From NCBI RefSeq assembly GCF_000003815.2, contig NC_049984.1:8018197-8082196 (forward strand): a stretch of DNA of 64,000 nucleotides, in the 5' to 3' direction. Both the position numbers and the translations under genes were made by a program. Shown here one piece after another: positions 1 to 64,000 of the stretch. The DNA is from Branchiostoma floridae (taxonomy: Eukaryota; Chordata; Leptocardii; Amphioxiformes; Branchiostomatidae). The notes below the pieces were generated by a model. It searched no databases. It was not told where the DNA came from and saw only the letters and a list, made by a program, of their open reading frames with translations. Position 1 is the stretch's first letter, and each line of letters starts with the position of its first letter.

Positions 1-15
1 GGAATGTCCTAGTAG

Positions 16-198
16 GGTCGTCGCACGATTTTGATGTCGTTGTATTTTCACTTCAATCTGGTGAGAAGCAATCACTGACAAGAATGTCAGACAGCTTTCT
101 CTGAAACATGACTGTTGAATTTCGTTCGACAAATATACGACTATTCCAAGACTGCGCACAGTTAGCAATCGTACGACAATCGTACGACGTATGTGACT
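16..198 (+). repeat. CGTACGAC repeat family, copy A
   Basis: Copy of a ~200-bp interspersed family seen nine times in this window. The left end reads like GTCGTCGCACGATTTTGATG. The middle has a diverged 'ACAAGAATGTCAGACAGC' segment. The right end has two CGTACGAC motifs followed by GTATGTGACTG. It has no coding capacity. The short inverted similarity of the ends (GTCGTGCGAT against ATCGTACGAC) suggests a non-autonomous DNA element, but no target-site duplication was defined. Confidence 0.6.
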
Positions 199-894
199 GA
201 TCCATCCATGAATTCAGTAATAACAAGAACAGAACATGTCCACAAGAACATCCACTAGAACATGATATTGTGGGCCGAACACGCCGGTGGCCTCCTGCCC
301 ATGTAACTAGACCCACGGTCCCGCCAAGGGACATAGGCAGGGGCGGGCTACAACTTCATCCGCAAAATTACGGGAAAATTGGAGACCAGCCTCTCCAAAC
401 ATCTCCGGTTGTAGTTCAAACATACAGGAAAACACGGCCTCGAGCTGCGGTAGCCGCGGCGGATAGCTGGGATAGCCCGGCTGTAGGCACGAGGCTGGCC
501 GCTCGCCACTGCAGACGCGCTCAGTTTATTATTTTATCTTTGTCGTATTCACCACGGTGTTACCGCTGTCGAAAGGTTGAGTTTTAGAGAGCTAAATAGG
601 CATTCTACAATATGAAGTACAGTACCTCGATACTTGTCATCTATCATCTATTTTTCATCTATCTACCAAAATTTCCGAGCGTACTACTTCCGTTTCCTTT
701 TTATATTATTATTATTTCCTTCATATCATCTACTTAGGGTACTGTATATAGTGCATGTGTGAATTATTGCTCTGCGATCATATTCAGTGGTCACAAAAAA
801 GTTTGACATTCACTCCTCTAGCTGTCCTAATATTGCCACCGTTCTCGGAACCGTCTTAGAGTAGAGTTTTTAGATAAGACACTCACAGTTCACA
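199..894. other. Intergenic, no gene seen
   Basis: Short open frames on both strands around 270-590 show no recognisable domain. The 3' part is AT-rich with pyrimidine-rich runs. No RNA gene or repeat could be delimited. Confidence 0.5.
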
Positions 895-1312
895 TAACCG
901 AAGAGATTTCTCACCGACCAGGACAGGTCTGCTTTCGACGGATATACAATTTTGAATTGATGTCAAATGATTTTCAAGCAGGCTGTGGCAGAACCAGACG
1001 CAGACAAGGATCTAGACAGCCTTTTCCGTACGAACACGCCGAGATTTGAATTTTGTACGACACCTGCACTGAAAATTTTAAGGTACGTGTCTTCAAGAGT
1101 GACAGATTAATGAATTATTCTATTCCCCAAGATAAGTAAGTCAATAGAATGACTAATAATCAAGGTGTACTGAGCAGACACCGACAATTTTAGGGTACGT
1201 GATTTCAAGAGTCACAGATTGAAGAATTATTCTATTCCCCAAGATTGCCATCAGTTTGCGATCATGCGACGATTGTATGTACGACGTCGACGACTGAGGT
1301 CGTGCAGTGAAA
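895..1312 (+). repeat. CGTACGAC repeat family, copy B, with internal duplication
   Basis: It contains the family hallmarks 'TTTTCAAGCAGGCTGTGGCAG', 'GACAAGGATCTAGACAGCC' and a right end with GCGACGATTGTATGTACGAC. It is about twice the length of other copies because a ~57-bp segment (1076-1132) is repeated imperfectly at 1189-1246. Both repeats carry GAATTATTCTATTCCCCAAG. Confidence 0.6.
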
Positions 1313-2149
1313 ATCGTGTGCCCAAGCAGCTCTACTGCCTCTAGCCTAGCTCTGGCCTGATTTCAGGCTTCTCACCGCTGTTACCCGGGCATGGAGGGTT
1401 AGATCGCTCGGGAACAACATTACTGAAGAGGGGAAATATTTTCTTAGCCATTGGATAGGTTACATAGTGAACGCGTCCAAACAGAAAGGGAAGGGGTCAG
1501 ACGGGGACGGAGAAAGTGTGCATGGTTTATCGTCCTGATCACATCATAGCACGGCAACGTGCGAAAATGCGGCCGGGGGAACAATATAACGTCTAAAACA
1601 ACAAATAATGGAATACTCGGCCGTTCGCGTACGGCTTTGCCCGTCATGTATTTCCTCCGGTGCCCGGCTTATGTTTCAGCTGCCAGGGCTAGCGTTGGGA
1701 GAGTTCCGGAGGGACATTGCGGTCGCCGAGAACACACATGCTTTTTTCCTAGATGTAGAAAAAACGTGTGTGCTCCTTGCGCCAACAGCCTGCCCACTTT
1801 CACATAAACGCCACAATCTCAACGCTGAGAGGAAAGTTTGTGGCAGAGCCGGGCCCTGGGGAGGGTAAGTAGAGAACATCTGCGAAAGTGTTTAACCCGG
1901 GGAAGGCCCGAGGGGAGGGCTGCACGACATCAATAACTGCGGAGGATCGGGCCGGTCTGCCCGGGGTGGGCCACCCAGCGTCTCGGTGACAGGTCAGGCT
2001 GACAGGAGACACGCACAGCACACGGACAGCCGGGGAAGAAGGGACGTGATGCTGGCGGTACACAATAACGCTATAGAGCATTATATCAATAATATGTAAG
2101 ATTTTCACAACTACATTGGGCCCGGGATGGGTAGATGATATTTGGAGCA
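1313..2149. other. Intergenic, moderately GC-rich, no gene seen
   Basis: Open frames of 67-86 codons around 1444-1880 overlap on both strands and show no domain or start context. The stretch 1850-2040 is GC-rich. Confidence 0.4.
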
Positions 2150-2575
2150 GCAAGAGGAGCTGGGAGGGAAAGGTGGGAGCGAAACACCTGGTGCATGGGG
2201 AGGAGTGGGGAGAGAAAGATTGGAGTAGAACACCTGAAAGACCTGAAATGTGGGAAAGATGGGACAACTGAAACAGATGGGGAGTGGGGAGATTGAAGCA
2301 GAACACTTGGTACATACAGGGGAGTAGGGAGGGAAAATGAACCAAAAATGAACCATGTGCACCAAGAGACCACGTCTAGCGAAATGATAGACGTAAAACG
2401 AGGACAACTTGGCAAGGGAAAATGGGTTACCTGGAACAGACAGGGGGTCGGGAGGGAAAGACGGGGCCGGAACACCTGATACAGACCTGTCGTCAACACT
2501 TTCGCACTGGGGACAGGGACAAACAATACTGCAACACTGGTGCCAACAGAACACCTGATATAGGCAGGTGCTACT
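2150..2575. repeat. Degenerate minisatellite, ~65-70 bp unit
   Basis: The motif 'GGGAGGGAAAGATGGGGCAG' followed by AACACCTGATACA recurs in degraded form about five times (near 2163, 2209, 2284, 2450 and 2540). The three overlapping minus-strand open frames of up to 181 codons over this stretch are by-products of the purine-rich repeat, with low-complexity Ser/Pro/Cys translations. Confidence 0.5.
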
Positions 2576-3128
2576 TGCAGATGTTAACGACGTAGATACA
2601 GGTGATGACTCAGGAATGTATATTTAGGTAACTATAAACTATTTCACGGTCTTCAACTTGATTTCGCAAGAAGAAACTTGGAATACACTCGAGTGACAAG
2701 ATCTGCTAAGAGACTTGTGTACTTGTGTGAATCAACGTTATCGACCAATTAACGTTAAGTAATTCACAGATATGGTTAGGGGTGGGCATAAGGTAAAGAC
2801 CGTTTATAAAAGGTGTCATCAATAACAGATAACAGGCTGACAGATACTAAGTTACTGTCATCACATCTCAAGGAAGGAGAACGGAAGAACATCGCCTAGA
2901 AGAATATAAAGCTTTAAGTTTAACAAGGGTCAAAGTCTGCGAATCCAGACGCACACTACAGGTATGGTGAAGATGGTAAAGATGGTGACTGGCAGCTGAG
3001 CAGGTACGACATTACAGTATGTTCTCAGTGCTATCTCTTCCTATACTTATTATTCATCCACAAAGCTAATACTTGATAATAATAAACTTAAGAAAATATG
3101 ATAGCGAATACCCATATTGTTTTATGCA
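2576..3128. other. Intergenic, no gene seen
   Basis: Ordinary AT-leaning sequence with no repeat boundary, RNA gene or reading frame that I can support. Confidence 0.5.
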
Positions 3129-3130
3129 TG

Positions 3131-3200
<70 letters not shown>

Positions 3201-3207
3201 TGAGTGA
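3129..3207. repeat. (TG)n microsatellite
   Basis: Nearly continuous TG dinucleotides with a few interruptions (TTTG, TGCG), ending in GAGTGAGTGAATG. Confidence 0.95.
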
Positions 3208-5059
3208 ATGTTGAAGCTTCATATCGTAAACAGCAACAGTAATACAGCAATGTGGTCTTTTGAGAGAATTCTGTGATGTACTTTAAATTACAAAATATCA
3301 AATTAATAAAACAAACTTAAGAATTTTTATCAGACTTCTCTCCCCACGTCCAACCATTCCAATGGTTGTCTCCGTGACCAGCTCAGTGTGCCTGCATTTA
3401 GAGCGGACACAGAACCGCGGAAGGTCGCGTCTCAGACTGGAAAGCCACCGGACCGGAGATGGGAGAAGGCCGTGGACGTTTTAGGGGGATCTGGTAGGAT
3501 ATATGGCTATTCACATGGGCGTGCTCAGCTGGACATGTGTCTTTGTGAGCAGACTTCTCGTTATCCGGCCCACCCACAGCTACAGGGACAGGTTCGGGAG
3601 AACCGGGGTGGGGAAAAACCATTACTGGGGGAAGACACGGGACCGACTTGTTAGGTACAGCCGTTACTGTATATCGTAAAATGTTCGCAGTGGGTTTATT
3701 TTGCAGCATACCACCGCGAATACATTGCTGTTTTATTCTACTGTACTGCAGAATTGTTTCAACCGTGAACTCCAAACACCGAAAGAACACCACTAAACTT
3801 AGTCTAAAGTAAGTGCATTTACGGTATTGTGTCTACACGCCAAAAACTGCAATATAAAACAGTCAAAAATTCGTTGCGCTTTTTTGTGTTGTAACAAAGT
3901 TATAGGTCTGTATTAACGTCAACACGACAGTATGTTCATTTGTTGCAGCTAAATCTATGTAATGTGTAAAAATGCATGGAAGTGGTATTTAGAATACAGT
4001 TTCTACCATTTCTCTTGTGTTTTCTAATATAAAGAGCTACTCCACAGATTATAGTATCAATTGCAAAATAAATCGTCATTGGGGCGTCCATTTGAAAAAA
4101 AGTTGATATACAGTAGTCAAGTCAAGAGACATTGGAACATTTAAAGCGAGCCTACCTCAATATTACAAGTAATGTGTCGGCATTGTACATGAGCTACAGA
4201 CTTCCTATCGTTATAATGTCCAAATGGACACAACTTTCCCACAGCATCTGCTTGACTCGTAATTGAAGAGTCCTTCCCCAGGCATGTAACCATACCACAG
4301 CGGGCCGGTGATGGAAGTATTGCTCGTCAGCGAAGGCCGGGGAATTTTTAAGATTAATTTTGATATTAGACAGGCCGGCTGGAGAAACAGTCTGATAATC
4401 CCTTCACAGGGGTTAAGCAGTAACGAAAGAAGAAGAAGAAGAAAAACCATAAAAAGGCCACAGCTCAGTAGAATGGTTACCAGGCTCCGCCCCGCCCCAC
4501 CCCGCGGCAGGTTGTTGACCCCTGTCTCATCAGTAACGGTGCATGATGGGAGTTTGACATGGCTCCCAGCGTGGCGTGAAATTTAGGCTCAAACATTTTC
4601 CCTGTTTTCGTCACGAACTAAACGTATCCTATTTCTCACTCAATCATTTAACCCGCGGCCTGGCATTTTCTCACGCGTCGTTTGGGACAGGGCTTAGCTT
4701 ACGAACTTTCCAGCAGGTGAATTTGACAGTAAATTACTGCATCCTTTTCGATAAGTAACATCACTGGGGTCCAAGAATGCTAAAAGTAACGAACGGCGCA
4801 GTCACATTTGTGATCATTTGTTGTTCGATGTCATAGTACGATTTTGATATAGCGGATGTTCCAATCAGGCGATAACAGAAATAATCACCGAAGAGTCTCC
4901 GACGATGGTATTTTTAGATCAAAATAGTCTTGCGACGTTTTTTTTTTTCTCTCTCTCTCTCTTTTTTCTCTTGCAACAACCTCGGGCCCGGTTGTGCGAC
5001 TCTTCACTGAAGGAACCTGGATACTAAACAGCAAGACAACTTTTTTTGTGGGCCACATG
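3208..5059. other. Intergenic with small repeats, no gene seen
   Basis: Holds a MITE-like fragment at 3676-3840 (listed separately), a short (GAA)n run at 4425-4443, a GC-box-like run at 4485-4510 and a T/CT tract at 4938-4974. Open frames here are below 135 codons, overlap on both strands and lack any recognisable domain. Confidence 0.45.
3676..3840. repeat. Fragment of a 'ttcgcggtgg' foldback repeat
   Basis: The start AAAATGTTCGCAGTGGGTTT and the internal CACCGCGAATAC resemble the element at 46675. The far end GTGCATTTACGGTATTGT resembles the 'atactgtaaatgca' end near 51318. Boundaries are approximate. Confidence 0.35.
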
Positions 5060-5163
5060 TATTGCACAGCTATCCCAAAAGTGCCCTCAGTTTGCAATCG
5101 TGAGCAGGTCGTACCCCAATCGTACACCGATCGTACGACGTATGTGACCGGGCTCGTACAAAG
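5060..5163 (+). repeat. CGTACGAC repeat family, copy C (right half)
   Basis: Contains CCCTCAGTTTGCAATCGTGA and the family right end CGATCGTACGACGTATGTGA followed by CCGGGCTCG. The left half is missing or too diverged to see. Confidence 0.55.
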
Positions 5164-6624
5164 GAATGTAAAATTCATGCTACATTGTCTTGCCGCAGAG
5201 GAAAAGAGTAACTACAGTGTTGCTTATTACAATATAATGATAATAATCTTACAATATAATAATCAGTGAGCGGTATTAATTCTCCAGCTCCTAGACACGC
5301 CCCTAAAGTCTCCGGCAAAAATGGCGACTTGTGGAAAGCGTGTACGCGTGTCCTTGACATTTTCGGACCCTGTCAATCAACAATGATGAGTTACAGACAG
5401 TCTACCCCCACAGTATGAATGTATCGTCCCTAAAGACTGACATTTAGGGGTAAATCGTTAGAGTCAGGTTGTCAGCTTGTACATGAACTTTGGACTCTGA
5501 AAGTGAAACTAGCAGTGCAATACCACACCATCATGCTGTGTATGGATAATTGTTACAGCTTTACAGAAAATGATATCGGCAGATTTGGGGACTCTAGGTT
5601 GCTAAATATTGCGATTTTAACACGGTTTTTGTTTTAAAAACTTGACTGACCAATATTCAATAACATCAATGTGTGCGCTTATCCCTTTCAGCCTCTAGTC
5701 CCTTGAACAAACGACGCTTAGCCATGCCCAAACTTCGGATACGGCAAATCATGCAATAAGCTTATTTCCGAGTATGCATCTTACATAATGACACTCCAAT
5801 AAAAGTGCGATCAAAATGAGCGACCAACTGACAGTAAGGTCACGAGTTTAGACGTCAATTTGTCCGAGCGTTCTGCACCCTTCTTGGATTTCCTCCTTAG
5901 GTCAAGTTCAGGCAATGTTTTCTCATACGGTTGCCCTAGCAACGGGCAAGTTCGCGCCAACCCGCATTTTTCGCATACCTTGGGAGAAAAACAAAGCTGA
6001 TCGCTGAAGATGGATGGAAGTTAAAAATGGGCTATTACGGAAACAAGATGAGAATCGTTTAAGTCTGTCCATGGTATCAGACGACAGTTTGAAAATAGAC
6101 TTCCCGCCAATATTTTCATATTGTTTACCTGTGTACATGTCTTTCAGGATATCCCTCCGCAAGCTTTGCCAGTTTAGTTCTTTTACCTTTTCGACGCTCA
6201 TGTTTTATGTGCCCGTATCTAGTGAGCACATATAAAAAGGATACACACTGTGACAGGCAATTTCCAAAATACGGAAATCTTAGTCCGAATTTTTCAAGTT
6301 GTATCTCAAAACATGCCTATGCAATGATCAAAACTTGGGAAAACCATTAGAACCTAGCAACACTACAGTAGCCTGCATGGCTGAAGCCAAGGCCTTGCTA
6401 AGTGATGTTTTTAACCACTTTAAGCCACAACAGGCCCCGACAGTAAAGACCAGTAGTTGAATGCTGTCTGTCCGTACACTACCCAGGTGCGGTGGGGACC
6501 ACTGAGGACAGATACGAGGGGAGGTCGAGAGGGGGCCGAGTGATAGTCAACGCAAGGAGGGTCGAGAGGAAGTGTTCAAGTTAAAAGGGTACAAAATACC
6601 AAGTGCTGAAATAGTAGTGTACAC
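5164..6624. other. Intergenic, no gene seen
   Basis: Contains a palindromic X-box at 5930-5943 (listed separately) and several open frames below 95 codons without recognisable content. The stretch 6470-6560 is purine-rich. Confidence 0.45.
5930..5943. promoter_or_regulatory. RFX X-box motif
   Basis: GTTGCCCTAGCAAC matches the RFX consensus GTNRCC-NN-RGYAAC at every constrained position. RFX factors control ciliary genes in animals. No promoter or ciliary gene is visible nearby, so function is unproven. Confidence 0.35.
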
Positions 6625-6810
6625 TGTAACGGTCTCGTAGGATTTTTAAGCAGCCCGTGATAGAACCGACCGCTGACAAGGATCTAGAACTAGCATTTTA
6701 GGTGAGAAGACAGTTTAAAATTCTGTTGTACAGCACACGCACGACTATACCAAGAATATCCGTTTGCGATCGCACGACGATCGTACGACGAATGTGAACA
6801 GGCCCTAAAT
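6625..6810 (+). repeat. CGTACGAC repeat family, copy D
   Basis: Shows 'AGAACCGACCGCTGACAAGG', TACAGCACACGCACGACTAT, and the right end CGATCGCACGACGATCGTAC followed by GACGAATGTGAACAGGCCC. Confidence 0.6.
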
Positions 6811-7002
6811 GTTGTGGCAATGAGGAAGTTGACTCTCTTGTGCAGAAGAAGTTTCAAAAGCACAGAAATACTGAAATACTCGAAAAACAACTTGCGACAA
6901 GATCGGCACATGGAAACCGAGGCAAGTCAAACCATATGAACATGTAAAGAACAGTACGCAATATAAAATAGCACATAACAGGTGTGAATATGGGGTGTCT
7001 TA

Positions 7003-7580
7003 CGAGGGGCGTGCAATAAGTAATGGTCCTGACCCACTTCCAGTTGTCTGATCTAAATGAAATTTTGTATGTGTAATAATTCATATCTCTATGGGTTATG
7101 TTGCAAAAGACAGCTCTGAACTAATTGTGGTTTCTGATTTACTGGTGTTTGAACTTAGTCAGGTGCGAAATGGACCAGGTGTGAAATGGAACCAGTTGAG
7201 TGTCGCGCAGTGATCCGGTTTTTGTATTTGAAAGGACGCACACCAAAGAAGACTTTTGATGAAATAAATGAAACTTATGGTGATGATGCCCCATCATATG
7301 ACCTTGTAAAACGCTGGCATCCTGAATTCAAACGTGGCTGGAAGTCTGTGGAAACAGCTCCCAGACCTGGTCGTCCCTCTTGTGCCATTGATGAGGCATC
7401 AGTTGGAGGACCAACCTGGGGTGTCCTACAAAATCGGTGTCCAGAGCTGCATCAAACGATGGGAGAAATGCATAACTCTGGGTGATTCCTATGAAGAGAA
7501 AGACTAATAACTGTGCCAAGTTTCATTAATCTCCTGCTATGGGAAATGGGTCAGGACCATTACTAATTGCACGCCCCTCG
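7003..7580 (+). mobile_element. Internally deleted mariner-type transposon
   Basis: A 578-bp element with ~40-bp terminal inverted repeats. The left end starts CGAGGGGCGTGCAATAAGTA; the right end, read on the other strand, starts CGAGGGGCGTGCAATTAGTA. Only about two mismatches occur in the first 42 bases. Both ends are flanked by TA (7001-7002 and 7581-7582), the target duplication expected for Tc1/mariner. Inside are the transposase N-terminus and the extreme C-terminus joined by a deletion that removed most of the catalytic domain, so it is non-autonomous. A full mariner is about 1.3 kb. Confidence 0.88.
7186..7507 (+). pseudogene. Mariner transposase remnant, catalytic core deleted
   Basis: The frame from ATG 7186 encodes ~73 residues typical of the mariner paired-like DNA-binding N-terminus: FLYLKGRTPKKTFDEINETY (residues ~12-31), then YDLVKRWHPEFKRGWKSVE and the inter-domain linker motif APRPGRPS. 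After codon ~75 the frame leaves the family and stops at 7485. A second frame (7430-7507), shifted by one base, reads VQSCIKRWEKCITLGDSYEE and a stop, which is the usual mariner C-terminus. The DDD catalytic region between them is gone. It cannot make active transposase; the DNA-binding part might still bind the element's own ends if expressed. Confidence 0.85.
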
Positions 7581-7582
7581 TA

Positions 7583-10351
7583 TATCCTGATACAATGTAA
7601 ATCTGGACTTCTGGAGGCAAACAGTTTGCAACCGATGAGGTAGGCATATACACAACGTGTGTGCATAGCCAGCAAGAAAGCTTGTGCGGCGGATCCGTTG
7701 TTTAGAAATATGCCCAAAGTATAAAGTTGTAATGCTATGTCTCACAAATCGTCATAGAATAGAATATAGAATTCGGCCCTGAAGTACAGACATGACATGC
7801 TCTAACAATTCAAAAAGATGCGTCAATAGTTTCGCCATTCTAAAGTACGTCTCTCAGCTAAAGATTGTTTTGCACAGTGCAGGAAAATCACAGCACCTAT
7901 CGACGTGCAGTCAAACCTGTACCCCAAAGTGGCCACCTACAAATGCGGACCACCTGGCCAATGTGACGACTTTTGATGGTCTTTTGATTGCTGATCATTC
8001 CCATTCACACTGAAACATTACGAATCCTGTCTATTGCGACCACTTGTCCCCAAAAGGCCTAATCATTTTTTCATCGGTCCCTGCGTGGTCTTCTTGGGCA
8101 GTGTTAGCTATATGATATTGTAAAGGAAACGTGAAGTCTACTTCGTCCATTGAAACCGGCGCTATGGCTACGCGCAAGGAATTTGCCGCTCTCTGCTTCT
8201 TGAGAGAAGAGCCCAAATCCGGGACCTTTTTATGAGACAGGTGTCCTCCCGGGGAGTTAGCGCGACTTTACAAGTCATTACAGAGCCATACAATTCTCTA
8301 CATGTCATTACAGGTTTGCACTATCCCTTACAGCCTGCGAACAAAGGCAGTCTTTCCGCGTCTTTAACCGCACCAAGGAGCTCATTATGCTTCGCTCGGG
8401 GCCATGACTGACTGAGGCGGCCGGGTGGTGCGGATCTGGCCGCCGCGTCACAGCCGAGTTTCCCCGGCTGTACGGAAAAGGCCACGGATGGATAAAATCG
8501 TACAAACTCTTAACATAACATGGAGGAAAATAATGTCGCTTTCCTTTTCAGACTGGCTACTAGAAGTGACCAGTTTGTCACAGTGCAACAACGAGACAAC
8601 GCGGGTGAAACAGAGGTCGTGAGTTCGATTCCCGGCAGGTGCGAGGATCAAACGTAAGAATAGTATGTATGCAGATACTTGAGCGCCTTTCAATGGAGGG
8701 GACATAGACTTTTCAAAGTCCTACTTTGTTAATGATTTGTAAATTATCTATTGTGTGCCGTGGAATAATCAGCTTTTCCTGCATGGATGAAATTCTGACG
8801 AAAATGATCCTGAAATATTTCGACGAAAAAGAAAACAAGAACAAGCCTCATCATGTACACGTATATAAATATGCATTTTAACAAAACAATTGTATTCTAG
8901 TTTTATTTGTGTCCTTTGGTAGTCAATAATGGAAACAATCAATCGCTTAACATTTTTATATTTACAACTTATTACTTTAATTTAATGTTTATGTTCATGT
9001 AAATACGTTTGCTACAACAACAACACCAAACATACTACTGATACTTAGCAAATCGGAACTGTTACTAAGACGGGAGTGAAAGCTGGTATTGAATCAAGTT
9101 TTTCGCAACATTAACCGTCAACGTTATCTGTATAATCCGAGTTGACATGAAGTTTGATGAAAGAGCGTGAAACCATTGATTTTACTGCAAACAAGTGAAA
9201 ATGTCCGCCAATGCACGAAGCACTAAGTACAGTTTGAAGAAATAGTCAAGACACTGTATACAACTTTGTCTTGACTTTGTCTTCAATTTAACCGTCTTAC
9301 AATTATCTTTTCCTTATCTATGAACTAAAATTTTTGGTTGAATATCGGTTCGTCTTCGTGATTTTTTCTCAGTCACAACGAAAGATACCAGACGCTGTCT
9401 GAAACGTCTCAAAATTCACATGCAGTTGCGTGTGTAACGTTCGTATTGTGTATCGTAATACCTGGATGCACTACCATCATCGACGTCGCTAGAAACCTGG
9501 TTAATTACACACAAAATAATAAAGGTCATTGTCAGTATGTTATGGGTTCTGTAATAATGTATTATAATCTTTAATTCTTTAAATATATATGACTTTGAAT
9601 ATTGTTTCGTTCATTTACCAGTATTATACGCGTATTGACAAAGTAAAGTGATGATATAGATATACATGTACATGTACATTGCGTACATGGCTAACAGAAA
9701 TGCGGGCACAGCTGAGTTGTGGGAGATCACAGAATCGTAAACCGTGATGAATATAAATTGACAAGATCTGCCTTATCTGTTCATCTCATTGTCACTTCAA
9801 TCTTGTCACTAGAAGCATACTATACTGTCAAGGTCCAAGATAACGAAATACGGGCACAGGAAATATTTGAATGCCTTGCTTATACGTTTTAAAAATCACG
9901 TATAAGCGAGTTATTTTCCGAAGAACCAAACTAGTCTTACTTCTATGAAAATATGCCGGTGGATTGGTTCAAATTCTGCCGCGGCCATCTTTGGGGGAAA
10001 ATGTGCAACAAAGGAAAAACATCATCCAATGACTTGCATCTTTCTGTAGATATTGTTTTCTGCACCTGCCCCGTGCAAAAAGACGTCTGTATCGTCATAA
10101 TGAACAAGGATAATATTGCTAAAACCATAGCGTTTGACGGTTCCATTTAAAATGACTAGGTGCGATTATTTCTTCTTGTCGATTGTACTTTACATGAACT
10201 CTGCATGTTCTAGATTGCAGCGAAAGGTTCTGAGGAACATCGAACCAGCCACTTGAGCTATCGCTTTTTTTTAAAGCGTATAGACTATACAGTATTCATA
10301 CCGAACAAAAAGGATTCAATGATATTTGTGCTGGTTGGTCACTACCTTCAT
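7583..10351. other. Intergenic, mostly AT-rich, no gene seen
   Basis: Apart from a tRNA-like fragment at 8570-8660, I see no gene. 8700-9940 is notably AT-rich. A short ACATGTACATGTACAT palindromic run lies near 9665. Open frames are all below 90 codons. Confidence 0.45.
8570..8660 (+). repeat. tRNA-like (SINE head) fragment
   Basis: GAGTTCGATTCCCGGC at 8621-8636 is a good RNA polymerase III B-box/T-arm sequence, preceded by GGGTGAAACAGAGGTC. The upstream part does not fold into a complete cloverleaf and no matching acceptor stem is visible. A SINE-derived tRNA-like relic is more likely than a tRNA gene. Confidence 0.35.
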
Positions 10352-10734
10352 TGTTAGGGCTTACCTAAGCAACATTCGGCTACAAATACAGAGTACAGAT
10401 ACAGCTACAGAGGTTTAGGTACAGATAGACAGAGGTTTAGGTACCTATACCTGTTCCTGCACAAGTATGGTCAATTATATATCTGAAAGTTATACACGTT
10501 ACCTATTTTCTTTTCTAGTGATAAATTGTCATCTTTGCATAAGGATTTTACTATTCGAATCAAAATTTTGCATATTTCAATGCAAGATTATCAATTTAAA
10601 AATTGTCATCTTCGAAACGGGATTGGCCTATCTTAAGTCAAACAACGTGGTGTCCACTAGCGTTTTATTTCAGCCATAGGTCCAGGTAGTTCAGACGTTC
10701 AGGTCCGGACCAGTACCTGAACACAGCCCTAAAC
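10352..10734. repeat. Possible short-ended transposon-like repeat
   Basis: The left end GTTAGGGCT and right end AGCCCTAAAC are inverted copies. The interior is built of 'ACAGAGGTTTAGGTAC' and 'CAGTACCTGAAC' type motifs. Boundaries are tentative. Confidence 0.25.
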
Positions 10735-12971
10735 ATTGTATATCTTTTGTGAAATGAAAGTTTATAACAAGACCAAAATATACACCAGAGAACAGATGTG
10801 ACAGTTTCAGATCACATATTTATATATGGCTGTGTGCGTTAGTGTATGTACTATGCACCCATCGTGAGGATATATTGGACAGGTAACATTTAACATTACT
10901 GTGTTTTATTTCGGTTAGTAGCCGTGTTTTGAATCACGTAGCATTTCGTTATCATTGTCAGTTTACGTATCGCAAAGCTGATATTTTGTCTAATATTTCA
11001 AGATGGAAAACAGATGATAAGCCAACATTTTGACCACATTGTGTATGAAAAGGTTGCACAAAGCACTTTCAATTGGGAAAGTGTGCTCTGTTGTATTTCA
11101 CTGTTTTATATCTTACAAGTGACTACAACAAACGAATAGATAATGCAGTGTCCGACTCGTGGATTTTATACAAACACGTTGCTTTGCGGAGAAATGTACA
11201 TTTATGTCTTTTCATGTTCGCTAGAAGATCTCAAAGCAAATTGGAATATTTTGCTTTAAATGTGGAGTTTTTATGATACATGTACACACAAAGGAAGCGT
11301 TTCCGCTTTCCTGAATCCAGAATTTCTGAACCCCATGTACGGAAGTAGGGAACTGACCGCATGCTCGAGAAACAATTGTCCTCGGCAGAAAGAAATTCGT
11401 CGATTAAAGACTTCCTAAATGGTGCGAGACAAGAATGTGTCCATAACCGGCCCTCCATATCTGAACAACAGTACACAAGCGCACAGGTGGGCGGTCAATT
11501 CACGTCAAACATTTTTCTCGATCAAAAGATGTTTTTGAGGAACAATCACTGCAATTCAGTACAGTACCATGGTGTGCTTGTGCTTCTATGTAATAATATA
11601 CCACGGCCCGTGTTCCTACAATGGCGTAAAATGTATTGAAAACCGCCAAGCATTTCGATGAATCGAAAATATTTTTCTAGTTCACTGGATGGAAGTCAAA
11701 GGCCCGTTTGAGGCAGAGTCTGTGGACACACAATACACCTGGACACACAAATTCGGTAAGCCGTGAAAACATGGCATCGTTCTTATTCTAGGTTATTACA
11801 CAAAGATTCATCAAACACACACATCACATGTACATGTACAGTACAAAAATCAGATGAGCTAATTTTAAACGTTTCACTCGGATATACACTATGCGTACAC
11901 ATTTGTAAATATATCACACTACATAGACACACAAGGACACCTCTGGCTCGTATTCAACAATTATGACGTTACTCCACATCAAATAAAGCTAGCTATGTGT
12001 ACATACTGCAGTTTTGTTGTAATGTTTAGTATTTTTGTGGTAATCTTTGTTTCGTTTTGTGGATCTAACAAAGATTGCCGTGTGTACCACAACAGTTCTA
12101 TGTTGACATTATACACATGTTTTGGTACAGGAACGGTCATTTCCTTGGCGTGTTTGTGTATGTGAGCAACTGTCCATCCCAGTTTGTCATTCCTGTGTAA
12201 TAATAATAGAGATTTTAAAATCAAATGAACGAATAATGAATGAATGGTCTACTGACAACATCAATATTTTAGGGAATAAATCAGCAGTTGAGCAGTTTTT
12301 GTAAGTCTCATGTGTGATACATCCAATGCGCTGAGCAGGCATGTTCCAGATGTAAAACATAACGTCTATTTTTTAACAATAAAGTATTTTTTTTAATTCC
12401 TGGAAACAAAAGTCGCTTACCATTCTTGATTAAATCTGTAGGTGTTTAGGCTAAGAGTAAGAGAATCATAACTTCCCTGTTGTTGACTGTTTGTGTCGAA
12501 TAATGCTGTGTAAATTGTCGCCAAGTATAGTGCACGTAGCAGGCTTTCTTGGTCAACTTTTAGTGCTTATCATCCTCTGATTTCTCATTGTATATCAGTA
12601 GAAAAATCCAGCCACCAGGTCTGCCATGGAGGCTAGCTATATGTATGTTTGTGACTCTCTGAACGACAGCCGAAGAAGATATGAAACAGTTTGTACATGT
12701 ACGGACAAGAAATCAGCAATAATTCTGTCCGTAGAGATCCCGTTCGGAGTCTGTAACTTCGATTCAAGAGTCACTACAAGATCAACGAATTGACTTGAAA
12801 CTCGGGATTATATAACAGGGAGAGTACCCTACACAGTATATATATTCCTAATTGCGATCTCTGTCGATGGAAACTCTGATCGCAATCTCTACTGGTAGAA
12901 CCGCCGATTCTATCAGATTGTGGTCCCTGACTTGTATGCATGCATTTATATCATATTAACAGGTGGTTCAC
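10735..12971. other. Intergenic, AT-rich, no gene seen
   Basis: No supported reading frame, RNA gene or delimitable repeat. An ACATGTACATGTAC run lies near 11826. Confidence 0.5.
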
Positions 12972-13020
12972 AACGCAACACAACACAGCACAGCACAACA
13001 CAACACAACACAACAAAACA
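12972..13020. repeat. (ACAAC)n microsatellite
   Basis: Degenerate pentanucleotide run of ACAAC/ACAGC units. It accounts for the Thr/Gln/His-rich open frames across this position. Confidence 0.85.
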
Positions 13021-13497
13021 CACACCATATTCACTTTCTGCATCAGTGCAATGTTGCAAATCAGTGATTTATCTCAATCTGTATGGTTTCAACATATTCT
13101 TACATCTTCACAATGTGTCGTCAGCCTGTCTTGACTATGTAAATCCCCGCCATTGTTCCAGCACTGTTAGTGTGCGACCTTTGTTGTTGTGTGCGGGCGG
13201 AGATGGACAGATAGCGTGTTCCGTCATCTTACAACTGTCAACTTTGCTTCGATTCTCTCGTTTTAAAATAGGCTCTGAATTCAGGACACATCTGCATGAT
13301 TTCTGACCCTAAAAGGACGTTCAATGCTTTATGAGTTTGAGTGGCTACGAGTTAGGTGTGGCGTTCACACCACACTTGCAGAAACGGAGAAGGGGTCCTT
13401 CGCAGTTTGAGTTTTCACCCCTACAGTTCGGTTTTATACAGCTTGTACTTACTGTACAAAACTGATGTGTTTTGCTTAATCAGTTTACCGATTATAC

Positions 13498-13529
13498 CAA
13501 ACAAACAAACAAACAAACAAACAAACAAA
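13498..13529. repeat. (AAAC)n microsatellite
   Basis: About eight consecutive AAAC units. Confidence 0.95.
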
Positions 13530-13631
13530 TATTTCGATACTTCCCACTAAAAAGGGGGAAAGGGATAAACTTCCTCGAACGGACGTTCACAGTAGGAGGC
13601 AGGTGAGAAAATGTGGATACAGCTGCATCAT

Positions 13632-13769
13632 GTGCAGGAGTGTACAGGTGCATCATGTGCAGGAGTGTACAGGTGCATCAGGTGCAGGAGTGTACAGGTG
13701 CATCAGGTGCAGGAGTGTACAGGTGCATCAGGTGCAGGTGTGTACAGGTGCATCAGGTGTAGGCGATTT
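13632..13769 (+). repeat. 25-bp minisatellite, ~5.5 copies
   Basis: The unit begins GTGCAGGAGTGTACAGGTGC and ends ATCAG (or ATCAT). Copies start at 13632, 13657, 13682, 13707 and 13732, with a partial copy at 13757. Copies are almost identical, so the array is young or homogenised. A Cys-rich open frame spanning it is an artefact of three 25-bp units making 25 codons. Confidence 0.92.
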
Positions 13770-14154
13770 CTGAAAAAGACAATGTCCATTGAGTTACAAA
13801 ACGTATAACGTTATAACATTTCGCCACGTTGTACAAGAATCACCATGTTGTTGCGAACACAACAAGTCGTGCAATGAACATTCATAGCTACAAATCCGAG
13901 ATGTACTGCGTTACAAAACTTTATAATGCACATTTTGCTGTGACTATCGCCACGTTGGTACATATACACGAATACTTGTGCTAATGTTGTGCCGGACACA
14001 ATAAATCGTGTTGTGAATCTTCATCGATAAAATTGAATTTAAGTTGTTATAATTAAATGCAAAATAGAACAAAAGAAGATTGATTGATTGAAAGAAAGAT
14101 TGGTCAGGAAGAATAGGAGGACAGACCTACATGGTAGCAGGATCTGGTTAAATT

Positions 14155-14285
14155 CGTCTGTGCGAAGTTAGGACTATTCTTGTGATAGTCGTGCATGTTT
14201 CGTACAAAATTTAGCTATCCTTGTCACAGCATCAGTGACTTGTAAATCCAACGACATCAAAATGGTGCGACGACTTACGGCGAAT
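14155..14285 (-). repeat. CGTACGAC repeat family, copy I (reverse, partial)
   Basis: Read on the minus strand it contains CATTTTGATGTCGTTGGATT, then TTTTGTACGAAACATGCACG. Both are family landmarks, and both ends are eroded. Confidence 0.4.
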
Positions 14286-15785
14286 AAGTTGGCCGCGTTG
14301 TTATCAATGGAAAGCTTCTCTTTCAAAAAGTAATTTGTCTGATGGGTACTTTCAAGGACAGGTTTGCTCTAGATTCCCCACCTTTCCGAGCCATACCTGC
14401 TGAAATATTTGCCATCGCGATGTTGTTTTTCAAGTGGAGCGCGCGCGTGCACGTGTGGATGTTTTCCCCTGGTCGGTTGGTTGTCATGAATGGCCACCCC
14501 TGGCTGACCGACACGCCTGCGTCCTGCAAATGTTTTGAATGTGAGATCAGCCCGCCACGCTACACGCTACATTACGTAACATCATATGCTTTTCCACGCA
14601 TGCCCAGTAGACCACGACCTACAGGGCACTGAACAATGATGGACCAGTGGTAGAGATCTTTCTGAACAGAGGAAACAAGCTCGAATTTTTCGATGGCGGA
14701 CAAGCAATTTTCGCTCAATAAACTAAAACTCCCGTGTCAGGAATGATTGAGACCACTGATTTTGTGATTTTAATCATTCATTTTGAAAAATGTGGCATTG
14801 GCGGAGAATTGCATTTTTAGAACTTCTATTGCATCATTCTGTTGGTATCGTGCACGTAGAAATGATTGTTGCTGACGTATGGATAGCAAACAACGTTTCA
14901 AAACTGCCCTATGATTTTGAACTTGTTCTATGCGAAAGTTCTGAGTGGTCCTCTGTGCGCTGAATTTTCATGGATGGCAGTAGATGCGTAAGAGATAAGA
15001 AAAAGGGAAGTCTTGCATTAAGTAGCTCCTCCGCAAAATGGAGAAGTTGATGGGGCGTACAGGTGCTTCCTCCCGCTCTAATTGATGAGACATTCCACAT
15101 ATCTCATCACACACATGCCTCATCACATTCTCGCCGCACAGCTGCGCGGAGGGAGACAAAAGACGGGCATGACACCAAGCGACCCGTGCCGTGACCCGGC
15201 CGTTAAGTTATGAGCGAGGTCTCGCGCCATTGACGCTGAAGGCTATCAAGTTTTTCCTGTGGTGACATTTTCATTTCCAGTTTTGACATCATGGGGATAA
15301 ATAGCTCATTTGTTAGTCATGAGAGGAGACTTGGTTTGAGAAACAACAACTTTTTATTGTGTTATTGTCTCAGCATCAATTGTTGAGCAATAATTTGTAA
15401 TACACATGTATTATGTTTTGAGGTAAATGTTCTCACATTCCAACATCATATCCGTCCGAACCATTGGCTCACCTTGTTGCTGTGACATTTGTGAAGAACG
15501 TGCTTCTCAATTCTTGGCTTCGAATTCGTTAGTCTCTACCAGACTCCGGCCTGGCCGAATTGTAATAGGGGACTAGGGCCAAGTTAGGAATAAAAGCCTT
15601 GTAGGAGTTAATTGGCCTAGGAGTGAACTGACCGGTCGGCGGTAGCTGGATAGATTGCAAAAGACTGACTGAGATCCCAGGGCAACTTATTTGTCCTATT
15701 TGGCCTAATCCAGCTGACACATCTGCTTGAAGTATTCGTCGCAAGGGCGTTGTGTTGTGCTCAGTCAACACAACGCGGCGCGGTC
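14286..15785. other. Intergenic, no gene seen
   Basis: Short overlapping open frames (60-96 codons) with no recognisable domain; no repeat delimited. Confidence 0.45.
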
Positions 15786-15990
15786 ACCTTTCGTCGTAGG
15801 TCGTGGTAATGATTTTGATGCCGTGAAGTTTTCAAGCATGTCAGAGTGCGACAGAGCCAACCAACCACGATTAACTAAGACCGCCTTTTCTGTAAAAAGA
15901 CAGATGATTTTTGTACAACTCCCCAAGAGCATCCTTGTACGACGATCGCACAACACACTATGCCTTAATTAATGCGACGGTTGTATACAT
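15786..15990 (+). repeat. CGTACGAC repeat family, copy E
   Basis: Begins TTTCGTCGTAGGTCGTGG, then AATGATTTTGATGCCGTGAA and TTTTCAAGCATGTCAGAGTG. The right part has TTGTACGACGATCGCACAAC. Confidence 0.6.
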
Positions 15991-16251
15991 GTACAGGACA
16001 TCGGAAGCTAGCAATCGTTAAGTTACATGTACATCAATTCCTCTTATCAATGTTAGTAAATCTTGCTCTATTGCCATTACCTCACCTGGTCGACGTCTGA
16101 CTATCAGAGGCGGCTAAAACATAGATGGGTTCTGGGAGAGGATGTGTTATTACCAAAAATAAAGTGGTAGCATACTGTACAGTAGCTGCCGTACAAAAAC
16201 TGTTGTGGGAGACCACACTGTTACAGTTCAGTTCTGATTGTTGTATACCCT

Positions 16252-16498
16252 TGGGAAAGGTACTGTACACCTATTTTCTCACTCGACTAGCTGCTAGGGA
16301 CATCTTCTCAAATGGGACGTAAAGTCGGTGGTCGCCGTAATTGAGAAGAGTCACATCTCGAGCATGTTAAAGAACCCAACACACTTAATGAAAAGAGTAG
16401 GGGTCTACCCCGGTGTAGCTCAAATCTTACAACCTTGTCCAAGGGTTGACATCTTGAAAAGGTGAAAGTCACCTGTTACGTCATTCCTTCCACAAATG
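16252..16498 (+). repeat. SINE family copy 1 (body, 5' truncated)
   Basis: Shares the order of landmarks with the copies at 30435 and 47470: GGGAAAGGTACTGTACACCT, GGGACATCTTCTCAAATGGG, AGTCACATCTCGAGCATGTT, AAAGAACCCAACACACTTAA, then GGTTGACATCTTGAAAAGG and CACCTGTTACGTCATTCCTT. The tRNA-like head is absent. Confidence 0.65.
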
Positions 16499-17274
16499 TA
16501 TTAAATCTAAATGAATAGACAGAACAATGATTTGTTTGTCAATAACACTGCCAACTCCACAAGAACATTCCTCTGATATTCCTGATTACCACTGTTCCTA
16601 TAAAGCAATACGTGGAACACTAGTATATAATAGAAAAATGGTCAAGGCAGCGGTATGAAAGATGTCTACATACAGTCAAAATAAGAGAATCAAGAGTAAC
16701 GGAAATATCATTGTCTTGAACAGCGTCCGCTGCAACTTTCTTTAGTATGAAGAGAAAAGGCGGCGATATTAAAAATATCCATTTAAGGGTACGATAAGAC
16801 ATTTAAGAGTAACGGAAATACGAATATCTTGAACAACGTCCACTTCAAACAGCAAAGAACTAGATACCGTTCTGTGTGGGTCTATGAACCTTCTACGGCC
16901 TTCTGTATAAAACTACCGTATGGGTCAAGGCGCGGCCGAAAATGTTAGTATTCTCCGTCCGTGCCCCTTCCCAGTTTTAACCGGGCCTGACCGCCCCAGC
17001 ATCCGCCGGTACAAACACCGTTACCGTCCCCTGACTGGCCGCAGCACACCATAGGTAGCTTCAGGGGCTGCCTAATTAATTGGCTGTGTCCCAGGCGTTT
17101 ATTTTCATTAGGCATTATTGGCCCTGTGGTGGGGTCATGCGGAATGTTGCAGTGTAGTTCGGAGAACCTGCCCTGCAGGCGGCAGGGGGAGTCACCGCAC
17201 GGTAGTGGCTGGGACGGAGTTACAACACACACCCATGTACAATGTATATACAAACTGTCATGGCGAGCTGTATT
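16499..17274. other. Intergenic, no gene seen
   Basis: Two similar 'AGAGTAACGGAAATA' segments (near 16693 and 16806) form a short imperfect direct repeat. A GC-rich patch lies at 16960-17060. No gene is supported. Confidence 0.4.
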
Positions 17275-17508
17275 AGCCTCCCTCGTAGACTTTTGGAGCG
17301 GCAGGGTTATTTTGGGAGGAAGGGGGGCTGATTCATGATTTTTAACATGGGCTAAGGCTCTCCATGCCCAAAGAACATCATTGACATGCCGGGGAAACTC
17401 CTTCTCCCAGCCCCGGCATAGGAAACCTTAGTCCAGGTTACAAAAATCGCGAATCACCGCTCCCTCAAAACATAAACTCCGCCGCTCCGAAGTCTGCAAA
17501 GGAGGCTT
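17275..17508. mobile_element. Foldback (MITE-like) element with ~70-bp arms
   Basis: The left arm (17275-17343) starts AGCCTCCCTCGTAGACTTTT and contains GGAGCGGC. The right arm (17441-17508), read in reverse, starts AAGCCTCCTTTGCAGACTTC and also contains GGAGCGGCGG. Arms stay alignable to GATTTTT on the inner side. No coding capacity. A single arm of the same family is at 49240-49310. Confidence 0.7.
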
Positions 17509-19686
17509 GAGTTGCATAGTCTACCATTGTGTGCCATTAGTACAAATATGTCTTCATTTACCTCTAATATCCATAATCAAATACCATTACGTTGGTCTTC
17601 ATCAATGTTACCTACAGGTCAAAGATCTTGAAAATACATTCATACATGATCATAGATGTGCCTTCTGGCAAACGCCCCTGTAGTTCCAAAGAAAGCCGCT
17701 AGAGGGCTAAACTTGCGTCTCTTCCCAGTTTCAGCTTATTTCTGATTCAACATATCGCCTTTTAGCGTATGTGAAATGGCATGTGATAAGACGTTCTTGT
17801 TGCCAACACGACAAACAGAAGGTTGACGGACTGGTTCCTTGAGGGACCTGCACAGCTGAGCTGGCCTTTTTTTCTGGAGTAATCAAATACCAGGGCGAAC
17901 TAGAACGTAGAAGTGTAACTTCTCATTCAACAGCAGAGCGGAGACTCAAGCAGATACGTGGTGTCTTGTTTCTGCACGTCCTTTCCGCTAGACGAAAGAA
18001 CGAAGCGATGTACATTTTCCCAGTCGCCTATGGAGACTGGTACAGACAAAGAAAATTTTTCTGTAAAAATGCGTGCAATAAGATATAGCTCATTTGACAA
18101 AGTACTTGACTAAGCACATCATATACTACGCACTAATATGAAATGATATGTGGATCAAATACTTTGTCAAATGAATCATATTTCATATTATATGCATTAG
18201 AACGGTATGGCGTCAGAGACGAGTTCTCGTTATACACATGTAGCAGGCGAACCTGGCGTGGGAATTAGTGGGGTATAAGATTATCAGATAATGTTTTTGC
18301 CGTCTGTCACCCACAGTTCTGTATAGACAGACGTGCAATGCCTCCACCAGACCCCAGTTATCACCGCGTACTCCCGGCACTTCTGTCCGGCCCTCAGGAG
18401 TCAAGTGTGCCATCAACGGAGAACCGCATCTGCCATGGGCTCTGCCAACATGGACTCTCCCAGTGGAGGTCAAAGTTAAATTTTGCACATGACATATTAC
18501 CAGGCGAAAGATTTTAAAGAACATTTTCCATAAGATCGAATTCCGACGCAGATTCCAATTTCCTATAAACTAATGTGAAATGGGTTATGACAAAGTGACA
18601 GATATATGATTATATATCGGTCACTTCTGAAATGTTGTGTAAGGCGAATGAGCTTTGCCAAATTGCGCCGAGTTGTGTAGGGCAGTAGCAAAATGGAGCA
18701 AACCGGCATAACCTGTCGCCCGATTTCTTTGAAATTAATTTCCCCCCAAAAAATTGCACTGTGGCGCAAATGAGTGCAAATCGGTGGAATTTATAGTATC
18801 TTATAATATTTTAGCTATGTTGCGCCAAATTACAAAATCGGTACAACTTTATTTGTCCTCGCAAAGTTTGTGCAATATTTCTTATCACAATACAGTTCAG
18901 TGAGCCATCAACTTTTCGGATGAAAACCGTGTATAACAATTTCCATGACCACCCCCGCAGTGCTACCTGGTACACCCCGCAGGCGTTCCACCGTTAGTAA
19001 CCCCTCATTTATTTGTAACTGTTTACTTCCGAAAACTAAACCAAACAAAACCATAATGGGTGGGGACGCATCCCTTGTCTATTAAAGAATAAATCCGTAT
19101 GGTATCGCGAACAACTGTTTAACAGATAAATGTCGCTAAGTCGCTTAAATCACACAACATCCTTCTCTTTAGAAACACCTTGAAACAAAAGGAATTGTGC
19201 GATAGGACCACCGAGGATGCCCTTGTTGTTTCATAAACAAAAGCAGGTAAGTACATAATGTGGGTATCACACGTTAATCCTGTTTACTGTAGTGGACTAT
19301 CATAACTGATACAACTGGATTGATACATGTATTAGGACGTCATCTTGTGATTTGCCCCGCCCAGTATTACACACCTGCGTGCACCTTTCCATGAAAACCC
19401 CAGGGAAAGGGGGGGAGGTGAGGTATTCATACTATTCGCTCCTCCTAATACAATATCTATAAGTAAATGAAGACCTTTATTGCACATACGAAAAGCATGA
19501 GCAGGGGGTATTACCATTGAGAATCAAGTTGAACACTAATATATAATTACAGTTTGTTCCACCTATCTCCATCGTCATATTGCGCTCTCTGTATACTTTT
19601 TCGAAATACTGTTTACCCGTGATGTTGCAATTAGCCCTTGGGCAAAAATACATGTAAAAGTTAAGTCACTATGATGTGAAGCTAAT
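17509..19686. other. Intergenic, no gene seen
   Basis: Contains the foldback at 18069-18197. Otherwise short overlapping open frames without domains. Confidence 0.45.
18069..18197. mobile_element. Small foldback element (129 bp)
   Basis: The left arm (18069-18109) contains GCTCATTTGACAAAGTACTTGA's core, and the right arm (18155-18197) contains CAAATACTTTGTCAAATGAA, its reverse complement with few changes. Arms are ~42 bp with more divergence outward. Non-coding. Confidence 0.6.
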
Positions 19687-19929
19687 GGTGCACTCTCACT
19701 GCACTTGCGTCAAGCTTGCGTCACTGCGGGGTTCGTTCACTGCATTACTGTTTGGTTATTTTCTCCGATTCTATAATTTAGATATTGCGTAATACGTAAG
19801 AGTATGACTTAGAAGACGACAAAAAAACACAAAAAGTAAGAAAATAAGCTCTTTATTTCTGAAATTCATTGAGTAACTTTCGAACCACGCATTGACGCAA
19901 GCTTGACGCAAGTGCAGTGAGAGTGCACC
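19687..19929. mobile_element. MITE with 50-bp near-perfect terminal inverted repeats
   Basis: A 243-bp element. The left end begins GGTGCACTCTCACTGCACTT, and the right end is its reverse complement. The first 37 bases match perfectly and ~48 of 50 overall. The interior is AT-rich and non-coding. No clear target duplication is visible (GCTAAT outside left, TTAAGT outside right). Near-identical arms suggest recent insertion or arm homogenisation. Confidence 0.85.
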
Positions 19930-20075
19930 TTAAGTTATGAGAAAGTTTTGGAACGCAAAAGCGCAATAACACACAACTTTTCTGTCTCTCCTGTGTAGCT
20001 CATTCTGTCAGGTCTCTAATCCAGAGAAACAATAATGTAACCCCGCCCATCCCACTCTCTCTCTCCCACGGTCCC

Positions 20076-20106
20076 GCGCATGCGTGATGAGGTCAGCATG
20101 ACGTCA
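20076..20106. promoter_or_regulatory. NRF1-like and CRE motifs, promoter-like patch
   Basis: GCGCATGCGT (20076-20085) is close to the NRF1 palindrome, and a perfect CRE TGACGTCA lies at 20099-20106. An upstream CCCCGCCCATCCC and CT-rich run complete a GC-rich patch. No downstream reading frame is supported, so this is a promoter candidate only. Confidence 0.3.
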
Positions 20107-20899
20107 CGCCAACCCGGCCTAACCCCATACAAATTACTTAATGCCCAATAAGCACAATAAACAAATACCGTCCCACAGCGCGCCGCTGACTGCAGCTGTA
20201 ACATTTTACTACTCGATTCGGGCAAATCTCTTTGTCCTTCTGCTTATGATAAGGCTTAGATTCGGCTGGTTTGCTGACATGTGTCTTCATTTGAATCTTG
20301 GCGATTTCCGTCTTCGAGAATTTTGTGCAACCGAGCACTGCATCTGAAATGTAAAGTGCATATGGCAGAAGCATTTTCGTATTCTTATGCAATAGTAATT
20401 GTGATTTTTATCTTTTTATTTTACTGTCATACTAAAGAAGTCTTTGAATTGTTATGTCCAATGAAAACATGCATATATTAGTGTTAAAAATACAGCGACT
20501 GACCGTTTTTCATGTAAATACATTTGGCCACCATTTTGATTTAATCGAAAATGTCAACTATTGTCATTATTTCTATCCAGCCCTAGCAAAATGATATGTA
20601 ATAGGCTTGCAATGCAAATCTGGATATTGCTAAAGTAAGACTATATAGATATTTTATCACACAACAAACCAATGAAGTCTGAAATAAAAACAATCTGTAA
20701 CCATATAATGTAATTTTGAGGCTACTATGATAATATGAAAAACAATTTTGGTATTTATTTTTACAGAAGCTGACTTGCCTGTTATCTATGCTTGTCGTAT
20801 TTCATCTGGTCTTTGATACCTTTCATATGTCCTGTAAAATATCCTACGAGATTATGATAATTAAGGCCTTTTTCGAATGATAAACGATCAATTTCAGAT

Positions 20900-21000
20900 G
20901 TAACGTTATTGATTTGATTTGATTTGAAATTAACGTTATTGAAAATTTGAGTTGATTTGAAACTAACGTCATTTGATTTGAGCCTAACGTTATTGAAAAG
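20900..21000. repeat. Degenerate tandem 'TAACGTTATTGA/TTTGATTTGA' repeat
   Basis: TAACGTTATTGA (or TAACGTCATTTGA) recurs four times at ~30-bp spacing, separated by TTGATTTGA runs. Confidence 0.6.
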
Positions 21001-24000
21001 GGTCCTTTCTAGCTTGACAGACAGCGCTAAGGACGGCAATATTTCTTATGAAAATAATTCATTAAACTTTATCCGTTAATACCCTCGGTAAGTCAAAACA
21101 TAAACAAATTCTGTAATGAGCGCTAAATACCAATAACAGTAAACCGTAACACTTTTACTCTATTCAGGTTTGGTTCATAGATGCTTTAACTTAAATTTTA
21201 TCAGTCATACAGTACAAGTTTTGATAAGAGAATAGATAAAGAGATATCGTACGGTGGGGCAGGAGGAGGGGCAGTGAGAGTAGACAAAATCCAGGGAATT
21301 CGCCGCAAGGTGTGGGCGGGCACACCTGAGCCGACGGCCGTTTAGTCGACGGAAGTGCCCCGTTCCTGGCACCGGCCGTTCCGGAGAGATAACATCGTGA
21401 TGATATCAGACTGTAGCCACCATTTCCTATAGGGTGGTTACCCTGTGATCACAACATAATAGCCGGATAAACATCATATTGGTTACGCCAGGAGCGGGAT
21501 ATCAACGGGACAACATAGAGACTAAGTGTTGATCCCGGCGCCTCGGGCGTCAAGACTGATAAATTCTCTCAGACAAAGCTTATTTACAAAATAGTTGGTA
21601 ATTATTACTTTCATCCGCTACAGTCTCGTACATCTGATAATAACTGACAGAAACCTGACGTCAAACGAAAGAATGTCGACCTCACAATACTGTATGTGTG
21701 ATGTTTGAAATTCTTCGACTCTGTGAGAGGAAATGGCGGGAAATGCTATATTGTTAATCCTCTGGCACCATCTCCAACAAAATAAGATGCCACTTAGTTG
21801 TCCAGCAGGCGGTAGATTTAAGAGTCTATCAGTTCTTTGAAAGATCGAACGATAAGAAACCACATCCGACGGTTTCTGATTTATAATTCTCACTCCCTAT
21901 TAAACCTGAATTAGATGACCTGATAAACACATGAACGTCGTCAGTCCTGGCCAAGGCTACTGTCTGTCGCCCTCCCCAACACAGAGGTCACGGGTCAACT
22001 TTAGAGGTCACGCAGAAGGTCACAATTCTATCTGATAATATATCAACGTCATTGTCACTGTCGATATGATTCAAATTTTTATCTAACCTTTACATGGGCG
22101 TGGGGATGACTGTTGGCAACATTTCATACATATTAGTATATTTTGAACTGTAATAAAATTTCCAATACTAGTATCATGTAACAACACCTGTTACAACTAG
22201 CTGTTGGAAATAGAATTGGTTGATTGACTGATTGACTGACTGACAGATTTATTGATTGATTGAGTTATCTAAAACACTTCACCCAATACCACTTCCTGTA
22301 TACCTGTTCGCTTCCAAACTTTTCCAACGCGTTGTGCAACATTAACAAAGCAAAGAGATATCTTGCTAATGTTTAACAGTTAGTGATATTCTGATTACTA
22401 TATTGTATATATATTTGTCAATCTAACAGTGACAAGACCAGATTGGGAGCTATTTGGACCTTTCCCCGTTGTCAAATCTGTCTCCAGTGCATTAAAAGCT
22501 GTTTCTAAGTTTGAAACAACATTTTAACTTGTCTTATCGTTATATACACACGGACGCCGTATCAAAATGAACTGTCTGAAAGTACACAGATGAAATGGAA
22601 ATGTCGAAAAGCACCAGAGCAACGGTTCTTGTTTGGTTGATTGTTTATTCGAGAGCTAACCACAAGATACTATTGTGGTGATGGAGCGAGGGATACAAGA
22701 ATAACAAGAAAGAAAGATAACAAACAACGTTACACTTGTAACCTGAAATATGTAGAAACAAATACAGTGTACGAAAACAATTTTGACAATGCTTGTGGCA
22801 ATGTGATGTGTATAGAATCTACTTTTCGTTATAATATAGAAGATAGTTATAACTAGTAAATTCTCTATTCGTGGAATTTATTTTTGTGAAGAAATTTAGC
22901 ACAACTTTTAGTGGTCGACAGATCGGTAGTTGTTCGTCAATTTTCGGACAGATTCGTAGCCGAGTTTGTCACAGTTTACACACGGGTCACTCCAAGTGTC
23001 AACCGGCCCCGCCTTGTGGTAACAAACCAAGACATTCCCGTCCACCTGTCCAGACAGTATTAAAAGTGTTTGAAATCCGCATCTTCCTCTAAGACACGCT
23101 TGTCTAAAGTTTCCGTAGCACGCCACATTTCAAATGTAGCAATGGAAAAAAAACTGTTTGCATTTTATCTTATGTTTTAGTGCTGTGGTCTTTTAAAGCT
23201 ATTAAGACAACGTCATTAGTATAAGTATTTTCTGTTGTGAAAACTAAAAAATGAGATGTGGAACTCCCAACACATTGCTGACAGTAGCATTTTCTCGATA
23301 GACGTTTTTATGGACGCTGAAAGCTGTGTATAAACGTCGCTACGGTGAGAAGACTCGCACATGTCGGACAGTGCTGATGCCGCACGACAGATTTATGTTC
23401 TAGTTGATACTTCTTGTCGTTATGGAGCCCAAACCGCCGACCCTGTGTCGCACACCTCGCCACCGTACCTTACCAACACACAGGCGTGTGTACCAGTAAC
23501 CCCCGCCAACAAGTGTCCTGAACCAGGTCTGTCGTGTTTAGGGTTTTATACTTCTCCAACGATGCACAACTTTACACTGTTTTTGTAAGACGCTGGTTAC
23601 ATGGTAGCGAAATGCAAACCCCGGGCACTCTGGCAGCCCCGGCTTCCGTGTCTGTTACTGCCAGTGGTGTGAAGCGAGAGAAAATATATACCGACTCGGG
23701 CTGCTGAGAATCTGGACTATACATTACCCACATCCCTTCCTTTCAGCGGGTTTTCCCCAGACCCTGAGGACTGGGGTGTTGGCAAAATCCTCAAAAATCT
23801 GTTTCCAAACATGAAAAGGCCAGCGCTGACGACTTAAAAGGGCACCTGCTCAGTTTCACCTGATCCGCCGATACCTGTTACAAATCCTGTTCTCCAGACC
23901 GCTCCGGTGCTGGGTGGCTACAATATGGGTTTTGTCCGCAGAGCCGGACACTGGATACATGTAATGTATAAGGGTTAACAAATGCGCCGTGTTTCCCCCC

Positions 24001-24117
24001 GCATCTCGCATTCCGTCCGTCACTTCACGAGACCAAATAGTGTCACTATACAGTAAACCCGCCGATTAATTCACCACGACTAACCGACGCACTATTTAAA
24101 ATGGAGTATCTCTGTTG

Positions 24118-24320
24118 ATCGTAATGGGTGGCCGGGCTTCCTTAGCCGAACTTCCAAATAAACAAGGAGGGCTTCTCGCTGGGTGGGCGGCATAATCGTT
24201 GTTTGGGTGCCCCGCAAATAAACTGTCGTGTGTATGACTGCTCTGATTGGGTGCTCTGACGTCGGAGTGATGAAACCCTCGGTGACCCGGGCCACTCCGA
24301 GGGGTTGTGGGTGGCCGACT
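24118..24320 (+). promoter_or_regulatory. FoxL1 proximal upstream region: forkhead and GLI-like motifs
   Basis: Between 300 and 500 bp upstream of the FoxL1 start lie two forkhead-type motifs, AAATAAACA (24156-24164) and CAAATAAAC (24215-24223). Two identical TGGGTGGCC copies lie at 24125-24133 and 24308-24316, one base from the GLI consensus TGGGTGGTC. An inverted CCAAT (GATTGGG, ~24245) and a GACGTC half-CRE lie between. Vertebrate Foxl1 is a Hedgehog target in gut mesenchyme, which makes the GLI-like pair notable. No TATA box or start site is certain. Confidence 0.4.
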
Positions 24321-24617
24321 CTCAAAGCCTGATGGTCCTGCGGCATTTATTTTGCTCTCGAAAAGTCAACTCATCCCTAGGTACAAAAACAACAATCGAC
24401 AATTTTTAAAACAAAGTACGACTAGTGGGTAACAAGACAAACAAGCCCCGCCAGTCGCCCCGGGGTGTATTTGAGGGAAGGACGTGTCCCGTGAGGCACA
24501 CTCACTGTCCTGTCTCGCCGGAGGAAGGTTGTCCCGGAGCTGCGGTGTCGTCCTGCCGTGATCTACTGTCAGCTGCGCCGCCTTCACTCACCGCCCTCTC
24601 CTGAACTTGTCACCGCC

Positions 24618-25862
24618 ATGGCCGCCCTTGGGAGCCTCTACACACGTTACGGTGACCCTTACGGCTACAGAACCGGCCCGACCTACTTCTTCACCTCGGC
24701 GTCGGCAGCCGACTCGTCCCCCTACCCCATGGGGGCGTCCCCCTACCCGCACGGGCTGTACGGGGACGTGGAGAGACCAGAGAGGCACCAGAAGCCGCCG
24801 TACTCCTACATCGCGCTGATCGCCATGGCCATCCGCTCCAGCCCGGACCAGAAGATCACCCTGAACGGCATCTACCAGTGGATCATGGACCGGTTCCCGT
24901 ACTACCACGACAACAAGCAGGGATGGCAGAACTCCATCCGACACAACCTGTCTCTGAACGACTGCTTCGTCAAGGTGCCTCGGGAGAAGGGCAAGCCGGG
25001 CAAGGGCAATTATTGGACTCTGAACCAGGACTGTGAAGAGATGTTTGAAAACGGAAACTACAGGAGAAGGAAGAGGAAACCAAAGACGCCCTACAAACCG
25101 GCTGAGGGTCCTGACAGCAAAGACGACGCCTCAGACCTCTCAGCCAAACGGCCCGCAGACGACCCCGCGACAAACGTCGAGGCTTCAGAAGACGGGGAGG
25201 ACCAGTCCGATGTTCTAGCACGAAACGCGGACTCCACACATACAAACGATAACGATTCTTCAACAGAAGCCGACGATGGTCGCGTTTCGGCCTCCCCACC
25301 CCTGTCTGGTGTGTCGGAAACCTACGGAAAGTCTTCCACGGCTCGGAAAACGCCTGTAGAACTGAGAGCCACCGCTACAACATCGTCCCGACAGACCAGC
25401 CCAGCGCCGTCCGAACCTGGACTCTTCAGTATAGAGAGACTGCTAGCTCCCGACAATAGGACCAAACCGACACCACCGGTCAGCAGATATCATTTGTCCG
25501 GAGAACGAGTCAACATCAGCCCGAGAACGTCGCCAGCCAGCCTCGGCACCACAGGGTCAGCTGTAAACATCCTCCGGAGTAACATAGTCCTGCACGCCGC
25601 CGCCAGGACACCGACTCATCTGATGAACTCTCCTCGGCAGATCCCAGCCATTCCTCCGCCGGCTTTAGCTCCCATCCCCGGTATGACCCCGTCCCATTCC
25701 ACCGCAGCTTTGTACCCCACATTCCCGCCCCTCCGCTATCCCCACCTCCCCTCCCACCCGTACCCAGCCCTCCCCCTCCCAAGCTTCCCCGTCCCCCTGT
25801 CGTCTTGGACATTCACAGAAGCAGACGTCAAGGCCAAGAAGACTGTTCTAGTCGGTTACTAA
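24618..25862 (+). CDS. FoxL1: Forkhead transcription factor FoxL1
   Basis: Intronless gene of 414 codons for a nuclear DNA-binding protein. The forkhead domain spans residues ~58-155: it opens [14 protein letters not shown], has recognition helix [10 protein letters not shown] (105-114), then [14 protein letters not shown] and ends [26 protein letters not shown] together with [12 protein letters not shown] marks the FoxL1 class; FoxC instead has ECFVKVPRD and FENGSF. A basic nuclear-localisation run follows. An eh1-like FSIERLLA at 270-277 should recruit Groucho/TLE, as FSIDSILA does in vertebrate FOXL1. The rest is low-complexity: acidic/Ser-rich 165-240 and Pro-rich 340-395. I chose ATG 24618 because ACCGCCATGG is a strong Kozak context; an in-frame ATG at 24558 would add 20 non-conserved residues. 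In vertebrates FoxL1 acts in visceral mesoderm. Codon GC is far above flanking DNA. Confidence 0.94.
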
Positions 25863-26885
25863 ATCTTGCAATTCCGTTTTGTACTGTATATATATTATAA
25901 CGTTATTCCATATCGTACCTATTGTTTTAAATTTTGATACAGGGCAACGTCGTCCTATTTTTGTCAGAAAGGACTATGTTTAGACAGCAATATTTATAGA
26001 ACAAAGTGGTTATTTCAACGCGAATTAGTCCACTAGACTGTTTCATAGGTGCGGTTGTTGGAAGGCGGTCCGATTATTATGTTCTCCACCTAAGGTATGG
26101 AGAGCAGTTGCTTTAGGATGTAATCCTTGCGTTAGAACAACCCCAGGAGTTTAGAAAGTGTGGCAAGTCTCTTTTGCCATAATATTTTCAGTACTTTCGT
26201 CTATGTGTGGGGTCAGAACAGGGCAGTCCAAACCTGATTGACGTGTAGAAAATTTGCTGAGAAATCTTCCAGAATTTTTCAGCAATGATTCATGGGTTAG
26301 AGCTCTCCAACAACCGCACGTTTGAGACTGGAGAAGCTAGATATTTTACAGTACCTGAGATAAAAACTACGGGTGTAAAGTGGACATGTAAATTGTTGTG
26401 GTGAGAGGAGGTTATATATGAGGGGTTGTGGTGAAGGTCAGGGGCCTCTGGTCTATGTCAGCCCCGGTGTATTTATTGTCACTTGTCAGCCGCCGCAAAA
26501 CGGATAGCTAAAGTAAAAACCAAGTGTTGAAATGTTCAAATTAGTGTCGTAAGTTCTCGCGGTGACGGTACAGCCCAATTTATGGCAACACCTTTTTGTA
26601 TATATTGTACAGCACTGACAGAGTATATATAGAAATATATATGCTTATCTCGTACATCTAGAAATGAGGAGGGCCATATTGTGTTTCTCGCTGCAGGGCG
26701 GATCTAACCTATGTTTTTATCCAAACAAATGGTGAGCCACTGTTTTTGTTCCACAGGGCTCTTAGCGTACTTAAGCCTTCAGCACAATGCCTACAATTTA
26801 TCTAAGCCGTATACATATGCATGGCACCCGCCGAACACTCCTGTTAACAACTGCTCACAGAGAAAATAAAGTCGGAGAAATGTTG
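25863..26885 (+). other. FoxL1: FoxL1 3' UTR (probable)
   Basis: About 1 kb of AT-rich, non-coding sequence between the FoxL1 stop and the first strong AATAAA. Includes TATATATA runs at 25888 and 26620-26640. The end is inferred from the polyadenylation signal, not shown. Confidence 0.5.
26865..26870 (+). terminator. Polyadenylation signal AATAAA, likely FoxL1
   Basis: AGAAAATAAAGTCGG is a canonical AATAAA. A TGTTGAAGTG segment follows ~10 bases later as a possible GU-rich downstream element. Confidence 0.5.
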
Positions 26886-27734
26886 AAGTGAGAGTCAGTC
26901 GTCATTGCATTTTGGTATGGTTTAGCTGGACAGAAGTAAACATGGTACGTAACAGGCTGTCTACACGCAGGATGTGGTACGGCAAGGTATTCTCGGGATG
27001 TCAGTCTTAAGTCAGGTCCCAAGGACGCATATATGTCGTCTGAGTACAACCCCACAGCATATTATAACAACCACAACTTAATATAGCTGGAACCAGATCC
27101 TATGATTAGCCTTAAGAGACGAGTTTTACTGAAACCAACCTTTATAAAACGTATTATGAACTTGTTGGTATCACAGAGATGGTGTTATAGACATAGACAT
27201 TTAGAGGCTGGGAATGTTATGTATGGTTTAATTGTTAACGGTTAGAATATAGACATTGAGAGGGAACGGTCCTGTGTTACAGGTAGTTCCAAGAACACAA
27301 TATGATAGTGACGAAGAGGATGAGAGCCATTTGAGATGGTAGCGGGCGGCCTTACAAAAAACTTTAAAAGCGTTTTGTGGCCTTTTGTAGTTAACAAAAA
27401 CCACAGTGGTCTACCGAGCACAGGGATAGAGAAATATTGACGTTTCAACACCTATCTTTGAAGTGACCGCCGCGGAAGAGAACTTACCCTATCTAAGTGG
27501 TGAACACTGTTCTGATGACTGAACAAATGGCCTGACGAGGGCCTGTTCTTTTGAAACAGATAGAGGAGTCTACAGTTACAGCTCTGTTTGAAGACGAAGC
27601 TTGTATGTACACCGCTCTTTGATGTTGTTGTTACTTGCGACAACTAACATAGGTGATAGGAAGGTGTGACGTGTAAGCTATATGGCTGTGTGCGCCTGGT
27701 GATAGTGTTTTCACCGGAAAACCACAGTGTGGTT
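26886..27734. other. Intergenic, no gene seen
   Basis: Short open frames below 70 codons only; no repeat delimited. Confidence 0.5.
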
Positions 27735-27915
27735 TGAAAATGGTGATTGTGATGCCGTAGAATTTTCAAGCAGGCTGCGACAGAACTAACAGGTGACAAT
27801 GGGTCTTCTTCGTAATAGGACAGACGAATTTTGCAGGATACATGTATGACTATAAAATAAAAACTCTCAATTTTTGATCGTACGACGATGATACGGCGTG
27901 TGTACGGGTCCTTAA
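27735..27915 (+). repeat. CGTACGAC repeat family, copy F
   Basis: Shows GATTGTGATGCCGTAGAATT, then TTTTCAAGCAGGCTGCGACA, and the right end GATCGTACGACGATGATACG with GTGTACGGGTCC. Confidence 0.6.
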
Positions 27916-29103
27916 TAATGAAAAAGACAGATATTAAATTAAAGGTGCGTTACATCACACCAACGCAAGCACACCTGGCTGAGCGTCCTTCCATCTCCGT
28001 CCGGTACTTGGAAGTTGTCAGTTCCATGGACACTCCTGGCGCCAAGGTGTCTTTGGAGTGACCTCCTGAACAAAATGAACTTTTAACTGTTTCATGTGAA
28101 AAGAGACATTTCAAGGTTTTCCCGATATTATCTGGCAAATTGTGGTGTATTCAATTAGAACGGAAATCAGTGAACACAGAAAAACGCTACTTTTAGGATC
28201 TCAATGCCCTAATTTTATTCCGTGAATGAAAAATGGTGAAATATTGAAAGTTTGAAAATCAAACAAGTGTCTTAAGCAATAGTACAGAGGTGGCATATGG
28301 CAGCAGACTTCTATTGGGATAACGGATATTGGAGTTGACAAGAGAAGATTTCTCTTGGCAAAGAGAGTGGTAATACAACTACACAGGATCCTGGTGTCTT
28401 TTGTGATGTCAGTTCGTATCACACATATGCTTCGCTGAACATTACATAACCGTACAAGAACTTGACTGTCACCTGTACGGTAATACGCGTCGTCTGTTCT
28501 AGACGTTGTATCTTTTTTGTAAACGTTCTCCTTTAAAACAAGAATAAGAAGAGGAGAATCAACCTACACAGATCAAAGGGCCGGACTTACAGTCAAATCT
28601 AACCCGCAACCTCTGTCTTAAGTCTGCCATCTCTTTGCCTGAGCGAGCGCCACACACGAGCTTTCACGGTTGAACTTTCACACTTTGCCGAGACTTTGAA
28701 GCACCCAAACCACGTTTATTGTTTCGAAAATGCTGCCTTTTAGGGTTAAATAAAAATTGAAATCTGGGGATGTAGTTGGCTAAGTCCGCGGCTCTGGGTT
28801 TGGAGCGTAGATTGGGAGCGCTGAGCTCGGGGGATCACAACTTCACAGGCGGGCCCGCCACAGGCAAGTTCTTGGGCACGCAGTGAGCGTCTCGGAGCTT
28901 GAGCGCCTTCAAAGAGAGATCCGCTTCATTTGTAAGGCTATTTGGGAGGGATTGTTGGGGAGATAGCGCACAAATCTGGGCAGATATGTTCCGACTACAC
29001 CCTCTCCATAATGTCCGGATGTTTCCTAAGACATCGCCTCCGGACAGGGGCGTGTGGATGCATCACTAATAGACTACTAAATACAAAGCATAAATTTTAA
29101 TAA
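27916..29103. other. Intergenic, GC-richer toward 28.8 kb, no gene seen
   Basis: The segment 28590-29050 is richer in GC and free of recognisable repeats, with CACGTTTATTGTTTCG near 28700 resembling a forkhead-site context. It may be regulatory but nothing decisive is visible. Confidence 0.35.
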
Positions 29104-29312
29104 AGGCCCGGTCACGTACATCGTACGATCGTCGCACAATCGCGAACTGAATGTATTCTTGGAGACAGTCCTGCGTATGTCCTGCAAATTTTAGCTGTCT
29201 TGTTCCGAGAAAAAGGCTGTCTCAGATCCTTGTCGGTGGTCGGTTCTGTCAAAGCCTGTTTGAAACCTTAAAGTCTATGACATCATCAAAATCGTGCGAC
29301 GAATATACAACA
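29104..29312 (-). repeat. CGTACGAC repeat family, copy G (reverse)
   Basis: On the minus strand it reads CGTCGCACGATTTTGATGAT to ACGATCGTACGATGTACGTG. It is one of the best-preserved copies: GACAAGGATCTGAGACAGCC and AACAAGACAGCTAAAATTTG are intact. Confidence 0.65.
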
Positions 29313-30434
29313 GAACAAAAAGATAAACAGCCAACGGTGACACGTGAGTTGATCATGTAATAACTCTAGTGCAAATCATAAAGAGTCACAGAGAAACTCC
29401 ACATCAGTCATACGATTTTACAACATGATAGATTGATCGTCATTTAAGATGTCAGTTGGGTTTTCTCCTAGGCAATCAATTCCCTTAATCCCATTTGTTT
29501 CGGTAAACAAACAGCATCCGACATCTCGCACATCGCTGCGTCTCCAGCCTTTATGTGATGCGCTCCGCTGATGACACTTATTGTGTCTGACATTACAGAT
29601 GTCTGCTCTGAGAGCGTCTGGACTGTTTTTAATGCAAGCAACTTTCGGCGAGATCGACTGGAAATTCGTGGAGATCGTGCTCCTTTGTGTTGAAACAAAG
29701 CTCAAATTGTGCAACTATAAACATGATTAATGATTTAAAATTTGTATTCTACTTCGGGTTTATTCACAATAAAGTTTATTGTCTATGTACTCTGCACATT
29801 GTTGTTGTAGACTTTAATGAATTCACCACTTGTTGAAGGTTATGATTCTATGTCAGTTTACTGTGCCTATGTCAATCAAACCAAGCTATTCATTTATCTG
29901 TCAATTTAAATTTTTTTTTGTTAATTTCTTCTTTCCTTGACGGTCTAAAAGGAACGGTAGCACATGTAGATAAGGCATATCTCTCTCCGTTTGTAGCTGG
30001 AGGAAGCCGAGTTTTCCCTTTTTCTAAAGAGTTTGTGTTTACGTCAATTGTAGCGACCTCTGAATCAACATCACAGGTAGAACCAAAACAAACAGGCGGG
30101 AACCTGAGCCCGAGAGTCGCGGAGCGCGCGGCGGTGGGGTGACCCTGCGTGTCCCGGGGGTCAGACCGGGAGGCGTGTCGGGGGAGGGAGAGGAACACCC
30201 CAACATGGGGGGTAAACACACAGTAGGTTAACCTACGGTGCCATAAGGTACTAGTAGTATCAAATCTGGTCAAGTACTAGTATAGTCGGCCAAAGGGAGT
30301 CAGACGCGGGTACCGGTCGCATACACAAATTCCTAGGCCGGCTTCACTCCTCTGCCAGCTTTTGATACTATCTTATGCTACCGTAGGATCTGCTTGGAGA
30401 TTAACAGCAGGTGGCAGTGGGGAGCTGAGGGCCG
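29313..30434. other. Intergenic, no gene seen
   Basis: The open frames at 29890-30273 (minus) and 29918-30142 (plus) overlap each other and have no recognisable domain. A GC-rich patch lies at 30100-30200. Confidence 0.4.
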
Positions 30435-30835
30435 ATTAGGGTCTTAGACCTAGAATCTGAATCTTAAAGATTTGAGGCTCGAATCCCTGGCTAGTCCCAA
30501 AATTGCGTCTCTGAGAAAGGCACTTTGCCCTTGACTCAGGTGAAAATGAGTAATTGGCTTCGGTTAGGGACGTTGTCATGGATGTAAAGCCGAAGTGTTT
30601 GAGAACCCACCACAGTTATCGAAAGTGTATAGGGGTCCATCGCGGTGTGAGTGGTTAAAACCTTACAGTGTGGATTTACACAGTTTGCACTTGTGTGTTA
30701 CACATAAGAACGGTTTACCCGGAAAGTGACACAAAGCAATGATTTTTCGCCGTTTGAGTATGTCAACGAGAGTTGACATCATGAAAAGGTAGTAGTCACC
30801 TGTTCCTTATTTGAATCCTTCCACAAAATGTGAAA
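30435..30835 (+). repeat. SINE family copy 2 with tRNA-like head
   Basis: GGCTCGAATCC (30476-30486) is a pol III B box. The body follows: GAGAAAGGCACTTTGCCCTT, GACTCAGGTGAAAATGAG, TTCGGTTAGGGACGTTGTCA, GAACCCACCACAGT, a ~75-bp insertion after TTACAGTG, then GTTGACATCATGAAAAGG and CACCTGTTCCTTATTTG. Confidence 0.7.
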
Positions 30836-31507
30836 AAGAGAGCGTGTATCACCAAGCAGAGGTCGGTAGGAGAAAATTGTAACTCTTTGTACGTATTATT
30901 TGCTGAGAGCAGACAACTTTGAAAAGTAGAAAAAGGAATTGTCCTCCAGAACAAAATTACCCCTATCCTGTCTTGCTACTTTCCAAAGAAGCGACTTGTT
31001 TCATTCTCAGTTGTTTGGCCCTGAAGAACACAAAGACAGGACTACAGCAGTACCCGTGAGATGGTGAGATCGGCCCGCAGACTGGATCAGTCCGCGATGG
31101 TCACACAAAGGAGCGGCTTACAGCACGGGAGATGCGCCGATAAGAACCGCGATATGGGCCCCGTGCGGAAATTGGCAACAAAGTACACAAAGGAACGTCT
31201 TAGAAAGATTTAACTTCTACCTGGAAATCGTTATCTCTTGTGAGGTGTGAGAGAATTAAGGGGATGGAAGATATCGTAGAGTACATCTACAAACTCAGTA
31301 GTATTATTGCTTCGACTATACACATGTTTTAGTTGTTGATATTCGGCATTTCATTTCTGCGCTTAATAGACAACAAACAAAATATATGAAATATATCGCT
31401 TAAGTAGATGTCGGAGTTAATTTTACATCTTCAAGTTTCTAGAATGGATACTAGCTGTCTCTATTCTAGTTTGTGAAGACAGAAAATATATATGATTTTC
31501 TTTCAAT

Positions 31508-31684
31508 TGAGAGTAAAGCAGAGGTTAGACTTTTGTCTTGTTTTTAGACCTTTTGTAATTTCGTTCTTGGGTTAGGCAAAAATACATACTTTAATTTAAG
31601 AAAAACTTACAAAATAGAAAGCCAGACAAAACGCACAACAAAGATGTCCAAAATAAGAGGGTACCTAACCTCTGCTTGGAGAGC
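31508..31684. mobile_element. Foldback element, 'CAAGCAGAGGTTAG' family
   Basis: The left arm is GAGAGTAAAGCAGAGGTTAG; the right arm on the other strand is CTCTCCAAGCAGAGGTTAGG. The interior is AT-rich and non-coding. Related ends occur near 44675 and at 50550-50645. Confidence 0.6.
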
Positions 31685-33045
31685 AAACAATCCAAACATG
31701 TTTATAGTAGAATTCCTTATTCGGACAGCTTTTCACGAGTTTATTTCAACAGCTTGTGAGATGTGATTGAAAAATAACGAATATAGTAAGCTATCTTCAT
31801 TATCAGGTCGTCAATAAATGATGATCTCATTGGAAAGGATTAACAAGATTAGTGTCGCAAGGATGGCCAAATCTTCCGACACATTGTACAACAACTCCTC
31901 CCAACTACCTCCTCCAGAATCCGGCCTGTAGTTTTGTTGTCTCAGTTGACACCACTGTACATAGTAGGATTACCCGCTGTACTGCACTCAGCTCATGAGA
32001 ACGCCTGTTGTAACATCGCACAAAAAACAACAAAAGAAATTCCGTATTTAGGTTCAACATAGGCGCTGTTTTTCCAACGGAAAGCCAGCGTGTCCGTGTG
32101 AGCATCTCTCTGACCATAGCGGTGTTAGTGAGCGATGATGGACAAACAGTTGCCACATACTTTTGCTTTTCTTTTGAAGTATATGATACAGAACAATGCA
32201 GTGAGCAGATTTCGCGTAAACTGTTGGAAACAAAACCTCACAATCTTTCAACTTTCTTACCTTTCTCGTGTGTTTCTGAATCGTTTACCCATCTCGGTAG
32301 CTTTAATAGTTTCAATCATTAGGCCACTTCCTACCAACCTGTCCTTTGGTCCCAAAAAGCATTTCTTCATTCCGCGCGCTTTTTCAGTGTTTGCACCCTA
32401 ATCCGAGTCTACGTCACCAAAACAAGGAGCTAAAACTTGTGGTGTTGACACAACAAAATGACGGGCATGTTTCCGAGGTCCGGAGGTGAAAAGAACCAAT
32501 GAAATACGTGAATACATCTCATGCGGAAAGTCTGTCTCAATGGTGGGGAAACGTCGCAAATGTGTTCGTGTTTTCTGTAGGTCACGGGACACAATTTAGA
32601 AAGCCCCCTCCCCATACCAATCTGTTTTTTTTTCTTTGCCTAGTGGAGCAATTTTCGCGAAATAACTTTGTTAAAGAACAAAAAAGGATACATGCATGAA
32701 AATCTGCATCAGTGAATGTTTGAAATATGCAGAGTGCCATGTTTGTATTACATAGTTCAATGTTAGGTATATACACATTGTTTGCATTGTTGTTGATTTC
32801 AGAGAGTTGCAAAAATAGGATGGTGTTATGCTTTCGACTCATCATTGAACTTTTGTTGTGTGCATAGTTCATATATGATGTATCACGCACAATGTATATA
32901 TGTTGCTAATGTTCGCAAAACGAACATAGTCATTTTATACATGTAGCAGTTGCAGAGTTTGATAATACGTTGTTTAGATCCCATCCATATCGGTGTATCA
33001 TTCGAATTTCGAAACATTGTTTTATCCAACACTAATGGAGATTCC

Positions 33046-33077
33046 TTAATAAACAAACAAACAAACAAACAAACATT
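33046..33077. repeat. (AAAC)n microsatellite
   Basis: Seven to eight AAAC units. Confidence 0.95.
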
Positions 33078-33554
33078 TGATTCTACAGTTATTGCCTACT
33101 GCCCAAATCTTCGACATAATAATCAGTTACTTTTAGATTGGTAGGTATGCCCACGTTGTAAGTCAGAAGCATGCAATGGCTTTTTGCGGTCATTCAATAA
33201 GACGCTAACCCTATCTCAGTCTCCGTCTCCCGAAGAATTCCTATCTGCCGAAGGTATTGGTTTGTCAAGCCACTTTGTTGTTCACCAGACCACGTCTATT
33301 CACGTCAGCACATGTCCAGGAATGACTCCAGAGATCAAAATAGCCTTTCTTACGTTAATGAGTGAAACTGTAGACCTCCCCGCCCCTGTCGGACCTCTTC
33401 AACAGGTGGTTTGAAAATAAACAGATTTGGTGTTTTCTGTTTGGGCAAACAGATTAGGAATAGAGAGGTTAGTGTGGGAAAGTTCGGCTGCGGTTTCCGC
33501 CTTCTGGACTTTAGCGGAAAGAGTTTTTGTTTAACAGCGCTTTCTTATTCGTTG

Positions 33555-33745
33555 TAGGTCGTCGTGCGATTTTATTGTACTTTTCTCAAGCAGGATGTAA
33601 CAGAACCAACCACAAAGGATCTGAGACGGTCTTTTCGGTAACAAGACAGCTACATTTGTATGACATATGAACGGCAATCTCAAGAATGCCCTAAGTTTGT
33701 AATCGTCCGGCGATCGCACGACATACGCGACCAGGTCCTCAAGGA
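33555..33745 (+). repeat. CGTACGAC repeat family, copy H
   Basis: Starts TTGTAGGTCGTCGTGCGATT. Carries CAAGCAGGATGTAACAGAAC, AAAGGATCTGAGACGGTC, AACAAGACAGCTACATTTGT and the right end CGATCGCACGACATACGCGA followed by CCAGGTCC. Confidence 0.65.
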
Positions 33746-35531
33746 TCACGAAAGAAAACAAACAATTTTGTTGTCCGTATTCTCGTTAAAAAGGACGTCT
33801 AGTAGATAACAGAATGCTACACAAGCCGAAACCGACACCAAAGCAACCAGAAATATCTGCAAAATGGGGTAACTTTTAAGTGATTCGGGGTCAATTTGTG
33901 ACCTATTTAAAGGATGGCAAAACGCAAACCCACCTGTTAACGGTCATAATGCAAATATTGCTCCAAATTCATTTCGACATGTTAAAAACTTCGTGAATAC
34001 AAACTTTGCCAGTCATGTCATTCACATTGATGTTTGTTCAATTTTGGGCTCAAAATGTTACATAATGGGGCTTTAATTCATTGTATACAGCAATACCAGG
34101 GCAACATCGTTTCGCCACAGCCATTCTGGTAGGTACATATCGACCCTTGTCTGTTTTCCCTGCCCTGGCCTTAGCCCGGGTTTGTTTTCACACGGGTAGA
34201 AGTTCAAAACGGCAGCGCGCGACAACCTGTTCTGCTCACGCCCCGGTTCCCGTTAAAGGCCAGACACTCACTGTTGAATAAAACATATGGGATCTCCTCA
34301 CAAACAACCACACAAGCCGCGCGGAGTTTCCTTTGTAAACCGAACGGTACTGAAACAGTTCTGTTCCTTTCAACCCTTTAAGGGTTGTACGCTGAGGTGT
34401 AGGATTCTATCCCGCCCGCACAGTACTGGTTCTAAGTGACCAGGCCGGGTTTTGTCCCGGGTGTTTTTGTAGTGTAGCTTTGCGGGAAGGGTCACTCAAG
34501 AGGTCTGCGGGCTTTGTTCGCCGCGACGGACAAGCGTTAGTCTGTTTTGCTACACTTTATGGTCATGCTTTAGAAAACAGACACAAGTGTTCCCTCTAAA
34601 CATATCCAGCGAACCAATGTAAGGAACAGAGCTGCCACAGCTTCTTTAAGGAGATGAACAGATCTTAAGTCGCCTTTCCGTTACACAACAATGAAAACCC
34701 AGGTGACTTGCAATTGAGCACGTTAGATACACGTCCACAATGACAAAAAGAAACGTCGAAATGTTACTTTTAAAACCTCTTAAAAGCATGTAATAGCCCG
34801 TTTGCCTTCGGAAGATGTATCGAAACATTGATATTGTAGCAATTAAAGAACAAGACACTTTAAACACGTCTTTGAGGAACAGGTGTCGCGGGTAAGGAGG
34901 CATCTTTGTGACGCCTGGGCCGGTACAGGTAAAGAATTCGGCGCCTTTTTGATACACCTGTGCGGTTGAGTCCTTTTTATAGACGGAGTATCGAAGCGTT
35001 TCCGTTGTACCAGTGGGAGCGATACGGCCTGTTTAAAGCGATACCCTCTGCACACGGCCCGGGTAACCTTACCCCGGGTAGCGATGACTCTGGTAACACT
35101 ACCCCGGACAGTGATAGTCCTGTGACCCCGTGAACCACGGGTAAAGGTGTGGGACTGGACTTGTGGGAAAACCACTGGGAACAATCAGATTCAAGTTCAC
35201 ACAAAAAAGGTCCAGGGGATAAGTGTGAATAGGGCTCTTAAATATCACGGCATATGAAAAGGCGGTGAATCAAAAAGGTTTCTTTGAAGGTAGATATCTT
35301 GCATGGTTATCTCAGTACAAACTGTCGCGTATCTTTATACGTCTTTATACATATCGATCTAACTTCTTTATAAGATATCGAAGGAAAGATAACGCAGTAA
35401 TCTGACACTACCGTTAAGTGAAGTCCCTTGACTATACTTTGTGCGCTTGTGGGACGAATACACACGCACACACACAGATAGAGAGAAGTTGTCAACACCG
35501 GAAAGGGACCAAACTAGCCGGAACAAGATGC
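33746..35531. other. Intergenic, GC-richer 34.1-34.6 and 34.9-35.2 kb, no gene seen
   Basis: Minus-strand open frames of 103-113 codons around 34646-35184 have no recognisable domain. 35040-35140 contains repeated GGTAACCTTACCCCGGGTAG-like motifs (three imperfect units). Confidence 0.4.
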
Positions 35532-35549
35532 CTATTTGAGGTGCACAAT

Positions 35550-35589
35550 GATTGGCCCGAAAAGTATGACGTCACTCCCCCTATAAATA
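35550..35589 (+). promoter_or_regulatory. CCAAT-CRE-TATA promoter, copy 1
   Basis: Inverted CCAAT (ATTGG, 35550-35554), perfect CRE TGACGTCA (35567-35574) and TATAAATA (35582-35589) are ordered as in a compact pol II promoter, so transcription should run rightward from about 35610-35620. Confidence 0.6.
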
Positions 35590-36279
35590 AGAGATGCGCG
35601 CATGAATATATCATTCTTCTGTGTGCTGGCCCTCCGGCAAAGTCTGAAGCTACCAGCGTACGTCCTTCATCGCCCCAGCGCAGAAAACTTGCCGGGAAAA
35701 GGCCACGTCGTTGCCGGGAAAAGGCCACGAGAGTGCCGGCGGGAGACTCGCTACTACACGATGCGGTGCAGCAGCTCAAGCTCGTGACGGCAGCTCGTAC
35801 TCTCCCGGGTATTGTATCAGAGATACACGGTACCACGCAAGGTTTGGTCGAACACAGGAAAGCACTATCTGAGCCCGGTCTGGAGATTTACTTGTTCGTT
35901 TTGTGGTATGGTGTTGTGGTGAGACATGTTTGATATCTGTAGTCTAGGCCTGTTGCAGGGCTCGCAGAGTCATGTTTCTGCCGTACGGAAGAACTTCACG
36001 TTTTTGCAATTTTTTCCGGTTGACTGTCACATAGTTTCATTGTCGCGTTTTGTCTGTTGCCTGTTTGCTGAGTGTTTTGTGAACGCTTTGTAAACGTTGT
36101 ATGCAGGTCCGACGGGAGAGAGCTACCTTTAATATTTAGAATGTTTCTTTTCAGTTTTTGGTATATACGATCGCATCCTCTGTTGAATTTTGCTGTGGCC
36201 ACCTTTTGACGACGCTGATTAGTGGTGCTGTTTAGGAGTTTGCTATTTGTGTGTTTTTCTTGTTTTATGAAAGTGTTAC

Positions 36280-36830
36280 CAGGATGCTAGAGCTGTCGCT
36301 GTCGAGGAGATGCAACATGGCTACCCTCTGAGTCACCGTGGTGGGATAATAGAATCCGTTGCCATCCTCTACCTTGGAAGGCAAGGGAGGCTTTTGTCTG
36401 TTATTGAGGAGAGTTTCAGACCGAGATGTTCACCATTTTCTTGTCATTTTCTGATTTTTGTGTATATTCTAGTGATACGCAGACACGTGGTTTGAAACCC
36501 CGAACAAAGAAGCAAGATGGATACTCTCACAGTATCGCCGTGGCTGAAATCACAATCTGCATCCATCCTCTACCAGGGAATTCTACGAACGCCTCCATAC
36601 AGTGCGGAGGTCCATTACAGATCTAGAGCTTCGCCATTTTCTTGTCATTTTCTTTAAATCTTTATATTTTTTTTCGTGTGTATGATTTTATGCAGGATTT
36701 TAGGATAGCACTGTCATGGCATCGGGACTCACTATGGCTACCATTTTTGGAGTTCTTTTCAGGAATTGAAACCCGCCGCCATCCCCCTCGTGGGCGATGT
36801 AGTAATGCAGACTGCCAGCGTTTCTAGAGC
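36280..36830 (+). repeat. Diverged ~210-bp tandem repeats (2.5 copies)
   Basis: Unit 1 has GCAACATGGCTACCCTCTGA, then GCCATCCTCTACC and CACCATTTTCTTGTCATTTT. Unit 2 has GCAAGATGGATACTCTCACA, ATCCATCCTCTACC and CGCCATTTTCTTGTCATTTT. A partial third unit starts near 36690 with CACTATGGCTACCATTTTTG. No open frame runs through. Confidence 0.5.
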
Positions 36831-37386
36831 GTGGTTTTTGTTACGTACATGTTATCGTTATACGTTTTCGTTTGTCAAGTTTAACTTTTTGGATTGCGTG
36901 GGTGTTGCCCGTACGTAAGGTGATTGTCGTGTGCGTGGCCTATTTTTACCAAGCTTAGCGTTTGGTTGTTGAGCATGTATGTACGGGGAGCACGCATGGC
37001 CTAGGACTGTTCATGTTATCGTGGCTTGCCCACCTTTGAGCGCTAGGCGGGGGGATGTCGAGTGCGTATGGTGTGGATATTGTTACGGCTGGATTTTGTG
37101 TGTAATTTCGTCAGCGGTATCGATAATTGTGTTTTGTTTTCCGCATAGTTCTCAGGAACCGGAACGTGCTGGTTCACCCGTGACGTTCTCCCCCACCCGT
37201 AACGACCCTTGTAAGAAGTTTCGGACTTCAGGGATCTTCAGATGCGGCAGGTACGACAAAAGATGTAGCAGCAAGTGGTGGCGCAGGAACAGCAGCCTGT
37301 CAGCCTCTCTTAGGCCCCCTCACCCTCCTCGCCATTCCGGACACTTGAGTGCCACAAGGAAAGGACAGCTCATGAAGACGGTACAG

Positions 37387-37850
37387 CCCGGGCAGGCACC
37401 GGCGAGTGCCGCGGGTAGAGCTCACGAAGATGGTAAGGCCCGGGCAGGCACCGGCGAGTGTCGCGGGTAGAGCTCACGAACGACGAAGATGGTAAGGCCC
37501 GGGCAGGCACCGGCGAGTGTCGCGGGTAGAGCTCACGAACGACGAAGATGGTAAGGCCCGGGCAGGCACCGGCGAGTGTCGCGGGTAGAGCTCACGAAGA
37601 TGGTAAGGCCCGGGCAGGCACCGGCGAGTGTCGCGGGTAGAGCTCACGAAGATGGTAAGACCCGGGCAGGCACCGGCGAGTGTCGCGGGTAGAGCTCACG
37701 AAGATGGCCATGGTAAGACCCGGGCAGGCACCGGCGAGTGTCGCGGGTAGAGCTCACGAAGATGGTAAGACCCGGGCAGGCACCGGCGAGTGTCGCGGGT
37801 AGAGCTCACGAAGTTGGTAAGACCCGGGCAGGCACCGGCGAGTGTCGCGG
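37387..37850 (+). repeat. 52-bp minisatellite, nine copies
   Basis: The unit starts CCCGGGCAGGCACCGGCGAG and continues through GTCGCGGGTAGAGCTCACGA to AGATGGTAAGG. Copies start at 37387, 37439, 37498, 37557, 37609, 37661, 37719, 37771 and 37823. The spacing is 52 bp except where 6-7 bp are inserted (ACGACGA-type duplication or CCATGG). A degenerate relative is near 37970. Copies are ~95% alike. Each unit contains TAG and 52 is not a multiple of three, so the array is not protein-coding. Confidence 0.93.
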
Positions 37851-38493
37851 GAAGATATTGATCTCGGTTCAGATCAGTTCCGTTCATACACAGAGAGGTG
37901 GCACCAGCGTCTTCACATTGAACTCAACCAAATTTAAAACCTCCGTGAGTTTACGAAATTGAAATACCCAGGCAGGCACAGGAAGTGCCGCAGAAGAATA
38001 TGGAGCTCACGGTGGATGTTTTAGGAAGGAAAACGTACTCGTACTTCGCCGTAAAAGGTTTTGAAGACCGCAAGCCAGAAATCATATCGCCATGAGATCG
38101 AGAAGGCATTGAATCCACAAAATTGTCTTGTTATATAAGGACGGTCGCACTAAATAGGTACCAAGGGCAAGGCATATTACACTGGAAGGTATACAAGTGC
38201 GAATTTTCTAGGCAGTACGCAAGAAACACATTCCTTAACCACGTGTGGGACAATATTCTTAAGAAGTAGAAAAAAAAAAAAAAAAAAACACGTTACATCA
38301 ATTCATCGTTAATTGACGACTGATTGTGTTATGGATGTATTACACTCCTTTACGTTTGGGACCGCATTGTAAATGTGTGCATCAAAGCTGTTTGTACATA
38401 CTAGTATGTAAATACTTTTTGTTTTGTGACCGCATCTGAACTGTGAGCAGCGACACCTGTCCTGCAGTACAATGTGAACCAGTCAGAATTGCC

Positions 38494-38573
38494 CTGAAGA
38501 AGGTAACAGACGGTCACCGAAACGTCGGTGTGAATAAAGCATTGGTTGTGTAAAAAGAGTCTCTTTATTCACA
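38494..38573 (+). other. Conserved-looking 3' end: CTGAAGA/CGAAACG motif plus AATAAA hairpin
   Basis: CTGAAGA (38494-38500) and CGAAACG (38518-38524) flank a segment that can pair (GGU-A-AC with GUC-ACC). An 11-bp perfect inverted repeat, TGTGAATAAAG (38529-38539) and CTTTATTCACA (38563-38573), follows and places AATAAA on both strands. Similar motifs end various animal retroelements; part of a hammerhead-like core is present but no stem III is seen. Confidence 0.4.
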
Positions 38574-38959
38574 TTTCGTAACCAGTTTGGCATAACTGAA
38601 TAAAAGTGTTTTAAAACTGGAGATATGCGGGTCCAAATGTCTTACTGAGAGATGACTGTGGTGTGATAGATGGCGGTTGGCTGAGGAATGAGTCCACTCT
38701 GCTCTGTACTTAATTTTCGTCCCAGCCCGAGACTTTGCATAATGACGCTACATTTTCAGCGACAATATTCAGCAAAATGCAGTTCTCGACAAGTGAGCTT
38801 GAAGTCGCATGTAAGAAAAGGGGCTCGAAAAGGAAATGCTGCAAGTGAGAAGTCATCTCGGGTAAATAGTTCAAGAAATCTTTTCCATAGAGGTCACAAT
38901 AGTTGTGAAAATCTGAGTTTGTTTTCCTGGGAAGTGTTGTACATAGTACTAAAACGACG

Positions 38960-39290
38960 CAAAGAGAAGGATCGCTCTTGGCCGCCTCTGCATCTGGTAG
39001 ACTAAGAAATCCAGTGTGGAACCGCAAGGATATCAGATGTTGTGATATGCGCCTTTGCCAGGCACGTATACTCCCTATCGCCACATATGCCTGTGTGACA
39101 GGGACTCTGGAGTGGTCACATGAGCTCCTCCTGTTAGCTTTCGATTTGAGACACCTAGGGGCGTTTCTCTGTATTGCACTCCGAGATCGTGTACCATAAT
39201 TGAAGCATCAAAGCTAGACATGGATTAGAACACTCTTTTGGTTGATACAATTTTGGTAATAAGACTAAAATGGCTCAGACTGGTATTAAA
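38960..39290 (+). pseudogene. LINE reverse transcriptase C-terminal fragment
   Basis: One frame reads SASGRLRNPVWNRKDI, then MRLCQARILPIATYACVTGT and, after ~12 residues, LLAFDLRHLGAFLCIALRDRV. This follows the order of the thumb and post-reverse-transcriptase region of CR1/L2/RTE-like LINEs (GRL..VWK...I, LR.....P..LYGCETWTL, QAFE...LR..LGI.WRDRV). A frameshifted continuation near 39255 reads IRLKWLRLVLK, resembling the following R..WLGH segment. The catalytic YADD region is absent, so this is a dead fragment. Confidence 0.6.
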
Positions 39291-39417
39291 GAAGGGAGGA
39301 CTTTTCTAGGTCGGAAACCTTGTAAGAAATCGTAGGCTGGATACCGTAAGGTGTTACTTCGCTATTGTATTAGACGGATTTATCATCTCTGGCTGTCGCT
39401 TCACTGACTGAGTTGAA

Positions 39418-40068
39418 TCAGCCGACACAAGTACCCTTACAGATTTTACACCGGATCCCAACATCGAAGCTATGATGTGGAACACTATGTTTGTCTTTCG
39501 ATTCCATCTTGGGCTTACCGCTATCTCTATTGAGGAAAAAGAATTTCGTGTTTGAACTGTTGAGAGGTCGTCCGGACTCAGAATAATACTTTTGGGCATT
39601 ATGCATCTCCGAGGTCGCGGTGGGCGTTTGGAACCGTTTTGCACTCCACTTGTGCAAGCCTGGTGTCTTTCCATATTGTTGCTTCGGTGGGTCGAGTTTA
39701 TTAAGCAGGAAGAGTGGCAAATATGAGCGTCTCCGTCCTCTGAAAGGTTGGGGATCAGCATCGTCAAGCGGATGCTTGAAAGTTGAGGTTGGATAAGGCT
39801 GGGGGCCGTTGGGCATAGAGACAGTCGAGGCTCAAGACAAATGGTCCTGCGATGCGAGGGAAAAATAGTTTTGTTTTACCTCTAACGCGGATAATTCAGA
39901 ACTGGGCTTGACCGTGTCCTTATCGTTCTTCCTTCGAGTGATCGTAGAGGAACGGTTTTGAGATAACAATTTTGCGTTGCTTCCTCCATTTTGTTTGTCG
40001 TGCAGCAAAAAATGAGAGTGGGCTATATATGAGTGTTGGGTAGTTGTTTGAGAGTGGGTACCGTACAA
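39418..40068 (-). pseudogene. Unrecognised reading frame interrupted by one stop
   Basis: On the minus strand an open frame from ATG 40068 stops at 39832-39834; five codons later the same frame resumes at ATG 39816 and runs to a stop at 39418. Without that single stop it would be 216 codons. The translation is rich in Lys, Ser, Asn and Gln, with a terminal CKICKGTCVG Cys cluster. It may be a decayed element protein adjoining the LINE fragment or chance. I do not recognise it. Confidence 0.25.
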
Positions 40069-40079
40069 GGGAGAGGCAG

Positions 40080-40205
40080 CGTGAGAGGTAAGATGAGAAA
40101 GGAGTTACATGAGAGAAGGGAGTTGAGAGAGGGGAAATGAGAGATGGGGAGTTGAGAGAGAATAATGAGAAAGGGTGTGGTGAAAGAGGTATAGAGGGAG
40201 CGGAT
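40080..40205. repeat. Polypurine GAGA-rich tract
   Basis: Degenerate GAGAGAAGGGAGTTGAGAGA-type sequence, almost all purine on the plus strand. Confidence 0.7.
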
Positions 40206-40415
40206 GACAAGCGTTCTTCTAAAGGAATGTTATATTAGCCAGATAGATACGAACGCGTTGATGTATACAGACACAGACACGTTGATGCGTTACGCTGAAG
40301 GGCGGTTACGTTAGCTAGATATCTATACTAATTATAGATACTGATACAGGTACAAAGTTAAGGGGTTCAAAGGGAAAAGGAAGGGCTCAATAGCCAGAGA
40401 TGGCAAAGGCGGAAG

Positions 40416-40763
40416 ACGACGATTTCCGCATCACTCATACTGGAGGGCCAATAATTACGCACCTCAAAAAGGATACTATTTGAGGTGCACAATGATTGGC
40501 CCGAAAAGTATGACGTCACTCCCCCTATAAATAAGAGATGCGCGCATGAATATATCATTCTTCTGTGTGCTGGCCCTCCGGCAAAGTCTGGAGCCTGAAG
40601 CGTCCCACCCACCCGCCCATCGACAAGTTTTCTGCTTTCTGTGGAATTAGGCATCTGCTTCAGGATGGTCGCTTTAGCACATAGGTGACTTTAGGCTCCA
40701 GACGACGATTTCCGCATCACTCATACTGGAGGGCCAATAATTACGCACCTCAAAAAGGATACT
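40416..40763. mobile_element. Second copy of the promoter module, bracketed by 63-bp direct repeats
   Basis: A 63-bp block starting GACGACGATTTCCGCATCAC occurs at 40416-40478 and again, almost unchanged, at 40701-40763. Between them lies the 115-bp promoter module (40476-40590) and ~110 bp of unique sequence. The 63-bp block is itself a diverged reverse copy of the module's start (GGGCCAATAATTACGCACCT against the reverse of GAGGTGCACAATGATTGGCC), so the left block and module form a head-to-head inverted pair. Confidence 0.6.
40494..40533 (+). promoter_or_regulatory. CCAAT-CRE-TATA promoter, copy 2
   Basis: Identical to copy 1 over 115 bp: ATTGG at 40494-40498, TGACGTCA at 40511-40518, TATAAATA at 40526-40533. 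Downstream sequence differs completely after GCAAAGTCTG, so the two promoters would drive different transcripts. Confidence 0.55.
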
Positions 40764-42359
40764 TTTTGTGTATGTGGAGGTCTCGTGTGGAACTGATAAA
40801 GATTCAACCCACTTGTTTTTAAGAAAGACATCATTTACGGTCAGAACATTAACGGAATAATTTCATACAGAAAATAATAGTGGAGAAAGCGGGAATATCA
40901 ACGCTCCCACTTTTGCTTTCTCAACTAACTCTTATCGTGAGCATATAATTTGTTTATTGTCCAATTTGAGACAGTTTTAAAAAAGCGTCAGGTGCCAAAA
41001 TCTCACCGAATTTCGTTACATACTGGCCTTTAAGTAGTTGCCACCTGTTATGAACAAGCCTGTTATGAATACATTTTCTAACACATGCTATGAAATAGGC
41101 TTTTCGAAAAATGATAAAGACTTAATTTCTTCGGCATAGAGGTACATTTCTATCGAAAAGAAAGGGGTCCTTTCCGATGTGAGTGGATCAAACCTTTCAG
41201 TCAGTGGTCTCCGAGTTGAAATCCTCAGATTTTGATAGTTACCTGTTATGACAATCGTTCCTTGAATGTAGCAATTCAACAAATAAACTCACAAAGACGC
41301 CGAACATCGTGTGTCTACTGACAAGCCTGACTCTGATAATATCACATTTTTATCGTCTCTAATCCGTCCTACTTGAGTGGTCAGCACCAGACATTGTCCA
41401 GACGTCTAATCCCTTCCTGATCCCGTCAACGCCTTAATCTGTCTGGGGACGATTTAATCTGCACGGGTGAACTGGGTTAGATCAGGCGGTGTGTCGCCGG
41501 TAGCGGGCTGCACTATCACTACTGATGATCCTCATTGGTGATTAGATGGGTCGCGCGTGTGCTGGTGTGATATGGATAGTGCAAAACAATGTAACAGGTA
41601 CATTGTAAGGCAGAGCGTTGTACAAGACTTCTGACTGGTTACAACACGGAGATTCTAAACTATACAATATTTCATAGAAGACACAACGAGGTGATGTATG
41701 TCTATTATATAGCTTCACATGTTGACACTATTTATGTCTTTTAGCATGGTGGTATATAGTATTGGCCTACATACACAGACAGTTTGTCGGGATTTATGAA
41801 CATGTACCGTCTCTCTACTTGCCATGGGTAATGTGGTATTATTATCACACTTGTCAGTTCTTTCTTCGTTGAAAATAGGACATGTAATCAAGAATGGTAC
41901 TGATCTTCCATGTCTTCAACACTTTCACCGTAATAGCGACTCATATATCGGTTTTGTAATAATACTAAAATCACATCTGTTAGCATAGACAAAAAGATAA
42001 ATAAGGAAGCATCCATAAAAAAGAACATATTAGAATAACGCAGCTCCATTGCTTTCAACCGTACCTTACCAATAACCACCTGTAAGAGCTTGTTTGGATA
42101 CCGTACCTAACATAACAAGTTTGTTGTTATAGATACTACACTGTTGATATCACTCTTATCACAAACATACAAACCTAACATAGTACCATCTTCTGTTTGT
42201 TCCGAATAACCGGTAAACCGCATTTTGGTGTAAGATAAAGGCCAAGATCAAGATAAAAGCCTTGTACAGTAAATAACAAGTGACATAAGGTCGGACTGTA
42301 AGGTTTGGTCCACTCACTCCAGGATGAACCTTTATTCCGGTGTTCTATGAAAAACACCG
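40764..42359. other. Intergenic, no gene seen
   Basis: Contains the homeodomain-type motif cluster at 41360-41545. Open frames are below 65 codons. Confidence 0.45.
41360..41545. promoter_or_regulatory. Cluster of TAATC(C/T) motifs, candidate enhancer
   Basis: Five TAATCC/TAATCT-type sites (41360, 41407, 41435, 41455 and inverted at 41540) lie within 186 bp. SMAD-like CAGAC/GTCTGG motifs are interleaved (near 41400 and 41441). TAATCC is preferred by K50 homeodomains such as Otx, Gsc and Pitx. The patch is GC-richer than its flanks and lies between FoxL1 and GMDS. Confidence 0.3.
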
Positions 42360-42505
42360 GCTTTTGAGGACGTCCCTAACCGTCATTTTCACCACAGTGC
42401 CAGAGTGAGGAAAAAGCTGCATTTTTTCAAGGTCACAACATTGCGGCCGGTTAGAGATTAGAACCCAGGACCTATAGATTCTAAGTCAACAACTCTAACC
42501 TTGAG
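42360..42505 (-). repeat. SINE family copy 3 (reverse, head and early body)
   Basis: On the minus strand: GGTTAGAGTTGTTGACTTAG, B-box-like GGGTTCTAATC (42456-42466), then GTGGTGAAAATGACGGTTAG and GGACGTCCTC, in the same order as the copy at 47470. Confidence 0.6.
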
Positions 42506-43595
42506 TCGACAAGAACACCTTGCCACCTTGTTACTGTTTGGTGTAATCAAGCAACACAAGTCCGCGTGTTGTCTGTTTTTACTCACATATCACGCCCCTG
42601 AAAAACAGCGCACACTATCTGACGATCACAAGCCTTTCGGTGATTACTACCGATAACGGTTACTGCTACCGAAGCCGCGGAAACCTCTTCACTGTGCCTT
42701 TGTGTCTAGGGCGGGACCACCAGGGTAGGAAACTTGACATTTGTGACGGTAGGTAGCCGCCTTTTATGTGTCAAGGCCGCGGTGATCTAGATCTGCTTTC
42801 CACGTGGGAGAAAAGTGGCAAAGGAAAATGTTCAGCGTACGTAAAGTAATGAATCTCGCATAATCATGCATTCTGCCCTCACCTAGTATTACTGTTAGAA
42901 ATCTATATGCAAATGTTTGTTTATAATAAGGAGTTATGTCTGAGCTAAGATAGCCTAGATTTCACTGTAATGTTTCTATATGTCGTATGGCCACAATAAA
43001 CAAGCAAGAATAAGAAAAAAGTAACATAGTTGATCATAGATCGCACTCTGTACAGCACAATGTAACCATACATTCAAGTTCTAATAGTACAAAATGGCAA
43101 AGCGGAAATTCACATATATAGCTTTGATGTACGTGAAAGCAAGGTGTGTTTTAACCTCCTTGGTGAAAGCAAACCAGGATGGTGAAAAAATTGAACAGTC
43201 CAAAAACTGAGAGTGAGAAAATGTTAAAATCCACTGAACTACATTTAGGTCTAACTGGTCGATGGGAAATGATTGTCCAGCTGGTTCGAATCTCAAAAGG
43301 CAGGAGAACTAAGAAACCACATCTTTCAAACAGCGGTCAACAGCATCGTTTCCATTTATTTGTGTTGCCGCCACTTCGTTCTCAGCCCATGGACGACTAT
43401 TGCGCGGTGTAAATAAAAGTCCTTCATCGAATTCTCTGTTTTTAAAACAATGTCAAAAGCTGTAGACGTACAAATGGATGAAAGGACGGAAGCAGAAAAT
43501 AGACCTCGAAAAAGATTGCTTTACGTAAAATCTGTAACTAAAGAAGAGATGAGGTTCCACTGGGGACTAGTAGTAATAACTTAGCCTGGATTCCA
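42506..43595. other. Intergenic, no gene seen
   Basis: An AACCTCCTTGGT end near 43155 resembles the MITE nested at 61579. No gene is supported. Confidence 0.4.
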
Positions 43596-43752
43596 GACTG
43601 TTTCCAGGGTCTACAGAGGCCAGCTCCTCGGCTGTAGGGACACCATGCTCCAACAGTCCCAAGACACAGGGGCAGTGGTACAATATTAATGTCCTTGGAC
43701 CATCTTCGCCCTACAGGCATTGAGGAGCTGGCCTGTAGACCCCGGAAACAGT
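43596..43752. mobile_element. Foldback element with 44-bp arms
   Basis: The left arm (43596-43639) starts ACTGTTTCCAGGGTCTACAG; the right arm (43709-43752) is its reverse complement with about four differences. The centre is ~70 bp. It is non-coding; the 90-codon minus-strand open frame over it is incidental. Confidence 0.75.
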
Positions 43753-44222
43753 GAGTGATACGATGATGGTTGTGTGCTAATACCGTATCAGGTTCGGAAC
43801 TGTTCCCCACAAAAATTATTTCCTGTATCCACTAACACATCTATTAGAGCCATGACGTCCAATACCGACCACCCAGAAGTCTGTCATACAACGTAAGAAC
43901 TTGTTATAAAATTCTCTCCAACATGTCTTTTTCAAAAGACAATTAGAATCTACCACTGGTCAAATGTTGCAATCAAAAGTTCTGGTGGTTTTGATAATCT
44001 TTTTTTTTGTATGCCAACCTGTTTAACTGATATAGTCGTTAGTTTTTATGGAATTGATTATAATTAAAGTCATAACTTTTACCACTTATGTTTGGTAGGC
44101 TATAGATTTAGAATGAAGACTCAGGATACCAGCCTAACGCAGTTTGTCCATACTCACAGTTATTTTATAAAACATGTGTTGCGCCTCTAAAAGGGAGGTT
44201 AACCGGTTATGCGTAAGAAATA

Positions 44223-44250
44223 AACACAACACAACACAACACAACAAAAT
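44223..44250. repeat. (ACAAC)n microsatellite
   Basis: About five ACAAC units. Confidence 0.85.
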
Positions 44251-44799
44251 TTATTTAATTTCCCATGAAAGCTTACGGGGGTTAAGCCATGTCCAGTATA
44301 ACATTGATATTCAACTCCAAGACAAAATTGTAGGTTTATTGGTTGTGACTGAATTGAGGGACCGCGTTATGTTGGACATGCCCCGCTGAGTTCAGCTGAC
44401 GGTACGGCACTAGAGTGTGTATTTTCGTACCCGTTCGTGTTTGTCATATAGGGACGGGCTTTAAACATGTTTGAAACGCTTTTATAAAGCATCATTTATC
44501 TTGTAGTACCGGTGATAGAACAAATTCAGGACTTACACAAATATTTAGAAAACTCTTCACGTAGTTGTCATATTCGAAAACGTTTCTATAATATTTATCA
44601 CGGGATGGAACTATCTTGATATTGTTATGATGTAGTCCTACAAGGTACCTGTACTCCATTTGCTGTCGAACTTCGAAGCAGAGGTTAGGCTACGGCTAGC
44701 TTTTTTTACGTCTTTTCGGGCGTTTTCTGACGTTCTATTTTGGTTTTCCTTTTTCCGCCGGCGAAGATATTATCGCCGTTGTGTATGTCGGAACTAAGG

Positions 44800-44845
44800 T
44801 GTTATCTGTGTACAGGTGTGTGCACCTGTGTACAGGTGTATCCCC
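44800..44845. promoter_or_regulatory. Palindromic CAGGTG/CACCTG cluster
   Basis: GTACAGGTGTGTGCACCTGT followed by GTACAGGTGTA gives three alternating CAGGTG E-boxes, with a near-perfect dyad. Such E-boxes are bound by Snail/ZEB/bHLH factors; function is untested and the cluster may simply derive from a repeat. Confidence 0.25.
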
Positions 44846-46674
44846 TGTTCCCACACAGGTATGCTGACTCACTTCCGGCATATGCCTCATCGGAAAAGCC
44901 GATCGAAACTGGAAAGGATCAACGGCGACATCTATGTGCAATCATTGTAGCGTTTTAGATAGATTACAACAGTATGAATACACTGATGCGAATGATAGCA
45001 TCTTGTCAATGAAATGGTAAAGAAACTTCTAGCTATGAGAAAAGTGTGTAGACTACGATCAATAGGACTATAGTTTAAAAAAGCGCAAAGCGGGTCTACG
45101 ATGTCTATCTAGTACGACAGTTTAAAAAAGAAACAGTCTTTGGATGGTCGATGTGGAATCGCTCAATATTCTGGGTCTGGATGGATAGGTGACAGCTAAT
45201 CCGTAAAAACAACCTAATCCGTGTTCAGATTTGTCTGAACAAACAGCAGGGAAGTCGTAACAATAAACATAGAGATATGGAAAAACATCGCGGAGAATGA
45301 GACGACCCTCATAACTGATGTTAACGTCATCAAAATGAAATAATGCAGGCACGGGGTACTGCAGCTTATGCTGTGTCTAGCTGACATTGTCACGCAAAAT
45401 ACAGACTTTTCTTTGTTACATGTTTGGGTAAAAAAAATGAGCATTACTGAGAATCAGCACAAGTTAAGTTGTTGAGTGTTTCTAGCTCACCTATGTACGT
45501 CATTTCACAGCCCCTTCACGACAGACTGTGTCGCCTTGAGGAGCGACGGAAGGATTTGACAGTTCGCTTAATCACCTGCATTGATGATAAAGAACGAGTT
45601 TTAAAAAAATTCCGTGTGATTTGCCTTATTTCAATAATGCTGTTATAATGATGCTTGCAATGTATCTTGCATGTTTCACATATTCTAAGGGTTACTAGCA
45701 CACAAATCCAATGTTGGTCGCAGTACTGTCGCTCTGCCATCGCCGTCTAGTGGAAAGAGGAGAGGGCTAAAAGAGAGCAAAACCACACATTTGCTTGAAA
45801 ATAAATAAACATAGTAGTACTGAACCTTCGCAGCTTGATGGGATTTTTCGGAGCTGTTCAACTTCTTCCTGTGATCTGGATTCATTCTCGTAATCTCATA
45901 TTGAAGTCATTTTCCATCGTGGAAGATGTGTAACAATGTATGTCAGAATTTGTTTAAAGTTATACTTATGTTTTCCATAATAATATTAAAAACGAACAAA
46001 AACGTCTGTCATATAACAACTGCTTTCGTATTACAATGTATAGCTAAAGGCTATGAGGCAAGTACAATGCCTGTTTAGCATACAACAGATACGTTTGACG
46101 ATAGCAAGAGGAAAATATGTTATTCCTTTTTTAAATAGAACACATAGGGTCATAAAATGTCTGTCAAATCCGCCTGCCATTAAAAGAGAACACTATTAGA
46201 ACTGTATATACACTGCTATGTGTTCGTATTTGTACTTTAATGTTGCTATGGGTCGTTTATGCAAGTTATGTAGCGCGCCAGTGACAACAACACGAAATGT
46301 GTTCCGAACTGTACGTACGGGAGTCCATAAAACCATTACCCTATCCGTGTTGACACCTCCCGTGTGAAGTACTTATCGTTTTAACACAGATTAGCCATGT
46401 CAATTGACTGCTGATGAGTCCATATAAAACCTGTTCAGTGGGAATATGTTTGTTTTTCACACAAAGAAAATTGAGCACGCCTCAGCGCCCCGTAACAATA
46501 GACACTCCTCCGCCTTCCGGACTCAATACACATGGAACATGTACGGCCAGTTTGCGTCCGTTTAAAAAGTTTAATCATATTCAGTGCATGGTCTTTCGTT
46601 TTATGGGAGTAAACAGATGAAAACTATTTTCCTGTGCTATAAACTAGCATATGTATGTATGCATGTATAAACTA

Positions 46675-46775
46675 CGGGGAAATGTTCGCGGTGGTTTTAA
46701 CTTTTGTGTTCTTTTTTTTTCACGGTAACGTCTTCATCGCGAACTGAAAATCACCGCGAATACTCCACTTGTCCC
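46675..46775. mobile_element. Foldback repeat with 'ttcgcggtg' arms
   Basis: GGGGAAATGTTCGCGGTGGT on the left and ATCACCGCGAATACTCC on the right are inverted. The centre has a T run and CACGGTAACGTC. Same family as the fragment at 3676. Confidence 0.5.
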
Positions 46776-47469
46776 CTAGCGCAAAATCGAATCCCCGTCA
46801 ACATTTTTTCCTTTTACGATATTACTTGTCTCATAACGATATTCTAAGATACTTGATATGCAAACATGAACTTGTCAATTTCGTCAATTCACCAAAATCA
46901 ATTATAGCCTCCAACAACAAGGTGCTTCGAGGATTTATGATACTCAAAATCCATAACTTGTTATGCCTACGAATAAATATATAAATGTAAACAATTTGAT
47001 GCTCTCAAGTAAAAAATTGCTGTTTATCTATTCTATTTATAAGTATTTTTAAGTGTAGTTACAGTTACTACTGATTTCCATTTGTCCATTTTGCAGAATC
47101 TGAACAAATCAGGATACAAAAGAAAACACTTAAACTTATACTATGATATGCTACATACTAATTATATACAATCACAATTGTATAAACTAAAGTAGCAACC
47201 ATCAAACGTAGGATTCTCTTTACAGCTGAAAATATTGCAAGATTTTCATTGGATACAACAATAAAGTCATCACTTATAAGTTCCTGAAAGTGATTCAAAA
47301 CTGTTTGTGTAACAAGAATAAAGCCGAGGAAGCGTGTGGGGGACCTCCAGGAAACTGACATCCCTGGGAACGGTGAGGGGTGTCGTTCCCGGGGCAGTCA
47401 ACCGTTCCTTGGCATCATTCATCATCTGCGAGTTATGTCCCTGCATCTTTATTCGGTTCTCAAAAACAG
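46776..47469. other. Intergenic, AT-rich, no gene seen
   Basis: No supported feature. Confidence 0.5.
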
Positions 47470-47778
47470 AACTGTAGTCTTATGGTTAGGTTTGTGGACT
47501 TCTGGATCCGAATCCCCAGCAGGCCCCATTGTTGTGCACTTGTTTCCTCACTTGACTCAGGTGAAAATGAGAACCTAACTCCGGGAAGGGACGTCCTCTC
47601 AGATGAGACGTTAAGTCAGAGGTCTCGTGTTTGAGAACAGTCACATCTCGAGCATGTTAAGAACCCACCAAACTTTAATATCAAGAAGAGTGGGGTGAGC
47701 AGATATAACCTTACACAGTGGTTGACATCTCGAAAATGTCATATTCACCTGTTACGTTTAATCGTTCTACATATGTGG
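47470..47778 (+). repeat. SINE family copy 4, near full length
   Basis: Best copy of the tRNA-derived SINE. The A-box-like TAGTCTTATGG (47475-47485) and B-box-like GGATCCGAATCC (47504-47515) have normal pol III spacing. Then come TGACTCAGGTGAAAATGAG, GGGACGTCCTCTCAGATGAG, AGTCACATCTCGAGCATGTT, AAGAACCCACCAAACTTTAA, GTGGTTGACATCTCGAAAAT and CACCTGTTACGTTTAATCG. No coding capacity. Confidence 0.75.
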
Positions 47779-48059
47779 TGAAGCTCAAGAAAATAATCTA
47801 AGAAGACAACATAAAAACACAAATCACAATGTTATCATCTATCCTCTAAACTCTCAATTGTCCTTTCAATAATCGCATACTTCTACTTTTTACTTTTTAG
47901 GTGTATACAGGAGTGATTTGTTAAAGACTCCATCCGTTTATGTCAAGCCGAAATCCGTCCATTGGAACCGACAGGGAAGTATTACAGGGCACGCCATCTC
48001 TGATTACCCCGGGTCCACAACAAATATGTCAATGTCTCAAGGAATTAAGTTTAACCTTA

Positions 48060-48960
48060 AAACATCACAACAGTCAAACAGAACCCAGGCTGAACCCAAA
48101 TTGGCTCACACGGCTAAATGTGGCGGGATCGCGTTTCAGCGCGTTGCCGTGAAACTGTTTAGGGACAAGCCTCCCCTCGGAGCTCCGGGCAGCTTGTAAA
48201 CTCGGCGGCGGCAGATTGGGACATTCCGCCCCGCCAAGCTGACAGCTCGGCCCCGCCCCGGGCCCACCCAACTTGCTGCCCGGGCTCGCTTCTCCATTTA
48301 GCCAAATTTTCCAGATCGTTAAATTTGGACCAGATGATTTCTCTTTCAGACGACCCGCAGCTGGAAATGATGTCGTTACCGATTCAAACCTTCAGCAGGT
48401 GGGTTTCTTTCTCCTCCAGCGGCCTTGGCAGAGAGAGAGGAGACCCCGGCGTGGCCACCGTGGTCCCTTGACCCATAATTCAGACCTTGAGCCAGAGGAA
48501 CTGTTTCGTGTGTCTGTGCAAATATTCAAAATGTCTCGCGGGGTATTTCCTGTTCACGCATTGAGTTACGGAGAGACGCATGGACGGAAAATGTGCCTCT
48601 CAAAGGGTCAAAACCTCCCAGCAAAGACGTCAACACCTCAATAAAAACGGGTTAATAGAAGCTGACAAACGAAAAATGGTTGAAACTGAGAAAGAAGACA
48701 GGCAAAATGGTTTCAATTTGAGCGGACAGTGTGAAAAGTAGCAGCGGCATGTTGCCAGCTACGGTCCGCCGCTTGCCCAAACAGTCCGCCCGCGTCGATT
48801 TATGACAATTACAGGGGAAAGTGGAGAAAAGAAAACATGTCAGACTTGTAGGCCTCCAGACCAGGTGGGACAGGACGTCAGCGGTAATTATAGAACATGT
48901 CTGTTTGTGTGGGGAGAGAAACAGGAACTGGGTACACATTGGACAGGTTTTACTGGTGGC
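48060..48960. promoter_or_regulatory. GC-rich, repeat-free patch, candidate regulatory island
   Basis: Markedly GC-richer than its flanks, with several CpGs, GGCCCCGCCCCGGG at ~48250, GCAAATATT and TGACAATTACAG homeobox/forkhead-like sites, and no recognised repeat. Open frames (123 codons at 48273 and 93 at 47918, plus strand) show no domain. It could be an enhancer or an unannotated first exon. Confidence 0.25.
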
Positions 48961-49239
48961 GGGAGGAAATTAAGAGCATTTTCTAAATTCATAGCTGACC
49001 TTTTTTTATCAAGATGAACGGGTTAAGTACTTTTTACCAGTAGCTCATAATTAAGATGCCGCCAGACAAACGGACATAACTTGAAGGTATTATTGTGCAA
49101 CTGTAGCCTGATGACAAAGTGAATAAAATCGTGATAAAACTAATGTCTTTGAGGCAGTGTGTGCTTTTACTTCTTGAGTACTGCGAGGGTGTGGTGAGAG
49201 GAGCGCTTTTAACATGGTTCAGGTTCTCTATTATTGCTG

Positions 49240-49310
49240 GGAGAGAGTTTTGCTGGCCCTCCAAAAATAAATGCCAACACTCCTAGAAGTCTGCAAAGGA
49301 GACTATGAAA
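49240..49310. repeat. Single arm of the 17275-17508 foldback family
   Basis: CCTCCAAAAATAAATGCCAA followed by AGAAGTCTGCAAAGGAGAC matches the right arm at 17441-17508 in order and spacing. Confidence 0.45.
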
Positions 49311-50306
49311 AAGTACATTTAGCAAGAAGTCAACTCTATCATAAATACATCTCTGAAATGACAGATTCCCAACATTAATTCATTTTCAATTACTAGTAGT
49401 TTTTATGTATTGCAGATTAAGCAAGAGAAATAAATTAACATTCACACAAGTGTAATTATAGTATATACTGAAGAAATGTCCAGTATCCATTATTGCTGAT
49501 AGGAATGTGTAAGCAACCTTCCAACCCTCCACTTTTTTTATCTTAATTGTAGTCCCATGAAATTCTCACATTACAATAAAGTACAGGTATGCTAAACAGA
49601 ATGGCTTGCCATGAGAGTTAGCCAGCCACAGGACTTCATAGCCCAAAAAGAATCTCTTGGACAGACTAAGTGCAGATGCTAACATTGAATATATTGTCAA
49701 GAAGCTTTCCTTGAAGTGCGGTGCCTTTGATGCTGCAAATTACAATACTATTGAGTAAAAACTATTGTTGAACCATACACTTGTGCAACATAAAGTGTTT
49801 ATGTTATCAGAAGGCACTGGTCATCTGTTGTCCAATGAGCCTGTCAATCAAAAGATGATTGGACCAATGGCAGGCCATTTATACCAGATACACCTTCCAA
49901 AGAGATGATGTGTCTGGTAAAGTCTGGTACATGTAGGTACCTACCAACTCAACTCCAAAATAATGCCACCTTTCCAGAAGCTCATGACTTAATTATGATG
50001 ATAAGTAGATATCTAAGAGATTTTTCATAAAATCAAGATAAGACATTTGTCTATGCAACCTATCAGATCTAGTGCAATAAATAAGCTATTTACATAGTGC
50101 TCTAAATTCTACAATTGGAAATCTCTTTTTTTTCCACAAAGAATGCAACACATGATTTTCTAGCATATATCAATAGGTAATTTTGAAACTAATGATTGAC
50201 ATCAATTTTCTCCTATTCAGGTACTTATCAGAGGCTTTTCCTCATTGGTCACTTTTTGTGATGACACCTGTGCTAACTAGTAATGTTGTCTCTCCGGGGT
50301 CACTTC

Positions 50307-50434
50307 TGATTGGCCAGCCTACAGCTCTGGAGCGTCCTGATTGGTTGATCAGGCAGAGGGATGTCATGTCTGATTGGCCAGCCTACAGAACTGGGCTGTC
50401 CTCATTGGTTGATCAGGCAGAGGGATGTGCTCTC
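50307..50434 (-). repeat. 64-bp tandem duplication at the GMDS stop codon and 3' UTR
   Basis: Two adjacent 64-bp copies (50307-50370 and 50371-50434), each starting TCTGATTGGCCAGCCTACAG and ending TTGATCAGGCAGAGGGATGT plus three bases. The right copy includes the last codons and stop of the distal GMDS terminal exon; the left copy therefore carries a decoy of the same codons in the 3' UTR. Confidence 0.85.
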
Positions 50435-50475
50435 ATCAGTTCAATGTCAGCATCCACCATCTCGGCCACTAGGGC
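50413..50475 (-). CDS. GMDS: GMDS terminal coding exon, distal version
   Basis: Last exon of GDP-mannose 4,6-dehydratase, the cytosolic NADP-dependent short-chain dehydrogenase that starts GDP-fucose synthesis. On the minus strand a strong pyrimidine tract (CTGTTTTCTGTTTGCAG) precedes 21 phase-0 codons, ALVAEMVDADIELMRAHPSA and a stop. The vertebrate enzyme ends with the same pattern: LV.EMV.AD.ELMR..P.A. Splicing from the 51180-51248 exon gives VSFE-ALVAEMV. It lies 455 bp beyond an alternative terminal exon of identical length. The catalytic residues lie in upstream exons not seen here. Confidence 0.85.
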   Translation of the reverse strand, partial: ALVAEMVDADIELMRAHPSA

Positions 50476-50549
50476 CTGCAAACAGAAAACAGAAATAGCA
50501 TTTTAAACGATATCAATGGCGTTTTTTGTGTGTGAAAAGAAGCCCCGAC

Positions 50550-50645
50550 CCAATCCAAGCTGAGGTTGGTGAGGATGCCCCATTTTCTGTCCGCACTCCC
50601 AATAAGGTCATGGTCTTCGCCACCAACCTCTGCTTGGAGAGTAAC
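50550..50645. mobile_element. Small foldback element inside the GMDS terminal intron
   Basis: The left arm is AATCCAAGCTGAGGTTGGTG; the right arm on the other strand is CTCCAAGCAGAGGTTGGTGG. Same family as 31508-31684. It sits between the two alternative GMDS terminal exons. Confidence 0.6.
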
Positions 50646-50867
50646 CCCAATCCAAGTTTACCTGAAGGTTAGTACTGAAATACAATGTAAGAAACAAAGG
50701 AGAGGCAGACATAGAAAACAAAAACAAAAATGGATGTCGTGCAGAGCGTGCTACAAGTAGACAACACAGTGTGATGACCTTTAAACCTTAAACACCAGCC
50801 AATCACAACTCCACTGACATATACTGCAGTCTACCTTGATACAAGACACTGTCCATGATTGGTCAGT

Positions 50868-50930
50868 TCAAGCACGAGGGTGTTCCTTCATCAACTGAAT
50901 GTCAGACTCTACCATTTCTTTCACCATCTC
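50868..50930 (-). CDS. GMDS: GMDS terminal coding exon, proximal version
   Basis: On the minus strand, after an acceptor-like TTATTGTTGCTGAGCTAG, 21 phase-0 codons read EMVKEMVESDIQLMKEHPRA and a stop. This is a second version of the GMDS C-terminus with the same length and phase as the exon at 50413-50475. About half of the residues are shared (MV, EMV, D-I, LM, HP-A pattern). Differences are mostly conservative or synonymous-like, so both seem to have been held under protein-level constraint. The pyrimidine tract is weaker than that of the distal exon. Similarity continues a little into the 3' UTR (CTGTCC..ATTGGT), supporting tandem exon duplication. Which one is used, or both, cannot be told from sequence. 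Confidence 0.8.
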   Translation of the reverse strand, partial: EMVKEMVESDIQLMKEHPRA

Positions 50931-51179
50931 CTAGCTCAGCAACAATAAAATAGAAGGATGATGGAGAGAGGTACAACAAAAGAAGTATCCTATACACAAG
51001 TAACAGAAATTTATCACACAAGACATATTTTCCAGACATCAAAATAGAGTGCAATGTTGCAAGTAAGCTGGAAAGATAAAGGTATATTACAACAGAATTC
51101 TACAACATTGAATCCTCTTCAAAATGTATAATCTGAAAGCCAATCTAAAGGACAACAAGAGAAAAAAAAATCTACACAC

Positions 51180-51248
51180 CTCAAAGGACACTGATGGCTC
51201 CCATCCCAGTATCTTCTTCGCCTTGGTACTGTCTCCTTGTAGGAAGTC
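51180..51248 (-). CDS. GMDS: GMDS penultimate coding exon
   Basis: On the minus strand, TTTTGTCTGCAG precedes 23 phase-0 codons ending GAG before the donor GTGTGTAG. The translation starts DFLQGDSTKAKKILGWEP and ends SVSFE. This is the GMDS segment whose FLQGD-TKAK-L-W-P motif is nearly invariant in the family; it lies close to the C-terminus of the ~370-residue enzyme. Intron phase is 0 on both sides, so it can join either downstream terminal exon without frame change. Upstream exons with the Rossmann fold and the catalytic Thr/Glu/Tyr/Lys residues must lie at higher coordinates. None was recognised up to 64 kb, implying long introns. Confidence 0.9.
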
Positions 51249-51654
51249 CTGCAGACAAAAGATGCAGAAATCAAAATAACATTGTTAGGAGGAGTGGAAC
51301 ATCTCTAGTCATAAGTTAATACTGTAAATGCATTTTTCTTTGCTGTGATTCATCTTGCCCCGGATGAGAAAGTTTTAGATTTATTTTGTGGTGGGATTAA
51401 AAAGGAGGTTTTAGCAGAATATCAACTTCAAGGTTGAAACAGTTCAGATTTGTAGTACATTGGTACATCGGGAATGTATATTCGCAGCCTTGTGAATTCT
51501 CAGTGGAAAGGTCATCGTGAGAGGCATGAAAATAAAACCAACATGAAAGTTTCAAGATTTGCAGTAACATTTCCATGATACAGTGGTTGCCTATGGGACC
51601 AGGTTGCATGATGGTTTCCCTTATTGAAGACTAGTTACTGTACAACAGTTTAGT

Positions 51655-51980
51655 CTCCCCAAGAAGGTTGTGTTTTGGCACTGGGTGGTTGGTTAGTTAG
51701 GTGCATGTGCACAGCATAACTTAAGAATTTGTCACTGGATTATTACCTCCACCAAAAATGGAGGTTACATTTATGACATTTGGTATGTGAATTGTTGTTG
51801 CCAAAACCTCCAACGGGTTTCTATGGCACTGCAGCAAACCTCCCAGTATTTTTGGTCCATCCCAACAAGCAAAGTTCTGTCCTAGGACAGATAGAGGGGT
51901 AGATCCTGGAGACAGCCCTAGTAACACAGTAACATTTCTAGACACACCCTTGGCCCAATTCACCATTACCCCAGACATCA
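51655..51980. repeat. Interspersed repeat copy, 'aaggttgtgttttggc ... cacctccatttttggtgg' type
   Basis: Starts CCAAGAAGGTTGTGTTTTGG with GGTTGGTTAGTTAGG. Contains a self-complementary ATTACCTCCACCAAAAATGGAGGTTA hairpin core at 51741-51767 and an open minus-strand stretch of 86 codons without domain. The style is that of a widespread invertebrate non-autonomous repeat; the boundaries are approximate. Confidence 0.4.
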
Positions 51981-54900
51981 CTCCGGCAGAGAAAACACAC
52001 TGTCAGACCACCAACATGTCAATGTCACATTTTTATAACTGCCTTCCGAGCCCAGTCAATCACGCACACATTCCAGTCAGACTCTACGTGTCACATGCAG
52101 TGTTAAGTGTACCGCCAGCACTGATATCACACCAAATAGCAGGTTATGATATCATAAACAATGCTAGAATATCTGTAAACACGCCCGATGTTTGGAGAAG
52201 AAACAGACGTGGCGTAATATTTTGAATATCTCTGGATGAACAGATGTAAGGGTCAAGGGGTAGGTCAGGGTGGATGGGCACGGGCCAGTCTATTTTTTGT
52301 TTGATGGGTTAGGACCAAGTGCACTGCACTAGCTAGGGATGACAAATAGCTGTAAGACTTTGTAAACTTTGATCACAATAACATCTGGTGAGAAGAATGG
52401 GAACTTGTAAGGAAACTGAGCATGGCCTTGATTTTTTTCCCTACCATTCTTTTGACATTGTACTCGTAGTTTAGCCATCTTCCTCTCTATACATTGTTTG
52501 TTACAAAATTCAAAGACAATACAAATACAATGGAGAAACATATATGGAAAGACCAGTGGATCCAGGGATGTACAACTATGGGGCTTTGGACAACCCACGC
52601 AGACCAGAAATGACAGTGAATCTGAGAGTGGCCCAAACTGGAAACCAGATCCCCGGCAAGAACTTGCTTCTACTCTTCTCTAATCGGTATGAAATTGGAA
52701 GGAAAACGTTAACATGAGGCAAATGAATCATCAATATAATGTCCTAGGTATTCCGAACAATGATAGGTACCATACGCTCTGCATAAATGCATTAGCAACA
52801 GCACAAACAAATCTAAGAAAATTATATTCTTACTAATATCACTGAATTTTATTTAAAAAGACTATCTATCAAGTAACCTGAGAACCCCTTTGGCATCCCT
52901 CAGCAGCTGTCAACTGCCTATCTGAGTGAAATAGAAGGTGGTCCCCCTGCCACTGGATCTGTTTATTTATATCTGTGCCACATTATTCTTGCTGTAAAGT
53001 ATGGCACCCATCCATTATGGACCATCCTGCCATCTGTAGATGCTGAGCAAGGAAGTGGTCCACATTACTCATAATCCTGTTGGACCTACCACTTTGCAAA
53101 TCTAACATTGTGGTTCAGTATTAAAAGTGCAATTTATCACAAGATGAAGTCCCTAAACAGTGTTAGGAAAGGGAGAACGTAGATTCTTCATCGTAGAGTA
53201 GGATGTTTGAAATAATTTGATTTATACACAGCTGTAGTGCTGCCACACACTGCAAAAAATGCTGCAAAGAATGGAGGGATGAAAAACATGAATGGGAAAA
53301 ATGAGAAATGAAAATATGGAGATGTATGAAGGAGGAGGAGACAACTATCTAGGATAACAGAATAAGCACATCGCAGGCTTGATGCCAGAAATACTGGACA
53401 CTGGTGGGAGAAACTTGATCAGTGACCCCTGACTGCACCATGCTGAAGATCTCTGGCCTGCAATAGATTTCTCCTGCAATAAAACCCGTGTCAGCATGCC
53501 GAGAATGTGCCGAGCGTGTACTGAGACCGAAACTCAATATCCCGTACACGCTTTGAAAAACAGCAGCGTCCAAAAGTTCTTCAAACTTCAGGGTAACAAA
53601 TCGCGACCTAGGGACCCTTCTCTTTTATAGCTGCAAGCGCCCCGTAACACTCAACACGACCTACCACAAAGAACACTTATAACTGTCATACCACAAATAA
53701 ACATCCAATAAATGTATCTTTTTCCCCAGACACAATAATTATGACTCTGAGTGGTAAAACAAACCTTTACATAGATTTAAGGTTCAGATCAAGATAATAA
53801 CAAAGACTTCTACAAAAAGATTTGGAAAGACATTTTAAAAATTGACTTAAAAGTTTTCTCATTACATACCCCAATATGTCAAAGCTGATTTTTTTCCTGT
53901 TTTATATAGATACACATTTGAATGACATGTAACATGTTAAGGGAAACACATCTCAGACAGCCTTTCTGTGGGGGTATAAACAACCTCTGTCTCCTATTTT
54001 AGTGATAGAGCAGATTTGGGTCATCTTCTTGACCTCTCGTGACCTGAACCATCTACAGTATCAACTTTGCTTCCCCTGACAGCCCCATATTGGAAAATAT
54101 ATACCGCCTGTCAGGAGCTTACACAGAAGGTGTGCCACAGTTCCAATACACAATCGGACACTTGTACTTCCTTGTTTCTTAGAGAATGTTTGGAGACACA
54201 ACTTTAAGATGTTGTTCCAACCAGAGAAACGTCCTGTACCCCTCCACCTCCTACAACAACTGTTTGAGCAAAGTCTGTCACAGTTTGGTCTCCAAACATC
54301 GTCCACTCATCTTCAATAACAAGTGCATGTCTCCAGGACTACAGCATTGGCTGCTGCAAGGAAGTGACCCCCAGGCCTCGCGTGTCAGCGAACGTGTGGA
54401 CAGACTGCAGTCAAATGTTTAGAGGAAGTCCGTTGTCGTGGAGACCAGGTGTACGGTCGGAGAGGGAGATGACAGGGACACAGATGGTACAATTATTAGT
54501 ATGCTCGTCTGTCAGTTACTGAGCAGGGTGGGAGTTTAGGGGTGTATACTACCTTGACATTTATGGCACTATTTTACAGCTCCACTTGTCCTGAAAACCA
54601 TAACAGTGGTAAAGTTACAATCATTCTTGAAAGGAAATGGTGGACAAGGAAAAACTCAGTGAGACTTAGTCAGTGGGGTTCCTACAACACATGCCTCACA
54701 GCCAGGGGTAACACCAAACAAGGAGGGCACCAAAAGAAGCTTAGACCTGTCTTGTGACAGAAGTGTGTGCTTGTGCAAACATTGTTTCCTCTGCTTGTGC
54801 CTTGCCTTATAAATGAACAGTCACAAACTCCTGACCAGAAAAGGTAACGGTGCGTTAGCATAACCAAACATTGTGTGCCTGTCACAGCAGGTGGCACCAG

Positions 54901-57039
54901 CAGGTGCTACTGTACAGAAAAACTATTTTCAATAGACTTATAATTTGAAATCTGGACAGAAGTCCTAACAACACAATCAATGCTAAGTAATACATACTGA
55001 CGTATTTTCAAAAGTGATCAATTCTAATTCGAGCCATGTGTCACGATTGAATTTTCACACAAGAGCCACACAAATAGAAGAGAAACATTTTACTTGGAAA
55101 AATAAACGATTTTGAAGCATCTTGGCATGAGAGAGAAGACTTTTGTAAGAACCTATTTTCAGCTCTCTGGTGTGATGGTCTGTAATGGCAGAGTGTGGGT
55201 GGGCCAGTTGTCTGTTGGAGGAACACTCTGGGGTTATTTTGGACCATGGGTGATGACAAGTGATCATGACTTGCACAGATGGCAGATCTCTTTGCAAGAG
55301 GAGGGACACTTGTTCAACTCCTCTGCATGTGTCAAAAATGACAGTTATGGACGAGTCCCTTTGACAGAACCACATACTTTACAGAAGCGTTAACTTAGCT
55401 CAGCACATACCAAATATTGATATTGCTGCTAAATCATGTATTGAAATAATCCCAAGCAAAAGTTGATCATAACAATTTATTTCACTTATCTATTGATTTG
55501 GCTGTGGCCTGCTGGTAGCTACATTGTACTATGAAAGGGCTTGCCCTATAATTAGTGTAGCAGGCAGGATAAAAACAAATGCCATCTTTGCAGACTGATA
55601 TCTTAAACACTGGTACACGGAAAATAACACATTACCATAGTTGTAGCATTTCCCTTGTCATTTTAATCCACACTCACTCCAACAGAAGACATGGAACATC
55701 AAATTGAAGCTGAGATGAAGGGCGGAGACACAAATATTGTTGTACCCGCTGAAAATGTGGCCGATTAAACCGGTTGTTTATCCTCGCTGTGTTAGGTCCG
55801 TCCCCACATTTCTGACACATGACACAGAATTGGGCTAGGTACAGTACCAGCATTATCAACCTAGCATCGAAATTTGCTTTTCCCAATAACTATTGTAGAG
55901 TGGAACTCATTGCCATCAAGTACAGCAGGGGTAACCTCACTAGATGGCTTTACATGACAATTCCAGCAAGATGTGCCATCATGGAAAAATGTCCCGCATG
56001 CTTGTAAAACTGGGAGTGGTATTTCATGGCAAAGTGTGGTTACACTGGCTATATACCGGTAGATACAGATACAGAGTACTATACAGGTATGGTATACCAT
56101 GCAGAAGGAACAATTACACTAAAAGTTTCTCCATTGAGCATTACTATTTCTGTGATCAGGAACAACAAATAAAATATCTTTTTATCAGCATTTGTTAAAT
56201 ATCACACAACTCACTATCATTTTTTTAGGAACATCAATCTAGAGAGGTTTTTTCCATAGAGTTGTGTTGGAAGCAAAAACCTCAGCATTCCACACACATT
56301 ACTAATCCTTGACTTTGGCCTGGACGTTATTACCTATACATACAGGTTTTTAATCCTGAACAAAAGTAAACATTGGTTTTGTTGAAGACATGTTTTTGAG
56401 AATAGCAAATGACCTTGGATAGATAGAGAAGTGTTGAGAAATGGGACTTAACACACAGCATGGGATCAGATCGAAATGTTGGAGGTCTGGGGAACTATCT
56501 TCCAAGGTTTGTATATCAATGGGTCTACTTGTCACTCAAAAATTTCCAGAGACAAGAACTTGAACATGTATTTCTACAGGTGACATCACTTTTGAACTCG
56601 CTTTCCACTGACAATTGCACTGCTACCACCACTGGTTTGCTTTGACTGATCATATGTGCATTTTATATATGACTGACATAATGCTAAGATGTATGTGTGT
56701 ACTACTAGGCAATGATAACTATTAATGAAAGCTATTCATTTGTAGAATACTTGTATCAGTCACCAGTCACTGTAAGTACAATGTCTTACCTCATCTAACC
56801 ACCTTACTACATTAAGAGCTCCCATTGTGTAAGAAATAGTTTTCACACTTATCCAATTGTTTTCCTAATTGTCCAATAGGAAATCCCTCTTTAAGCCTAC
56901 TTGTTGTGGTTGACTTCTTAAAAACAACCTCACAGTGGGAGTGAGGTCCAATCCTGACAAGGTACAGGGAGCAACACACAATAACTCCCCTTTTGTCAGT
57001 TATCCTTGTATTTTCTCTACATAGATGGTGTTGATTGGC
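51981..57039. other. Probably GMDS intron (minus strand), no exon recognised
   Basis: I looked for further GMDS motifs (RPTEV, RDWGHAKDY, FNHESPRRG, YGKVQE) on the minus strand and found none. Open frames below 110 codons on both strands have no domain. A TTTGGAGACACAAC/GTTTGGTCTCCAAAC pair at 54187-54298 is weakly inverted. Confidence 0.4.
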
Positions 57040-57095
57040 CAAGAAGCTGGGCTAGCAGATGCGAGATTGAGAGGTTACAGGTTCGATGGGCTTGG
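57040..57095 (+). repeat. tRNA-like (SINE head) fragment
   Basis: GGTTCGATGGG (57080-57090) resembles a pol III B box, preceded by GCTGGGCTAGCAG at about A-box spacing. No body of the main SINE family follows. Probably a different or decayed SINE. Confidence 0.3.
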
Positions 57096-60000
57096 CTTTC
57101 CAATACCATGCCCTAGACTGGCATCACATAGGCTATGGGCCATTGCCTTTACCTACCTTTACATACTTCTGGGAATAATTATCAAAATAGCATTGGGTAA
57201 TGGGTAATCACACATGGCAAAAGAAAATACTGTACATTGTATATGGGTGTATATTATCACAAGAAATAAAATTTAATCATTTCTGTGCATAGCAAAGATG
57301 GACAAAGATTTCAATGATATACCTTCTGTTATTTGATGACTCTGGATTTTCTATAACCCTGGACTAGCCAGTATTGGACTGAGTGAGAGTGAATGTGAGT
57401 GAGGATTTGCTTTTCATTCAGATAATGTTTCATTTCAACCTTCCTACCTTCAAAGCAGTTTGTTTAGCACTGGTTACCAGCTAAGACAACTTGTTCTTAT
57501 TCTTCGCCCTAGTGTGTTGGATTGTAAACACACCATGTCTTGATTTTGGTCTGGGTTACAAGTAGGGTCTAACTCAAACAAACGGTCGCACAAGCATGTG
57601 GGGATGTTGCACGTACTCGTGAAAACGGATCGAGGGAGGGTGAGGAAAGGGCCCTCCCCTTCGACTTAACCCGGCAGGCTTGTAACTGTTTAGGCGACAA
57701 GGAGCTGAGTTGTGTACATGTAACAAGTGTGAACACCTTTCCCTGTTTTCTCTCAACACAGGTTTAGTTGTCGGTGGCCGCTTGGGAAAACTTGCCCAAC
57801 CCGAGAAGGGTGTAGCAAACTTTACAGAGCGGTCCCATAACCAAACAGGTGAGATTGCAAACCAAACAGGTACTTCAGGTAAGGTAAACACCTGGTCTGT
57901 ACAGGTAAATACAACAGGTGGGGAGTGATCCTACCAACGATCAGTGAGGTTGGGGTTTTGATCACTTCCCCTTTGACTTTGGCAGGGTATCGGGGCAGGG
58001 CGGGGCATTCTTCTTCTCAAATTGAGGGGAGAACCTTTTCAGAGAGTGAAGAGAGAACTCGATATTTTTGTCTTTGAAAGGCACCCTGCATGCCAGAAGA
58101 ACAAATAAAATCCTGTTCCCCGGGCGAAGTAATACCATCTGGAATCCTATCTGCTAAGAGGTATTCATACGACAGCCCGCACTTACATCGGCGATGAATA
58201 GCAAGGCACATGAATGTACAGTTGAGACAAGGGAACCAAGTTAAGATGAATGACACCTATCCCGGCTACACCTGACACTATTGTCCGCGCTGTCGGCAAA
58301 GCACGGAATCAACACGATCGCGTTCCACCCGTCCCCAGTATCACTTAGGAGGCGATACAACGGCCGACAAGCGGGTCACAAGGGGGCAATATTGTACGCA
58401 AATATTGAATGGGCAGGGAAAGAAAACATGGACGCCTAGTCGAGGTCTGTCCCGGAGTGTATTAGTATCCCCTACGGAACATGTCGTGCGGATTTACCCA
58501 ACAAAACCAGACAATCAGCTATGTTAATGGTGCGTTCCCCACCTACAGGCCTATGCCCTTCACTGCCTCCAAGTACCGCATACCACTTGGGTAAGTAGGA
58601 GCAATTGTAGGATCTCATGACCTCATGGTTCAAAAGCACCTGGCCACCCAAAAGGACAGGTAATATTCCCCAACGTTACCCTATCTCCTGTTACTTTCAA
58701 AACTTGTCGACAAGGTCAGACCCCAACGGCGCGGCGACGGATCTGCGCCCGTTGTTCCGTCAAACAAAGCCATGGTTCACAACAAAGATATCCGTCACTC
58801 AATGCGTACTGGTGAACCGTAAAGCCATGGATGATTTCGTGACTGTAGACATGGCTACCCGCGCCACTGTTTCCAGTATTTATTTAGGAGAGAGTAACAC
58901 ACTTGCGACATGTTTTCTTGATTCTTACCAAGCAACATCAACAAATTATACCCTGACCAGTTCTGCTCTATCTGGTGTCTTTAACTGCCGCGGTCTTTGC
59001 TTCTGCTCTTGCGTGGAAGACGGGACATTTTTGACGCATTCAAATGTCTTTTGACGCCAAAACGTCAACAAATTAAATACATGCTTGTCCTGCTTGGACG
59101 GAAGTGTTTTGTACCAAGCCTTTAGTTTGTCAGTGTACCAACACAAGCATGCGATGCATCTTGTGTAACATTTTATGCAGTTGACACTTAACAATTATTT
59201 GTGAAACGGACACATTTCTATTGTTCCATGACTTGAATGAGCAGTGAGCATGGTACAATTACTCTCTAACAAATGCAGCCTCCGTACCACTTCTGACAGA
59301 GAAAAATGCATTTCTTGTCTATACCCCCCTCACTTCTTTTAAGTTACAGACATGACAAATTATCTGTTGGTTTTACGCACTTCAGAGTGAAAAGGAATCC
59401 TTTGACAACAACTGTCCATTTCAGGTGCAACTGATTCAAACCTGTTTGTTCCTTCACTGGTGCATTAACCCCCCTTCAAGCTATTGGCTTCATACATTTT
59501 CGTACATTCAACAAAAATGAAAAAAAAAACAGTATGTAGGCATGTGCAGACCAGCCTGCAACTAGCAATCGATGTGAGTGCCAAGACTTCTGTTTTTTAA
59601 AATAGGCTTGGAAGCATATGTGAACAGTGCAAACATTGATATTGATATTGTTGACCACAGATAGAAATTTTACATTTAAGATTCTGACTTAAGAAGAATG
59701 GTCTTCATGATCAGACCAACCTGCCACCAGTGATAAGTACTTTTTGTTTAAGTAGTTTAATTTGATAATTGGCAAAGTCATAGTAAATGTTGGCTTGGCT
59801 TTAAAAGTAGATATTTTTACAATCTCTTCAAACACTGGGATACCAAAGTGGTACTTCAGATTGTTTCATTTGTTCATGACTACAAAAATTGAACAGTATT
59901 GAATTCCTATTTCGATTCATAGACACTACTGCCAACCAACATTTGGCAGGTGACAACCCTAGCAGTGACTACAGTATCTAAAGCACTGATGGTGCATAAG

Positions 60001-61519
60001 TAAAGAGATTATCTTTTGAAAAATGGCAGTACAATACAGCATTTCAAGCAATATACAAACATTTAGACATCTTTCATACACAGCAGCAACTTTCTCTAAG
60101 AATGCCTGTGATGAAAAAAAAAAAGCTAGCACATTGTAAGAATACCTGGTGCTAACTTTTTCCACGCCAAGCCCCGAGCACTTTACCCCCCTTGGTTAAA
60201 CACACCCTTTGTGAATGTTCAGTTGGTCCATCCCCCAGCCCCAAGGCCAGGAAGTCAGTGTTTAAAGGTTGTCATGTGAGGTCAATAGGAAGATGTTCCT
60301 TGTCATCTCAGGAGAATAGGGGGATAAGGACACTTAATGGAGGTGTGAGCTGGGTAGGAACCCTGGACTGTGCAATGTAATGAGATGTATCAGCAACGCC
60401 CCCTAGCAAAGCACGCCGCCATCTCAGTACTGCAGCCACATGTTGAGCACCCAACTTTAGAAGAAAGACTACAATATGGACCTGAGCCTCTGCCGTCTTG
60501 TAATCCAAAAGATAAGGTGATATTCTGGTTACATGGTGGAAAACCGATGTCAGATGTCTATCAACGGCAGTTTCCAATCAAACCTAGCATTTGTTATCAG
60601 CGGCGGTAATTCTGCAGGTGTGTGACCCAATTGTGAGTATCTCCAGGTGATTAGGTGCTACTATGATAGCCCTATCCTGTACTGCCCCACACTCTTTGGA
60701 AGGAGCTTACCGCAAATCCTTCACAGCTGAAGGCTAAGATTGAGTGAGTCACGAAAAAAGGAACTACGGAACAGAACATATGTATTATTAGGGGTGTGAG
60801 AGAAAGAAAATCGATGTTAAAGTAATCGTAAAAAATAAATTTCTCAAAAGACCCATATAAATTCCCTTGGCAAGTCCCTATCATCTAAAAATGATATCAC
60901 CACCAACAGAATTATAACTTTTAACTTGACATTTCATATTTCATATGTGGTTTCTACATAGGTCTCCCACCACAGTTCAGACATGTCTCTCTGGGTGGCA
61001 ACTGGGAAATTACTGGACAACAATGCGACAGACACGGCCGACTAACTTTATATCCCCCGTTTGAATAACCTAAAAGAGGGATAGCGCCTCTCATGAATTT
61101 CAGGGTGCCGGGATAAGCCAAGTAAAGCTGCCAATGTTTTATACACAAAAGTTACTGTGTGATATGTTTCCGTTGCTTTGTAAAGTAGAATGTGGCACTA
61201 ATTTGGACACTTTTTAACTGCAGAAAGAAAACTTCACTAGAAAGCCAATTTTTTTCACTATTAAAGACATGTAGGTATAAAAACATTACGAGCAACCTGT
61301 AACATTACTATCCAGTCTAGATTGATAGAAAAACTTTCATAGTAAAAATACATCAAATTTAGGCAATCAAATACATTGTATATCTATTTAGACTTAAATG
61401 TTCATCAGATTAGAATGAGGTAATCACATGATGGAACAATGAAATATAGAAACTACACGTTGCAAGCCTACTTATTCAGTATCTATTGAGATCTACCACA
61501 TTTGTGAAAGGATTGACAC
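57096..61519. other. Probably GMDS intron, no exon or other gene recognised
   Basis: Contains a CAGGT motif cluster (57846-57920), a GC-rich stretch at 57.6-58.9 kb and otherwise AT-rich sequence. The 145-codon plus-strand open frame at 58617-59054 shows no domain. Confidence 0.4.
57846..57920. promoter_or_regulatory. Cluster of six CAGGT/ACCTG motifs
   Basis: Six CAGGTG, CAGGTA or CACCTG sites within 75 bp, the pattern bound by Snail/ZEB-type zinc fingers. Also resembles decayed tandem repeats (AACCAAACAGGT twice). Function unknown. Confidence 0.25.
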
Positions 61520-61790
61520 AATGGGTGACTATCAGTATCACCTTTTCAAGATGTCAACCCATATACAAGACCATAAAGTTTGAACAAGGAGGTTATAAGT
61601 TGTTGCCATACATTGTATCATGTACAATTGTCGTGCAATAAAGTTCTTCTTCTATAAAAGCACGGCACTGTATAACCTCCTTGGTTTGAATCATTTATAC
61701 CCAGAACCCCACTCTTTTCTATAAGTGTGGTGGGATTTTTAACATGTTTGAGGTATAGCTCTCCTGAAACACAGGACCTCCAGCATTACT
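61520..61790 (-). repeat. SINE family copy 5 (reverse) interrupted by a nested element
   Basis: On the minus strand: GGAGGTCCTGTGTTTCAGGA, TTAAAAATCCCACCACACTT, AGAAAAGAGTGGGGTTCTGG, then after a 112-bp insertion GGGTTGACATCTTGAAAAGG. The landmarks and order match copies 1, 2 and 4. Confidence 0.65.
61579..61690. mobile_element. MITE nested inside SINE copy 5
   Basis: The left arm TTTGAACAAGGAGGTTATA (61579-61597) and right arm TATAACCTCCTTGGTTTGAA (61671-61690) are inverted copies. The insertion splits the SINE between its TTAAAACC and GTTGACATC landmarks, so the MITE is younger than this SINE copy. Confidence 0.65.
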
Positions 61791-63554
61791 ACTACCTTGC
61801 CAGCTTGAACAAGTTTGCAGTAGTTGGAGGGAGGGCAACCTTAAAAAGTTCCCACCCCTCTCATTAACAAAAGTGATCCAGTGGGGTTATTGCATTGTTA
61901 TGTTAATGAGAATCTCATCAAAATGCATGAGAAGTGCCGCAGGTGTAGCAAGGGGGACTAGAAAGGAAGGGGCAGGGGCTTTACATGGAAATGAAGAGTT
62001 TGTGGCCTGATACCTAAACAATGGTTTGGGTGTTAGCAAGGTTCGAAAGAAACAATGGCGGGGATAGACCTATCAATTCAATACGTGTCTTTAAGTTTTC
62101 AAACACAGCCAGATGTTGAGTCATCACTGCAAGCAAAAAGGAAGACTTTGCACAGATATCAGAGGGCAGTTTGCTTCACTTCTTCACTCTCTCTCAGTTT
62201 CAACAAGTCAAGTTTTTAAGACATTTGGGCTACACCAATCAGAGTTCTTGAATTCTTATTCTTATTCTAAAGAAATAAAACAAAACCATGAACATGTCTT
62301 TCAACTGTACAATGCAGAAACAGGTTAGTAGTGGATTATCATCTGATTATGCATCATACTTCATAAGCCAAATTCATACCAAAACAATACTGCCTTTGTT
62401 CAAGGTCTTTTCTTTATTCCAGTGTTCAAAGAAAAATTTTGAGGATCAACGTTCAAATCCCATGAATCCTGAGTGCTTCGACCGACAATATCGGGCTGGC
62501 GAAGCGTCACGTTTGTTGCCATGGCAACCGAGCTGCCCTGGAAGTGGGGGTTCTTGTTGTTTTTGTGCTGCTAATGAGGGATAATGGTTTCAGGTATGTG
62601 GTGGGGAGATACCATCTAACAAGGGTTACAAGTCAAACAGGTGGAAACATAAACATGTAAGGAATTATGTGCTCTGACAAAATGCCCCCACTCCAAGGTC
62701 TTTCCTTTGATATCTTAACCCTAACCTGTCAGACCATCAATGCAAGTACAACTTGCTTGGATAGATTTCTTAAACCCTGATGTTTGCTTAGGATGCAGAC
62801 GTGTGGTTGTTACATGTAAAGTTGATCCATTGTGCAGTAATTACATGAAACTCCTCAGTATGGGGAAATATTGTATGAGGCTGTCCTATATAACAACATC
62901 TTCCAAATTGATTTTCCATATCATTATAAAAGTTGGCCTTACATGGTAGTTGTAACAGGGGAAAAAAAGGTTAATCACAGCAAGGAAAAAATTATGTAAA
63001 CATAGAAGTCGAAATATACATTAAGCCTCTACCCAATACAGACTAGGGCAAAAAATGCATTTAAAATTTCACTAGTCCATTTCACTGATTTTCTTGGTAC
63101 TTCTTCTACAGTAGATATTTTTGTTTGTTTCGTATAACAGGTAAACAATTTTTTTTATAAGTCATTGTGGGTTTAAAAGCATGATAGCAAGTTAAACTGT
63201 CTCTTTTGAAAGGTTAAATTGTTACTGTGTGTAAGTGACTTCATTTTCATATGGTGAGAAACACATGTACAGTAAGTTCCTTTAGTTTTGTTCTTATTTT
63301 CTGGGAGGAGGAAGAAAGTTCGACAATCTATAGTATAAAGCCACCTGGATATGACACACAACTGCTGCAGGTGCATCCTTGGATGTGCGGAGATTTTCCA
63401 GGATCATGCCACAGACATGCACGTGTACAATAGTGTGTCCATGAAGAACAATACAGCAGCAGGGACCACCCGGTAACACCGCACAGTCTCAGCTCTTAGT
63501 TCCACCAGTGGTACTGATCCTACAGCTGCCTCCTCCTGCCTCACCTTTCATGTA
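61791..63554. other. Probably GMDS intron, no exon recognised
   Basis: Contains the palindromic X-box at 62515-62528. Short open frames only. Confidence 0.4.
62515..62528. promoter_or_regulatory. Perfect palindromic RFX X-box
   Basis: GTTGCCATGGCAAC is the ideal RFX dimer site, a full 14-bp palindrome. Nearby sequence 62480-62580 is GC-richer than its flanks. Lies in presumed GMDS intron; function unproven. Confidence 0.4.
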
Positions 63555-63898
63555 CAGGGCTCGAAATACCACCTGCATATGCATGTTAGTGCAGGTAAAA
63601 TTGGAGCTGTGCAGGTAGTTCTGATGTCTGCCTGCACCTAACCTGCACTGGTCCATGTACACTGGGTTTTATGTTATATGTCCTATGATGTAGGTGTATA
63701 TGGATTGTTATTAGCTGCATTGACTGTTACCACCTATAAAGTATAAAAGAAAAAATAGCAATGGTTCCTGAACAATTTCAGTATGATCCATACTTCCCAA
63801 ATTCAGAGTGGGGCAGGTAAGATTTGTCTGGTGCAGGTAATTTTTAATGTTACCTGCACAAGTGCAGGTATGCAAAAAAAAAAGTATTTCGAGCCCTG
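63555..63898. mobile_element. hAT-like MITE with CAGGGCTCGAAATA ends
   Basis: A 344-bp element. The left end CAGGGCTCGAAATAC and right end, read in reverse, CAGGGCTCGAAATACTTTTT match over 15 bases. Internal GTGCAGGTAA/TTACCTGCAC motifs extend the foldback. The CAGGG ends fit hAT elements; the flanking 8-mers (TTCATGTA and ATGCACAT) do not match, so no target duplication is confirmed. Confidence 0.65.
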
Positions 63899-63920
63899 AT
63901 GCACATCAACTCATCTATGC

Positions 63921-64000
63921 TAGCCCCTAGGAAAAGGCACTTTACACCTGACTCAGGTGAAAAGTAATCCCTAGCTTCAGTTAGGGATGTCCTCTTGATG
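63921..64000 (+). repeat. SINE family copy 6, cut by the window end
   Basis: GGAAAAGGCACTTTACACCT, then GACTCAGGTGAAAAGTAATC and AGTTAGGGATGTCCTCTTGA match the early body of the family. The copy continues past 64000. Confidence 0.65.

Follow-up and report, generated by a model that had tools for sequence, protein, structure and literature searches.

Two homologous, probably alternative, terminal coding exons at the 3' end of a GMDS gene in Branchiostoma floridae

GDP-mannose 4,6-dehydratase (GMDS) catalyzes the first committed step in the de novo synthesis of GDP-fucose and thereby feeds, for example, Notch fucosylation. The 64,000-nucleotide stretch of the Branchiostoma floridae genome analyzed here, referred to as the window, carries the last exons of a GMDS gene on its minus strand, and the final coding exon occurs there in two versions. 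Do both versions serve as alternative ends of the same enzyme, or is one of them a relic, a regulatory cassette, or part of another gene? The exons in question are the following:

51180..51248, minus strand: shared penultimate GMDS coding exon, DFLQGDSTKAKKILGWEPSVSFE, 23 codons, phase 0 at the donor GAG/GTGTGT
50868..50930, minus strand: terminal coding exon A (proximal), EMVKEMVESDIQLMKEHPRA followed by a stop; acceptor TGAGCTAG/GAG, weak
50413..50475, minus strand: terminal coding exon B (distal), ALVAEMVDADIELMRAHPSA followed by a stop; acceptor TTTCTGTTTTCTGTTTGCAG/GCC, strong

The penultimate exon is 69 nt long and runs from 51248 to 51180 on the minus strand. Exons A and B measure 63 nt each, made up of 20 codons and TGA, and both are preceded by AG. 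They adjoin one another across a spacer of 392 nt, agree in length and phase, and each contains its own stop. This layout reproduces what a sequence-only reading of the locus had described, namely two minus-strand exons at these positions, both in phase 0 and both of 21 codons including the stop. Because a stop codon closes each exon, a choice between them would give the protein alternative C-termini. Only 43 residues of each GMDS form, the penultimate exon plus one tail, are encoded within the 64-kb window; the remaining gene may lie past position 64000, or the locus may be a gene fragment.

Both tails match the C-terminus of GMDS, as the sequence-only reading had also held. The penultimate peptide joined to A matches human GMDS chains across all 43 residues with a best E of 7.1e-12, and the same peptide joined to B does so with a best E of 3.2e-12. 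The alignments of both forms extend to the final residue of human GMDS. The Pfam model PF16363 scores 30.7 bits for the A form and 27.3 bits for the B form, just exceeding its cut-off of 27. TIGR01472 gives 37.8 bits (A) and 35.8 bits (B), far below its whole-protein cut-off, as expected for 43 residues. With either tail, the matches to both models fall at the C-terminal end of the family, and the peculiarity of this locus is that two such tails accompany one gene body. The A form additionally matched 100 phage records by tblastn.

The two exons are clearly related to one another. They are identical at 41 of 63 nucleotides, while, apart from A itself and B, no ungapped 63-mer on either strand of the window matches exon A at more than 32 of 63 positions, which rules out chance likeness. 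Identity at codon positions 1, 2, and 3 is 15, 16, and 10 of 21, respectively, with the stop codon counted, a pattern that coding constraint predicts. At the protein level, the tails share 11 of 20 residues, among them V3, M6, V7, and D10, and differ at 9 of 20, in line with the earlier estimate that about half of the positions differ. Charged residues are more numerous in A, with E1, K4, E16, and R19 in place of A1, A4, A16, and S19 in B.

Outside the coding part, homology between A and B is marginal. The 60 nt upstream of the two acceptors align no better than shuffled sequence, with 1160 of 2000 shuffles reaching the observed score. In the 40 nt past the stops, a 15-column match was equalled by 13 of 2000 shuffles and by 134 of 6000 random 40-mers drawn from the window. 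When 80 nt past the stops were compared, the best match paired a different part of the B 3' UTR and was equalled by 48 of 2000 shuffles. Given these shuffle and random 40-mer controls, noncoding homology is a weak mark of recent duplication. This suggests an old duplication, after which the coding part was retained while the rest drifted.

The sequence-only reading took the intact frames of both exons as a sign that both are used. By itself this argument is weak, since a simulation that placed 22 random differences in either exon (100,000 cases each) left 20% of the copies of A and 27% of the copies of B intact. The same simulation is far more telling when the peptides are considered. Intact exons whose identity and BLOSUM62 score equalled or exceeded the observed values made up 9e-5 of the copies of A and 7e-5 of those of B.

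A second comparison was made with a profile of prokaryotic Gmd tails. The loci were fetched by search patterns confined to the penultimate-exon peptide, and the best 80 of 302 relatives, ranked by likeness to the B form, were taken; the profile covers the first 14 tail positions in 79 of these 80 loci, one tail being too short. Its scores are 20.3 for A, 24.2 for the human tail, and 28.5 for B, on a scale that the B-based ranking of the set biases towards B. When 20,000 random copies were made from B (5500 of them intact), one reached the score of A; the same number made from A (3815 intact) yielded none that reached the score of B. Residues M6 and D10, present in both A and B, are invariant in 79 of 79 prokaryotic Gmd tails. 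Eight of the nine differences between A and B fall within the tabulated positions 1 to 18, seven of them at variable positions and one at a conserved position. This exception is position 2, where A has M, and Gmd tails have L in 95% and M in 4% of cases.

Taken together, the simulation and the Gmd profile identify A and B as apparently constrained coding sequence. Purifying selection on both is well supported by these comparisons, and A and B are very probably real coding exons. Support for constraint comes from the peptides, the intact frames being weak evidence. A formal dN/dS comparison between the exons, which the same reading had put forward as a check, provides no support: NG86 returned a dN of 0.324 with dS undefined through saturation, and the maximum-likelihood estimate was a dN of 2.70 with a dS of 1.95. 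The model that best accounts for these observations is that the last coding exon of GMDS was tandemly duplicated long ago and that both copies have probably been kept under purifying selection as alternative terminal exons. Alternative use of A and B is likely.

Splice signals were scored with rough weighting schemes, and ranked among the 8331 GTs and 7430 AGs in the window. The shared donor at 51180 lies in the top 0.8% of the 8331 GTs; between 51260 and 50941, no other donor exceeds a score of 0.9. The expectation of an acceptor before each exon holds in so far as AG is present at both, but their strengths are unequal. The acceptor of B scores 8.5, in the top 0.08% of the 7430 AGs, whereas that of A scores 1.4, in the top 6%. 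An extra AG 4 nt upstream of the acceptor of A scores −3.4, and its use would shift the frame. Such inequality may be the pattern of an optional proximal exon and a default distal one, and may also be that of a fading proximal copy.

The latter possibility is the alternative that survives best, although it is unlikely. It holds that B is the sole working last exon and that A is a relic, which either lost its use recently or is spliced in by error only. The weak acceptor with its competing upstream AG fits this description, as do the uncommon M that A carries at position 2 and its profile score, which is below that of B (20.3 versus 28.5). So does the lower identity of A to the human GMDS tail, 10 of 20 residues compared with 13 of 20 for B, in alignments that covered 20 residues of A and 19 of B, the first residue of B being different. 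Moreover, a recently disused copy would present an identical sequence picture. Against it, the conserved positions retained in A and the conservative nature of its changes are unlike free drift, and its stop, length, and frame are all intact.

The sequence beyond the stop of A offers several candidate signals for the end of an A transcript:

50780..50785, minus strand: candidate non-canonical poly(A) hexamer TTTAAA, 83 nt past the A stop, with GT-rich sequence behind it
50833..50837, minus strand: weak donor candidate AAG/GT, 33 nt past the A stop; scoring 0.91 and ranked in the top 6% of the 8331 GTs
50660..50664, minus strand: moderate donor candidate CAG/GT (CAG/GTAAAC), 206 nt past the A stop; scoring 3.64 and ranked in the top 1.6% of the 8331 GTs

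Minus-strand sequence from 50870 to 47500 contains no AATAAA; a TATAAA is located at 49883, after exon B. The candidate donor at 50833..50837 would permit splicing from A to B. The A form could therefore end at its own poly(A) site or be spliced to B, and with these signals both are possible. An RNA fold upstream of B was considered as a splice switch and is unsupported (z −1.06, with 25 of 200 shuffles folding equally), and a search for structured RNA with Rfam at gathering scores returned no known family.

If A and B are alternative terminal exons, the default product would arise by joining the donor at 51180 to the strong acceptor of B, removing an intron of 704 nt. Under regulation, the same donor would instead use the acceptor of A, which is weak but closer, and an intron of 249 nt would be removed. 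Upon inclusion of A, translation would stop within A and the RNA would be cleaved before B at a weak poly(A) site. By the other route, A would be spliced to B, and B would then act as 3' UTR. The resulting isoforms would have the body of the enzyme in common and exchange their last 20 residues, mostly at variable positions. The expected effect would be fine tuning of the protein surface, such as its stability, partners, or subunit contacts, and not a new reaction.

The moderate donor after A opens a different route, in which A is a stop-carrying cassette: splicing from 50662 to B would expose the transcript to nonsense-mediated decay and so set the level of GMDS. A donor candidate 206 nt past the stop, ranked in the top 1.6% of GTs, agrees with this scheme under the distance rule for nonsense-mediated decay, and so does the weak acceptor of A. 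Yet a poison exon has no need for a conserved protein sequence, and the A peptide scores as a Gmd tail; the 50662 donor, in addition, is merely moderate. This explanation is very unlikely.

The weakest explanation, slightly less probable still, assigns A or B to a second tandem GMDS gene or fragment transcribed as a separate unit; the window does show only the last GMDS exons, with the whole gene out of view, but the 69-nt penultimate exon is single-copy in the window (the runner-up ungapped 69-mer matches at 35 of 69), and tblastn of a human GMDS sequence found three exons only, with all remaining matches at E > 5. Were B the end of another gene, the upstream exons of that gene would have to fit into the 392 nt separating A from B. 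The tblastn and 69-mer searches give no evidence for a second GMDS gene inside the window.

The surroundings of the two exons contain repeats of several kinds, two of which touch the locus itself:

50554..50638, minus strand: inverted repeat between A and B, with 27-nt arms that are 81% complementary
50299..50426, minus strand: 64-bp tandem duplication, which begins in the last codons of B and extends into its 3' UTR

The stretch 50655-50622 resembles 31695-31663, about 19 kb away, with 86% identity over 35 columns, and the inverted-repeat region between A and B is perhaps the remnant of a mobile element. Seven of the 24 CCAATCA/CCAATGA motifs in the window lie within 50000-50999, four of them inside the 64-bp duplication. 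Elsewhere in the window, a helix-turn-helix domain of the Mos1-transposase type (HTH_48, E 1e-10; 7183-7482, plus strand) probably represents a mariner remnant. A direct repeat of 119 bp with 99% identity, at 35532-35650 and 40476-40594, 5 kb apart, is probably a recent copy of an element. Two tandem arrays are also present, one of 9 copies of a G+C-rich 52-bp unit (37367-37855) and one of 5.8 copies of a 25-bp unit with 96% matches (13618-13763).

About 25 kb from the 3' end of GMDS lies a single-exon forkhead gene on the plus strand (24591-25862; PF00250, E 1.1e-41). By its signature we take this gene to be FoxL1-like; its best match among solved structures is FoxC2. FoxC, F, L1, and Q1 form a cluster in amphioxus and humans, and on human chromosome 6 the listing places GMDS after FOXC1, as described in PMC1634998. 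The position of the forkhead gene fits an old linkage between GMDS and this Fox cluster.

Alternative C-termini encoded by duplicated exons are known from other genes. KRAS tails act in membrane targeting, and in GMDS the tail terminates a soluble enzyme. Exons 4A and 4B of KRAS resemble A and B in that each of the two alternative last exons contains its own end of the coding sequence (PMC9882654). In the same preprint, exon 4A is proposed to derive from NRAS exon 4 via exon shuffling, whereas for the GMDS pair local tandem copying offers a simpler explanation. In the account of human tandem duplicated exon substitution in PMC9741552, 77 of 236 events swap C-termini, which is above expectation, and the changes are mostly conservative, with exposed residues more frequent. 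These C-terminal swap events resemble A and B in consisting of adjacent homologous coding exons with mostly conservative changes. In contrast to that human set, from whose main text GMDS is absent, A and B are known from sequence alone. Homologous copies are likewise found as the 3'-terminal exons of tropomyosin in human, fly, and worm (PMC9741552), and alternative 3'-terminal coding exons like A and B occur in the fly genes for capping protein beta and myosin heavy chain (PMC3228551), all of these encoding unrelated proteins. Terminal exon pairs, as treated in PMC3228551, are often explained by multiple poly(A) sites or by differential inclusion, and their tally is kept separate from that of internal mutually exclusive exons; the prediction criteria given there resemble the features of A and B.

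In the literature searched, no paper paired GMDS with 'alternative last exon', and none brought together GDP-mannose, amphioxus, and fucose. GMDS is likewise absent from the main texts, supplements excluded, of PMC9741552 and PMC5740500. Among the matches listed by broader exon-literature searches, it appears only in PMC2885996. Amphioxus and GMDS occur together in four of the papers matched, among them PMC1634998. The sequence-only reading had suggested that the C-terminus lies near the oligomer surface in this enzyme family; structural work on GMDS was looked for in the literature, and no paper was found. Tandem homologous terminal exons are already known as a class, and as none was found described for GMDS in this literature, the GMDS case appears new.

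What two tails might do for GMDS is speculative, as is any functional difference between them. It is conceivable, though doubtful, that cephalochordate GMDS exists in two forms whose exchangeable, splicing-regulated tails differ in stability, subunit contacts, or product control and thereby tune the supply of GDP-fucose by tissue or stage, a switch that vertebrates would have lost or never gained. If a single tail is used, the locus would illustrate the slow decay of an exon and hold little general interest. If both tails are constrained alternatives, it would provide a natural experiment on the role of the enzyme tail.
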